Source: Candidatus Parcubacteria bacterium
GTDB taxonomy: Bacteria > Patescibacteriota > Patescibacteriia > PEXW01
Length of the DNA: 47,100 bases
Assembly (NCBI GenBank): GCA_003597955.1
Contig: QZJU01000005.1
Coordinates: 1 to 47,100, forward strand
Reading direction: 5' to 3'
Shown here: piece after piece, positions 1-47,100 of the stretch
How positions within the stretch are numbered: position 1 is the first letter of the stretch
Layout of the letters: every line of letters begins with the position of its first letter
Position numbers and translations under genes: made by a program
Notes under the pieces: generated by a model
Databases searched by the model: none
What the model was told of the DNA's origin: nothing
What the model saw: the letters and a program-made list of their open reading frames with translations, nothing else

Positions 1-904
1 ACCCGTATTCATTCGGTACTGAAAATGCCGCCGGTATTGTTTGCCCAACGGCTGCTCCCACTCGTCGAAAAAGTGTCTTAATTTTGGGGGTCTTGACACG
101 CACATGAGCGGCAACTGCTATTTGGCCTGGATGATTGCGAGCTTCGTGAATACGAGGGTCATAAGCATTCTTCTCCCCGCGTATCGTTTCAAGTGACAGA
201 GCGGCGGCCATGTCCGAATATTCCAGCAGGACTTTCGCGTCATAGGCGGCCAGAATGGTAGCTGCTAGCATGAAAGTCGAACCATTGGTCAGACCCATAG
301 CTTCCTTGGCTTTCAGGGTAATTGGTTCAATCCCGGCTGCCTTCAGTGCTTCAGGCGCCGTCATTAACATACCTTGGTAATACGCCTTTTGCTTCGGCAG
401 GCCAATCAGCACGGCTGACATGTGAGCTAACGGACAGAGATCTCCGCTCGCGCCGACCGAACCCTTTTGAGGAATACAGGGAATAATACCTTTGTTATAC
501 AATTCGAGAATCTTCTCGAGTAAGCACAGGCGCAAACCCGAATTCCCCTTGCAGAAAGAATTGACGCGCAGGATCATGGCCAAGCGAACGATTTCCTCGG
601 GAAAAGGCTCGCCAAAACCGACGCAATGCGCAGGAATGTAGTGAGCCTGATAATCGTCAATCTCGTTGTCAGGAATAATGGTAGCCTTTTTGATTCCACA
701 ACCGGTATTGACACCGTAGATGATATCACCAGCCGCCATGCGCTCCTCTAGACCGGTACGAAAAGCGTGAAGTTTTTCTCTGACTTCCCCAGATATTTCC
801 ACGTGGGGGTAGGTATGGCCGCCATTATGGTCATGGTGGCCGCGTGCAACGTCGATTGCGTCGCGGATCGTGAGGCTTTCGCCATCGAGTAATATTTTAG
901 ACAT
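1..904 (-). CDS. Aromatic amino acid / histidine ammonia-lyase family protein (HAL/PAL), C-terminus truncated by the window edge
   Basis: Reverse-strand reading from ATG (902-904) gives MSKILLDGESLTIRDAIDVARG...IIYGVNTGCG...GSVGASGDLCPLAHMSAVLIG...NHPGQIAVAA. It contains the Ala-Ser-Gly MIO-forming motif (about 443-451) and an SD (AAGGAG) upstream. Not in the ORF track because no stop codon lies inside the window. Confidence 0.9.
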   Translation of the reverse strand, partial: MSKILLDGESLTIRDAIDVARGHHDHNGGHTYPHVEISGEVREKLHAFRTGLEERMAAGDIIYGVNTGCGIKKATIIPDNEIDDYQAHYIPAHCVGFGEPFPEEIVRLAMILRVNSFCKGNSGLRLCLLEKILELYNKGIIPCIPQKGSVGASGDLCPLAHMSAVLIGLPKQKAYYQGMLMTAPEALKAAGIEPITLKAKEAMGLTNGSTFMLAATILAAYDAKVLLEYSDMAAALSLETIRGEKNAYDPRIHEARNHPGQIAVAAHVRVKTPKIKTLFRRVGAAVGQTIPAAFSVPNEYG

Positions 905-1125
905 TACTCTCGACTCCTTGCTGTTAGAGGTTCACCGTAAAATATTTTCATCCGATTTTAACCCTAGCTTTTGAGTTAGTTATCATTTCATTAACACCCT
1001 CTACATTATTAGTCGCTACAGATTTAAGAGTGCCTTAATTTACTATTAAACTTATAAATTTTTAAAGAACTTAATTAAGGGTAAATCTTAACACCGCGTT
1101 AAGGGAATTGTCAAAGTTAATTTGG

Positions 1126-1154
1126 TTGACGAAAAGCCTAAAAAGTGCTAGAAT
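1126..1154 (+). promoter_or_regulatory. Sigma-70-like promoter for the histidine kinase operon
   Basis: TTGACG (1126-1131), 17-nt spacer, TAGAAT (1149-1154); ATG at 1184. Confidence 0.65.
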
Positions 1155-1183
1155 TAAAGCATCAAAAATAAAAAGCTAAAATC

Positions 1184-2599
1184 ATGAAGATTGAGGATTT
1201 GATGGAGCTGGAAAAACAAGAACGGCAAAAACGGTTGCAATGGTCGGTTGTCATCCGTTATCTTGTGATATTCATTGTTGTATTTTTATCCTGGCTGGCT
1301 TCCCAGTTCGGCGCCTCTTTCTTTTTGGCCGGAATTTTATTTTCCGTTTCACTGGCTTTGGCATTTAATCTGATTTTAAGCTATGTCTACAGCCGCAAAG
1401 ACATTGCTAAATTCTGGCCGTATCTGGGCTTGGTGATAGATATGTTTATCATCACCTCAATCGTCCACTTTACCGGCGGCATCACCAGCGTGTTTCTGCC
1501 GCTTTACCTTTTGCAGATTGTCGGTACCAACGTGCATTTTTCCCGTTTGGCCGGACCGATTAATTTTTTCGTCGGCACCACTTTTTTTGCCGCCTTATTT
1601 ACTTTAGAAGATCAGGGCTGGTTAACGCACTACACGCCTTTTCCTGTGGCGCCCGACCTGCATCAGAACTACGCCTATATTGCAGCGACGGGTTTTACTT
1701 TAGTGGTTTTAATGGCGGTTTCCACATACCGGTCGGGTTATGTGGTCAGGAGTTTGGAAAAAGTGGAAAAAGAATTAGCCAAAGTCAATGAAGATTTGAT
1801 TCGAGCTAACCAGGCTTTTCAGACTGCCAACCAGCGCTTGAAAGAATTAGACCAACTGAAAACCGAATTTATTTCCGTGGCAAGCCACCAGCTGCGCACC
1901 CCGCTTTCGGCTATCAAGTGGTCTTTGAAAATGTTAATGGATAAAGACCTGGGTCCTTTGAATGAAGAGCAGCAAGAATTGATTGTCAAAGGTTACCAAA
2001 GCAACGAGCGCATGATTGATTTGATTAACGATTTATTGAATGTGTCCCGGATTGAAGAAGGGCGGTTCACTTACTTGTTCGTGGAACAGTCTATTGATCC
2101 AATTTTGCGGGAGCTGATTGAAGAGCAAAAACACGTGGCCCAGGAAAAACGCATTAGCTTGGAATATGATCCAGGCAAAATCCCATTGCCGATAGTGCGC
2201 GTTGACACTCAAAAAATTCATTTGGGCCTGCAAAATATCGTGGACAATGCTTTAAAGTACACACCTTTTGGTGGTAAGATTTATGTGCGCGTCAAGCCCG
2301 AAAAGGAAGAGCTGATTATCAGTATCCAAGATACGGGCGTGGGCATTCCGGTGAATCAGCAGCCTCGCGTGTTTAGCAAATTTTTCCGCGGCGATAACGT
2401 AATCAGGATGCAGACTGAAGGCACGGGCTTAGGCTTATTCATCACCCACAATATCATTCAAAAACACCATGGCCGTGTGTGGTTTGAAAGCCACGAAGGC
2501 AAGGGCACTTCTTTCTATGTCGCTTTGCCCTTGGTAAAAGACCGCACGCAGGTTTGGAACAAAACAGAAAAACTCGAGCAAGCGCTTCAGAATTTTTAA
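1184..2599 (+). CDS. Membrane-bound sensor histidine kinase
   Basis: N-terminal TM segments; H-box SVASHQLRTPLSAIKW; N/G boxes NALKYTPFGG, DTGVGIP, GTGLGLFI. Confidence 0.93.
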   Translation: MKIEDLMELEKQERQKRLQWSVVIRYLVIFIVVFLSWLASQFGASFFLAGILFSVSLALAFNLILSYVYSRKDIAKFWPYLGLVIDMFIITSIVHFTGGITSVFLPLYLLQIVGTNVHFSRLAGPINFFVGTTFFAALFTLEDQGWLTHYTPFPVAPDLHQNYAYIAATGFTLVVLMAVSTYRSGYVVRSLEKVEKELAKVNEDLIRANQAFQTANQRLKELDQLKTEFISVASHQLRTPLSAIKWSLKMLMDKDLGPLNEEQQELIVKGYQSNERMIDLINDLLNVSRIEEGRFTYLFVEQSIDPILRELIEEQKHVAQEKRISLEYDPGKIPLPIVRVDTQKIHLGLQNIVDNALKYTPFGGKIYVRVKPEKEELIISIQDTGVGIPVNQQPRVFSKFFRGDNVIRMQTEGTGLGLFITHNIIQKHHGRVWFESHEGKGTSFYVALPLVKDRTQVWNKTEKLEQALQNF

Positions 2600-2603
2600 A
2601 AAA

Positions 2604-3323
2604 ATGACGCTCCAAACTTCCACCATAATCGATCTAATCAATGCCGGCGTTTGTGGTTATTTGGCCGTTCGCCTGCATCGAGGCTGGCAACAGGATCCTA
2701 GCAGCCAAACCCTGAAGAGTTTCTTCATGACCTATATTTTCATGACACTGGCTTATGTTTTTTTGTTCGTGCCCCGGCTGTTAGCCAGCAGCCAAACTCA
2801 ATTTTTGGGTGTGAGCTTTGCTTTGGGTAATGGTTTTTTTCTTTTAGCCACGGTCTATTTTGGCAGAATCGTGGTTTTCTTCACGCGGCCGAATTGGGCC
2901 AAGCGTTTTTTCTTTGGTTTTCTGGGTTTGGCCGCCATCAGTTTCATCTGGTCATTACTGCAGCCGGCAAAACCTATGGTGGACGCCGCGACTGGCATTA
3001 CGAGCTGGAATGTTCAAGCGGCAGTAGGCGTTTATACTGGCGTTTTAATGATTCTTGTTTTGATCCCGGGAGCCATTTTTTTCATCCATCGTGGTTGGCA
3101 TGAAAAAGTCAATCATGTGGTTCGGGTCCGCTCGATAACCATCGGCGTTGGTGCGGCCCTGATTATGGTCACGGCCATTACTTTTTATCTTGCTTCAACG
3201 GAAACCATCGCAATTTTGGGCGATTTATTTTCAATCGCCGCCTTGCTGACTGTATTCCTGGGCGTCGTTTATCACCGGCCACAAAAACTACCCCCGCCGG
3301 CGATTACCAATAAGCTTAGTTAA
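2604..3323 (+). CDS. Seven-TM integral membrane protein of unknown function, between kinase and receiver genes
   Basis: About seven hydrophobic segments by eye; starts 4 nt after the kinase stop, so it is probably in the same operon. Confidence 0.7.
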   Translation: MTLQTSTIIDLINAGVCGYLAVRLHRGWQQDPSSQTLKSFFMTYIFMTLAYVFLFVPRLLASSQTQFLGVSFALGNGFFLLATVYFGRIVVFFTRPNWAKRFFFGFLGLAAISFIWSLLQPAKPMVDAATGITSWNVQAAVGVYTGVLMILVLIPGAIFFIHRGWHEKVNHVVRVRSITIGVGAALIMVTAITFYLASTETIAILGDLFSIAALLTVFLGVVYHRPQKLPPPAITNKLS

Positions 3324-3329
3324 GTTTTT

Positions 3330-4145
3330 ATGTCCAAGCATATTTTAATAGTCGAAGATGAGAAGATTTTGCGCGAGGTCTTGGCCAAAAAATTTGAACA
3401 CGAGGGATTTAAAGTTTCAACCGCCGAAAACGGGGAAGAGGGCTTGGGCTTGATCATCGCTGAAAAGCCAGATGTTGTTTTGCTGGACATTGTAATGCCC
3501 AAAATGAATGGTTATGAAGTTCTTCGCAGTTTGCAAGAAAGCCAAGTTTCGATTCCGCCGATTATTATTATTTCCAACTCGGGTCAGCCCGTGGAGGTTG
3601 ATAAGGCCATCAACCTTGGTGCCAAAGATTATGTCGTAAAAGCCCAAATTACACCCGAAGAGGTGGTAAAAAAAGTTCAAAAAATTTTTATGCCACCCAC
3701 TGTAAAGTCCGCCACTTCAAAAAAAGAGAAATTCACGGAAGAGGCTTTGGTTGACGCCAAAACCAGGAATTCGGAACACAGGATTTTGTTGATAGAGGAC
3801 GACCAGTTTTTACGCGAACTACTTAGCGCGAAACTGAAGCGTGAAGGTTTTGCTGTGCAGATTTGCGTGGACGGCCAGGAAGGCCTGCGCACTATCCAAA
3901 ACACCAGGCCAGAATTGGTTTTATTAGATGTGATTTTGCCGGGCTTGGACGGTTTTAGCGTTCTTCAGCAAATCCGGGCATCTGGCGACCAACGGGTTTC
4001 AAAGATTCCCATTGTTTTGCTTTCGAATTTGGGCCAAGATTCAGATGTCACCAAAGGCATGCAATTAGGCGCCAATGAATATTTGATTAAAGCCAATCTC
4101 ACCATTGACGAGATTATTCGTAGGATTCAGAAATATTTAAAATAA
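3330..4145 (+). CDS. Tandem response-regulator receiver protein (REC-REC, no output domain)
   Basis: Two receiver domains: ILIVEDE...VLLDIVMPKMNG...IIISNS...KAQ and ILLIEDD...VLLDVILPGLDG...VLLSN...KAN. Confidence 0.92.
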   Translation: MSKHILIVEDEKILREVLAKKFEHEGFKVSTAENGEEGLGLIIAEKPDVVLLDIVMPKMNGYEVLRSLQESQVSIPPIIIISNSGQPVEVDKAINLGAKDYVVKAQITPEEVVKKVQKIFMPPTVKSATSKKEKFTEEALVDAKTRNSEHRILLIEDDQFLRELLSAKLKREGFAVQICVDGQEGLRTIQNTRPELVLLDVILPGLDGFSVLQQIRASGDQRVSKIPIVLLSNLGQDSDVTKGMQLGANEYLIKANLTIDEIIRRIQKYLK

Positions 4146-4196
4146 TCGCCGGATAAATAAACCGGCTAAGTGAGCGGTTAAAAAATTAACAGCTTT

Positions 4197-5483
4197 TTAG
4201 TAATAGCTAAGCGGGTTACGTTTTGCTCCGTTTTGTATTACTTCAAAATGTAAGTGCGTACCCGTGGAGCGGCCGGTTGAGCCCACCATACCAATTGACT
4301 GCCCACGTTTCACTGACTGGCCGGCGCGTACAAAAATTTTACTGGCGTGCCCGTAAAGGGTTTCGCGCCCGCCGCCATGGTTAATGATGATATGAAAACC
4401 GTAGCCATAGCGGGCATAAACCACGCTTTCAACCACGCCGCTATCTGCCGCGTAAATCGGCGAAGCATAAGTGCCGTCAATATCAATACCCGTATGCCCG
4501 TACCTGAAATACTGATTGATTTTTCGGCCTGGGGTTGGCCATTGCAGCCGGGCGCCGGAAACCGCCCGGGCTGGCGGCGGCACATTAAAGATGGCAAACT
4601 GCCGTGAGATGGAGGTTTGTGGTTGCGGTTGGGGCCGAGCGACCGGCTCGACGGTGCCGCCGGGGATAATTAATTCTTCGCCAGCATTTAAAGCCTCATT
4701 GCTGGCCAAACGGTTAAAAGCCAAAATTTTGTCCTTATCCGCTTTATATTTCTGCGCGATTTTTTCCACCGTGTCCCCGGCTTTAATCGTGTGTGTCACG
4801 CCGTCAACTGGCAAAATGGTCAGCTTCTGGCCGGGCTTGATTAGATCGTTTTCATTAAGGTTATTGGCCGACAAAACCGTTTGGGTGCTGATGCCGAACC
4901 TTTGCGCGATGCCGCTTAGGGTATCGCCACCCTCCACGATGTAATATCTGACTTCTTCATTTTCTTTTTCGATGTTGCCGCCACCAATGCCCAAGGCCAA
5001 CTGCTGTTCAGGATTTATTGTTTCGCCGGAAGAGTCAGTGGCAGTAGCGCGGATGTCGGAATTCTGACTGGGAGTCAAAGCCAATTTTTGGTCGCTTAAG
5101 TTAATTAACTGCGCCGGCCCTTCAGTAATTTCTAAATCTTCGGACTCATTAGTAGCAAATAATTTGGCATAAAGGCTGTTTCGGCCAAATGTCGCCGGAT
5201 CAGAGCTCTGCGCCTGGACATTATTGATGGTAATTAGACCCGCAACCACGGCGATGATGACCGTAACCGCATGCCGGTGCAAAAGGAAAAAAGCCCAACG
5301 ATTTTTCGCCGGCGTGATGATGCGGTTGAATTTGCTTTTGAATAAGCGGTAGAGCCGATACAGCGGCCGCAGCCAAGCAAACCAAAACAGCCGACCCAGC
5401 CACCTTAGTGGTCGCAAAAGAAAAATCAGAATTTTTCCTAAACCTTTTAAAACCGCGCCCAAGGCAGTCAAGATCCGCAACAA
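4197..5483 (-). CDS. LysM-domain M23 family metallopeptidase (murein hydrolase)
   Basis: N-terminal TM region; two LysM repeats (YIVEGGDTLSGIAQRFGIS..., HTIKAGDTVEKIAQKYKAD...); M23 motifs GHTGIDIDG and GTHLHFEV. The only start visible is non-ATG (TTG), so the N-terminus is uncertain. Confidence 0.9.
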   Translation of the reverse strand: MLRILTALGAVLKGLGKILIFLLRPLRWLGRLFWFAWLRPLYRLYRLFKSKFNRIITPAKNRWAFFLLHRHAVTVIIAVVAGLITINNVQAQSSDPATFGRNSLYAKLFATNESEDLEITEGPAQLINLSDQKLALTPSQNSDIRATATDSSGETINPEQQLALGIGGGNIEKENEEVRYYIVEGGDTLSGIAQRFGISTQTVLSANNLNENDLIKPGQKLTILPVDGVTHTIKAGDTVEKIAQKYKADKDKILAFNRLASNEALNAGEELIIPGGTVEPVARPQPQPQTSISRQFAIFNVPPPARAVSGARLQWPTPGRKINQYFRYGHTGIDIDGTYASPIYAADSGVVESVVYARYGYGFHIIINHGGGRETLYGHASKIFVRAGQSVKRGQSIGMVGSTGRSTGTHLHFEVIQNGAKRNPLSYY

Positions 5484-5566
5484 CGAACTTAAGAAAATTT
5501 TAATGACTCGATCGCTAATATTTAAATGATTAGTAATTTAATTTCTTAGTACAGGCTAGTGATTTT

Positions 5567-5679
5567 AACCCGCACCACTTTCCAGTTAAAGGCTTATTTA
5601 CGCGCCTACAAGTTAATTAAGCCGGGCAAATTTCAATATACTTCTCTTTAAAAACTTGAATTGGAAAGTGGTGCGGGTT
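5567..5679. repeat. Inverted repeat, about 18-21 bp arms, 113 bp overall, in the divergent intergenic region
   Basis: Left arm aacccgcaccactttccagtt (5567-5587); right arm aattggaaagtggtgcgggtt (5659-5679). 18-bp perfect core. Confidence 0.85.
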
Positions 5680-5790
5680 TTACAAAAAATCCCCATGAAA
5701 ACATAGAGACTGGTGAGCCACAAACATAACATCGCGTAATTTATTTGTCAAGATAAATATGGGCTTCTTTCCAAAAAAAGCAAAAAAACC

Positions 5791-5819
5791 TTGGAAAAAC
5801 AGCCTAAATTTGGTAAACT
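5791..5819 (+). promoter_or_regulatory. Putative leuS promoter
   Basis: TTGGAA (5791-5796), 17-nt spacer, TAAACT (5814-5819); the leuS ATG at 5829 is only 9 nt after the -10, so the mRNA may be leaderless. Confidence 0.45.
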
Positions 5820-5828
5820 TAGTCAATC

Positions 5829-8492
5829 ATGGTTTCTGAAAAATATAATCCAGAAAAGGTAGAAAAAAGATGGCAAAAAGCTTGGTTGCGGGCCAAGATT
5901 TTTAAAGCGCCTGATTTTCCAAAGAAAACTAAAGCGTATGTTTTGGATATGTTTCCCTACCCTTCGGGCGAAGGTTTGCATGTTGGCCACCCAGAAGGCT
6001 ACACTGCTTCGGATATTTATACTCGCTTTTTGCGGATGCAGGGTCAAGAAGTTTTGCATCCCATGGGTTGGGACGCTTTCGGTCTGCCCGCGGAAAATTA
6101 TGCTCTGAAAACCGGTACGCCGCCGGCTGAAACCCTTAAAAAAAACATCAAAAATTTCAAAAAGCAAATTCAGGCTCTGGGTTTTTCCTACGATTGGTCG
6201 CGAGAAATAAATACAACCGACCCTAACTATTACCAATGGACCCAATGGATTTTCGTGCAATTGTTTAAGCGCGGTTTGGCTTATGAGGCCTTTGCCCCTA
6301 TAAACTGGTGTCCGAAAGATAAGACCGGCTTGGCCAATGAAGAAGTGGTTGGCGGCAAGTGCGAAAGGTGCGGCACGGAAGTGGTCAGAAAAAACATCCG
6401 CCAGTGGCTGGTTAAAATTACGGATTCGAAATACATCGAAAGGCTGTTGAAGGATTTGGATAAATTGGACTGGCCAGAGTCAATCAAGCATTTGCAAAGA
6501 AATTGGATTGGCAAAAGCGAAGGCGCGTTAGTTGACTTTGAGCTTGTAACTAAGAACCAAGAACCGGCCGATAAGTTTAAAGTCCCCAGTTTAAAGTCCC
6601 CAGTTATTCGGGTCTTCACCACCCGGCCAGACACTCTATTCGGCGCGACTTATCTGGTTTTATCGCCCGAGCATCCTCTGGTTGAAGCCGTCACTACTTC
6701 GGAAAATAGAAAAGCGGTTGAGGATTACCAGAAACAAGCCGCAAAAAAATCAGATTTGGACCGGACAGACTTGGCCAAAGAAAAAACCGGCGTGTTTACC
6801 GGCGGTTATGCCATTAACCCGGTTAATAATGAAAAAATCCCAATCTGGATCGCGGATTATGTTTTAAGCAGTTATGGCACAGGCGCCATCATGGCCGTAC
6901 CTGCGCATGATGAAAGGGATTTTGAGTTCGCGAAGAAATTCAAGCTGCCGATCATTCAGGTTATTGATCCAGATTTGTCATCGCGAGAGAACACCGCCAA
7001 TGCAATTACGGGCGGGGCGAGCGCGGCGATCTTGGATGCTCATTCTGAAAAGATTGCTTCGGTCGCTCCGCTCCCTCGCAATGACAAAGAAGTTTATATT
7101 GGCGAGGGAGTGATGGTTAATTCTGGCAAGTATGATGGCATGAATTCAGTGGAATTCAAGAAAAAAATTGTCGAATGGCTGGAAAACCACGATAAAGGCA
7201 AAAGGGCGGTTAACTATAAGCTTCGCGACTGGGTTTTTTCCAGGCAAAGATATTGGGGCGAACCAATCCCGATCGTGCACTGTGAAAAATGCGGAAATGT
7301 TGCCTTACCCGAAAAAGATTTGCCGCTAAAATTGCCCCAGGTTAAAAATTATCAACCCACGGGCACGGGCGAATCGCCATTAGCTTCGATTAAAGAATGG
7401 GTCAACGCGAAATGCCCTAAATGTGGCGGCAGAGCCAAGCGCGAGACTAATACCATGCCCCAGTGGGCCGGCTCGAATTGGTATTTCCTGCGCTATGTCG
7501 ACCCAAAAAACGGCAAGCAATTAGCCGATCCCGAGAAATTAAAAGCTTGGTTGCCCGTGGATCTGTATGTGGGCGGGGCTGAACACGCAGTTTTGCATTT
7601 GCTCTACGCCCGGTTTATTTACAAATTTTTGTTTGATATCGGCGTAGTGCCGAAAGAGTGCGGGGACGAACCATTCGTTAAATTAAAAAACCAGGGCCTT
7701 ATTCTCGGCGAGGACAATCAAAAGATGTCCAAGTCTAGAGGCAATGTTGTGAATCCTGACGAAGTCATTAAGCAATACGGCGCTGATACAATGCGTATGT
7801 ACGAAATGTTTATGGGTCCGTTCGAAGATGCCAAACCGTGGAATACTAAGGGAATAGTAGGCATCCAACGCTTTTTAGGCATCAAGGAGGGCAAGGGGTA
7901 TGTAGATAGAGTATTTACGGTCATTAAACAGGTTGCTGAGGATGTTCAGGCAGGAAAGTTATCATCGAAAAATGGTTTTTCTAAATCAATTCATAGTACT
8001 ATTAAAAAAATCACTGAGGATATTGAAAACTTTAGGTTTAATACCTGCATATCAGAGTTGATGATATTTTTTAATGGCAAGGATGGAAAACCAGATTGGC
8101 GTCCAAAGTTGAATAAAAAAGGAGAGTGGGAGGCTGTCGGTGAAATAGGCAAGGCTGTGGATATGGACGCATTGCGAGCCTTTTTAAAATTATTAAGCCC
8201 ATTCGCGCCTCACCTCGCCGAAGAACTTTGGCAGAAATTAGGCAAAAAAGATTTTATCTGTCAGCAGACTTGGCCAAAACATGATGAGCAAAGAATAAAA
8301 GCCAAAGAAATTGAAATTCCCATTCAAATAAACGGCAAGGTGCGGGATAAAATTCTAGTCGCTTCAGATGTGCCAGAAGCCGAGCTTAAAAAAATGGTTC
8401 TGGCGAATGTTAAAATTAAAAAATGGCTAGTCGGCAAACCCATTAAGAGCTTCCGTTATGTCCGGGACCGGATAATCAGCTTAGCGGTTTGA
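5829..8492 (+). CDS. leuS: Leucyl-tRNA synthetase
   Basis: [22 protein letters not shown] (HIGH-type), [37 protein letters not shown] editing domain, [11 protein letters not shown]-terminal anticodon-binding domain. Confidence 0.97.
6974..7088. repeat. Imperfect palindromic repeat element inside leuS (TTTGTCATCGCGAG...CTCGCAATGACAAA)
   Basis: Left end tttgtcatcgcgagaga and right end gaagattgcttcggtcgctccgctccctcgcaatgacaaa have the same GTCATTGCGAG/GAAGCAATC signature as the intergenic element at 26268-26311. Confidence 0.75.
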
Positions 8493-8493
8493 T

Positions 8494-9024
8494 ATGGCGC
8501 CAAATATTGAAGTCGTTTACGCTTATGATTACGCCAAAAGGCTATACCAGGGCGATCCGGAAAAGATCGCTGATGCTTGGCAAGACCTAATCACCTACGG
8601 CGGAATTTTCGAAACAGTCCTGGAACACGCCCTGGAGCCAGTCTTGCGCGTTATGCCCCAGGTCACGGGCTATGACTGGCCTTTGGAAAACCCGAATTTG
8701 CCTGTATATTTAGTGATGACTGGAGAAAATTTTCCCGCACCTTTAACTCTGGTGGCTTCGGCCGATACTGAACAAATGCTTTATGACTTTATTTTGATGC
8801 TAGCCAGGGTGAACATTAAAACCGGTTTTATCAGCGACCTGGAACGCGATCAGATTCTTCAGAACGTGGCGCAAACGGTTATTGAACTGGCCGGTCTGGA
8901 TTTAAAAGATGTCATGGCGGAAGCGGACTTGCGCTTAAGAGAAAAGTTCGGCGCCGATTATCAGCATTCTTCGCTGGATTTACAAGCCAAAAGTTTGAAG
9001 GATTACTTCGCAAAAGCAAAATAG
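8494..9024 (+). CDS. Hypothetical protein
   Basis: 176-aa ORF starting 1 nt after the leuS stop; no family recognised. Confidence 0.7.
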   Translation: MAPNIEVVYAYDYAKRLYQGDPEKIADAWQDLITYGGIFETVLEHALEPVLRVMPQVTGYDWPLENPNLPVYLVMTGENFPAPLTLVASADTEQMLYDFILMLARVNIKTGFISDLERDQILQNVAQTVIELAGLDLKDVMAEADLRLREKFGADYQHSSLDLQAKSLKDYFAKAK

Positions 9025-9112
9025 AAGGTATTAACCTTTGTGGCCTGTGTCGCTCGCATTCGAAACCGTAAAACGAATTCCGAATGCTCGCTATCCTCGG
9101 CAATAAAAAAAC

Positions 9113-9742
9113 ATGGACATTATTTCCGTAAAATTGCATAAGCCCGATCCGGTCATCATCAAGCGCGCGCTAGGCATTTTGTCGGCGGGCGGTGTGGTGG
9201 TTTATCCGACTGACACCGCCTATGGCCTGGCCGTGGACGCGGCGAACGAAGAAGCAATCGGCAAGATTTTTATAATGAAGCAAAGAATTCAAAAAGCCTT
9301 GCCGGTTCTAGTCGAAAATATCAAGATGGCACAAAAATACACGGCCATAGACGATTTTGCCATGAAATTCTTAAAGCGCTATTGGCCGGCGGCCGTCACC
9401 TTTATTTTGCCTTCGAAACAGAATTTGCCAGCCGCACTGACTTTGGGTTTGGGCACTTTGGGCATTAGGCAATCCACGCAGAAGATCGCCCAGGCATTAG
9501 TGGCCAGCTTAGGCCGGCCCATTACCAGCACCAGCGCTAACATATCCGGCGCCGGCGTGTTTTATTCGGGTCAAGATGTTGCTCGGCATTTTGGCAAATA
9601 CCAGATCAAGCCCGATCTGATTTTGGATGCCGGCGAAATTCCCGAAGAGCCGCCTTCCACCATCGTCGATTTAACTTGCCGCCCGCCGAAAATTTTGAGA
9701 AAAGGCCGAGTTAGAATTTTCTTGGGGCGGAGCAAAACCTAA
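9113..9742 (+). CDS. Sua5/YciO/YrdC/YwlC family threonylcarbamoyl-AMP synthase
   Basis: GGVVVYPTDTAYGLAVDA, KQRIQKALPVLV, RPITSTSANISGAG, PSTIVDLT motifs. Confidence 0.9.
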   Translation: MDIISVKLHKPDPVIIKRALGILSAGGVVVYPTDTAYGLAVDAANEEAIGKIFIMKQRIQKALPVLVENIKMAQKYTAIDDFAMKFLKRYWPAAVTFILPSKQNLPAALTLGLGTLGIRQSTQKIAQALVASLGRPITSTSANISGAGVFYSGQDVARHFGKYQIKPDLILDAGEIPEEPPSTIVDLTCRPPKILRKGRVRIFLGRSKT

Positions 9743-9759
9743 GGCTTTAATTTTTTTTC

Positions 9760-10950
9760 ATGTTCAGGCGATTCCGCGGATATTTTCCGCACTATTTTTC
9801 CAAACACCCAACTCACGAATTAAAGGAGCTGTATTGGTCTGTGGGCATAATGGATTTCGCCACCTCGGCCGTGGCTTTATTCGAACCCATTTACCTGTGG
9901 ACCTTGGGTTTTGGGTTGGAAAAAATTCTGCTTTTCTACGCCGCGGTTTACCTTTTGTACACAATACTTGTGCCTTTAGGTGGTCGCGTGGCAGCTCGGT
10001 TCGGTTTTGAACACACTATCCTTTACAGCCAGTTCGCGTTTATCGCTTACTATATGTGTTTGTTTGGAATTTCAAGCTGGCCAGGGTTGGTTTATGTCGC
10101 GCCAGTAATTTTTGCCATCCAGAAATCTTTGTACTGGCCGGCGTATCACGCGGATTTCACGCTTTTTTCCGGCAGAGATCAAAGGGGCCGGGAAATTTCC
10201 GGGGTCTTAACCGTAAGTTCGATTGCCACTATCCTAGGACCGATTTTTGGCGGCCTAGTTTTGAATTTTTTCGGTTTTCACGCTCTGTTTACTGTCGTGG
10301 CCATGCTGTTTTTGGCCTCCACCCGTCCACTTTTGAAATTGAAAGAAATTCATGATTTAGCGCCGTTCTCCTACAAAAAATACTGGGAAATTCTCTTGAC
10401 GCCAAGGCACCGCCAAAGTGCCATTGCCTATTTGGGCTACGCTGAAGAGCTGATCGCTCTGGTTATGTGGCCGGTTTTTTTGTTTGTTGCTATTCCTCAT
10501 TACGATCAGTTGGGCTTACTGGTGGGTTTGTCGACTTTTATCACGGTCGTGCTGGTTTTATTAATCGGCAAAAAGACCGATCAGACAGCCAAAAAGCCGG
10601 TTTTAACTTTGGGCAGCTTGTTGCTAAGCGGTTCTTGGTTGTTTCGGGCGTTTTTGAATTTCCTTGCTTGGCAGTTGGTGGTTTTGGACGCTTTTGGACG
10701 CGTTGCTAAAAGCATGGTTTCCATTCCGACCATGGCCATCACTTACGAACACGGCATCCGTGAGGATCCTTTGGCCATCGCGGTTTTCTTTGAACAGGCG
10801 TTAGCCATCGGAAAGTTTTTGATGGCGATATTAATGATCGTCTTGATGCAGTTTGTAAGTCCGTGGTTGGCGTTTTTCGTTGTTTCGGCTTTGGCCAGCT
10901 TGCTCTACGCCCGGCTAAAAGATTCCAAAAACCAAGGCCTGGTTAAATGA
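9760..10950 (+). CDS. MFS-like multi-TM transporter
   Basis: About 10-12 hydrophobic segments and MFS-like organisation. Confidence 0.65.
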   Translation: MFRRFRGYFPHYFSKHPTHELKELYWSVGIMDFATSAVALFEPIYLWTLGFGLEKILLFYAAVYLLYTILVPLGGRVAARFGFEHTILYSQFAFIAYYMCLFGISSWPGLVYVAPVIFAIQKSLYWPAYHADFTLFSGRDQRGREISGVLTVSSIATILGPIFGGLVLNFFGFHALFTVVAMLFLASTRPLLKLKEIHDLAPFSYKKYWEILLTPRHRQSAIAYLGYAEELIALVMWPVFLFVAIPHYDQLGLLVGLSTFITVVLVLLIGKKTDQTAKKPVLTLGSLLLSGSWLFRAFLNFLAWQLVVLDAFGRVAKSMVSIPTMAITYEHGIREDPLAIAVFFEQALAIGKFLMAILMIVLMQFVSPWLAFFVVSALASLLYARLKDSKNQGLVK

Positions 10951-11849
10951 ATAAGCCCAAGACAAATTTTAGCGGCCGAAAATTTATGCCGAGGTTTTTT
11001 AAAGGCCTTGGGTTCCGGCCCCAAAAGAAATTTAGTCAGAATTTTTTGGTTGACGAAAAAATTTTGAACCGGATTCTTGAGTCGGCTGGAGTTCAAAAAA
11101 CTGATTATGTTTTGGAGGTCGGTGCTGGACCCGGGTTTTTGACTTTGGCTTTGGCAAAATCCGTCAAGCGTCTGCTGGCCGTGGAAATCGATCAGCAGTT
11201 TTCCCCCCGCTTGACGCAAATCGCCGAAGTATATTCGAATGTTGCGATTTTGCATAAAGACATTATGAAGTTAACCGTGGAAGATTTGCGGGAAAATTTT
11301 AAAATATCCAACTCTGTCGCCGACAAATACAAAATCGTGGCGAATTTGCCTTATCATTTAACCTCGCACTTTTTAAAGAAATTTTTGGAATCGGATTTTT
11401 CACCGCAGAGTCTAACTTTGCTTTTGCAAAAAGAAGTCGCGCAAAGAATCATTGCTAAACCTGGACAGATGAGTCTGTTGGCTTTGGGTGTGCAAATTTA
11501 CGCCGAGCCCAGCATTACCGGTTGGGTTTCGAAGAAAGCTTTTTGGCCCGAACCAAAAGTGGACTCCGCGATCATAAATCTTAAAGTCCGGCATAAGCCC
11601 TTTGCGTCAAAATCGGAAATCGAAAAAATTTTTAGACTGGCCAAATTGGGCTTTAGCCAAAGGCGAAAAACTTTATGCAATGCTTTGGGCAGCGGTTTAC
11701 GCGTTCCAACCCAGGAAATTCAAAAAAAACTTGAAAGAATTGGCTTAGAATCAATGGTCAGGGCCCAAGAATTGGATTTAAACGATTGGTTGTCTTTAGC
11801 CAGGGAAATGGATTTAACGGTAAGACCTTCAAAAGAGGCTAAGTTTTAG
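10947..11849 (+). CDS. rsmA: 16S rRNA (adenine1518/1519-N6) dimethyltransferase RsmA/KsgA
   Basis: KKFSQNFLVDEKIL, LEVGAGPGFLTLALAK, VANLPYHLTSHFL, FGFSQRRKTL-like motif (LGFSQRRKTLCNAL). Confidence 0.95.
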   Translation: MNKPKTNFSGRKFMPRFFKGLGFRPQKKFSQNFLVDEKILNRILESAGVQKTDYVLEVGAGPGFLTLALAKSVKRLLAVEIDQQFSPRLTQIAEVYSNVAILHKDIMKLTVEDLRENFKISNSVADKYKIVANLPYHLTSHFLKKFLESDFSPQSLTLLLQKEVAQRIIAKPGQMSLLALGVQIYAEPSITGWVSKKAFWPEPKVDSAIINLKVRHKPFASKSEIEKIFRLAKLGFSQRRKTLCNALGSGLRVPTQEIQKKLERIGLESMVRAQELDLNDWLSLAREMDLTVRPSKEAKF

Positions 11850-11920
11850 TTGTGGAAATCAGAATCGTTGTGGTTATTGGGTGTGGGTTAAGAATTCCCT
11901 AAATCCACAACTACAACGAT
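11848..11920 (+). promoter_or_regulatory. Interleaved inverted repeats between rsmA and the T4SS operon (possible pseudoknot or alternative hairpins)
   Basis: A=AGTTGTGGA (11848-11856), B=ATCGTTGT (11864-11871), A'=TCCACAACT (11904-11912), B'=ACAACGAT (11913-11920); order is A-B-A'-B'. Confidence 0.5.
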
Positions 11921-11969
11921 ACCTTTTCTTAAAAGCGGTGCGGGATTGACATAAATAGGTAATTATGTT

Positions 11970-11998
11970 TTGACAATAGTCGATTTTTTTGCTACAAT
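11970..11998 (+). promoter_or_regulatory. Strong sigma-70-like promoter for the T4SS/surface protein operon
   Basis: TTGACA (11970-11975), 17-nt spacer, TACAAT (11993-11998). Confidence 0.75.
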
Positions 11999-12067
11999 TA
12001 GGGCAATTCCAAAAGACAATCACTCTAAATCAGTCTAAAAAAACAAAGTTTTTTAATCTGAAAGCCC

Positions 12068-12922
12068 ATGGCAATCGACCCACCCCCCGAGGATGTGGGA
12101 AAAGTCGCTGGTCGTCCAGAAAAGCCGGAAAATCAGTACTCCAAGCGTGTGCTGTGGTTTGTGTTTTGCATCGGTCTTAGCGCGTTGGTCTTGGGCGGCA
12201 TTCAATTAAAAAGAAACTTAAGGCAGCCTTTTAATCTTTTGGCTACCCGGAATCAAGCTGGCGCCAACTCCAATCAACCCCAAGATCAGACACTGCTAAC
12301 TCTGCAAGCTAAGGATACGGATAAAGACGGGGTTTCAGATTATGACGAGCTGTATCGCTATGGCACCAGCCCGTACATAGCCGATTCAGACAGTGATGGC
12401 GCATCGGATAAAGATGAAATTAATAAGGGCTCTGACCCAAATTGTCCCGAAGGCAAGAATTGCGGGGTTATTAGCGGAAACTCGAATGTAAATACGGACT
12501 TGAATACAAATACTCAAACCCAGAGCTCGGGTCAAGTGACAATCAGCCAGTTGCGGCAAGCTTTATTGGCCGCGGGGGTATCCCAAACGGATTTGGACGC
12601 CATTGATGACGCCACGCTTTTGCGGCAGTACCAGCAGTTGGTCGCTGAAGAGCAAGCTCAAAATTCGAATTCCAGCGCGACTGCTAATGGCAACATTTCG
12701 AATGTCAATCAGAACACGACAAACACTAATGCGGCCGCAGGCCTAACGGTTGAACAGTTGCAGAATTTAACTCCGGCTGAAATCCGGACTTTCCTGAAGC
12801 TCGGCGGTGTGGACGAAGCAACTTTAAATACTTATGACGATGCAACCTTGCGCGCCGTCTATCTACAGGCTTTGCAAGAAACGCTTCTAAACACAAATGC
12901 CAATACTAACATCAATAAATGA
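12068..12922 (+). CDS. Membrane-anchored protein with Ca-binding (thrombospondin type 3-like) repeats and Asn-rich linkers
   Basis: Single TM; DTDKDGVSDYDELYRYGTSPYIADSDSDGASDKDEINKGSDPN; Asn-rich stretches (NVNTDLNTNTQTQ, NTNANTNINK). Confidence 0.75.
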   Translation: MAIDPPPEDVGKVAGRPEKPENQYSKRVLWFVFCIGLSALVLGGIQLKRNLRQPFNLLATRNQAGANSNQPQDQTLLTLQAKDTDKDGVSDYDELYRYGTSPYIADSDSDGASDKDEINKGSDPNCPEGKNCGVISGNSNVNTDLNTNTQTQSSGQVTISQLRQALLAAGVSQTDLDAIDDATLLRQYQQLVAEEQAQNSNSSATANGNISNVNQNTTNTNAAAGLTVEQLQNLTPAEIRTFLKLGGVDEATLNTYDDATLRAVYLQALQETLLNTNANTNINK

Positions 12923-15900
12923 TGCCAAGACTTAAACCTACAAATCGAAAAAATTTGCGGAAACTGATGAGTTTGAATTCCAGCCGTTTTAAAGTTCAAT
13001 CTCAAAAAAGAGTTAAGCGTTCTTTTTGGTTGGGTTTGTTGGCTCCGATCATAATTTCTACCTCGGTATTTTTGGCATTCAAGCCCACGGCCACGCAAGC
13101 GCAGTGGACGGTTTTTGATCCTTCGGTTTGGCAGCAAATTTTTCAGCAAAATACCCAACAAACTACCCGCTGGATTTCCGACGCGGCTAAAAAAGTCTGG
13201 GAAACCATAAAGAAGAACGCTGGCGATGTGGCTTTTAAGAATGCTTTGCGAGTATTTTTGGGCAAAATCGCCGAAGATACCGCCACGTGGATTGCTTCCA
13301 GCGGCAAAGGCCAAGGTCCGCTTTTTCCGGACACCGCAAATTATTTTAAAGATCTTGGAAAGGCCGCGGCCGGCGATTATTTGGACACTTTATCTAAAGA
13401 AACTTTTGGCTTCAGCCTTTGTGATCCAGGTGCGGCAAAACTGCAAATCGACATAGCTTTAAGAGTAAATTTGAATCCCAACTGGTGCCAGGAAAGCTGT
13501 CAAAAAAATTATGAAGATGGTACCAGAAATCTGCAAGTAACAGTGGGCGATGCGAACGTAAATGTCAAAACAACTTTGGCTACGGCTAAGGAAAGAGTAT
13601 CGCTGGTGCAAGAAGCAAAAACTAAAGGTGGGAGCGCTTATGACAGCTTACTAACAAACGGTATCTGTCGAACGCCCTGGACAGTCGATCAATGTTTGGG
13701 TTTTTACCAGTCGGCCATTGCCAGCGGTGATGAAAAATTGCTGGCCGACCTTAAGCTTTGCAATAATCTTTGCAGCGCTCAAAGACGAAAGGCCAGTTGT
13801 ACTTTGGATCAAATCGGCCAGAACTTGCAATCCGGCGTGATTTCCGTGAATGGCTATAGCGTGACCGGTGAAGCCTTGCAGGAAGCTTTTGAAAAAGGCA
13901 AATTGCCGGAAATTTTTGAACCCGAAGGCAATCCTCTGGGTCAATTTCTCGTTTTGTCGCAAGAACGCGATACGCGGGCTTTTGAGAAAGAACAATCCGA
14001 GAAAGAAATTCGGACCGAGAGTTTTGGCATCGGCCCAGTCCGCTCCTTAATTAGCGGAGACATCAAAACTCCGGCAGACATTACCCGGAGCGCAGCGCAA
14101 GAAGGACTTTCCACTCAAGCGGCAGGCAGCGCCTTTGGTGTGTACACCGGTTCGCCGATAGCCGACGCAATTGGAATTTTTACCAACACTTTAACCAGCA
14201 AATTAATTGAAAGGATTTTCAGCCCCAGCAAAGGCATTGTCGATCCGAAAGCTAAAAGTTTAGTTTTTAATCCCAGTAATGCGGGTTCGACCGGCGGCGT
14301 GCAGGCGGCCAAAGAAAGGTTCGCCAGCTTGGCGCAAATTAATTTTAGCGCCGGCGGCCCCATCGACATATTAAATGAATTGAGCGCTTGCCCCACGGAT
14401 GTGGCTAATGTTTCGGCTACGGCTCTGGGCGCGGTTTCTCCGAATAATTGCGTTTTGGATCAGTCTTTCCGTCAAGCCATAGAAGGCCGTCTAACCGTCC
14501 AAGAAGCCATTGATCGAGGACTTTTAAGCGATCAAAAGGTTTTTGGTTTTGACGCCAATGGTCGGGAACCGGATTTCCGGAATGGCTATCCTTACCGCAG
14601 CCTTAAAATTTTAAGAAAATATCGGATTATCCCTGTGGGCTGGGAATTGGCCGCCCAATACATACGGGATTTCGAGCACCAGAATGTCAGCATCAGCAAC
14701 CTCGTCAAACAGTTTGATGATCCGACTTCGCCATACTTCCGCCTCCTTGACCCGTCCTGGGTTTTGAAAGCGCCGGAAACCATGTGCGCGAAAACCGGCT
14801 TTAGTGAAGAAATAATTTCCCAGGAATATACTGATACCGACGGCGATGAGCGCGGCAATAAAAATCTGAATTATAACAAGCGTTATTGCAACGGCGATTC
14901 GGAAAAAAACATAGGCAAAGAGTGCGGCTGCACTTCGGGTCAGGACACAGATAACCCAAACAAGCCTTGTATTTCAAAAAGTGACGATCCGCGAGTCGGT
15001 TGTTTCAATCTTCATTCAGATCTAAACAATCCAACAAATCAAAATTTAATTCCTGACACCGAATCTCAAAAAACTTGTGCTTTTATCACACCGCGCGAAC
15101 AGCAGGTGCAAAGGCGCGAAGTTTGCGTGGATGAACAAAGCTGTATTTTGGAAAACGATGACGGTTCGTGCAAACAATTCGGCACTTGCGTGGAAGAAAA
15201 AGACACTTGGCGCTTCAACGGCCAAAGCTGCAGCAATCAGTACGCTTCCTGTCAGACTTTTGCTAACCCCGCAGGCCAGCAAGTGACATATTTGCAAAAT
15301 ACCCTGCAGAATAGTGTGTGCTCAGGCTCGAACGCCGGCTGTCAGCAATACTGCACAGGTTATGATTTCAATACCGGCAAATGGACATGCAATGCTTCGT
15401 TGGCCAACACAAAGCGGTTTGATCGGGATGTTGGCTCTTGCGAATCCACCAGCGACGGCTGTACGCAATTCATCCGGCAAACCACCGGCACCAACTTGGT
15501 CAAGAACTCGAGTTTCGAACAGTCTCGCTCAATCAATGTGGCGGGCAACACGGAGTTCTCTGGTTGGACGACGGGCAACGGCACGCAGACCTGCGGCATC
15601 CAGACTTTTGTTTCCGCCGCAGCCCTGTCTGGCTCCCAAGCCGCTCGTATCCAAGATCTACCCGATTGCGCACCGCCTTCGGATGATTTCTTGCAAACTG
15701 TAAACACGGGCTTGCCAATCGCCAATCGAAGTTTCACGATTTCTTTTTACGCAAAATCTGAAGGCGCGGCGTGCCAGCCCGTCACCCAGCTTCGCGCCGG
15801 AGGATTTTTGACCCCCGCGCCGACGATTACCGTCACGCCCGATTGGCAAAGATTCAGTTATGCCTATACTTGGGACGCGGCCAGAACAGAATCGGCCTTT

Positions 15901-18900
15901 GATTTGTTCTTCCAGCCATCAACCGAATGTGTGTATTTGCTGGATAATGTTCAGGTGGAAGAAGGCGCAAGCCTGACAGATTATAAAGATTACGGTACGA
16001 CCAATTTGGTCCATCTAAAAAAACCGCCGTCTGAAGCAAATTATAATTTGGGCTGCACCGGCAATTTAGCCACGGATCCCCCGGCTTGCAAAAATTACAT
16101 TGCCAAATGCACGCAAGCCGATGTGGGTTGTGATTTGTTTACCCCGGTTTCGGGCGGCATGAGCGTGCCCGCAAAACCCGGCACGACTTGTCCGGCTGAC
16201 CAAGTGGGTTGCACTTCTTTCCGCGAGCAATCCACGGAAGGCGGTGTTTTGGTCAATCACCCAACGCGGACTGGCCGGTATTGTCAGTCACAATTACGCT
16301 CGCCGAATTTTACCTTTGTTTCTTGTTCAACCGATGCTGAATGCGGCGGCGTTGCCGGCGATTGTCAACCTTTAACTTCTTTCATCGCTAAAACCGGCCA
16401 GACTTGCCAAGCGTCGGAAGTCGGTTGCGAAGCCTTTACAAATCTGGATGAAGTGGCGGCCGGCGGCGAAGGCAAAGCCCAGTTTACCAAGCTGCAATTA
16501 TGCGTCCTGCCAAATGATGCGCAACTGGCTGATTATTATTCTTGGGTTGGCAGCAACGAAACTGGTTACCAACTTAAACAATTCCGATTAAAAAGAAGTA
16601 ATGTTGACGCGGGTCCTTGCACAAACCTGCAAGTTTCCGGCACGGCAAACGCTGCGTGCATTGACAATAATCCCAACCCGCAGGCTACTTGCACCGCGGC
16701 CGACTTAACCACCAACCCAGACTGTGCGGAATTTTACGATGCCGGCGGCACGGTTTATTACCGCTTGCGTTCGCGTATCATTGAAGGCACGGAAAACTGC
16801 CAGCCCTTTAGAAACGCGGTTGACAACAATGTTTACTACGCCGATTCGCAGAAATCTTTAAGCTGTTCCGCTCAAGCCGTAGGCTGCCGGGAGTACATTG
16901 GTAATTCGGGCAACAACACGCGGACAATTTTAACTAGTGATTTTGAAAATGGCACTTACGCGCCCTGGACTTTTACGGGTGGCGCAGCTAATCCCAGCAC
17001 GGAAAGCATAAATTACGGCGGACACTCTTTGCAGGTTAATGGCACGCCAGCCCAAGCCCAGGCTAATATTGACGGGAATTTACGCCAAGGCGCTTCGTAC
17101 GCCGTAACCTTCTGGGCCAAAAGCCAAGCCGGCGATATCAACCTGGAAGGCATATTGAACTCCTTTGGCGGCCAGCAGAGTTTTGGCACGGTCGCCATCA
17201 AAGCCGATTGGAATCAATTCACGCTTGGGCCTTTGCAATTCACCCAAGGCGTAGATGGCACCAATGAAAGACTGATTTTACGAGCGGCCGCCGCCGGTTT
17301 CTTTGTGGATAATGTGGTTTTGACTGAATTGACTGACAGCGTTTACCGGGTCAAAGCTTCCCAAACCGCTTGCGGTGGGTTTGAAGGTTGCCAAGCCTAT
17401 CGAAACCGCTCGGGCTCAATTCAAAATCTTTCTGACTTTGCTCGGCTTTGCAAGAGTGAAAAAGTCGGCTGTGAAGCCTTGATTAATACTCAAAATTCCA
17501 CCAATGCTTTTGCGGAAACTATAACTTTGCCGAATTTGCGAGGTGACGCTGACGGCAACGGCAAATTAGAAAACGCGGACGCCGACTACTTGAACAACTA
17601 TATTTATAAGAACGGTCCGCCGCCTCGACCACTAGAAAGCGGTGATGTCAACAATGATGGTTCAGTCTCCATCTTGGACATCAGTGCGCTTATCGCATAC
17701 TTAACGCGCGGCACTTCATTGCCTAGCGCGCCTTACTCAGGTGACACGATTATCACTCCGGCTGATTCGGTTGAGTATTGGGTGAATGATCCGGAAAAAG
17801 CCTGTCAGGCCGAAGCCAAGGGCTGCCGGGCTTTCGGTCGCGAATCTTTTGGAACCAAATTTGAATTGCTTATCGCCGAATCGGTTTACCTTAAAGACAA
17901 CCCTGATGATTACGGTAAAATTTTGTGTGGCCAGCAAGCTTTGTTCTGCGACGAATTTACCAAGCCCGACGGAAGCAAAGCCTACTTTAAGAATCCCGGA
18001 GGCCGAAACTGCACATACCAGGAAGGCACTTCAACCCAGACGGCCGGCTGGTACATTACCGGCACGCAGGAAGTTTGCCCAACCTGGAATTTAAACAACA
18101 TACCGCCGACCGTCCCTTATGGCGGTTACGCCGGCTTATGTCCGGCAGATCAAAGCGGTTGCGGCAACTTCTTGGATCCCGTTGGCACGGGCCAAAGCCT
18201 GGCCGCGAATAGCAATTTTGAAATTACCAATGATTTGGCTGGAGGTGTGGAGCCCAAGAGTTGGACGGACAACTATTGTTCCAACAATACCCAAAGAACC
18301 TGCCAAGTTAACTCGGAATGCGGGGGTGCGGGGATTGGCTGCGTGGGCGGCGGGGGCTTGCTTATTTACAACAGCGCCTCGGGCGAAGTCTACACTTCGC
18401 TGGTGGGCACTGGCAACCTCCGGCAAACCATCACCTTGAGCGCGGACACTTACTATGTCTTGAGCGCGGAAATCAAGTCCGGTTATGACCCGGCCCTGAA
18501 CATTACCACCGACGAATCAGCGATTCTTAAATTGGAAAACTGTCGCACGGCCCAGGACAGCTTAACCCGAGTGTATTCGCCTGACAACAGCATGATATAC
18601 GCTGTGGATGGCGCCAGTTTGGTGATTCGGCCGGATCGGCTAAGCCGAGATGACTACAAGCGATTCAGCGGCAGATTTTACTCAGGCAACGCCGTCACCT
18701 GCAATTTAGCATTCGGTTCGGAAAACTTGGCTGGCCCGACGGGTTCCTTGGCTCATTGGTTTAAAAATGTGGAAGTCAAGCCCACCACCAATTCTTCGAT
18801 CATCCGTCAAAGCGTGGATTCGACATCTTGCAACGGCCAAGTCGGAGACAAATTAGGCTGCCGATTATTCAACGATATGTCCAACCCCAGCCTGGCTTAT

Positions 18901-21900
18901 GATGTTGACCAAAGTCCTTTGGGTAGCAGTCCCGCCAATCCAGACGCGTCAGGCGCGCCTGCGGGCTGCACTGGTCAATCCGAACTTTGCGATAGCAACA
19001 TTCTGCTTAAGGTCAGCCGCGACCGGGTCTGCAGCAAGTGGCTGACCCCCATCAGCACAGTGGAAAGCACCAAGACCATTGGCCAGAAAGAAAATTTAAC
19101 TTTAGCCGTGGCCACTTGCGACAGCTTTAGTCCGGGCGGCCAGTGCAATCACTATGTGGACGAATTGCGGTGCTCGAATAACCCCAAGAAAATCTGCGTA
19201 GCCGACAGCGATTGCGGTACGGGCGCGACCTGCAAGCCTTTCCCCATCACGGGTAATACCCAGGCTTATTCGCGGGAAGATTTACGCAACAAAACCGGCT
19301 TGGTGGTTTCTGGCATGCAATGGTCAAGCACCCAGACTGTCAGGGGGAACTATCCGTTCGGGGTTGCTCCGCAAATCGGCGATGACGGTTTGCCAGTTGA
19401 TGATGAAGTGATCGCGGGAAATTTCAGCGGTGCTGCTGATTTGAACGAAGCCGGCTGGGAAGTTTCGCTCCAAGCGGCGAGTGAAGGCACCAAAGCGGAA
19501 TTAATAACCAGTGAAATATTGCAATCAGGCGTGAATGTGGCGCCGGTGATGATTGATCCTTATGTCAAAGTCACGCCTTCGCCCGGCGGTTCAGCGCCAG
19601 CGGCTTTAAGAACTAAAACCTCAACCCTGGCCGGCAAATTGAGCAAAGGCAGCAGTTATATGTTGACTTTCAAAGCGCGTTATCTTACCCAGCCCACGGT
19701 CACTGACCAGACTTTAACTGCAGGCATTGCTTCAGGCTTGGAAAATCTAAACACTTTAGCCAGCAGTTTCGTTCCGCAATACCACTGGTCTGGCAATATT
19801 CAACCCAGCACCAATTGGCAGCAATTCATTGTCGGGCCTTTGCGGTTGGATCCCACGGCTACAAACGAAGAGGGTAATACTTACAGTGGCACGCATGTCC
19901 CCTTCGACCCCGCCACCGGCTACATCGCCTTTGCAACCTCCAGCTCAAACCGAACGCAATTTGCGATTGATGAAGTTTCGCTCTTGCCAGCCTTGCAAGT
20001 GGATGACGCGGGCAATAAATACATTGCCCGGTCCTGCCGATCTTATCCTGAACCCAATGCTTTGACTTGCAGTTATCGCGATGACACAGGCAAAAAATTC
20101 GATGGCTGGCGGGGTTATTGTTTGGAAAAAGACCCGCGCAATCCCAAGGTGTGCTTAAGCTGGTATCCGGTGGATTTGCTGGCCGGGGAGCGGAACATTT
20201 TCGGCCGGGTGGAAGCTGCAGGCTATGCGGATAAAGCGCCATTGTTTATGTGCATTCGCGCCATGGGCAGCTATTCCACCGGGACCTTTGCTTCCCCTTA
20301 TGTTGATTGCGGAGGAACACCATCAGCACTCTGTGATCAAACTCGAGGATACCGCCGATCAATAGAGACATTTATGGGTCGAGGCGGCATAAGAATAAAC
20401 GGGTTGCCGGATAACACAAGCCTTCTTGAAAGCACTGGGGATTGTGCTGAAGTTTATGCAAACTGTAATTCCGATCCAAACAACCGACATGGTATATGCG
20501 CTTGTAGCTTTGAAGACTTTGGTGATCCCTCAGACCAAAATTTCTTAATTGATGAGTCGCCTGGTGATAATATAAATAATCCGGTCACTTATAGAGCAGT
20601 AAGCGCGGATCAACATTATGAATATCAAATTGAAAGAATCGATTGGATAATCCAGACTGGTTCGCATGAAAATGATGATTGGCAGAGGAACGATGGGTTT
20701 ACCATGGATGCTTCGAACCGTGTTGACAATGGCAATGGCACGGTAACTTGGTATAAGGACTATCATTTTCGTGAGATATCTCCGGACGCTGGACCAAATG
20801 GCTTAATTGTCAGGATAAATTTTGATACAAGTAACAGGATTGCCTCATTTAGTATAAATTTAGCCGACGGGACGGCCGGTCAAGGCGGCGCCTGGATTGC
20901 CGGCATTGTGTATTTGCGGGAACTTTGTGTCCAGGTCGCGCAGGTGGTGAATTCCGCAGGCGAAAACGCGGCTTGGTCGGAAAACCTGCAGTCATCGGCT
21001 TTTGCTCTGCCGAATTACAAATACAAGCTGACCCAGGATGACAAGCCGTATGGCAGCATTGCCCCACCTGAAGAGAATTTTGATAATCCACTGCTCTGGG
21101 ACGGCAATTCAGCCTTGCCAAATTACCAGCCTGTTCAGGTTAAGCAAAATACTTCTTTAGCCCGATCTGGATCGGCTTATATGTCAAATGCTGGTTCACC
21201 ACTTGGTCTTTATGGCAGGACTTGTATGGGTTTGCAGGGCTACACCTTGGAACAAGCCAGCGTGCCATACAATTGCAACAATGTCAGTGATATCACCCAA
21301 TGTATTCGTGCCGGCGGTTATTGTAATGGCGTGGGCCCGGCCAAAGTCTGCGTGGCTGGCCCTTTGGTAAACACAGCTTGTTTTTCGGACGCAGATTGCG
21401 GGGTAAACGGCAAATGTGATTACGGTTATAACCAATATTACTGTTCAGTGGTTTCCGGATCTGGGCATTCGTATGGTGACGCTTGCGCGCAAAACAGTGA
21501 CTGTGGCACTGGCGGAACGTGTACTTCAATCAATAACCCTAGCGGCGGCGTTTACGCCACCCGGACATCCGAAACTTATCCCGCACAGATAACCCGCGCT
21601 CTTGATCGGCTGCAAGTTTTATTCGCCAATGTCTACGGCATGTGGCAGTGGAATTCCACCACGAACGCCTACGAAGTTTTCCCGACCACGGATGCGTTTT
21701 ACAGCAACTATGTCACCAGCTGGCAAGCCCGCTACAACAATATGTCGAGGTGCGGCACAAACGGCACGGATCGCAGCTTGATTCAGACCAATCCCAACTT
21801 GGCATATTGCGGCAACACGCCCAGCGTTTCAAATGTGGCAATCGGGGCGCAGCCCGACGGCGATGTATTTATTACTTCAGGCGAATCCATCCAGTTGCGC

Positions 21901-22272
21901 TTTAATACTCAAGTGGACAGCCAGCAGCTGCCATTAAAGAACATTGCCATTGACTGGAATGGCGATTTCCAAAGCGACCAGCTTCTGCGCTGGGGCTTTG
22001 CCCCACGGACTGACCCCCAGGATCCACACTCGGTTTCTTACACTTACCGGTTTGGGCAGGGTTTTGCCAGCGGTCAGTGCTACGATGTCGACCAAGGCCC
22101 ATACGCGAATAATACCAATGTCCGCGGTCACGCATATTGTATTGCCAAACCTCAAATTCAAATCCAGGATAACTGGAGCTGGTGCAACGGCGGCCGTTGT
22201 CTTTCCTATCCGGTTAACGGCACAGCCGCTTATTGGCAGCCCTATAGCGGCAATGTCATTGTCATCCGCTAA
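12919..22272 (+). CDS. Giant (3117 aa) Cys-rich secreted/surface protein with jelly-roll-like modules and one dockerin-like domain
   Basis: Signal-like N-terminus; many C-x(4-6)-GC-x2-[FY] repeats; several NSSFE..SGW...ISFYAKS...VEE modules resembling CBM-type jelly rolls; dockerin-like GDADGNGKLENADADYLNNYI...GDVNNDGSVSILDISALIAYL (about 17539-17715). Confidence 0.85.
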   Translation: MMPRLKPTNRKNLRKLMSLNSSRFKVQSQKRVKRSFWLGLLAPIIISTSVFLAFKPTATQAQWTVFDPSVWQQIFQQNTQQTTRWISDAAKKVWETIKKNAGDVAFKNALRVFLGKIAEDTATWIASSGKGQGPLFPDTANYFKDLGKAAAGDYLDTLSKETFGFSLCDPGAAKLQIDIALRVNLNPNWCQESCQKNYEDGTRNLQVTVGDANVNVKTTLATAKERVSLVQEAKTKGGSAYDSLLTNGICRTPWTVDQCLGFYQSAIASGDEKLLADLKLCNNLCSAQRRKASCTLDQIGQNLQSGVISVNGYSVTGEALQEAFEKGKLPEIFEPEGNPLGQFLVLSQERDTRAFEKEQSEKEIRTESFGIGPVRSLISGDIKTPADITRSAAQEGLSTQAAGSAFGVYTGSPIADAIGIFTNTLTSKLIERIFSPSKGIVDPKAKSLVFNPSNAGSTGGVQAAKERFASLAQINFSAGGPIDILNELSACPTDVANVSATALGAVSPNNCVLDQSFRQAIEGRLTVQEAIDRGLLSDQKVFGFDANGREPDFRNGYPYRSLKILRKYRIIPVGWELAAQYIRDFEHQNVSISNLVKQFDDPTSPYFRLLDPSWVLKAPETMCAKTGFSEEIISQEYTDTDGDERGNKNLNYNKRYCNGDSEKNIGKECGCTSGQDTDNPNKPCISKSDDPRVGCFNLHSDLNNPTNQNLIPDTESQKTCAFITPREQQVQRREVCVDEQSCILENDDGSCKQFGTCVEEKDTWRFNGQSCSNQYASCQTFANPAGQQVTYLQNTLQNSVCSGSNAGCQQYCTGYDFNTGKWTCNASLANTKRFDRDVGSCESTSDGCTQFIRQTTGTNLVKNSSFEQSRSINVAGNTEFSGWTTGNGTQTCGIQTFVSAAALSGSQAARIQDLPDCAPPSDDFLQTVNTGLPIANRSFTISFYAKSEGAACQPVTQLRAGGFLTPAPTITVTPDWQRFSYAYTWDAARTESAFDLFFQPSTECVYLLDNVQVEEGASLTDYKDYGTTNLVHLKKPPSEANYNLGCTGNLATDPPACKNYIAKCTQADVGCDLFTPVSGGMSVPAKPGTTCPADQVGCTSFREQSTEGGVLVNHPTRTGRYCQSQLRSPNFTFVSCSTDAECGGVAGDCQPLTSFIAKTGQTCQASEVGCEAFTNLDEVAAGGEGKAQFTKLQLCVLPNDAQLADYYSWVGSNETGYQLKQFRLKRSNVDAGPCTNLQVSGTANAACIDNNPNPQATCTAADLTTNPDCAEFYDAGGTVYYRLRSRIIEGTENCQPFRNAVDNNVYYADSQKSLSCSAQAVGCREYIGNSGNNTRTILTSDFENGTYAPWTFTGGAANPSTESINYGGHSLQVNGTPAQAQANIDGNLRQGASYAVTFWAKSQAGDINLEGILNSFGGQQSFGTVAIKADWNQFTLGPLQFTQGVDGTNERLILRAAAAGFFVDNVVLTELTDSVYRVKASQTACGGFEGCQAYRNRSGSIQNLSDFARLCKSEKVGCEALINTQNSTNAFAETITLPNLRGDADGNGKLENADADYLNNYIYKNGPPPRPLESGDVNNDGSVSILDISALIAYLTRGTSLPSAPYSGDTIITPADSVEYWVNDPEKACQAEAKGCRAFGRESFGTKFELLIAESVYLKDNPDDYGKILCGQQALFCDEFTKPDGSKAYFKNPGGRNCTYQEGTSTQTAGWYITGTQEVCPTWNLNNIPPTVPYGGYAGLCPADQSGCGNFLDPVGTGQSLAANSNFEITNDLAGGVEPKSWTDNYCSNNTQRTCQVNSECGGAGIGCVGGGGLLIYNSASGEVYTSLVGTGNLRQTITLSADTYYVLSAEIKSGYDPALNITTDESAILKLENCRTAQDSLTRVYSPDNSMIYAVDGASLVIRPDRLSRDDYKRFSGRFYSGNAVTCNLAFGSENLAGPTGSLAHWFKNVEVKPTTNSSIIRQSVDSTSCNGQVGDKLGCRLFNDMSNPSLAYDVDQSPLGSSPANPDASGAPAGCTGQSELCDSNILLKVSRDRVCSKWLTPISTVESTKTIGQKENLTLAVATCDSFSPGGQCNHYVDELRCSNNPKKICVADSDCGTGATCKPFPITGNTQAYSREDLRNKTGLVVSGMQWSSTQTVRGNYPFGVAPQIGDDGLPVDDEVIAGNFSGAADLNEAGWEVSLQAASEGTKAELITSEILQSGVNVAPVMIDPYVKVTPSPGGSAPAALRTKTSTLAGKLSKGSSYMLTFKARYLTQPTVTDQTLTAGIASGLENLNTLASSFVPQYHWSGNIQPSTNWQQFIVGPLRLDPTATNEEGNTYSGTHVPFDPATGYIAFATSSSNRTQFAIDEVSLLPALQVDDAGNKYIARSCRSYPEPNALTCSYRDDTGKKFDGWRGYCLEKDPRNPKVCLSWYPVDLLAGERNIFGRVEAAGYADKAPLFMCIRAMGSYSTGTFASPYVDCGGTPSALCDQTRGYRRSIETFMGRGGIRINGLPDNTSLLESTGDCAEVYANCNSDPNNRHGICACSFEDFGDPSDQNFLIDESPGDNINNPVTYRAVSADQHYEYQIERIDWIIQTGSHENDDWQRNDGFTMDASNRVDNGNGTVTWYKDYHFREISPDAGPNGLIVRINFDTSNRIASFSINLADGTAGQGGAWIAGIVYLRELCVQVAQVVNSAGENAAWSENLQSSAFALPNYKYKLTQDDKPYGSIAPPEENFDNPLLWDGNSALPNYQPVQVKQNTSLARSGSAYMSNAGSPLGLYGRTCMGLQGYTLEQASVPYNCNNVSDITQCIRAGGYCNGVGPAKVCVAGPLVNTACFSDADCGVNGKCDYGYNQYYCSVVSGSGHSYGDACAQNSDCGTGGTCTSINNPSGGVYATRTSETYPAQITRALDRLQVLFANVYGMWQWNSTTNAYEVFPTTDAFYSNYVTSWQARYNNMSRCGTNGTDRSLIQTNPNLAYCGNTPSVSNVAIGAQPDGDVFITSGESIQLRFNTQVDSQQLPLKNIAIDWNGDFQSDQLLRWGFAPRTDPQDPHSVSYTYRFGQGFASGQCYDVDQGPYANNTNVRGHAYCIAKPQIQIQDNWSWCNGGRCLSYPVNGTAAYWQPYSGNVIVIR

Positions 22273-22282
22273 ACTTTTTTAA

Positions 22283-25200
22283 ATGAAGAGTTTCCGAGAA
22301 ATCTGGCTATGGCTCAAAAAACATCCTGCCCGAGGCGGGCTGCTTGGGTTGTCCATAAGTTTGCCAATTATTTTCCTTTTAACACCTTTGCCGGCCCGGG
22401 CCGATCTGGATGACGCCATTATCACGATTTTGAGCTGGATCTTTAGCTTTTTTGTTTTTATCCTGGGCAACCTGCTGGTGAAGTTCATCGACCTTTTGGT
22501 TTGGGTGGCGCAGTACAATGACTTTATTGACGCCGAAGCCGTGAAAGTCGGCTGGACAGTGGTGCGCGACATGGCCAATATGTTTTTCATTGTGGCTTTG
22601 CTGCTCACTTCTTTCGGCACCGTCTTTCGCTTCCAGGAATACCGCTACAACCGAATGCTCTCCAAGCTGATTATCATGGCGATTTTGATTAATTTTTCCA
22701 AAACCATCGCCGGATTCTTCATTGATGTTTCGCAGGTGATAATGCTGACATTCGTCAACGCTTTCAAGGATTTGGCCGCGGGAAATTTAACCTCGGCCTT
22801 TGGCGTGGACAAAATTGTGCAGTTTTCACAGACAGCCTCTGCCCAGGGCGGCGACATTAACACTTGGTCAATTGCCGGCGCCATGTTCGCGGCCGTGATA
22901 ATGCTGTTCGTGGCCACGGTGGTGGTGGCGATCTTCGTGCTGTATTTGGTGCAAAGAATAATTATGCTCTGGATTTATGTCATTCTTTCGCCCGCGGCCT
23001 ACATGCTCTCGGTTTTCCCTGGCAACCTGGGTTCGTTTTGGGGCACGTGGTGGCGTGATTTCACCCAGTATGTGGTGCGCGGGCCCGTGATCGCGTTTTT
23101 CCTTTGGCTGGCGTTAACCATCGTGTCTTTGTCCCAAGCCGTCACCAGCGGGAGCATTTTGGGTTCCACCCCAGCCGAATCCCAAGTCGGCCAGCTTGGC
23201 GGAGCGCCTTCCGGCCAACAAGATTTGTCCGCTTTTGCTTCTGAAGCCACGACCAGCGCGAATGTTTTGAATTACCTTGTCGCCGTGGGTTTGCTGGTCG
23301 CCGGCTTGATGCAGGCAGCCAAAGCCGGCAGCGCAGCCGGCGGAGCGGCCAACCGAATGATGGGCAACTTCCAAAGATGGGGCGGCGCCATGGTGGGCGC
23401 GCCAGTGGCGGCCGGTTTGTTTCTGCCCAAGAAAATTACGCGGGAACTGGGCGGCGGCATGGTCAAGCGCGCGGCTTATACCATGGCGGATATGGGCCTG
23501 GCCGTGGGTTCAAAAATTCCGCTTCTGAAAGGCTACATGGGTAAACAGCGAGGTAAGCTAAGGGAACTGCGACATACCAAAGATCAAACTGCTTTGGAAA
23601 ACACAGATTTCAATTCCTTGATGGCCATGCAGGGCTTTACGCCTACTGAGGCGGGTCGGGCCAACAAAGGCGGAGCTTCTGGTTTGATTATTACCAAGCA
23701 TGGCAAAAAGTACGCCAAGCTTTCCATGAAAGACAAAATGAAGGTCTGGAAAAATTTTGCCCAGGATAAGGGCTTCAAACTGCATTACGATGAACAAACC
23801 GGCAATATTTCAGAAGAGTACCAAAGCGCTCGTGGCCGAAGCTTGTTTAATGAAGCCGTATCAAAAAACCCTGCGCTTTGGTCGGTTATGATCAATGACC
23901 TTAAGCAGCAGGAGGGCAAGGCAAATCCAGAGGATTTTTCTGCCGCAGGCAAAGCGAAATATGATCGGATTTTGAAGAAAGCCCGCCAGCAGGCCGACAA
24001 AATGACCAACCAAGGAATCAATGAGATGTCAACTGATTTCTTAACTGAAAAACCAGGTGAACCAGACTCAGCCCAAAGGGCTCGTTATAACGAAGACTTG
24101 GATGTTCGAAAAGCTTTTGTCGAGGGTATGGCCAGGCGCTTGTCAAATGAAAAATACCAGGACACCTATGATAAAAATGTTATTCGCGATCAGCGCTTGG
24201 ATATTATGGAAGCATACGAGAATCTTCAAGAGTCTGGTGATTGGGATTATCCTATCGAGCTTTACAGATCTCCGGATCTTGCAAAAGAAAGCAAAAAAGA
24301 GGGGGTTATACACGAAGGCCTCGACGCGGAATATCAAAGAGACATTGACAAAAAACGCCAGCAAAGAACCGCTGAACGCGTGGCTGCTTACAAACAGCGG
24401 GGCTTGAATTTTCACGAATCCGGGGAATACCTTAATGCGCCCAAGGGCTTTTATTATGATTTGGATAACTACACTTTAAATGAGCGCCAGCGCCAGCGCG
24501 TGGAAGCCAGGGCCAAAGCCAAAGAAAGCGGCGAAGCGGATTATCTAAGCGGTTTAAAAACTTTTTCCACCGGCGCGAGCAATATGCTGGCGGCTGACAG
24601 GGAATTGCTGGAAAAAGCCGGCGTGAGGTTGTCTGCCGGCGGTCATGTGACCAATAAGCAAGCGCTGGCCAGATTGGCCGGGCTGATGAGCGAAAAATTG
24701 GCCACAGATATTAAGAATGTGGAAGATCAGATAACCAACATTGATCAAGAAGAAGCAGAATTACGGAAGCCAACTGGCATGATTGACGCATCGGGCCGAC
24801 CCTTAACCAGGGCTGATCAAGATCCGGAAAAAATTAGAAACATTGAAGCTCAGCGGAATGCCTTGCAAACCCAGAAAGACATATTTACCCAAACCCAAAA
24901 GCGCTTGCAATCCGAAAAAGGCCTTTCCGACATTCAGTTCATTAATAAAGACAGCTATGTGGGCAACCGTTGGAACCTGATTGCCGAAGAAGCCACACAC
25001 AAAAAACTTGACCAAATCGATCCTGACCGCAGTTTCAGAAACAGCTTGATGGAAAATATGTCCGCGCAGGAATTGCAGGGCATTGCGCAATATATGCGCA
25101 AAAAGACGGGCGATCAGAGCTTGAACACGGAAAGGGCTTTTGAAGAATACTTAACTAAAGGCTTGGTGAATATCCGGGGCGAGAAATACGCAGACAAAGC

Positions 25201-26257
25201 GCCAGACGCGGTTAAATTAAAAGAAGGCCTGGCCCTGGCGGTTAAGCGTCAAGCCGAAGCCAAAGGCGTGAAATTGAATTTGCAAGATTTGGAGCCGGAA
25301 GAAATTGAAGCGCCAGCCAAAGTCGGCGTGGTTACTTCAGTTGCCGGAGCGGTTGGCAGGAAAGTGGCCGAGCCATACCAAGCTGTTAAAGCCGGCAAAC
25401 AGTTGGAGGAACTAAGCCGCGGCGACAGAATTGCGCAAACCCGAAAAGCCCAAGTTAGCGAAGCGCAAGCCCAAGTCAAGTCGGCGCAGGAAAAATTGAC
25501 CTATGAGAAAGGCGTATTGTCAGAATTGCAAAAAGCCGCCAAGCCGGAAATTGAAAAATTAAATTCGGAATTTGAAAGGTTGGAACAGGTTAGAAAAACT
25601 ACGATTGACCCGGATTTAGCCGCGGAAACCGCCAAACAGATGAATGCCATTAGAGGGCAGATTTTGGAAAAACAGGCCCCAATAAACGCGCAAAAATCCA
25701 GGGTTGACCAAAGCCAGCAAGCTTTGGAAGCTCAAAAATCCCAATTAGGCGAGAAAGTTGAAGAAAGTTTGCGCCAAGAGAAGTCACAAGAAGCCCTGCG
25801 AGGCAATATACCGGCCAGGCCCGCGCCGCCAACCCGCGCGAGTGTTGCCCAGCCATCGGCTGCGAAGATTCAAACTGAAGCGCCAGTCCCGTCACCAGAG
25901 CAAACCGCCGAACAGGTGGTAAACATCACCAACAACATCCGTCAGGAAATGAAAAACATCCTGCCGTCAACGCCGGAAGCGTTCCGTGATATAATCAAAT
26001 TAGGCTCCGCTTCGCTTGACAGCGCTTTGAGGAACAGTTTGGTTATGCGCTCGCTGATGAACAATTTGCGTAACGGTTTCAATGAAGTCGCGCAGACTAA
26101 GAAACTTTCGAGCTTAGCCCAAACTGAAATTAATAAACGCATTGGTAATTTACAGAAGCATGTCGATAACAACGACGGCGAAAGCTTTAAAGATGAATTT
26201 AGCTCCTTGCAAAGAATGATTGGCTCCAGTTCCGAAGGCGCGGGAGAAGGGGAATAA
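22283..26257 (+). CDS. VirB6/TrbL-like multi-TM T4SS protein with a long charged/coiled-coil C-terminal region
   Basis: Signal sequence and several TM segments (first about 350 aa), then about 950 aa of charged, coiled-coil-like sequence; position upstream of PrgI and VirB4. Confidence 0.7.
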   Translation: MKSFREIWLWLKKHPARGGLLGLSISLPIIFLLTPLPARADLDDAIITILSWIFSFFVFILGNLLVKFIDLLVWVAQYNDFIDAEAVKVGWTVVRDMANMFFIVALLLTSFGTVFRFQEYRYNRMLSKLIIMAILINFSKTIAGFFIDVSQVIMLTFVNAFKDLAAGNLTSAFGVDKIVQFSQTASAQGGDINTWSIAGAMFAAVIMLFVATVVVAIFVLYLVQRIIMLWIYVILSPAAYMLSVFPGNLGSFWGTWWRDFTQYVVRGPVIAFFLWLALTIVSLSQAVTSGSILGSTPAESQVGQLGGAPSGQQDLSAFASEATTSANVLNYLVAVGLLVAGLMQAAKAGSAAGGAANRMMGNFQRWGGAMVGAPVAAGLFLPKKITRELGGGMVKRAAYTMADMGLAVGSKIPLLKGYMGKQRGKLRELRHTKDQTALENTDFNSLMAMQGFTPTEAGRANKGGASGLIITKHGKKYAKLSMKDKMKVWKNFAQDKGFKLHYDEQTGNISEEYQSARGRSLFNEAVSKNPALWSVMINDLKQQEGKANPEDFSAAGKAKYDRILKKARQQADKMTNQGINEMSTDFLTEKPGEPDSAQRARYNEDLDVRKAFVEGMARRLSNEKYQDTYDKNVIRDQRLDIMEAYENLQESGDWDYPIELYRSPDLAKESKKEGVIHEGLDAEYQRDIDKKRQQRTAERVAAYKQRGLNFHESGEYLNAPKGFYYDLDNYTLNERQRQRVEARAKAKESGEADYLSGLKTFSTGASNMLAADRELLEKAGVRLSAGGHVTNKQALARLAGLMSEKLATDIKNVEDQITNIDQEEAELRKPTGMIDASGRPLTRADQDPEKIRNIEAQRNALQTQKDIFTQTQKRLQSEKGLSDIQFINKDSYVGNRWNLIAEEATHKKLDQIDPDRSFRNSLMENMSAQELQGIAQYMRKKTGDQSLNTERAFEEYLTKGLVNIRGEKYADKAPDAVKLKEGLALAVKRQAEAKGVKLNLQDLEPEEIEAPAKVGVVTSVAGAVGRKVAEPYQAVKAGKQLEELSRGDRIAQTRKAQVSEAQAQVKSAQEKLTYEKGVLSELQKAAKPEIEKLNSEFERLEQVRKTTIDPDLAAETAKQMNAIRGQILEKQAPINAQKSRVDQSQQALEAQKSQLGEKVEESLRQEKSQEALRGNIPARPAPPTRASVAQPSAAKIQTEAPVPSPEQTAEQVVNITNNIRQEMKNILPSTPEAFRDIIKLGSASLDSALRNSLVMRSLMNNLRNGFNEVAQTKKLSSLAQTEINKRIGNLQKHVDNNDGESFKDEFSSLQRMIGSSSEGAGEGE

Positions 26258-26267
26258 CTTTATTTCC

Positions 26268-26311
26268 GTCATTGCGAGTCCCTGCCCTTAGGCAGTAACG
26301 AAGCAATCCTT
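26268..26311. repeat. Short palindromic intergenic repeat (GTCATTGCGAG...CGAAGCAATCCTT)
   Basis: gtcattgcgagtccctgcccttaggcagtaacgaagcaatcctt; inner palindrome ctgcccttaggcag. Confidence 0.75.
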
Positions 26312-26317
26312 AAACAA

Positions 26318-26418
26318 TTTGTCATTTCGAGCGGAGCGCAAGCGTAGTCGAGAAATCTCCTTAAAAGATTAGATTCCTCCGCTCATCCCGCTTTTGCGGG
26401 ATTCGGTCGGAATGACAA
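26318..26418. repeat. Second palindromic intergenic repeat (TTTGTCATTTCGAGCGG...GGTCGGAATGACAAT)
   Basis: Ends gtcatttcgag / cggaatgacaa, inner aaatctccttaaaagatt and cccgcttttgcggg; abuts the preceding element and supplies the putative 5' end of the next ORF. Confidence 0.75.
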
Positions 26419-26426
26419 TAAAAAAA

Positions 26427-27767
26427 ATGCCCGATTCCTTATTACTAAAATTTCAAAAATTGCCTGACGCGTTGAAAGCGCGCGCTTCAGACCCCCAAGC
26501 CATGCGCGCTTTGGATTTGCTGGAGAAAGATTTCAGTTTGAATTTGGCGGAATTGGTGATGCGCGTTTTGGTGGGCGAAGTCAGCCCGGAAAAATTAGAC
26601 GAAGCTTTGAATTTGAGTTACGGCGCACCCAAAGAAAAAGCCAAAACTGTCGCTCAGGCAATGTTGGATCGGTTGTTTTTTCCGCACCATTTGCTGGAAG
26701 TCCCGGAGGTCCCGCAGGAAAAACCATTTGCTGCCCCGCCCTTAAAACCGCAAGCCGGCGCTGAACCGTATTTGGTCCATCCGGATGACCAAAAAGATTT
26801 GGTTAAACATACGCAAAACCTGCAAACCGCTCCCCCGCCAGCCATTGACACAAACTTTGAGAGCGTGGTGGCTAGATTAATCAAAGCGGAAAATTTACAG
26901 CTTGACCCGATCGGCCGCCGACGGTTTGAAAAAATCGTCGAGTCTCGTTTGGTTGAGGTGCGGGACAAGCTGGAAACCCGCGACAGCCTGATGCGTTCCT
27001 CAAAGATCGGCGGCATGGGTTTTGATGAGATCCGGGCGGGAAGAATCGGTTTGGAATTGGAAAGAATCGTGGAAGAGCTGCATCGCCGGCCCCGCCCGAC
27101 CCCACAACCGAAACCCGCGCCAGTGCCGATTATTCCCAAACCAGTTGCGCCCAAAGTCGCGCCCGTCGCTCCGCCACCGCCAAAAACTGTGTTGCCGCCC
27201 CCGCCCGTCAAAGCACCAATTTCATCGCAACCCGTTGCTACTCAAATTTTGCCAAAACCGCAAACCTCACCAGCGCCACCCAGTCCAGCCAAAGTCGCGC
27301 CCCCGCCGTGGTTTCGGCCCTCGGGCGTACCGCCGGCCAGGCCGGCGCCAATAAAACCGCCGCCGGTTCCTGTTAAACCCAAAGTTAGAGAGCCCCAGGT
27401 GAGCTATCAAGAAATGGTCACGGATGTCAGGGCGCCGGCAAAAGTTATGGGCCCAACCGAAGTTTTAGCCTCTCTGGATTTGCCGGATTTCAGGCGTTTG
27501 GGTGAAAGCCCCAAAGAACGCGTTGAAAAAATCCGAGATGAAATTGAAGCTTTGGGCAGAGATTCTTTCGCCTTAAAAACCTCGGGCATTCAGGCTTGGC
27601 GTAATTCACCGACCTTCAAGAATTATTTGGAAATTGGCCAGCAAGCCATGGAAAAAAAGCAAGATTTGATTGATGTAATTCAGCTGCTTAAAGCCCAAGG
27701 TAAGCCTGCGCTGGATCAGGAGGAATTTGAGGCCATTGGCTGGCTTATGCGTCAGTTTCGTTTTTAA
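26427..27767 (+). CDS. Hypothetical protein with Pro-rich central region (T4SS operon)
   Basis: Track ORF starts at 26394 with TTG inside a repeat; ATG at 26427 (or 26412) is more plausible. Pro/Lys/Val-rich central segment. Confidence 0.7.
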   Translation: MPDSLLLKFQKLPDALKARASDPQAMRALDLLEKDFSLNLAELVMRVLVGEVSPEKLDEALNLSYGAPKEKAKTVAQAMLDRLFFPHHLLEVPEVPQEKPFAAPPLKPQAGAEPYLVHPDDQKDLVKHTQNLQTAPPPAIDTNFESVVARLIKAENLQLDPIGRRRFEKIVESRLVEVRDKLETRDSLMRSSKIGGMGFDEIRAGRIGLELERIVEELHRRPRPTPQPKPAPVPIIPKPVAPKVAPVAPPPPKTVLPPPPVKAPISSQPVATQILPKPQTSPAPPSPAKVAPPPWFRPSGVPPARPAPIKPPPVPVKPKVREPQVSYQEMVTDVRAPAKVMGPTEVLASLDLPDFRRLGESPKERVEKIRDEIEALGRDSFALKTSGIQAWRNSPTFKNYLEIGQQAMEKKQDLIDVIQLLKAQGKPALDQEEFEAIGWLMRQFRF

Positions 27768-27776
27768 AACAATTTT

Positions 27777-28238
27777 ATGCTGCAATTCGTCGTGCCACAA
27801 TTCATTGATGTCGAAGATAAAATTTTAGGCCCACTAACCGTCAGACAGTTTTTGCAGATTTTGGTCTGGGGCATTGTTATGTTTTTAAGTTTTCGCGTTT
27901 TAAACTTCATCGCATTCATCTTTTTTGGAATTTTTTGGTCGGTTCTGGTTTTTCTGCTGGCCTTCATAAAAATTAACAGCCGGCCGTTTCACTATTTTAT
28001 CCTGTCCATCTTGCAAACCCAGCGCCTACCCAAGCTCCGAGTCTGGCACAAAGAAGAAACCGAATACGAATTCCGCTTTGGCTTTGCAAAGCCCCAGAAA
28101 CCCAAAGCGCCAATTGCTCAAAAGCAGGCTTTAACCGCTTCCCGCTTGACCGAACTTTCTTTAGTGGTCGATACGGGCGGCGCCTATGACGAAACCGGCG
28201 AAGTGGTGGCCGAATCTTTAAAACAAAACCATGCCTAA
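27777..28238 (+). CDS. PrgI family protein
   Basis: QFVVPQFIDVEDKILGPLTVRQFLQIL followed by two adjacent TM segments; directly upstream of VirB4-like genes. Confidence 0.85.
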   Translation: MLQFVVPQFIDVEDKILGPLTVRQFLQILVWGIVMFLSFRVLNFIAFIFFGIFWSVLVFLLAFIKINSRPFHYFILSILQTQRLPKLRVWHKEETEYEFRFGFAKPQKPKAPIAQKQALTASRLTELSLVVDTGGAYDETGEVVAESLKQNHA

Positions 28239-28911
28239 TCAACCTGTGCAAATCCGACCCAAGAGCCCTTCCACCCAGAAATTTTTGGATGTCTGGGAAA
28301 TTAAGGACGATGTGGTGATTTTAAAAAACGGCACCATCCGCAGCGTGCTTTTGGTTTCTTCCATGAACTTCGCTTTAAAAAGCGAAGAAGAGCAAGCAGC
28401 CGTTATCCAGGCCTACACGCAATTTTTGAACACTCTGGATTTTCCTCTGCAAATCGTCATTCAATCCCGCAAGCTGAATATCGATCCATATTTGGATAAT
28501 CTGAAGCTGATTGAAAAAACTCAAGCCAATGAGCTTTTAAAAATGCAAACCCAGGAATACATAACTTACGTCAGGGAGTTGGTGGAGTTGGCCGACATTA
28601 TGTCCAAACGGTTTTATGTCGTGGTGCCTTTTGAAGCGGGCGCCAACAAACGCCAAGGGTTTTTTAAGCGTTTGGCGGCCGTACTTTCGCCTACCAACAT
28701 TATTCACATCAAGCAAAAGCGATTTGAAGAGATGCGCGACGAGCTTTTGAAACGGGTGGATTTTGTGGCCGAAGGTCTATCCGCCATTGGCCTGAAAGCC
28801 GTGCCTTTGGACACCCAAGGTTTGATCGAACTTTTTTACACCACTTACAACCCCCAAACATCGGAACAGGAAAAACCCGGAAATTTTGGGGAATTAAGCA
28901 TTGAACGTTAA
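28231..28911 (+). CDS. TraC/VirB4 N-terminal-domain-like T4SS protein
   Basis: FLDVWEIKDDVVILKNGTIRSVLLVSSMNFALKSEEEQ...ITYVRELVELADIMSKRFYVVVPFE; overlaps the PrgI and VirB4 genes at its ends. Confidence 0.8.
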   Translation: MPNQPVQIRPKSPSTQKFLDVWEIKDDVVILKNGTIRSVLLVSSMNFALKSEEEQAAVIQAYTQFLNTLDFPLQIVIQSRKLNIDPYLDNLKLIEKTQANELLKMQTQEYITYVRELVELADIMSKRFYVVVPFEAGANKRQGFFKRLAAVLSPTNIIHIKQKRFEEMRDELLKRVDFVAEGLSAIGLKAVPLDTQGLIELFYTTYNPQTSEQEKPGNFGELSIER

Positions 28912-30806
28912 TGGCCATTAATTTATCCAAAAAACCAAAAACCCTGCCGGCGGAAACCCCGCCGCCAATGCAAGTGCTGTCTGAAGAAGAGCGGCAGCAG
29001 CAGGCGGAAATGGAACTGCAAAGGAAACGGGAGCTTTTAGAAGCGGAAAGGATTTACCGCCGTGGCGTGGTTTCAGTGCGGGATTTTATTGCTCCGGCTT
29101 CATACAGAGTCAATCCGCGGGATGTTGAAATTGGCGGCAAGCTTTGCCGGACCCTGTTCGTGGTGACCTACCCGCGCTACATTGCCGTGGGCTGGTTCGC
29201 GCCCATAATAAATTTGAACGTGCCTTTGGATATATCCATGTTTTTCTATCCTGTCGGTTCGGAAGTGGTTTTAAAGCAGCTGCGGAACAAAGTTGGCCAG
29301 CTGGAAGCGCAGATTTTGGCTGATGCGGAAAAAGGCGCGCCTCGCGACCCGATTCGGGAAACGGCCTTAAGGGACATTGAACAACTGCGGGATAATCTGA
29401 CTCAAGGCACGGAAAAGTTTTTCCAAGTGGCGCTGTATGTCACTTTGTACGGCAACGATAAAGACAGTTTGGATAAATTGACCGACCGGGTGGAGGCGAT
29501 GTTCGGTTCCAAGCTGGTTTTCAGCAAACGGGTTTTATACCAAGCCGAACAAGGTTTCAATTCGACCTTGCCGATTGGCCGAGACGAACTTCAGGTTTAT
29601 TTCAATATGAATTCTTCGCCCGCGGCCAGCAGTTTCCCCTTCATTTCTTCGGATGTTTCTTCAGACAATGGCATTTTGTACGGGATCAATCGTCACAACA
29701 ATTCTTTGATTTTGTTTGATCGCTTCAGCCTGCAGAATGCCAATTTCGTAGTTTTTGCCACTTCTGGCGCCGGCAAAAGCTACGCGGTGAAATTAGAAAT
29801 CTTGCGTTCCTTAATGGTGGGCACGGATGTGATCGTGATCGACCCCGAGCGCGAATACAAATACCTTTCCGACGCTGTGGGCGGCACTTACATAAATATC
29901 TCCCTTAATTCCGAATCAAAAATCAATCCTTTTGACCTGCCTCGGCCGACGAGCGGCTCGGAAAAACCTGCGGACATTATTCGCGCCGCGGTGATCACTT
30001 TAAAAGGCATGATGCGGCTGATGCTGGGCAATTTGACGCCCGAGGAGGATTCGATTGTTGATCGGGCGTTAATAGAAGCTTACGCAAAGAAAGACATTAC
30101 GGCAGACAGCGATTTGACTAACATCGAGCCGCCCCTGATGGCGGATTTCCAGGAAGTCTTGGGCGGCATGGTTGGCGCCGAGGGTTTGGTGGAGAGGCTG
30201 AAAAAATTTACCGAAGGCACTTTTGCGGGCTTATTCAACAGTCCCACCAACATTGAATTGAATAATCAGCTAGTGACTTTTTCGGTGAGGGACTTGGAAG
30301 ACGAATTGCGGCCGATTGGCATTTCCATGATCGTTTCGTACATTTGGAATGTTGTCAGGTCACAGCTGAAAAAACGGATTCTGGTGATCGACGAAGCGTG
30401 GTGGCTGATGCAGAACGAAGATTCGGCCAAATTTATTTATGCTCTAGTCAAGCGGTGTCGCAAATACTATTTGGGAGTCACCACCATTACCCAAGATGTG
30501 AATGATTTTTTGCGTTCACCTTACGGCCAGGCGATTGTCACCAACTCGGCTCTCCAACTTTTGATGAAGCAGTCGCCAGCCGGTATCGATATTGTGTCTA
30601 AAACTTTTTTGTTGACTCAAGGCGAAAAATATCTGCTTTTGGAAGCCGCCGTGGGTGAAGGCATTTTCTTCGCCGGCCCCAAGCACGCCGCAATTAAAGT
30701 CGTGGCCTCTTACACCGAAGACCAAATCATCACCTCGGATCCCCGCCAGCTTTTGGAAATTGAAGCGGCCAAGAAGGAGTTTAACGAAAGCCAACAACCC
30801 GAATAG
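28911..30806 (+). CDS. VirB4-like T4SS ATPase
   Basis: Walker A VFATSGAGKSYAVKLEILR; VIDPEREYKYL; Walker B ILVIDEAWWLM; TITQDVNDFL. Confidence 0.95.
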   Translation: MAINLSKKPKTLPAETPPPMQVLSEEERQQQAEMELQRKRELLEAERIYRRGVVSVRDFIAPASYRVNPRDVEIGGKLCRTLFVVTYPRYIAVGWFAPIINLNVPLDISMFFYPVGSEVVLKQLRNKVGQLEAQILADAEKGAPRDPIRETALRDIEQLRDNLTQGTEKFFQVALYVTLYGNDKDSLDKLTDRVEAMFGSKLVFSKRVLYQAEQGFNSTLPIGRDELQVYFNMNSSPAASSFPFISSDVSSDNGILYGINRHNNSLILFDRFSLQNANFVVFATSGAGKSYAVKLEILRSLMVGTDVIVIDPEREYKYLSDAVGGTYINISLNSESKINPFDLPRPTSGSEKPADIIRAAVITLKGMMRLMLGNLTPEEDSIVDRALIEAYAKKDITADSDLTNIEPPLMADFQEVLGGMVGAEGLVERLKKFTEGTFAGLFNSPTNIELNNQLVTFSVRDLEDELRPIGISMIVSYIWNVVRSQLKKRILVIDEAWWLMQNEDSAKFIYALVKRCRKYYLGVTTITQDVNDFLRSPYGQAIVTNSALQLLMKQSPAGIDIVSKTFLLTQGEKYLLLEAAVGEGIFFAGPKHAAIKVVASYTEDQIITSDPRQLLEIEAAKKEFNESQQPE

Positions 30807-30823
30807 TAAAAATTTTAAAAAAT

Positions 30824-31423
30824 ATGTCCAAAAAATTACTTTTTATTCTCGGCGGCGCAGTGGTTTTGACCCTGGTTGCTTTGGGAATTCTGGTCTATTG
30901 GCAGCGGGGCAAGCCTTTGGCTAATACCAACAACAGCAACACAAACGCGGTATTGCCAAATGTAAACACCGTCGTGGCGAATGTGAATCAAAACCAGAAC
31001 CTAAACCAGCCGCCTTTGGATCCGAATATTAACGACAAAACCGCGGTGCAGCAGATCGGCCGGAGCTTTGCCAGCATTTACGCCAGCTTTTCCACGCAGA
31101 ACGACTTCGAAAACATCACGGATCTGTATTTTTACATGACGCCGGAATTAAAGAGCCAGCAAGAAAGTTTTGTGGCGGCGGAGCGCACCAAGCGCCGGAC
31201 AGACATCCTTTACCACGGCATAACTTCCGAAGCCAGGATTGTGGAACTTTCGGAATTTGACGCTAGCCAGGGCTCGGCCACGGTCAAAGTGACCTTGCAA
31301 AGGGTGGAATCCACTGGCACCACCAGTAATAGCGAAACCTATTATCAAGATTTGACTTTAAGCTTGGTAAAACAAAGCGGGGTTTGGAAAGTCGGAAAGA
31401 TTGTTTGGGGGCAAAAGCAATAA
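30824..31423 (+). CDS. Membrane-anchored protein with Asn-rich linker
   Basis: N-terminal TM, then NTNNSNTNAVLPNVNTVVANVNQNQNLN, then a soluble domain. Confidence 0.7.
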   Translation: MSKKLLFILGGAVVLTLVALGILVYWQRGKPLANTNNSNTNAVLPNVNTVVANVNQNQNLNQPPLDPNINDKTAVQQIGRSFASIYASFSTQNDFENITDLYFYMTPELKSQQESFVAAERTKRRTDILYHGITSEARIVELSEFDASQGSATVKVTLQRVESTGTTSNSETYYQDLTLSLVKQSGVWKVGKIVWGQKQ

Positions 31424-31437
31424 TCAACACATTATTT

Positions 31438-32097
31438 ATGGCCCAGGCCGTGAATTACCAAAACGAATTGGATCTGGCTAGATTTCAAGCCCGCCAGCAG
31501 CATAGCTTGCAGGGAAACTTGGGCAATTTTCAAAATCCGCAATCCGCCGGCAGCTTGGATGCGGTTCAGGCAAATGCCACAAGTCAGCCAAATCTTCGCG
31601 AGGCCGTTCAAGAACAGAAAACTTCGGGCGGTTTAACCGGCCGGTTGAAGCAATTGCAAGAAATCCGCCAGCGGCGTTTGCAGGCTTTAAGCCTGACGGG
31701 TACGACCGCGACCGCGGTCCAGGCCGCGAATTTTGCCTGGGCAAGGCAAGTGGACATTTGGCAATCCGGTTTGTCAGCCGGGGTTTTTAGTTTTGATATT
31801 GTGGTTTCCAGCTGGCTTTTCATCGTCATTTGGTTTGCCCGGATAATCTCGCCAGTTTTGCCAAAACCTCGCGGCCTGCAAATTGTCCCGCCTTATACTT
31901 TAAAGACCATGTCCGGCATTGGCGTGGCGATTGCGCACGCAGGCACGGCCTTTTTTGCCATGCTGCAATATCTAGTCATCTTCTTTTTGGTTGCCGTGAT
32001 CGCTTGGTTCATCAATCTGCCGCTGTTTGAAAAAATCCAAGTAATCAAAGATTTGGCCAGCGGCTCCTTAAGCTCATTGTATGAGTTGGTTAAATAA
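31438..32097 (+). CDS. Hypothetical membrane protein of the T4SS operon
   Basis: ATG at 31438 (MAQAVNYQNELD...) fits better than the track start at 31384; TM segments in the C-terminal half. Confidence 0.7.
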   Translation: MAQAVNYQNELDLARFQARQQHSLQGNLGNFQNPQSAGSLDAVQANATSQPNLREAVQEQKTSGGLTGRLKQLQEIRQRRLQALSLTGTTATAVQAANFAWARQVDIWQSGLSAGVFSFDIVVSSWLFIVIWFARIISPVLPKPRGLQIVPPYTLKTMSGIGVAIAHAGTAFFAMLQYLVIFFLVAVIAWFINLPLFEKIQVIKDLASGSLSSLYELVK

Positions 32098-33091
32098 GAA
32101 TTCCAAATCGGTTTTGCACCACCAAATTTTAAAAGCCCTGTGCCTTTCAGTTTTGGTAATGCTTTGTTTGGGTTTTGCTCGTCCCACCAGCGCGGCTTTA
32201 ATTGCTTGCGATGAGAACGCCAAAGACAGCCAAGGCCAGCCGGTAAGCGCTGGCACAGTGGAAGAAAACTGGATCCGGGTCCAGGTGCCTATTCCCGGTG
32301 TCACCGCGAATTGCCAAGATGATCAGGGTTTTGTCCGTGCCTACATTCAGGACTTGGGCGCGTATATCGCCGGTATCTATCGCTGGTTTTCCGGGGCGAT
32401 CGGCGTGTTTGCCACAGTAATGATTTTTTACGGCGGCATTGTCTGGCTGACCGCGGGCGGGAACCGAAGTCGGGTGCAAAGCGCCAAAGAAGTCATTTTT
32501 AGCTCCTTAATCGCCGTGGTAATCGCTTTGGGTTCGTATTTACTGCTTTATACCATTAGCCCAAGATTGGTAAACTTACGACCCCCAGCCTTAAAAGTCA
32601 CTCAGCGAATAGACCAAGAATTTGTGGAATTTATCGGGCTCTGCGGTGAAAATGTAGACGGTGTTGTAATTGGTAAAGCCGACACCCCCTGCGGCGAGGC
32701 GTATATTCTTGAATCTGGAAACGATAATAATCCGCCAAAAGCTTGCATGGGCGTGAAGTGCTCTACTGGCGTATTGCCGCCAACTCCAAAAGTCTGCCAG
32801 ATAAACAGGGACAGTAATTCCAAATTAACCAGCGGGACTTGCCGTTCGGAATTTATTGGCTATCACCCCAGCGACACGAATATCCAATATAACTTTGATA
32901 ATGTTTCCCCCAATGACAGCTGCGGAAGGTATTTCCCGCTTGGTGAAAATTATACCGTCGGCCAAACTTGTTCAGGTGATGCGGAATGCGTACTTGATGG
33001 CCAAAGGATTATAATGGAAAATAATATCGGCTTGTTAACTGACAGCGGTCAATCGCAGAATGTTATGTGCTCAAACAAATTTGAACCCTGA
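32081..33091 (+). CDS. VirB2-like two-TM protein with a Cys-containing C-terminal extension
   Basis: Signal peptide; IGVFATVMIFYGGIVWLTAGGNRSRVQSAKEVIFSSLIAVVIALGSYLLLYTISPRLV. Confidence 0.75.
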   Translation: MSWLNKNSKSVLHHQILKALCLSVLVMLCLGFARPTSAALIACDENAKDSQGQPVSAGTVEENWIRVQVPIPGVTANCQDDQGFVRAYIQDLGAYIAGIYRWFSGAIGVFATVMIFYGGIVWLTAGGNRSRVQSAKEVIFSSLIAVVIALGSYLLLYTISPRLVNLRPPALKVTQRIDQEFVEFIGLCGENVDGVVIGKADTPCGEAYILESGNDNNPPKACMGVKCSTGVLPPTPKVCQINRDSNSKLTSGTCRSEFIGYHPSDTNIQYNFDNVSPNDSCGRYFPLGENYTVGQTCSGDAECVLDGQRIIMENNIGLLTDSGQSQNVMCSNKFEP

Positions 33092-33135
33092 TATTTACTG
33101 TTTTTAATGATTAATCCTTCATTTTTGAGAAATTT

Positions 33136-34395
33136 ATGAACAAACGGGTGCTCTTAATCATCGCTTTCGTCATCGGCGTCATTGTCATTGGTTTTGTTTT
33201 ATACTTGGTGTTTTTCAAGCCCTTGCCGCCGGCGGGCAACCAAAATCAGAATGAAAATGTGAATGCGGTTTTGCCAAACTTAAACGGCAATGTCAACCGT
33301 CCGCAAGCCAATGTCAACGGCGGCTTGCCGAACATCAACGGCGCGAATGTTAATCAGCAGGTCTCCAACATAAATGCCGGCCTTTCGCCCATAGCCAACG
33401 GCCAGGACACTCTAGTAAAGACTTTAGTAAGCGCCAATGCTTCCAACACCATCGTTGACGCCAGCGGCAACCTGAAATTTTACGATAAAGTTTCGGGCCA
33501 GTTTTTCAAACTCGACGCCAACGGCAATATGGTGGCATTAAGCCAGGTAAAGTTCCCAGACGCGGAAAGCGTCGTCTGGTCGCCGACCGGGAATAAGGTG
33601 ATTGTCAGCTTCCCCGATGATTCAAAAATATATTACGACTTTGACGCCAAACAGCAGGCGACCTTGCCCAGAGAAGCCCAAGGTTTCAGCTTTGATCCTA
33701 CGGGCACACAAATCGCCTTCAAATACAATTCCGCGAATGTTAACGATCGTTTCCTGGTAATTTCCAACCCGGACGGAACCTCAATGTCGCCCATAGAACC
33801 TTTGGGTGAAAACAGCAATAAAGTTCAGGTGAGCTGGTCGCCGAATAATCAAGTCGTCGCCACTTACAGCGAAGGCTTGAATGAAAACAGCCAGCAGGTT
33901 TATTTGGTGGGCAAGAGCGGTGAAAACAACAAATCCATTTTGGCTCCGGGCCGGGGTTTTGAAGGCAGTTGGTCGCCGGACGGCCAAAGAATGCTTTACA
34001 GCGTATACAACAGCCAATCCAACTATAACCCGGTTCTCCATATCGTGGACGCGCAGGGCGACAGCGCCGGCGGCAACAACCTGTCTTTGGATTTACAGAC
34101 CTGGTCGGATAAGTGCACATTTTCAAAAAGCGGAATTCAAGTTTATTGCGCCGTGCCCCAAGCCAATTCTTTGCCGGCCGGCAGCGGTATTTACCGCGAC
34201 CAGGCCAGGAACGCCAGCGATGAATTCTACGCCGTGGACCTGACCACGGGCGCCAAAACCAAGCTGGCCGTTCCGGTCGGCTCGGACGGCAGCCGGCAGT
34301 TTTCCGCAGTAAACCTCAAGCTATCCGCAGACGGAAAGACTTTATATTTTACGGACTCGGTCACGGGCCGGATTTTGCAAATGCGCTTGCAATAA
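33136..34395 (+). CDS. Membrane-anchored TolB/WD40-like beta-propeller protein with Asn-rich linker
   Basis: TM anchor; NQNENVNAVLPNLNGNVNRPQANVNGG; repeated VVWSPTGNKVIVSF, VSWSPNNQVVATY, GSWSPDGQRMLYS blades. Confidence 0.8.
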   Translation: MNKRVLLIIAFVIGVIVIGFVLYLVFFKPLPPAGNQNQNENVNAVLPNLNGNVNRPQANVNGGLPNINGANVNQQVSNINAGLSPIANGQDTLVKTLVSANASNTIVDASGNLKFYDKVSGQFFKLDANGNMVALSQVKFPDAESVVWSPTGNKVIVSFPDDSKIYYDFDAKQQATLPREAQGFSFDPTGTQIAFKYNSANVNDRFLVISNPDGTSMSPIEPLGENSNKVQVSWSPNNQVVATYSEGLNENSQQVYLVGKSGENNKSILAPGRGFEGSWSPDGQRMLYSVYNSQSNYNPVLHIVDAQGDSAGGNNLSLDLQTWSDKCTFSKSGIQVYCAVPQANSLPAGSGIYRDQARNASDEFYAVDLTTGAKTKLAVPVGSDGSRQFSAVNLKLSADGKTLYFTDSVTGRILQMRLQ

Positions 34396-34402
34396 GTTTT
34401 TT

Positions 34403-35023
34403 ATGCTTAAAAAGGAAAATCTTTTTTTCTGGGTGGTCGGCGCTTTGGCCGCAATTGTTTTAGTTAGCCTGCTGACGGCCACGATTCGGACTAATTCCCG
34501 AGTAAAGGATTTGCAGCCGCAAGTTTTTGAAACCGATCCGCTTTTAGGCAAAACCAACGCCAAAGTCACCGTGGTGATTTTTACGGATTTTGAGTGTGAA
34601 TTCTGCAAAGCCCAAGTGCCGATTTTAAAGAGGGTTTTGGCTGATTACCAAAATGAAATTCGCCTGGTGTACAAGGAATACCCACTGCCCAGCCACCAAA
34701 ACGCCACTTACGCCGCTTCAATCGCCCGGTGTGCGCAAGCGCAGAACAAGTTTTGGCAGATGCACGATGTGATTTTTGACAATCAAAGCGATTTGGGAAA
34801 TTTGGATTTGGCAAAACTTGCCCAAGAAAGTCAAACCGACCTGAATACTTTGAAAGCCTGTTTGGACAGCAAAAGCGAAACTGCAAAAATCCAGGAGAAT
34901 TTGGCAGAGGGGCAGAGATTGGTCATAACCGAAACCCCGACCATATTCGTGAATGAAAGGCGGCTGACTGGCCTGAATGACGAAACCACCATCCAGAATT
35001 TAATTGAGGAAAAACTAAAATGA
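34403..35023 (+). CDS. DsbA-family thioredoxin-fold oxidoreductase
   Basis: TM anchor; KVTVVIFTDFECEFCKAQVPILKRVLADY (CxxC); ITETPTIFVNERRLTG (cis-Pro region). Confidence 0.9.
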   Translation: MLKKENLFFWVVGALAAIVLVSLLTATIRTNSRVKDLQPQVFETDPLLGKTNAKVTVVIFTDFECEFCKAQVPILKRVLADYQNEIRLVYKEYPLPSHQNATYAASIARCAQAQNKFWQMHDVIFDNQSDLGNLDLAKLAQESQTDLNTLKACLDSKSETAKIQENLAEGQRLVITETPTIFVNERRLTGLNDETTIQNLIEEKLK

Positions 35024-36384
35024 GAATCTGGAAATTTTTTAGAATTGCTTTGGTCGCGGGTTTTTTGGTTTTTGGGCTTTTCGCCAAACCCAGCCTGGCC
35101 GGGTGCTGCCAAGTCGGAAATATTTGTTATTCCGATTCGGAGCTTGGTTACCCGGATATTATGCCGACAAATGAATGCATTGCCCGTGGCGGTACATATA
35201 GTTCTAGCTGCACTTGTCCAACCAATAATTCCGGATCAACCAGCTCTAGGGATGAAAACGCGATTGCATGTTGCAAATACCAGCCCGGCAATTGTTTGAA
35301 TCCTTATGCCAGCGGGATGTGTCCGCAAATATCAGGCTTGCCCACCCCGCAATATGAAGCCAAGCCCTGCAATGAATTGCCTTATTGTACGGGCTTGGGC
35401 AGCGAAACCAAACCGGAAATTTCCGCAACAGACGAAAGCGTGGTTTTCCGGCCCCAAATAACCTTGCCCGGTTCCAAGTTTGTCGCCGGGGAAAGCATTA
35501 CGGTCACCGGCAGCACCTTGGGCGAATACATCGCGGCTTTTTACGCTTTTTTTGTGGGCGCCATTGCCATTTTGGCAACGGTAATGATTTTTTACGGCGG
35601 GGTAATGTGGCTGATGGCCGGCGGCAATCGCGGGCAAGTTCAAAACGCCAAAGAACAAATCAGCTCGGCTTTGATTGGTTTGGGCATTGCTTTCTTGGCT
35701 TACCTTTTACTTTTGACCCTTAGCCCCCGGCTGGTGAAGTTTTCCAGTTTGAATTTAAAATTCGTAAAACCGGTCGAGCAGGTGATAGTCGGCGCGGAAG
35801 TCGCTTTTGGTTTCAAGGGTACGCCGCCCAGTACTGCGACTTTAACGCAAACCTGGGTTGATGAGATGAAAACTAAATACGATTCGCAGATTTCCGGCCT
35901 GGCCAATTCGGCCGTGCCCCGGGATTTGATCTACGCCATAATTTATGTGGAATCCGGCGGCCGACCCGATGTCATTTCTTCGGCCGGCGCCTGCGGCATA
36001 ATGCAATTACTGCCAACCACAGCCGGCAAATCTTGCACCGAATTATTAAATCCCCAGATTGGCATTCAGGCGGGCGTGAATTATCTGCAAACCCTGGCCG
36101 CGCAGACCTGCCCGACGCAGGCGACCAAAAGAGACGGCACCGTGGTGCAGTGCAATCCGGTCAGGACCAGCTGCCGCAACGGCGACCAATACTATATGGC
36201 CGCAGCCTACAATGGCGGTCAGGGCGCGAACTGCGACAGCCGGGAGACTTCTTGTCCAGGTCGGACTTGGTGGGAATGCCAGGTCAACACCGGCTATCAA
36301 GAAACCCGGAATTATGTCATTAAAGTCCAGCAAGCCCGCGACAAATTAAGATGTTTTCTCAATAACCAGTCTTATCCGTGTTAG
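35020..36384 (+). CDS. VirB2-like two-TM domain fused to a lytic transglycosylase (SLT) domain
   Basis: AILATVMIFYGGVMWLMAGGNRGQVQNAKEQISSALIGLGIAFLAYLLLLTLSPRLVKF followed by RDLIYAIIYVESGGRPDVISSAGACGIMQLLPTTA...YYMAAAYNGGQ. Confidence 0.88.
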   Translation: MRIWKFFRIALVAGFLVFGLFAKPSLAGCCQVGNICYSDSELGYPDIMPTNECIARGGTYSSSCTCPTNNSGSTSSRDENAIACCKYQPGNCLNPYASGMCPQISGLPTPQYEAKPCNELPYCTGLGSETKPEISATDESVVFRPQITLPGSKFVAGESITVTGSTLGEYIAAFYAFFVGAIAILATVMIFYGGVMWLMAGGNRGQVQNAKEQISSALIGLGIAFLAYLLLLTLSPRLVKFSSLNLKFVKPVEQVIVGAEVAFGFKGTPPSTATLTQTWVDEMKTKYDSQISGLANSAVPRDLIYAIIYVESGGRPDVISSAGACGIMQLLPTTAGKSCTELLNPQIGIQAGVNYLQTLAAQTCPTQATKRDGTVVQCNPVRTSCRNGDQYYMAAAYNGGQGANCDSRETSCPGRTWWECQVNTGYQETRNYVIKVQQARDKLRCFLNNQSYPC

Positions 36385-36389
36385 ACAAA

Positions 36390-37730
36390 ATGAAGACGCA
36401 AACAACCATTTATGTTTGTTCCAATTGCGATGCCCAGTTTCCCAAATGGCTGGGCCGCTGCACCGAGTGCGGGAGCTGGGGCACTATCGAAGCTTCCGGG
36501 CCTAAACCCGCCACAGCCCACGCGGCGCCAAAAGGTCGGCCAGGCAAAGTTCAGAATTTTGAAAGCATCATCCACGAAAATATTCAAAGATTTAAAACCG
36601 GCATTGGGGAGTTTGACCGAACCATCGGCGGTGGAATCGTGCCTGGGTCGGTGTTGTTGTTAGGCGGCGAACCCGGCATCGGCAAATCCACTCTGGCCTT
36701 GCAGGTGACGGCCAAGTTGGACCAGCCGGTTCTGTATGTTTCAGGCGAAGAATCCTCCAGCCAGGTGAAATTGCGGTATGAGCGCCTGAAATTGCGTGCC
36801 GAGAAAGTAAGTTTTTTGCCGGCCACGGATCTGCCCACGGTTTTGGCCACTTTGGAAGCAGTCAAACCAAAATTAGCCGTAATTGATTCCATCCAGACGA
36901 TATTTGATCCGACCTTGCCTTCCGAGGCCGGCTCAATTGTCCAAGTGCGGGTGGCCTGCGTGAGACTAATGGAAGTGGCCAAACGTCTGCAAATCCCTTT
37001 AATTCTGGTCGGCCATGTTACCAAGGAAGGCTCGATTGCCGGACCAAAGGTTTTGGAGCATTTGGTGGACTGCGTTTTAACCATGGAGGGCGATCCTTAT
37101 CACGCTTACCGGCTTTTGCGCACCACCAAAAATCGGTTTGGCCCCACGGACGAAGTCGGAGTTTTTGACATGCTGGAAAGCGGGTTGGCGGAAGTACCGA
37201 ATCCCTCGGCGCGGTTTTTAAGCGAACGGGATTCCAAAATCAGCGGTTCAGCCGTGGTGCCGATTATTGAAGGCACGCGGGTTTTTCTTTTGGAGATTCA
37301 GGCCTTGGTGACGACCACAGTTTTTGGCTACCCCCGGCGCGTGGCCTCGGGTTTTGATTTGAACCGGTTGCAGCTCCTTTTGGCGGTTTTAACCAAACGG
37401 GCGGGTTTGGGTTTGGGTAACCAAGATGTGCATTTAAATGTCGTGGGCGGTTTCAAGATTGACGAACCAGCCGCGGACTTGGCCGTGTGTCTGGCCGTGT
37501 TTTCGGCTTTTAAAAATCAGCCCCTGCCTCCGTTGCTGGCCGCGGTGGGCGAGGTAGGTTTGGGTGGTGAAATCCGCAGCGTGGCGAATTTTGAAAGGCG
37601 CGCAAGTGAATGCGAAAAATTGGGTTTTGGGAAATTAATGTGCCCAGCCAAGTCGAAAATAGAAAATCAGAATCTAAAGCCGGTGCCAGTTCAGAATTTA
37701 GCGCAGGCTTTAAGCTCGTTAAAAAAATAG
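36390..37730 (+). CDS. radA: DNA repair protein RadA
   Basis: Zn finger YVCSNCDAQFPKWLGRCTECGSWGT; Walker A LLGGEPGIGKSTL; KNRFG motif (RTTKNRFGPTDEVGVFDM); Lon-like C-terminus. Start MKTQTTIY preferred over the track start at 36378. Confidence 0.96.
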   Translation: MKTQTTIYVCSNCDAQFPKWLGRCTECGSWGTIEASGPKPATAHAAPKGRPGKVQNFESIIHENIQRFKTGIGEFDRTIGGGIVPGSVLLLGGEPGIGKSTLALQVTAKLDQPVLYVSGEESSSQVKLRYERLKLRAEKVSFLPATDLPTVLATLEAVKPKLAVIDSIQTIFDPTLPSEAGSIVQVRVACVRLMEVAKRLQIPLILVGHVTKEGSIAGPKVLEHLVDCVLTMEGDPYHAYRLLRTTKNRFGPTDEVGVFDMLESGLAEVPNPSARFLSERDSKISGSAVVPIIEGTRVFLLEIQALVTTTVFGYPRRVASGFDLNRLQLLLAVLTKRAGLGLGNQDVHLNVVGGFKIDEPAADLAVCLAVFSAFKNQPLPPLLAAVGEVGLGGEIRSVANFERRASECEKLGFGKLMCPAKSKIENQNLKPVPVQNLAQALSSLKK

Positions 37731-37758
37731 GCAATCTGTTAAGAAACAGACTGCCTAT
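37720..37758 (-). terminator. Rho-independent terminator (minus strand) overlapping the 3' end of radA
   Basis: Hairpin ATAGGCAATCTGTT / AACAGACTGCCTAT (37727-37758) followed on the minus strand by T7. Confidence 0.75.
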
Positions 37759-37799
37759 CGCTTGTGGTAAAAAGAAAGAAATTCCTAATCCAGATCGTT

Positions 37800-38162
37800 T
37801 CAAACGCCTTGAGATAAAGCCGGGATATACCGGGAATCAAAAGTGCCTTCGATGAAGCCCAATTTTCTGCCGCACTCATTTAATTCAACCCTGGCGGTTT
37901 CGCCGTTTAAGAGCGCTTTTTGGACATGGCCAGTTGGGCCGCAAAAGACGCTTTTTTCGCCGTCTTTATCTTGTGGCATGCCGCAGACCCGGCAGGCGTT
38001 TAATTCGAGTATTCCTTCACTCGGCGTGATAACGCGTCCAATCGTGATTTTGAATAGTTGGCACCGGTGGGGCAACTCCGCTTGCCGAGACTTGAAATCT
38101 GGATGCAATTTGATAGAGGAAATCAAATTGCCTTTTTCTGAATTTCTAGGGATCTTACACAT
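37800..38162 (-). CDS. Small Cys-containing hypothetical protein
   Basis: ATG at 38160-38162 with GGAG SD 6 nt upstream; ACRVCGMPQDKDGEKSVFCGPTGH; own terminator downstream. Confidence 0.7.
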   Translation of the reverse strand: MCKIPRNSEKGNLISSIKLHPDFKSRQAELPHRCQLFKITIGRVITPSEGILELNACRVCGMPQDKDGEKSVFCGPTGHVQKALLNGETARVELNECGRKLGFIEGTFDSRYIPALSQGV

Positions 38163-38168
38163 CAAATT

Positions 38169-38260
38169 CTCCGAAGAAAAAAGTTAGTTAGTCGGGTTTT
38201 TGTCTCACATTTTTCGGAGAACAGCGGTTAGGGTGAAAATTTCATCAATTACGCCTCCTT
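38169..38260 (-). promoter_or_regulatory. Candidate translational leader: mini-ORF MKFSP* plus SD-sequestering hairpin
   Basis: Minus strand: AAGGAGG (38254-38260) then ATGAAATTTTCACCCTAA (38245-38228); TTCGGAG at the CDS SD (38175-38169) complements CTCCGAA (38219-38213). Confidence 0.4.
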
Positions 38261-38539
38261 AAACTTTCCATGTTTAATATCCCCCCTGCAGCTTCTTTTT
38301 GAAGGCAGGATTAGAAGTTAAAAGTACGGCTCTTTTTTTGTGCTATCCGGTATTGGGTTTGCCTTTAAAAAAGGCGAGGATATGTTTAAAAAGAGCAGTT
38401 TTTTACTGTTTTCATTGTAAATCGTCAGCTTAGCTCGAGTCAAGCCTAATCGCAGTTAAGAAATCAAACATTTTTTTATCATTGTCATTCCGAACTTGTT
38501 TCGGAATCTTATTTGTGCGAGGGATGATGCAGAGCAAGG

Positions 38540-38690
38540 TTGCAATTTCTGGCGAGGCGAGCAAGCTCGCCACCTACACAATAATCATCCAAATGGTGCG
38601 CTGGCGCAGTGTAGAATACTTAGGTGAAGAGCTCCGCCTGCACCCGCTGACGCGGGGTTCGGTGGGCAGGTTGCTCGCCAGAAATCGCAA
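38540..38690. repeat. Inverted repeat (17-bp arms, 1 mismatch) flanking a GC-rich structured segment
   Basis: TTGCAATTTCTGGCGAG (38540-38556) versus CTCGCCAGAAATCGCAA (38674-38690). Confidence 0.7.
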
Positions 38691-38721
38691 GCACAGAGCT
38701 TGCTCAGCGGTCGAATACCAA

Positions 38722-40785
38722 TTATTCAGGATGCAAGGCTCGTCTTTTGGTCTCAACGATTTTTTTGAGCTCGGGCGTTTTTTGCAGTTCCGGGTCAGTA
38801 TTTAGAGTATTTTGAGCCGCGGCCCGGGTTTCTTCAACCAATTTTTGATCGTTAAGACGGGCGACTTTGAACGGCTCAAAGCCGCTCTGCCTTTCGCCCC
38901 ACAATTCGCCCGGGCCGCGGCGATTCAAATCCTCTTCGGCCAAGGCAAAACCATCTGCCAGTTTTGTCAACATACGCAAACGATCCAAAATTTCCGGATC
39001 AGTCGCTTCAGTGCTCAAATAACACACGCTCGGTTTGTCGCTCCGCCCAATCCGGCCGCGAAGCTGGTGTAATTGAGCCAAGCCAAAGCTGTCCGCGCCT
39101 TCGATTAACATTACTGTGGCATTGGGGACATCAATTCCCACTTCAACCACGGCCGTAGCCACCAAAACTGAAATTTTGCCCTCGGCAAAATCTGCCATGA
39201 CCCTTTCTTTTTTTTCGCTGGAGAGCTTGCCATGCAGCAAGCCCACCGGAGTTTGGCTAAAAGTTCCTTGGGTTAATTTTTGATATTCCTCAACCACGGA
39301 CTTAGCGCCGGTGGGATCAGTTTCAATTCGGGGACAAATGATAAAGGCCTGTTCGCCGGCTCCAACCCGCTCCAAAATTTTGGCGTAAGCCACCTCGCGG
39401 TTACGGTTGTCCAAAATAACGGTTTCAATTTTTTTGCGTTCTTTGGGCAAATGCGGGATTTCCGAGATGGCCAGGTCGCCCCAGACAGTCAAAGCCAAAG
39501 TCCGGGGAATGGGCGTGGCGGTCAAAGAAATAAAATGCGGAATGCCCATTGGGTTTTTGGAACGGAGAGCTTTTCTTTGCTCTACGCCAAAGCGGTGCTG
39601 TTCATCCACGATTACCAAAGCCAATTTGGCAAAAGTGACGGCTTTGGCGATAAGTGCGTGAGTGCCAATGACCAGATCAATTTCTCCCTGGCTAAGTTTT
39701 TTTAATAAAGCCGGCTTGCTTAAAGGCTTGGTTTCCAGGTTAGAAAGTCGGCGGGTGCGCGTAAAAAGCGCGACGCGGGTTTTAAACGGCGCGAGCAGTT
39801 TTTTTAGCTTTTCAAAATGCTGTTGCGCCAAAATTTCTGTGGGCGCCAAGTACGCGGTTTGAAAACCGGCTTTGGCCGCATTTAAAATGGCTATGGCCGC
39901 CACCACGGTTTTGCCCGAGCCCACATCGCCCTCCAAAAGCCGGTTCATGGGCTGGGCTTTGGCCATATCTTGCAGAATTTCCCAGGCCGAGCGTTTCTGC
40001 CCCGGGGTTAAAATAAACGGCAACTTTTGGACAAAACTTACAGTCTCCGGCTGGTTAAAAGGGATTTTAACGCCCGGACTTTTGGTCAATTTGGCTTTTT
40101 CCTGCAGAACCGCTAAATGCACGATCAGCAACTCCTCAAAAGCCAAGCGCCTTTTGGCCAGGCTGATGTCGGAAAAATTTTTGGGTTGGTGAAGTTTGGC
40201 TAAAGCCGGCGCGAAATCCAGAAGCCGGTGCTCATTTTTCAGTTCAGCGCTTAACAAATCCGGGAAATCCCTGACATTCGGCAGGGCTTGGTTTATGAAG
40301 TTGCGCAATTGTTTTTGAGTCAAGCCGTCAGTCAGAGGGTAGATGGGGATTAGGCCGGCGGCGTTTAAAGGGTTATCGCGTTTTTCCCAAGCCGGGTTCA
40401 TTAAAGTCGTACCAAAGTAGTTGTGCTCCACCTTGCCGGCCAGCCAAAGCACATCTCCCGGCTGCAGAATTTTTGCCAGATAGGGTTGGTTGAACCACAC
40501 GACTTTTAAAGAGCCGGTTTCATCAGCCACAATGGCTTCCACCACCAGCATGCGTTTTTTCCTCTGTGCGCGGCGGGAGCTAATCAGCTGCAATTTGCCT
40601 TTAACCGACACGGTGGAATTGCCTTTGATGTCGGAAATTTTTTCCACGCGCGTCAAATCTTCGTAGCGGAAAGGCAGGTGCCATAATAAATCCGCCACGG
40701 TTTGAATTTTCAGGCGTTTTAAGCGACTGGCCACAGCAGGGCCCACGCCCGCGAGTTCCATTATGTCGCTGTGCAAGGTTAGCAT
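38722..40785 (-). CDS. recG: ATP-dependent DNA helicase RecG
   Basis: Wedge/OB domain; LLEGDVGSGKTVVAAIA, VDEQHRFGVEQRKAL, TATPIPRTLAL, QLRGRIGRSD. Start MLTLHSDIMEL at 40785 preferred over the track start at 40890. Confidence 0.96.
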   Translation of the reverse strand: MLTLHSDIMELAGVGPAVASRLKRLKIQTVADLLWHLPFRYEDLTRVEKISDIKGNSTVSVKGKLQLISSRRAQRKKRMLVVEAIVADETGSLKVVWFNQPYLAKILQPGDVLWLAGKVEHNYFGTTLMNPAWEKRDNPLNAAGLIPIYPLTDGLTQKQLRNFINQALPNVRDFPDLLSAELKNEHRLLDFAPALAKLHQPKNFSDISLAKRRLAFEELLIVHLAVLQEKAKLTKSPGVKIPFNQPETVSFVQKLPFILTPGQKRSAWEILQDMAKAQPMNRLLEGDVGSGKTVVAAIAILNAAKAGFQTAYLAPTEILAQQHFEKLKKLLAPFKTRVALFTRTRRLSNLETKPLSKPALLKKLSQGEIDLVIGTHALIAKAVTFAKLALVIVDEQHRFGVEQRKALRSKNPMGIPHFISLTATPIPRTLALTVWGDLAISEIPHLPKERKKIETVILDNRNREVAYAKILERVGAGEQAFIICPRIETDPTGAKSVVEEYQKLTQGTFSQTPVGLLHGKLSSEKKERVMADFAEGKISVLVATAVVEVGIDVPNATVMLIEGADSFGLAQLHQLRGRIGRSDKPSVCYLSTEATDPEILDRLRMLTKLADGFALAEEDLNRRGPGELWGERQSGFEPFKVARLNDQKLVEETRAAAQNTLNTDPELQKTPELKKIVETKRRALHPE

Positions 40786-41059
40786 TATAATTTTTATTGA
40801 ATTGATGCAGGATTGATGAAGGTGACAGACCAGAAGTGAGTCCCGCAGCGTGGCGGTGGGAGAAGGATTCCCCGCCTGCCTCCCGTCCACTACGAGTCGC
40901 GTAGCGAATCGGGCTGGGCGCCAAAGCGAGTTCCTACCCGCCGTAGTACGGCGTACGCAGGCGGGCGACGGGCAGGGAACCTACGAGACCCGTGAAGGTC
41001 TAACGGTTTTTCCCGCGTCTAAAAAATTTATTTTTAAGAAGACGGGATCCCGCACCGGG

Positions 41060-41146
41060 CGGAGGCGGGAGGATTCGGACCTCCGATACCCTTGCAGGTA
41101 TAGCAGTTTTCAAGACTGCCCGATTAAACCACTCTCGCACGCCTCC
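41060..41146 (-). tRNA. tRNA-Ser(UGA)
   Basis: GGAGGCGTGCGAGAGTGGTTTAATCGGGCAGTCTTGAAAACTGCTATACCTGCAAGGGTATCGGAGGTCCGAATCCTCCCGCCTCCG; anticodon loop CTTGAAA, long variable arm, T-loop TCCGAAT (non-canonical C55), no encoded CCA. Confidence 0.85.
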
Positions 41147-41155
41147 GCCCGGTGC

Positions 41156-41196
41156 GGTGACAAGACCAGTGCCATAAACCACTCGGCCATCCCACC
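41156..41196 (-). pseudogene. 5'-half tRNA-Ser(UGA)-like fragment, broken in the anticodon
   Basis: GGTGGGATGGCCGAGTGGTTTATGGCACTGGTCTTG|TCACC. Confidence 0.7.
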
Positions 41197-41263
41197 ATGA
41201 GATTATTGTTTTCCCGGCGAAGCCGCCAGCCTTGCCGGCTAGGCAGGGACCCGGCTCTGCCGG

Positions 41264-41299
41264 GCAGACCGTCACTTTCAAACACTCAGGCACGTCTCC
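41264..41299 (-). pseudogene. 5'-half tRNA-Ser(GCU)-like fragment, broken in the anticodon
   Basis: GGAGACGTGCCTGAGTGTTTGAAAGTGACGGTCTGC|CCGG. Confidence 0.65.
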
Positions 41300-41343
41300 G
41301 TGAATTTAACGAGCCGCCGCCATGAACCATTCCGCCAACTCAC
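41300..41343 (-). pseudogene. 5'-half tRNA-like fragment (Ser(CGA)-like), broken in the anticodon
   Basis: GTGAGTTGGCGGAATGGTTCATGGCGGCGGCTCG|TTAAATTCAC; ends exactly where the next fragment begins. Confidence 0.5.
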
Positions 41344-41475
41344 TTATTTTAATATTGTTCGTTTTGTTGTATCGCAAAACTCTACTTACAACCTACAGGA
41401 AAAGCCAAAGGGTAGTCAAAAGACTTACTTTTAGAGGTAAGCCTTAAAACCAGAGTTTTAATTTAATCGTTTAGT

Positions 41476-42273
41476 TTATGCGGAACGGTTTCTAAAAATA
41501 TAAGACGCCGTCGGAATCGCAAAAACGATAAATCCAGTGCACCAGATAATTGCCAGCCAGGCGTGGTTGCCAACTGGCAGACCGAGCATCAAAGCGCGTA
41601 TTGCTTCAATAACATGAGTGATGGGTTGGTTTTCTGCAAATACCCGCAAACCATGAGGCATACTAGCAGTCGGGACAAACGCCGCGCTTGCAAAAGTGAG
41701 CGGAAAAACGATGAGAAAACTCATCCATTGCACTGCTTCAACGCTTTTTGCCAAGAGTCCCATGATGGCTGACAACCAAGAAAAAGCAAATGTGAATAAC
41801 AAGACAACGCCGACAATAATTAGCCATTCAATAAGTGAAGCCTGTGGTCGGAATCCCATAAGCAAGGCAACTCCAATCATGATTGCCGCAGAAACAACAT
41901 TGCGTGCTAAGTCAGCAGTCACATGGCCAGTCATCACCGCAGAGCTTACCATCGGAAGAGACTTAAAGCGGTCAATGATACCGCGTTTGATGTCTGTTGC
42001 GACGCTCAATGACGTGGTGGTTGCGCCAAACGCAGCCATTTGGATTAAAATGCCGGGCACAAGATAGTTGATGTACTTAATCCCACTGGTTTCAATGGCT
42101 CCGCCAAACACATAACCAAACAACAACATGAACATAACCGGCTGAATCGTCAGTCCCAAGAGTTGGTCAGGATTTTTAATGATGTGCTTTAAGCTGCGGA
42201 CTATGAGAATGCTGGTATCAGCTAAAGCGAGATACAATCCAGAATGTTTTTCTGTATGAAGTTCCTGCTGCAT
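41476..42273 (-). CDS. ABC-2 type permease (DrrB-like)
   Basis: Six hydrophobic segments; YLVPGILIQMAAFGATTTSLSVATDIKRGIIDRFKSLPM motif typical of DrrB-like permeases. Confidence 0.88.
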   Translation of the reverse strand: MQQELHTEKHSGLYLALADTSILIVRSLKHIIKNPDQLLGLTIQPVMFMLLFGYVFGGAIETSGIKYINYLVPGILIQMAAFGATTTSLSVATDIKRGIIDRFKSLPMVSSAVMTGHVTADLARNVVSAAIMIGVALLMGFRPQASLIEWLIIVGVVLLFTFAFSWLSAIMGLLAKSVEAVQWMSFLIVFPLTFASAAFVPTASMPHGLRVFAENQPITHVIEAIRALMLGLPVGNHAWLAIIWCTGFIVFAIPTASYIFRNRSA

Positions 42274-42277
42274 AGGA

Positions 42278-43249
42278 TTATTTCTTTTTTTCTACTTTTT
42301 CTTCTTCTTTTGCGACCTTGTGGCCGGTAAAATGCATAAACACATCATCAAGCGTCGGCTTATGAACAGACATGGCATCAATTTCTATTTTGGCAGCGCT
42401 TAATTTGTCTAGTACATTTTTTATTTCATTGACGCTCCCACCGGTGGGAACGCTGACGCTTCGCTCTTCTGTATTTTTTTGCAAACCATCCCGTTGCATA
42501 ATCTGAATCGCTTGTTCGAAATTACTGTTTTGTTCAATCACCATTTCAATTCGTTCCGTTCCAACTCGCCCCTTGAGTTCGCTTGAAGTGCCCTCGGCAA
42601 GAATTTTACCCTGATCGAGAACGGCAATCCGATCGGCAAGCTTGTCAGCTTCATCCAAATATTGTGTGGTAAGCAATATCGTAACGTCTTGTTGTGTGAG
42701 CTTGGTAATGATGTCCCACATGAGCATGCGGCTTCGAGGGTCAAGTCCAGTCGTTGGTTCATCAAGAAAAATAATCGGTGGAGTTGCTATGAGACTTAAG
42801 GCAAGATCAAGCCTGCGGCGCATACCCCCAGAATACGTTTTCACAGGCCGGTTTGCCGCTTCGGTTAGATCAAATTGTTCAAGTAATTCTTGCGCCCGCT
42901 TTTTTATGGCGGCCTTTGGTACATGATACAAACGGCCCATCATCTCTAAATTTTCTCTGCCGTTTAAAAATTCATCCACCGCTGCGTATTGTCCAGTTAA
43001 TCCAATGAGGCTACGGACTTTTTTGGGTTCGTGCGTGACGCTAAAGCCACCAACCATTGCTTCGCCGCCGTCAGGTTTTAAAAGAGTGCTTAAAATGCGA
43101 ATAGTCGTGGTTTTACCGGCACCGTTCGGGCCAAGCAAGGCTAAAATCTCAGCCCTTTTTACAGTCAGATCAATTCCTTTGAGAACTTCCAACTTTTTAA
43201 AAGATTTTTTTAGATTATGGATACTAATTGCGTCAATACTCTCCGGCAT
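42278..43249 (-). CDS. ABC transporter ATP-binding protein (DrrA-like)
   Basis: LLGPNGAGKTTTIRIL, TYSGGMRRRLDLALSL, IIFLDEPTTGLDPRSR, LLTTQYLDEADKLADRI. Confidence 0.95.
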   Translation of the reverse strand: MPESIDAISIHNLKKSFKKLEVLKGIDLTVKRAEILALLGPNGAGKTTTIRILSTLLKPDGGEAMVGGFSVTHEPKKVRSLIGLTGQYAAVDEFLNGRENLEMMGRLYHVPKAAIKKRAQELLEQFDLTEAANRPVKTYSGGMRRRLDLALSLIATPPIIFLDEPTTGLDPRSRMLMWDIITKLTQQDVTILLTTQYLDEADKLADRIAVLDQGKILAEGTSSELKGRVGTERIEMVIEQNSNFEQAIQIMQRDGLQKNTEERSVSVPTGGSVNEIKNVLDKLSAAKIEIDAMSVHKPTLDDVFMHFTGHKVAKEEEKVEKKK

Positions 43250-43461
43250 AGGTTAATATGGAGGTAAATATAAGAACATGCTTAACTATTACTACTTTGG
43301 TGTAGGTTTGGATATTATACGGTTTTTTTGGGGCCTGGCAAGACTAACTGGATTACTGAGGTTTAAAAGCATTTCCGCCCAGGCGCCCCAATGTTCTTTG
43401 GCGCCAAGGCTTTAGCCGTGGGGACTCCACTTAAAAGTTATTAATTTTTTTGACAGAAATA

Positions 43462-43490
43462 AAGACGCTTTCTGTAAAAAAAAGCGTCTT
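43462..43490 (-). terminator. Putative terminator hairpin
   Basis: AAGACGCTTT / AAAGCGTCTT perfect 10-bp stem downstream of the minus-strand gene at 43503-44045. Confidence 0.6.
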
Positions 43491-43502
43491 TTGGCAATGT
43501 GC

Positions 43503-44045
43503 TTACCAGTAAAACTCTTCTAAGTAGCCTTTGTCTTTTTCCCAGGCCACATGACTGAATTTCCAATCCAGAATCTGGGCGCCGTTCTGGTCGCCATTAT
43601 TTTGCAAGTCAGGCGTTGACCACCAGAAAGGGCCGCTTTGGCCAATTTCATAAATTACTATCCGTTTAAGTCCCAAGGTTTGCTGGTTGTTATGGGGATT
43701 TATTCCCGGGTAATTATGCAGCTTGACTGAAGCAAATATTAAAGGTGCGGTTTCGCCGGCTGAAACTATGTGCCGGGCGGCACTGCCGTCTACAAACTCC
43801 AGCTCAACCAGCCGCAAGTATTTGGCGGGCTGTTCCAAGATGGAAACTTGATCAGCCGCTTCAGTTTCAGATGCCTTTCCCATTGAGGCGCCTTGGGACT
43901 TGAGCGTGGATTCGCGATAACAGTTGAGCGAAAGCATTATGAGAATGAATACGGACATCAGCGCGCAACCACCCCAATTTTTGTTTGTTGATTTAAACAC
44001 TTTTAACCTCCAGTTTTGGTTTTTGGTTTTAAAAAAATTTATCAA
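43503..44045 (-). CDS. Hypothetical membrane-anchored/secreted protein
   Basis: Single N-terminal hydrophobic segment (ALMSVFILIMLSLNCY); start codon uncertain. Confidence 0.6.
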   Translation of the reverse strand: MINFFKTKNQNWRLKVFKSTNKNWGGCALMSVFILIMLSLNCYRESTLKSQGASMGKASETEAADQVSILEQPAKYLRLVELEFVDGSAARHIVSAGETAPLIFASVKLHNYPGINPHNNQQTLGLKRIVIYEIGQSGPFWWSTPDLQNNGDQNGAQILDWKFSHVAWEKDKGYLEEFYW

Positions 44046-44084
44046 AAAAGCTTAGCATGAAAAACTAAGCGTGTCAAGGGTAAT

Positions 44085-44113
44085 TTGACCAATATTACAC
44101 CGTAGGCTAGGAT
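44085..44113 (+). promoter_or_regulatory. Putative promoter of the radical SAM unit
   Basis: TTGACC (44085-44090), 17-nt spacer, TAGGAT (44108-44113); SD GGAGGT just before ATG 44164. Confidence 0.55.
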
Positions 44114-44163
44114 ATTATGATTGCAAATAAAGATCGTATTTTGAAAAAATCTTTGGAGGTATA

Positions 44164-45429
44164 ATGTTCATCCGAATTCTTGAAAAACGCATTGGTGATG
44201 ATTTGGCGCTAATTAATTACGCCGCTGAAACCGTCTGCATTCTTGACCAGTCAGGCAGGCAGGTTTGGGAGTATTTCAAAAAAGTTGGGTCAATGGAAGC
44301 AGTCCGTACTGGCGTTGAGGTGCCTTATCATTTGCGCGCCGGTTTCGACACTTTCTGTGACGAACTAACCACATTCCTAGATGGGAATATTCGCCGTCCT
44401 GAATCCGGGACTTCCCTACACACATTTTTTATGCAGCTGCGGGCCCCTTTGGTTGTTGGGTTGGAAATAAATACCGATTGCCAAAATAGGTGCCGCCATT
44501 GCTACAACCCGCTTCGCTCGGAGCTCAAATGCACACCACCACCAAGTGAGCTTCCCCTTCAACTTGTCGAGCAACTTGCAGATGATCTGGATAAGTTAGG
44601 CACGCCGTTCGTCATCATCACAGGAGGTGAACCCACGCTCCATTCACAATTCCTGGAGATCTGCCAGACAATCGCTAAACGGAATATCGCCCTGAAGATC
44701 TTCACCAACGGCAAGTTGCTGACAGAAAAGATGGCTATCCAGCTGCGCCAGAGCAATGTTTTTCTGATCGGATTCACGCTCTTCGGGCACGCGCCGGCAT
44801 CCCATGATTACTTGACCCAGATCCCCGGCTCATTCGAGGAAATCACGACAGGAATTCGCCATGCCCAAGCCGCTGGCCTACCGGTCGATGTCACTTTTTT
44901 CCTGATGAAGCATAATTTCCACGAGCGTGAAGAGATGGCCAAGTTCGCTAAGCAGGAATTTGGCCTCAAACCCTCGTTTTCCTTCTCGCTGACACCGCGG
45001 GAGAACAACGACCTCGAGCCGTTCAAGTTTGAGATTTCTGCAGACCAAATGTCCACCTTCTTCAAGGAATACGGGATCACGCATGACAGCCTGCAGTGCG
45101 GCGGCGAGTCGTATATTCCTTGTACGGCAGGGAAAACACTCATCGCCGTCAAAGCTGACGGCCTGGTAACGCCATGCGTTTCTCTTATGTATCCGGCCGG
45201 TGATCTGAACAAGCAGAGCTTTATCGACATCTGGAACAACTCTCCCGAATTGGCAAAATTCCGCCAGGCCGGTATTGCGTTAATTGACGGATGCAACCAG
45301 TGTGAAATGAACTCGTTCTGTCTGCGCTGCTACGTGAACGCATCTATGCTGGGCGGCAATGTATGGGGAAAAGACCCGCATGCCTGCAAAGTATCGACGG
45401 CTTTACAAAAGTCCAAACGGAATGCATAA
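44164..45429 (+). CDS. PqqD-like RRE / radical SAM / SPASM peptide maturase
   Basis: N-terminal PqqD-like region (INYAAETVCILDQSGRQVWEYFKKVG...FLDG); radical SAM CQNRCRHC; IITGGEPTLH; SPASM Cys cluster (CTAGKTLIAVKADGLVTPCVS...CNQCEMNSFCLRCYVNA...HACK). Confidence 0.88.
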   Translation: MFIRILEKRIGDDLALINYAAETVCILDQSGRQVWEYFKKVGSMEAVRTGVEVPYHLRAGFDTFCDELTTFLDGNIRRPESGTSLHTFFMQLRAPLVVGLEINTDCQNRCRHCYNPLRSELKCTPPPSELPLQLVEQLADDLDKLGTPFVIITGGEPTLHSQFLEICQTIAKRNIALKIFTNGKLLTEKMAIQLRQSNVFLIGFTLFGHAPASHDYLTQIPGSFEEITTGIRHAQAAGLPVDVTFFLMKHNFHEREEMAKFAKQEFGLKPSFSFSLTPRENNDLEPFKFEISADQMSTFFKEYGITHDSLQCGGESYIPCTAGKTLIAVKADGLVTPCVSLMYPAGDLNKQSFIDIWNNSPELAKFRQAGIALIDGCNQCEMNSFCLRCYVNASMLGGNVWGKDPHACKVSTALQKSKRNA

Positions 45430-45454
45430 TGTAATCAAATAAAAATAGCCCACT

Positions 45455-45467
45455 AAGGAGGTGATCC
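45455..45467 (+). promoter_or_regulatory. Very strong Shine-Dalgarno (AAGGAGGTGATCC)
   Basis: 13-nt match to the complement of the canonical bacterial 16S rRNA 3' tail, upstream of the short ORF at 45475. Confidence 0.7.
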
Positions 45468-45474
45468 TAACTTC

Positions 45475-45588
45475 ATGAAACTGACGGATAAACCGACGGT
45501 CAAGGTACTCAGTACCGCATCCAGTTTCTGTCGCGAACCGCGGTATCAGGCTCCGTTCTGGAGAGTATTCTGTAAGATCGATCGCTAG
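45475..45588 (+). CDS. Candidate RiPP precursor peptide (37 aa)
   Basis: ATG...TAG gives MKLTDKPTVKVLSTASSFCREPRYQAPFWRVFCKIDR; 45 nt after the radical SAM stop, strong SD, followed by a terminator. Too short for the supplied ORF track. Confidence 0.65.
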   Translation: MKLTDKPTVKVLSTASSFCREPRYQAPFWRVFCKIDR

Positions 45589-45613
45589 ACCATAAAACAC
45601 CTAGCAAAAACAC

Positions 45614-45640
45614 AAGTGGCTCATCTGAGCCACTTTTTAT
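45614..45640 (+). terminator. Rho-independent terminator
   Basis: AAGTGGCTCA TC TGAGCCACTTTTTAT. Confidence 0.85.
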
Positions 45641-45684
45641 TTACCCGCTTTTGCCTGAAACCCCAGCCTTCAGACCGAATGGTT

Positions 45685-45999
45685 TCATTGAATTTGCTTC
45701 TTCAGCCAGGCTGAATATTTTTTGTTGGCTTCAACTGTAAGTTTGATAATGCAGGGAGTCGAATAAGGATGAATCTTTTCAACAAGTTTTACAATGTCAC
45801 GGTATTTTTTAGGCACGGTCTTCGCAATGAGTATTACCTCGGTTTCTTCAACAAGTTTGCCTCGCCAATAGTACAAGCTTTTTACTTTAGGATAAATATT
45901 GGCGCAAGCGATTAATTTTTCCTTAAGCAAAAATTTGGCAATCTTTTTGGCGACGCTAGGTGATGGATTGGTTATATAGAGAAATGCGATTTTGGTCAT
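45685..45999 (-). CDS. cutA: CutA1 divalent-ion tolerance family protein
   Basis: KLIACANIYPKVKSLYYWRGKLVEETEVILIAKT...IHPYSTPCII. Confidence 0.93.
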   Translation of the reverse strand: MTKIAFLYITNPSPSVAKKIAKFLLKEKLIACANIYPKVKSLYYWRGKLVEETEVILIAKTVPKKYRDIVKLVEKIHPYSTPCIIKLTVEANKKYSAWLKKQIQ

Positions 46000-46018
46000 G
46001 CTGTGTCGCTTAAATCCC

Positions 46019-46095
46019 TGGTGCGCTCGGCAGGAGTTGAACCTGCGACCTCAAGCTCCGCAAGCTTGCGCTCTATCCAGCTGAGCTACGAGCGC
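46019..46095 (-). tRNA. tRNA-Arg(GCG), with encoded CCA
   Basis: GCGCTCGTAGCTCAGCTGGATAGAGCGCAAGCTTGCGGAGCTTGAGGTCGCAGGTTCAACTCCTGCCGAGCGCACCA; all arms pair; anticodon loop TTGCGGA. Confidence 0.93.
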
Positions 46096-46181
46096 GCATA
46101 AATAAGCACTTAATATTTTCGAGTCTTTTTTCTAGATTTAACTTTTTTGTTCTTGTTGCTCACGCCGTAGGCGTAACGGAA

Positions 46182-46194
46182 CTACGAGCGCGCA
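46182..46194 (-). repeat. 13-nt duplicate of the tRNA-Arg 5' end
   Basis: ctacgagcgcgca at 46182-46194 repeats 46086-46098 exactly, offset 96 bp. Confidence 0.7.
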
Positions 46195-46247
46195 AAATCT
46201 AGCCTTACTTTAGTATCATAGCTCAAAAATTCTCGCAAGGCTTCAAT

Positions 46248-46751
46248 TTATAATTTGAAAAATCTTCCCAAACGGTCGGTCAAATCTTCGGTTTCCCTTT
46301 CCAAATCTTCCAAAATATATTTTTGCAAAACCGTCCGAACCTTTAGCGGATTTTGATCCATCAAAGGAATCGAGTAGTTTGGCCGAAAGCCGCGTTTGAA
46401 TTCCAAGTACAAAACTTTTATTGTGGGCGGTTCGTAGGCAATCCAAAATTTGTCAAACTCCCGGAAACGATAAAATTTATCATCGATTGTAATTCCATCT
46501 TCCGTGACCAAAAATGACACCCTTTGGGGCTGGATGAATTCTTTAGCCGTCAAAATCACCGCCAGCAAAAGCACGATTATCGCCAACAAAAAATTTTTTT
46601 GCACTATTGAATATATCAATAGAAATAAGCCAATTGCCGGCGCGACAATATACCAAACGGGCCCGCGCCGATGCTTTTCAAAAGACGGAAATTCCCAGTT
46701 TAAAAGCTTTTGGGCTTGAACTGAATCGGATTCATTGGTACGCTGTTCCAT
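46248..46751 (-). CDS. Hypothetical two-TM membrane protein
   Basis: Two central TM segments (IVAPAIGLFLLIYSIVQKNFLLAIIVLLLAVILTA) and a soluble C-terminus. Confidence 0.7.
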   Translation of the reverse strand: MEQRTNESDSVQAQKLLNWEFPSFEKHRRGPVWYIVAPAIGLFLLIYSIVQKNFLLAIIVLLLAVILTAKEFIQPQRVSFLVTEDGITIDDKFYRFREFDKFWIAYEPPTIKVLYLEFKRGFRPNYSIPLMDQNPLKVRTVLQKYILEDLERETEDLTDRLGRFFKL

Positions 46752-46915
46752 ACTGGGTTAATTATAGCACTAATTGTTGATTTTTTTGTTAATTTAAATT
46801 TTGGGATTGTCTAAGGTTATATCCCTACCTGAGCAATATTTCATCGCGAGGGACTGGTCAGCAAAGAGAATTATTAAAACAGAGATTGCAAAATTCAATG
46901 TTAGTATGACTTTAA

Positions 46916-47007
46916 GGAGAGTTGGCCGAGCGGCTTAAGGCAGCGGTTTGCTAAACCGCGGGGATCTAAAAAGTCCCGCAGAGGTTCGAATCCTCTACTC
47001 TCCGCCA
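46916..47007 (+). tRNA. tRNA-Ser(GCU), with encoded CCA
   Basis: GGAGAGTTGGCCGAGCGGCTTAAGGCAGCGGTTTGCTAAACCGCGGGGATCTAAAAAGTCCCGCAGAGGTTCGAATCCTCTACTCTCCGCCA; anticodon loop TTGCTAA, canonical T-loop TTCGAAT. Confidence 0.95.
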
Positions 47008-47100
47008 AGTTTTACATTCAGCGAAATTGAAAGATGTTGCCTCGGCGCAAAGCGCCTCGGCATGGTATTTTTCCGCAATTTTGAAGGCATTTTTGAAATC

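Follow-up and report, generated by a model that had tools for sequence, protein, structure and literature searches.

A working tRNA-Ser(UGA) gene inside the anticodon loop of a dead one suggests tRNA-replacing cassettes in a Candidatus Parcubacteria genome

The stretch of DNA analysed here (47,100 nucleotides; hereafter the window) carries an intact tRNA-Ser(UGA) gene on its minus strand, the sole gene for this anticodon found in the source genome. It is surrounded by pieces of dead tRNA-Ser genes: three 5' halves upstream (F1, F2, and F3), and, downstream, the remainder of the gene to which F3 once belonged (Table 1). The initial annotation had described the three minus-strand fragments, had placed them before the intact gene (41147–41057), and had located each break two bases into the anticodon. 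All of this was borne out, except that F1 proper spans 41343–41310, the end at 41300 given earlier adding ten bases that lie beyond the break. The upstream halves were thus correctly seen, whereas the downstream 3' half (41010–40977 and 40870–40851) had been overlooked.

Table 1. Features of the tRNA-Ser(UGA) locus, in minus-strand order, with positions numbered along the window
Feature	Position	Strand	Basis
F1, 5' half of dead tRNA-Ser, ends CTCG	41310..41343	-	best match tRNA-Ser 5' halves
F2, 5' half of dead tRNA-Ser, ends CTGC	41264..41299	-	best match tRNA-Ser
Hairpins at the F2 break: CCCGGCAGAGCCGGG; TCCCTGCC...GCCGGGA	41264-41250; 41249-41212	-	sequence; same kind as 30-nt double hairpins
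F3, 5' half (nt 1-35) of outer tRNA-Ser(UGA), ends CTTG	41161..41196	-	best match tRNA-Ser(UGA); joining test
Left inverted repeat of insert, TCACCGCACCGGGC	41147..41160	-	complement of downstream GCCCGGTGCGGGA, one base bulged
Inner tRNA-Ser(UGA), intact	41057..41147	-	ARAGORN; Rfam 50.9 bits
Right inverted repeat GCCCGGTGCGGGA, then second palindromic unit	41011..41060	-	sequence
Outer tRNA-Ser(UGA) 3' half, nt 36 to T loop	40977..41010	-	similarity score; joining test
Palindrome-rich insertion in outer T loop	40871..40976	-	sequence between GGTTC and GAATCC
Outer tRNA-Ser 3' end: T-arm 3' strand, acceptor TCCCACC, GCCA	40851..40870	-	joined tRNA

Kinship of the fragments with tRNA-Ser was assessed against 201 tRNA 5' halves from other genomes, and each fragment exceeded all 200 of its shuffles. 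Scores were 52 for F3 (shuffle maximum 31), 48 for F2 (maximum 32), and 36 for F1 (maximum 33); the margin for F1 is the narrowest of the three, making it the weakest tRNA-Ser match and one that only barely clears its shuffles. F3 closely resembles working Ser(UGA) genes of other genomes. The proposal that the fragments represent three isoacceptors (CGA, GCU, and UGA) is not secure, because it was based on two bases in each case and the best matches of F1–F3 are all Ser(UGA) genes; taken literally, three isoacceptors would count against the cassette reading given below, as they would not fit a single target. The exact junction at the F2 break is ambiguous, base 41264 being common to the end of F2 and the first hairpin. 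Sequence following the break had also been thought to re-pair with the acceptor 5' strand in two fragments. For F1 this stands, in that AATTCAC (41306–41300) can pair with GTGAGTT and is possibly F1's own acceptor 3' strand; for F3 it does not, since the true partner of GGTGGGA is not the adjacent TGTCACC but the 3' acceptor strand TCCCACC, followed by GCCA, past the intact tRNA within 40870–40851.

That partner belongs to a gene split in two by an insert containing the intact tRNA. The inverted repeat formed by TCACCGCACCGGGC and GCCCGGTGCGGGA at the ends of this insert lengthens the acceptor stem of the inner tRNA-Ser(UGA), and GCCCGGTGCGGGA is followed by a second palindromic unit, TCCCGTCTTC...AGACGCGGGA (TCCCG...CGGGA), at 41047–41011. 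The outer 3' half gave a similarity (DN3') score of 40, compared with a maximum of 30 among 150 control windows. When F3 was joined to the downstream 3' half with the two inserts removed, the product was called as a tRNA-Ser(UGA) with a seven-pair acceptor stem, TCCCACC pairing with GGTGGGA at 7/7 positions; joining F3 to random or shuffled 3' parts gave 2/1000 tRNA calls. F3 and the 3' half therefore make up a normal tRNA-Ser(UGA), and a working tRNA-Ser(UGA) gene sits inside the anticodon loop of an older, dead one, between nucleotides 35 and 36 (35^36). The presence of the intact inner gene speaks against a split or spliced tRNA here. As for a group I intron in the insert, no Rfam match was found in 38000–44000 even at E <= 1, and weak Rfam matches in the window (CRISPR-DR23, Ysr141, and a plastid UTR) fell below cut-offs and were taken as chance.

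The inner gene represents a different tRNA-Ser lineage from the outer one, since only 22/36 bases, counted from the sequences, are identical between F3 and the inner 5' half. At a locus in another genome (L075 in G009) the arrangement is the other way about, with a working gene of the F3 type (GGTGGGATGG...) and an outer remnant of the GGAGGCG type (GGGAGGCG...). Such alternation between the two loci agrees better with one tRNA lineage having replaced another than with simple duplication. F1 and F2 are most simply read as the 5' halves of residents older still.

Nested genes of this kind recur at other tRNAs. The source genome holds Ala(UGC) in Ala(UGC), Tyr in Tyr, and Ala(GGC) in Ala(GGC), and its working Val(GAC) and Glu genes are adjoined by dead copies that contain hairpins; within the same genus and family nesting was also found at Trp, Thr, Cys, and Met. 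For Ser(UGA), Ala(UGC), Tyr, Trp, and Ala(GGC), the joined outer halves form a complete tRNA with the anticodon of the inner gene. The two outer Ala halves match each other in the anticodon stem (CCACA/TGTGG, versus CCGCG/CGCGG in the inner gene) and therefore were once one gene. The orientation of same-isoacceptor halves was counted at 138 tRNA loci, among which tRNA-Ser is over-represented, many of them having been drawn by a search with the window. Halves lay the nested way in 52 instances (19 upstream 5' halves and 33 downstream 3' halves) and the wrong way round in 9 (5 and 4). The same 35^36 break occurs in many unrelated anticodons. A search for the junction of CTTG with TCCCGC was uninformative, as the 27/287 genomes matched came close to the reversed-pattern control. 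We regard the nested-dead-tRNA architecture as well supported, and an assembly artefact, which had been named as a possible undoing of the earlier observation, is unlikely because independent genomes of the class show the same architecture.

What lies between the broken and the intact copy in related genomes is commonly a gene for a small nuclease. The commonest form in relatives is a hairpin-broken tRNA 5' copy, a GIY-YIG gene of 80–100 amino acids, and an intact tRNA, in general of the same isoacceptor and sometimes followed by the outer copy's 3' half; the Pfam GIY-YIG assignment was obtained for a tRNA-linked nuclease. A 5' copy of the same tRNA precedes the nuclease gene at 37/48 loci (at a threshold passed by 1% of mismatched pairs), while the outer 3' half is still visible at only 14/48. 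One such locus (L258) reproduces the window arrangement with a nuclease added, comprising a Ser(UGA) half broken after CTTG, hairpins, a GIY-YIG gene, and an intact Ser(UGA). The source genome itself encodes 13 GIY-YIG genes, four of which have a tRNA no more than 60 bp away (Glu, Val, Leu, and Ser(CGA)). Among best matches from 24 genomes, 13/32 small GIY-YIG genes lay less than 100 bp from a tRNA and all 16/16 with a tRNA within 1500 bp were on its strand, compared with 0/6 UvrC-size GIY-YIG controls having a nearby tRNA.

The identity of the neighbouring tRNA also follows the nuclease. Homologues of a Glu-linked nuclease were within 150 bp of a tRNA in 27/30 cases, 17 of them Glu, and those of an Asn-linked nuclease in 26/30 (9 Asn, 7 Gln, and 6 Pro), its closest homologues being mostly beside Asn. 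Pooling the two queries, 53/60 homologues were within 150 bp of a tRNA, 53/53 of these on the same strand and 49/53 upstream of it. With a third query, taken phylum-wide, 18/30 homologues lay by a tRNA, all on the same strand, but the query's own link to Ser(UGA) was not kept; isoacceptor tracking is therefore clear only for the Glu- and Asn-linked queries, in which the isoacceptor clearly follows nuclease similarity.

No GIY-YIG gene or recognisable remnant of one was found at the window's tRNA-Ser locus, so that its assignment to homing cassettes rests on comparison. From the sequences compared, we consider it rather likely that loci of this kind are tRNA-replacing homing cassettes and that the window locus is an old, nuclease-less remnant of one. 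A GIY-YIG nuclease would cut resident tRNA genes that do not carry the cassette, and repair would copy the cassette into the cut gene, destroying the resident tRNA. The cassette's own tRNA would then take over the job of the destroyed resident, and loss of the cassette would therefore kill the cell. The nuclease gene would later decay and a further round could nest inside; the window locus would be what is left of up to three rounds, its nuclease gene gone. Both nuclease-driven homing and its past action at the window locus are what we infer from these arrangements, and linkage of nuclease and tRNA does not by itself prove drive. A broader proposition, for which the sequences leave the balance about even, is that throughout the phylum isoacceptor-specific GIY-YIG nucleases destroy the resident tRNA gene while their own tRNA serves as the only antidote, and that nested dead tRNAs would be the fossil record of this process.

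Partial tandem duplication would account for the halves without a mobile cassette, in that slippage or recombination around tRNA hairpins would copy a 5' half upstream and a 3' half downstream, the copies then decaying. Tandem repeats are plain at one Ser(UGA) locus (L052 in G086), where 5' halves with hairpin and flank form a near-identical array just before the intact gene, apparently through a recent event, and segB-associated tandem amplification of a tRNA region is known from phage T6 (PMC13096335). At some loci (L258 and L209) the inner and outer 5' halves are identical, as plain tandem duplication would also give. Nonetheless, we hold this explanation to be unlikely: pairing is between the two outer halves, not between either of them and the inner gene, both in the F3 acceptor stem and in the outer Ala anticodon stem, the orientation of halves is strongly one-sided, and the inner and outer genes of the window derive from different tRNA lineages.

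The elements that break the outer copies are 30 nt long and consist of a pair of 15-nt hairpins; they occur in the D arm as well as in the anticodon arm, at 35^36 in 11 cases. In 24 distinct elements, 99.7% of cells are paired, a percentage biased upward because the elements were chosen as double hairpins; the diversity of compensated pairs does carry weight, with compensatory change in 10/12 pairs and 0/500 shuffles reaching this. Two adjacent stem-loops preserved by compensatory change are present in the source genome and its relatives, the window having only imperfect versions at F2, and within one genome similar elements stand in different tRNA loops. The compensated pairing and the insertion sites would suit a reading in which the double hairpins are themselves the mobile agent, entering tRNA loops as structured DNA, perhaps by way of a RAYT/Y1 transposase, and able to carry a tRNA between their arms with the GIY-YIG genes as passengers. 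The insert in the window has hairpin-like inverted-repeat ends, and the source genome (G000) has three intact-looking Y1_Tnp (RAYT-like) open reading frames (C2:47884, C12:14413, and C17:37127), although a role for these in hairpin movement is conjecture. One of the three is ~500 bp from tRNA-Ser(CGA). The double hairpins are not a general repeat, however, since all 4/4 found in a 397-kb sample of the source genome are near tRNAs. GC-rich hairpins in general are mildly enriched near tRNAs (39/324, versus ~7% of sequence), so the tRNA linkage is a property of the specific double hairpins and not of GC-rich hairpins as such. As the nuclease genes moreover track the isoacceptor, hairpins as the driving agent strike us as quite improbable; they may be mobile elements in their own right, products of repair, or a guard against re-cutting or misfolding of the leader.

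Anticodon loops are classical integration sites, and the initial annotation had read the fragments as scars of serial integration, in which elements with a tyrosine integrase had recombined within the anticodon loop and had later disappeared, leaving att half-sites. Insertion scars at the anticodon hold in outline, but the integrase probably does not. Neither an integrase gene nor att direct repeats were found at the window locus, the halves are nested with an intact tRNA between two of them, the same position has been struck in many anticodons, and relatives, which it had been proposed to check for an integrated element, carry a small GIY-YIG nuclease gene inside the interrupted tRNA. The agent at the window locus was thus probably not a tyrosine integrase, and integrase scars as a full account are very improbable. 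Mini-tRNA-like RNAs or tRNA mimics, the other suggestion of the initial annotation, found no support, and a role for the 5' halves as functional small RNAs, as mimics, or as pieces of split tRNAs joined by splicing is scarcely credible: a fold of F1 with its own acceptor strand is possible, but intact genes serve all four Ser anticodons in the source genome (Ser(GGA), Ser(CGA), Ser(GCU), and the single Ser(UGA)), no further copies of F1–F3 were found elsewhere in it, and the outer copies are decayed, with mismatches and with hairpin insertions that differ from genome to genome.

No prior description of tRNA cassettes of the kind proposed here was found in the open-access literature searched. 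The closest precedent, related in principle, is SegB of phages T4 and T6, a free-standing GIY-YIG homing endonuclease encoded among tRNA genes; in T4, the small gene lies beside the tRNA genes and its product acts on the tRNA region and brings about its preferred inheritance (PMC2988022). Whereas SegB lies between tRNA genes, the cassettes pair a nuclease with a tRNA inside a disrupted copy of the same tRNA, occur in bacterial chromosomes in many isoacceptor-linked types, and have hairpin-broken leader copies; the window locus differs further in being without a nuclease. In form, the hairpins can be likened to the double-hairpin elements (DHEs) of fungal mitochondria, two adjacent GC-rich stem-loops that are considered mobile (PMC4618339), although those described here consist of two 15-nt hairpins within 30 nt and reside in bacterial tRNA copies. 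Insertions at the tops or bases of stem-loops have been reported in CPR rRNA genes, some encoding GIY-YIG proteins outside introns, in a study that does not mention tRNA (PMC11270868). The rRNA insertions are believed to be cut out of the transcript; at the tRNA loci it is a second, complete gene that restores function. Group I introns in tRNA anticodon loops occupy the same loop as the window insert, but the latter holds a whole tRNA and needs no splicing. In archaea and algae, tRNA genes that are split, permuted, or disrupted are likewise broken near the anticodon (PMC4390854, PMC3978253), but the window has an intact gene and its halves look dead.

Several further oddities of tRNA genes were observed in the genomes surveyed. 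A second kind of scar, seen 3' of intact tRNA genes at six loci (L043, L046, L071, L072, L075, and L125), is a second copy of the tRNA's final ~20 nt, from T loop to CCA, that lies ~110–190 nt downstream beyond a palindromic spacer; it looks like a T-loop insertion with a restored 3' end. In the source genome, a tRNA-Arg(UCU) gene flanked by inverted repeats (L096:7625-7800, on C20) appears to have entered the loop of a hairpin that resembles a terminator (GAGAGC...GCTCTCGGGGTTTTT). Also in the source genome, the anticodon of a tRNA-Thr(GGT) gene (L001:1834-2106, on C19) is interrupted by ~197 nt, with an interrupted 5' half just upstream. This insert gave no Rfam intron match, and no intact Thr(GGT) was present among the tRNAs found in the source genome; it is possibly a real but unrecognised intron. 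Elsewhere (L236:1755-2047), an Asn-type GIY-YIG gene is directly followed by a tRNA-Asn(GUU) gene whose anticodon is interrupted by a group I intron; the Rfam match of this intron, at 48.5 bits and E 1.7e-11, falls just short of the cut-off of 50.

Taken as tRNA-replacing homing cassettes, these loci suggest that tRNA genes in these tiny-genome bacteria behave like selfish cassettes. If this is true, single-copy tRNA genes that very small genomes cannot do without would be constantly attacked and replaced by a homing element that renders itself essential to the cell, and the odd contexts of tRNA genes in these genomes would be explained. The nested dead copies would then make it possible to read how tRNA genes were turned over and horizontally replaced, and the small nucleases would form a large family divided according to the tRNA they target.

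Follow-up and report, generated by a model that had tools for sequence, protein, structure and literature searches.

Gene Content of the Locus

The window analyzed here is an entire contig of 47,100 bases, derived from a genome of 0.99 Mb that is 98.5% complete. Its interval between tRNA-Arg and recG holds a tRNA-Ser gene together with genes for an ABC-2 permease, an ATPase, a 180-aa protein, a putative peptide maturase, a short peptide, and CutA. The features discussed below are listed by position.

41148–46018, no strand: extra stretch of about 5 kb, between tRNA-Arg(gcg) and tRNA-Ser/recG, absent from genomes G002 and G004
41476–42273, reverse strand: permease of the ABC-2 type that pairs with the ATPase (Pfam PF01061, 5.9e-33)
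42278–43249, reverse strand: ABC transporter ATPase with a DrrA-like C-terminal domain (Pfam); possible exporter or self-protection
43503–44045, reverse strand: 180-aa protein that is hydrophobic over part of its N terminus, its gene oriented divergently to that of the maturase; no Pfam match
44154–44159, forward strand: Shine-Dalgarno sequence of the maturase gene (TTTGGAGGTATAATG), assigned from its sequence and by contrast with native genes
44164–45429, forward strand: maturase gene, 421 aa, predicted RRE-radical SAM-SPASM peptide maturase
45455–45467, forward strand: AAGGAGGTGATCC, 13 nt, upstream of the peptide ORF and complementary to the organism's own 16S rRNA 3' end
45475–45588, forward strand: candidate RiPP precursor MKLTDKPTVKVLSTASSFCREPRYQAPFWRVFCKIDR, 37 aa, based on the ORF, on shuffled sequences, and on analogous peptides adjoining the maturases of relatives
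45475–45522, forward strand: putative leader MKLTDKPTVKVLSTAS with a P-x-hydrophobic motif (P7, V9); putative boundary
45523–45585, forward strand: putative core SFCREPRYQAPFWRVFCKIDR with C19 and C33, and F18, Y24, F28, W29, and F32
45614–45635, no strand: strong intrinsic terminator with a 9-bp stem, usable on either strand (z −4.9)

The maturase gene and the 37-aa ORF lie on one strand and in one frame, with two TAA codons and 45 nt between them. Both ORFs, the 13-mer, the length of the gap, and the terminator were all found where the preliminary description had placed them. A promoter-like sequence, TTGACC-17-TAGGAT, had also been noted, and it is present. Because it matches at 9 of 12 positions and the region is no better than background (8 matches versus 3.9 ± 2.7 expected), it was not counted as evidence.

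Domain Structure and Fold of the Maturase

The maturase matches Radical_SAM (PF04055, 8e-23) and SPASM (PF13186, 4e-11) in Pfam, which bears out the earlier assignment of the gene to the radical SAM/SPASM enzymes. In an alignment of 63 rows, the cysteines of the CxxxCxxC motif (C106, C110, and C113) are invariant, as are six SPASM cysteines (C320, C338, C377, C380, C386, and C389), and C408 is nearly so. Residues 1–73 constitute a predicted RRE-like domain, for which AlphaFold gives a b3a3 arrangement (three strands plus three helices, residues 5–73); as modeled, this is the layout of the PqqD/RRE winged-helix domain. The model built with the 63-row alignment has a mean pLDDT of 82.8, with the N-terminal domain mostly at about 89–95, whereas prediction from the single sequence gave a pLDDT of 34. 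The PqqD-like domain previously claimed for this protein is supported by the predicted fold and by Pfam PqqD matches at the corresponding position in four relatives (L058, L059, L062, and L095), but not by a PqqD match in a Pfam search of the maturase itself.

The best PDB matches of the model, as determined by Foldseek, are CteB (4e-16), followed by SkfB and SuiB, all of which are RiPP maturases that carry an RRE-type N-terminal domain. CteB, the SCIFF ranthipeptide maturase (PDB 5why and 5wgg), likewise combines an N-terminal RRE with radical SAM and SPASM domains and is paired with a short Cys-containing precursor, although its identity to the maturase described here is only about 14%. The SCIFF precursor has six Cys in ~45 residues, whereas the putative core here has two (C-x13-C), and SCIFF identity was rejected on this difference and because no equivalog maturase reached its cut-off. 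The sactipeptide maturases SkfB and AlbA have the RRE-rSAM-SPASM architecture in common with the maturase, and SkfB was recovered by both sequence and fold; however, SkfB is only 19% identical and there is no equivalog match, and assignment to the sactipeptide enzymes (AlbA, SkfB, or StsB type) was rejected because no such model reached its cut-off. SuiB, which introduces the C-C crosslink of streptide, has a similar RRE-rSAM-SPASM fold, but the KxxxW core is absent from the 37-aa peptide.

Among the NCBIfam equivalogs, none reached its cut-off for the maturase (AhbD, 120 of 500 bits; MftC, 79 of 265; PqqE, 63 of 381; StsB, 59 of 625). The curated scores for PQQ, mycofactocin, and AhbD/NirJ heme enzymes were below their cut-offs, and these identities were rejected. 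No NCBIfam family acting on a non-peptide substrate was found at cut-off either, an assignment that the preliminary description had named as speaking against a peptide maturase.

Relatives of the Maturase and Their Neighboring Peptides

No close maturase ortholog was found by 8-mer scans of genome and viral contig collections or in 57 relatives, and none was present in samples of 380 genomes of the phylum and 381 of the class. In a phylogenetic tree, the maturase forms a long branch (2.07) of unsure position that does not group with L058 and L059. These two, from Patescibacteria UBA6257 and Parcubacteria Athens0714_26, respectively, are the nearest relatives together with L160, from the class shared with the source genome, at about 29–32% identity; all three come from small genomes.

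Directly 3' of the maturase gene, each of these three loci has an SD-led ORF of 39–40 aa, namely MKKKKQYVSPKIKAKGNTKHLIVGAIHKSCPSSSARVKKG in L058, MKKKNQYVAPATKLRADTTQVVVAATHKGCSSTASRNKKG in L059, and MAKGSYAPPRANMKGDTKSLVVAAIHKGCPSSSARIKKG in L160. The three maturases are 54–77% identical to each other and their downstream peptides 46–59%, with an HKxC core common to the peptides, which indicates conservation of the gene arrangement as well as of the core among these loci. The likeness to the locus described here lies in the order of maturase and short SD-led peptide and in a leader containing P. On the other hand, their core (HKxC[PS]S..R.KKG) has one Cys, and all three loci have a further gene that converges on the maturase-peptide pair (L058:4153–5094, L059:4486–5400, and L160:386–1300), encoding a transglutaminase-core protein in L058 and L059.

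Between the 37-aa peptide and the peptides of relatives, only M1 and P7 are invariant, and the remaining similarity is at the level of shuffled sequences. Of the YxxPxLxxxG leader motif known from lasso-type RREs, the 37-aa peptide has only P7 and V9, whereas L058 has YVSPKIKAKG.

Such peptides also recur beside the maturases of distant relatives. With the source locus excluded and control genes taken from the relatives' own loci, a short SD-led ORF adjoins the maturase in 20 of the 63 relatives that have an N-terminal extension, compared to 26 of the 245 controls (p = 9e-5). ORFs that also combine a P-x-hydrophobic leader with a Cys further on occur in 12 of the 63 versus 5 of the 245 (p = 6e-6), and both p-values are indicative only because the rows are mutually related and the motif was picked after some of the peptides had been seen. 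Among the loci matched in a class-wide search, each one that was read by eye showed a short SD-led ORF with Cys next to the maturase gene or immediately ahead of it.

Predicted Modification of the Peptide

The predicted fold, the domain architecture, and the gene neighborhood of relatives all support the reading that the locus is a radical SAM/SPASM RiPP cassette, and we consider it quite likely that it consists of a maturase and an adjacent 37-residue precursor with a predicted crosslinked product. As is characteristic of radical SAM/SPASM RiPP systems, a short candidate precursor ORF with a putative leader and a modifiable core is adjacent to the maturase gene.

In the proposed pathway, the RRE-like N-terminal domain, as suggested by its predicted fold, would bind the leader around the P-x-hydrophobic motif at P7/V9. 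An AlphaFold prediction of a maturase-peptide fusion, made by reading through the TAA codons and with no paired alignment, left the peptide disordered (pLDDT 23–46) with no sign of docking. The CxxxCxxC cluster would cleave SAM and, to judge from the enzyme family, the auxiliary clusters of the SPASM domain would support at least one crosslink in the core. The crosslinks would most likely be one or more thioethers that join Cys19, Cys33, or both to some other residue, because Cys is present in nearly all candidate cores of relatives and because CteB, the nearest solved structure, makes thioethers. Removal of the leader would follow, and then export of the product, for which the ABC transporter of the extra stretch is a possible route.

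A rather doubtful variant, compatible with the cassette reading, would replace the thioethers with C-C or C-O crosslinks at aromatic residues (F-x-R, F-x-K, and W motifs), giving a cyclophane-like product. The core is rich in aromatics, F18-C-R20, F28-W-R30, and F32-C-K34 each have the form aromatic-x-basic, and the C-C crosslinking enzyme SuiB is among the top fold matches. However, Cys is present in nearly all candidate precursors of relatives and the aromatics are not common to them, and none of the NCBIfam maturases scored at cut-off.

If the cassette reading is correct, a bacterium with less than 1 Mb of DNA retains a dedicated two-gene system for a crosslinked peptide. Such a system would offer a handle on how presumed symbionts affect other cells, and the small enzyme-substrate pair would be suited to in vitro radical SAM chemistry.

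Coding Status of the 37-Residue ORF

A different explanation would accept the maturase as real but have its substrate encoded elsewhere or be something other than a peptide, with the 37-aa ORF having arisen by chance in leader or intergenic sequence. The combination of ORF and Shine-Dalgarno sequence is improbable by chance, as only 7 of 20,000 dinucleotide shuffles of positions 45430–45640 produced an ORF that starts with ATG, spans 37 aa or more, and has GGAGG 3–14 nt upstream. The 13-mer upstream of the ORF occurs only twice in the 0.99-Mb genome, at this site and, in the reverse orientation, at the 16S rRNA 3' end, and is accordingly a perfect complement of the organism's anti-Shine-Dalgarno region. 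No Shine-Dalgarno sequence of this kind was found in the 23 native genes of the contig that were examined, with starts chosen mechanically, while the maturase gene has one. Moreover, analogous peptides adjoin the maturases of relatives, the predicted RRE-like domain indicates a peptide substrate, and the non-peptide families of NCBIfam all scored below cut-off.

Three points speak for a chance frame. A peptide search of the 57 relatives gave only chance-level matches, which leaves the peptide with no homolog there and counts against the cassette reading. The codon usage of the ORF is not coding-like (p = 0.34) and falls within the lowest 5–6% of native 37-codon stretches. This low rank fits a foreign origin, which would blur the coding signal, as well as a non-coding ORF. 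The spacing between GGAGG and ATG is 13 nt, as noted in the preliminary description, with no alternative in-frame start in between; this is long and counts against a peptide cassette. Weighing both sides, we regard a chance frame as unlikely and retain the 37-aa ORF as the candidate precursor.

A structured regulatory RNA or a non-coding, rRNA-derived fragment 3' of the maturase gene is very improbable: the 13-mer is complementary to the 16S 3' end and the region has several short hairpins, but it folds with unremarkable energy (z about +0.5) and an Rfam search of the region gives no match, so the resemblance to rRNA is limited to the 13-mer.

Two observations concern translation signals and rRNA more generally. 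The native gene starts examined are without a clear Shine-Dalgarno sequence, yet the 16S 3' end carries a standard anti-Shine-Dalgarno. At the locus L052 (784–883), shortly after the 16S rRNA, there is an Rfam match to group II intron D1-D4 (36 bits, with a cut-off of 35).

Genomic Setting and Probable Acquisition

In a family-level relative (G002) and a class-level relative (G004), the gene order is membrane protein, tRNA-Arg(gcg), and recG, and the genes of the cassette, the ABC transporter, and CutA are absent. The distance from the tRNA gene to recG is 0.2 kb in G002 and 0.9 kb in G004, compared to about 5–5.2 kb in the source genome. The cassette thus sits beside a tRNA gene in a stretch that both relatives lack. 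To judge from the gene order in these two informative genomes, an insertion appears more likely than two losses, and the cassette, which looks horizontally acquired, was probably gained next to the tRNA-Arg gene. The 5' end of tRNA-Arg is directly repeated (19 nt, 89%) at 46083–46101 and 46179–46197, 96 nt apart, which may reflect past recombination at this gene.

The ABC transporter of the extra stretch may be an exporter of the product. For its ATPase, near relatives offer only matches of 34–36% identity. An ABC exporter common to the maturase loci of relatives was considered and rejected, as the similarity is that of generic ABC proteins.

Distribution in Reduced Genomes

The type of system is known, whereas the pairing of this enzyme with this peptide is new. 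RiPP precursors located beside a maturase gene have been described in the reduced genomes of CPR bacteria for graspetides (PMC8939145), although those loci use ATP-grasp ligase chemistry and the locus described here radical SAM chemistry. Among the titles and abstracts covered by an incomplete set of the literature, no publication on radical SAM/SPASM RiPPs of CPR bacteria was found, and such cassettes appear to be little described in reduced genomes of this kind. The source genome itself is placed with the CPR-like bacteria on account of its size and the nearest named relatives of its maturase. The view that reduced genomes of this type do not typically carry such systems calls for correction, as distantly related radical SAM/SPASM genes with an adjoining short Cys-containing ORF recur in related small genomes, though sporadically. 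A broader reading, which we offer tentatively as possible rather than probable, is that reduced CPR-like genomes harbor scattered and horizontally moving cassettes for unclassified radical SAM/SPASM RiPPs with unrelated cores. The peptide described here would then represent a new aromatic C-x13-C class that plays a part in encounters with host or rival cells.

Two further groups of loci were observed. In small genomes, L038, L037, L004, L046, and L049 form a separate radical SAM/SPASM clade that does not have the long N-terminal domain, and its genes are followed by SD-led, Cys-rich CxC peptides (e.g., MSNPYGYVSLLIGDDQDETVNESVSLACYCHCACACHVTG), which are probably a further RiPP family of reduced genomes. 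In three same-class genomes, a conserved peptide (MKRDWSKFQAKAVVASSEKQNRANMGRPCCGGSCIGGNCKAVPKIANIFK) is located upstream beside radical SAM genes at L003, L161, and L165, and the radical SAM match at L165 contains an internal stop.
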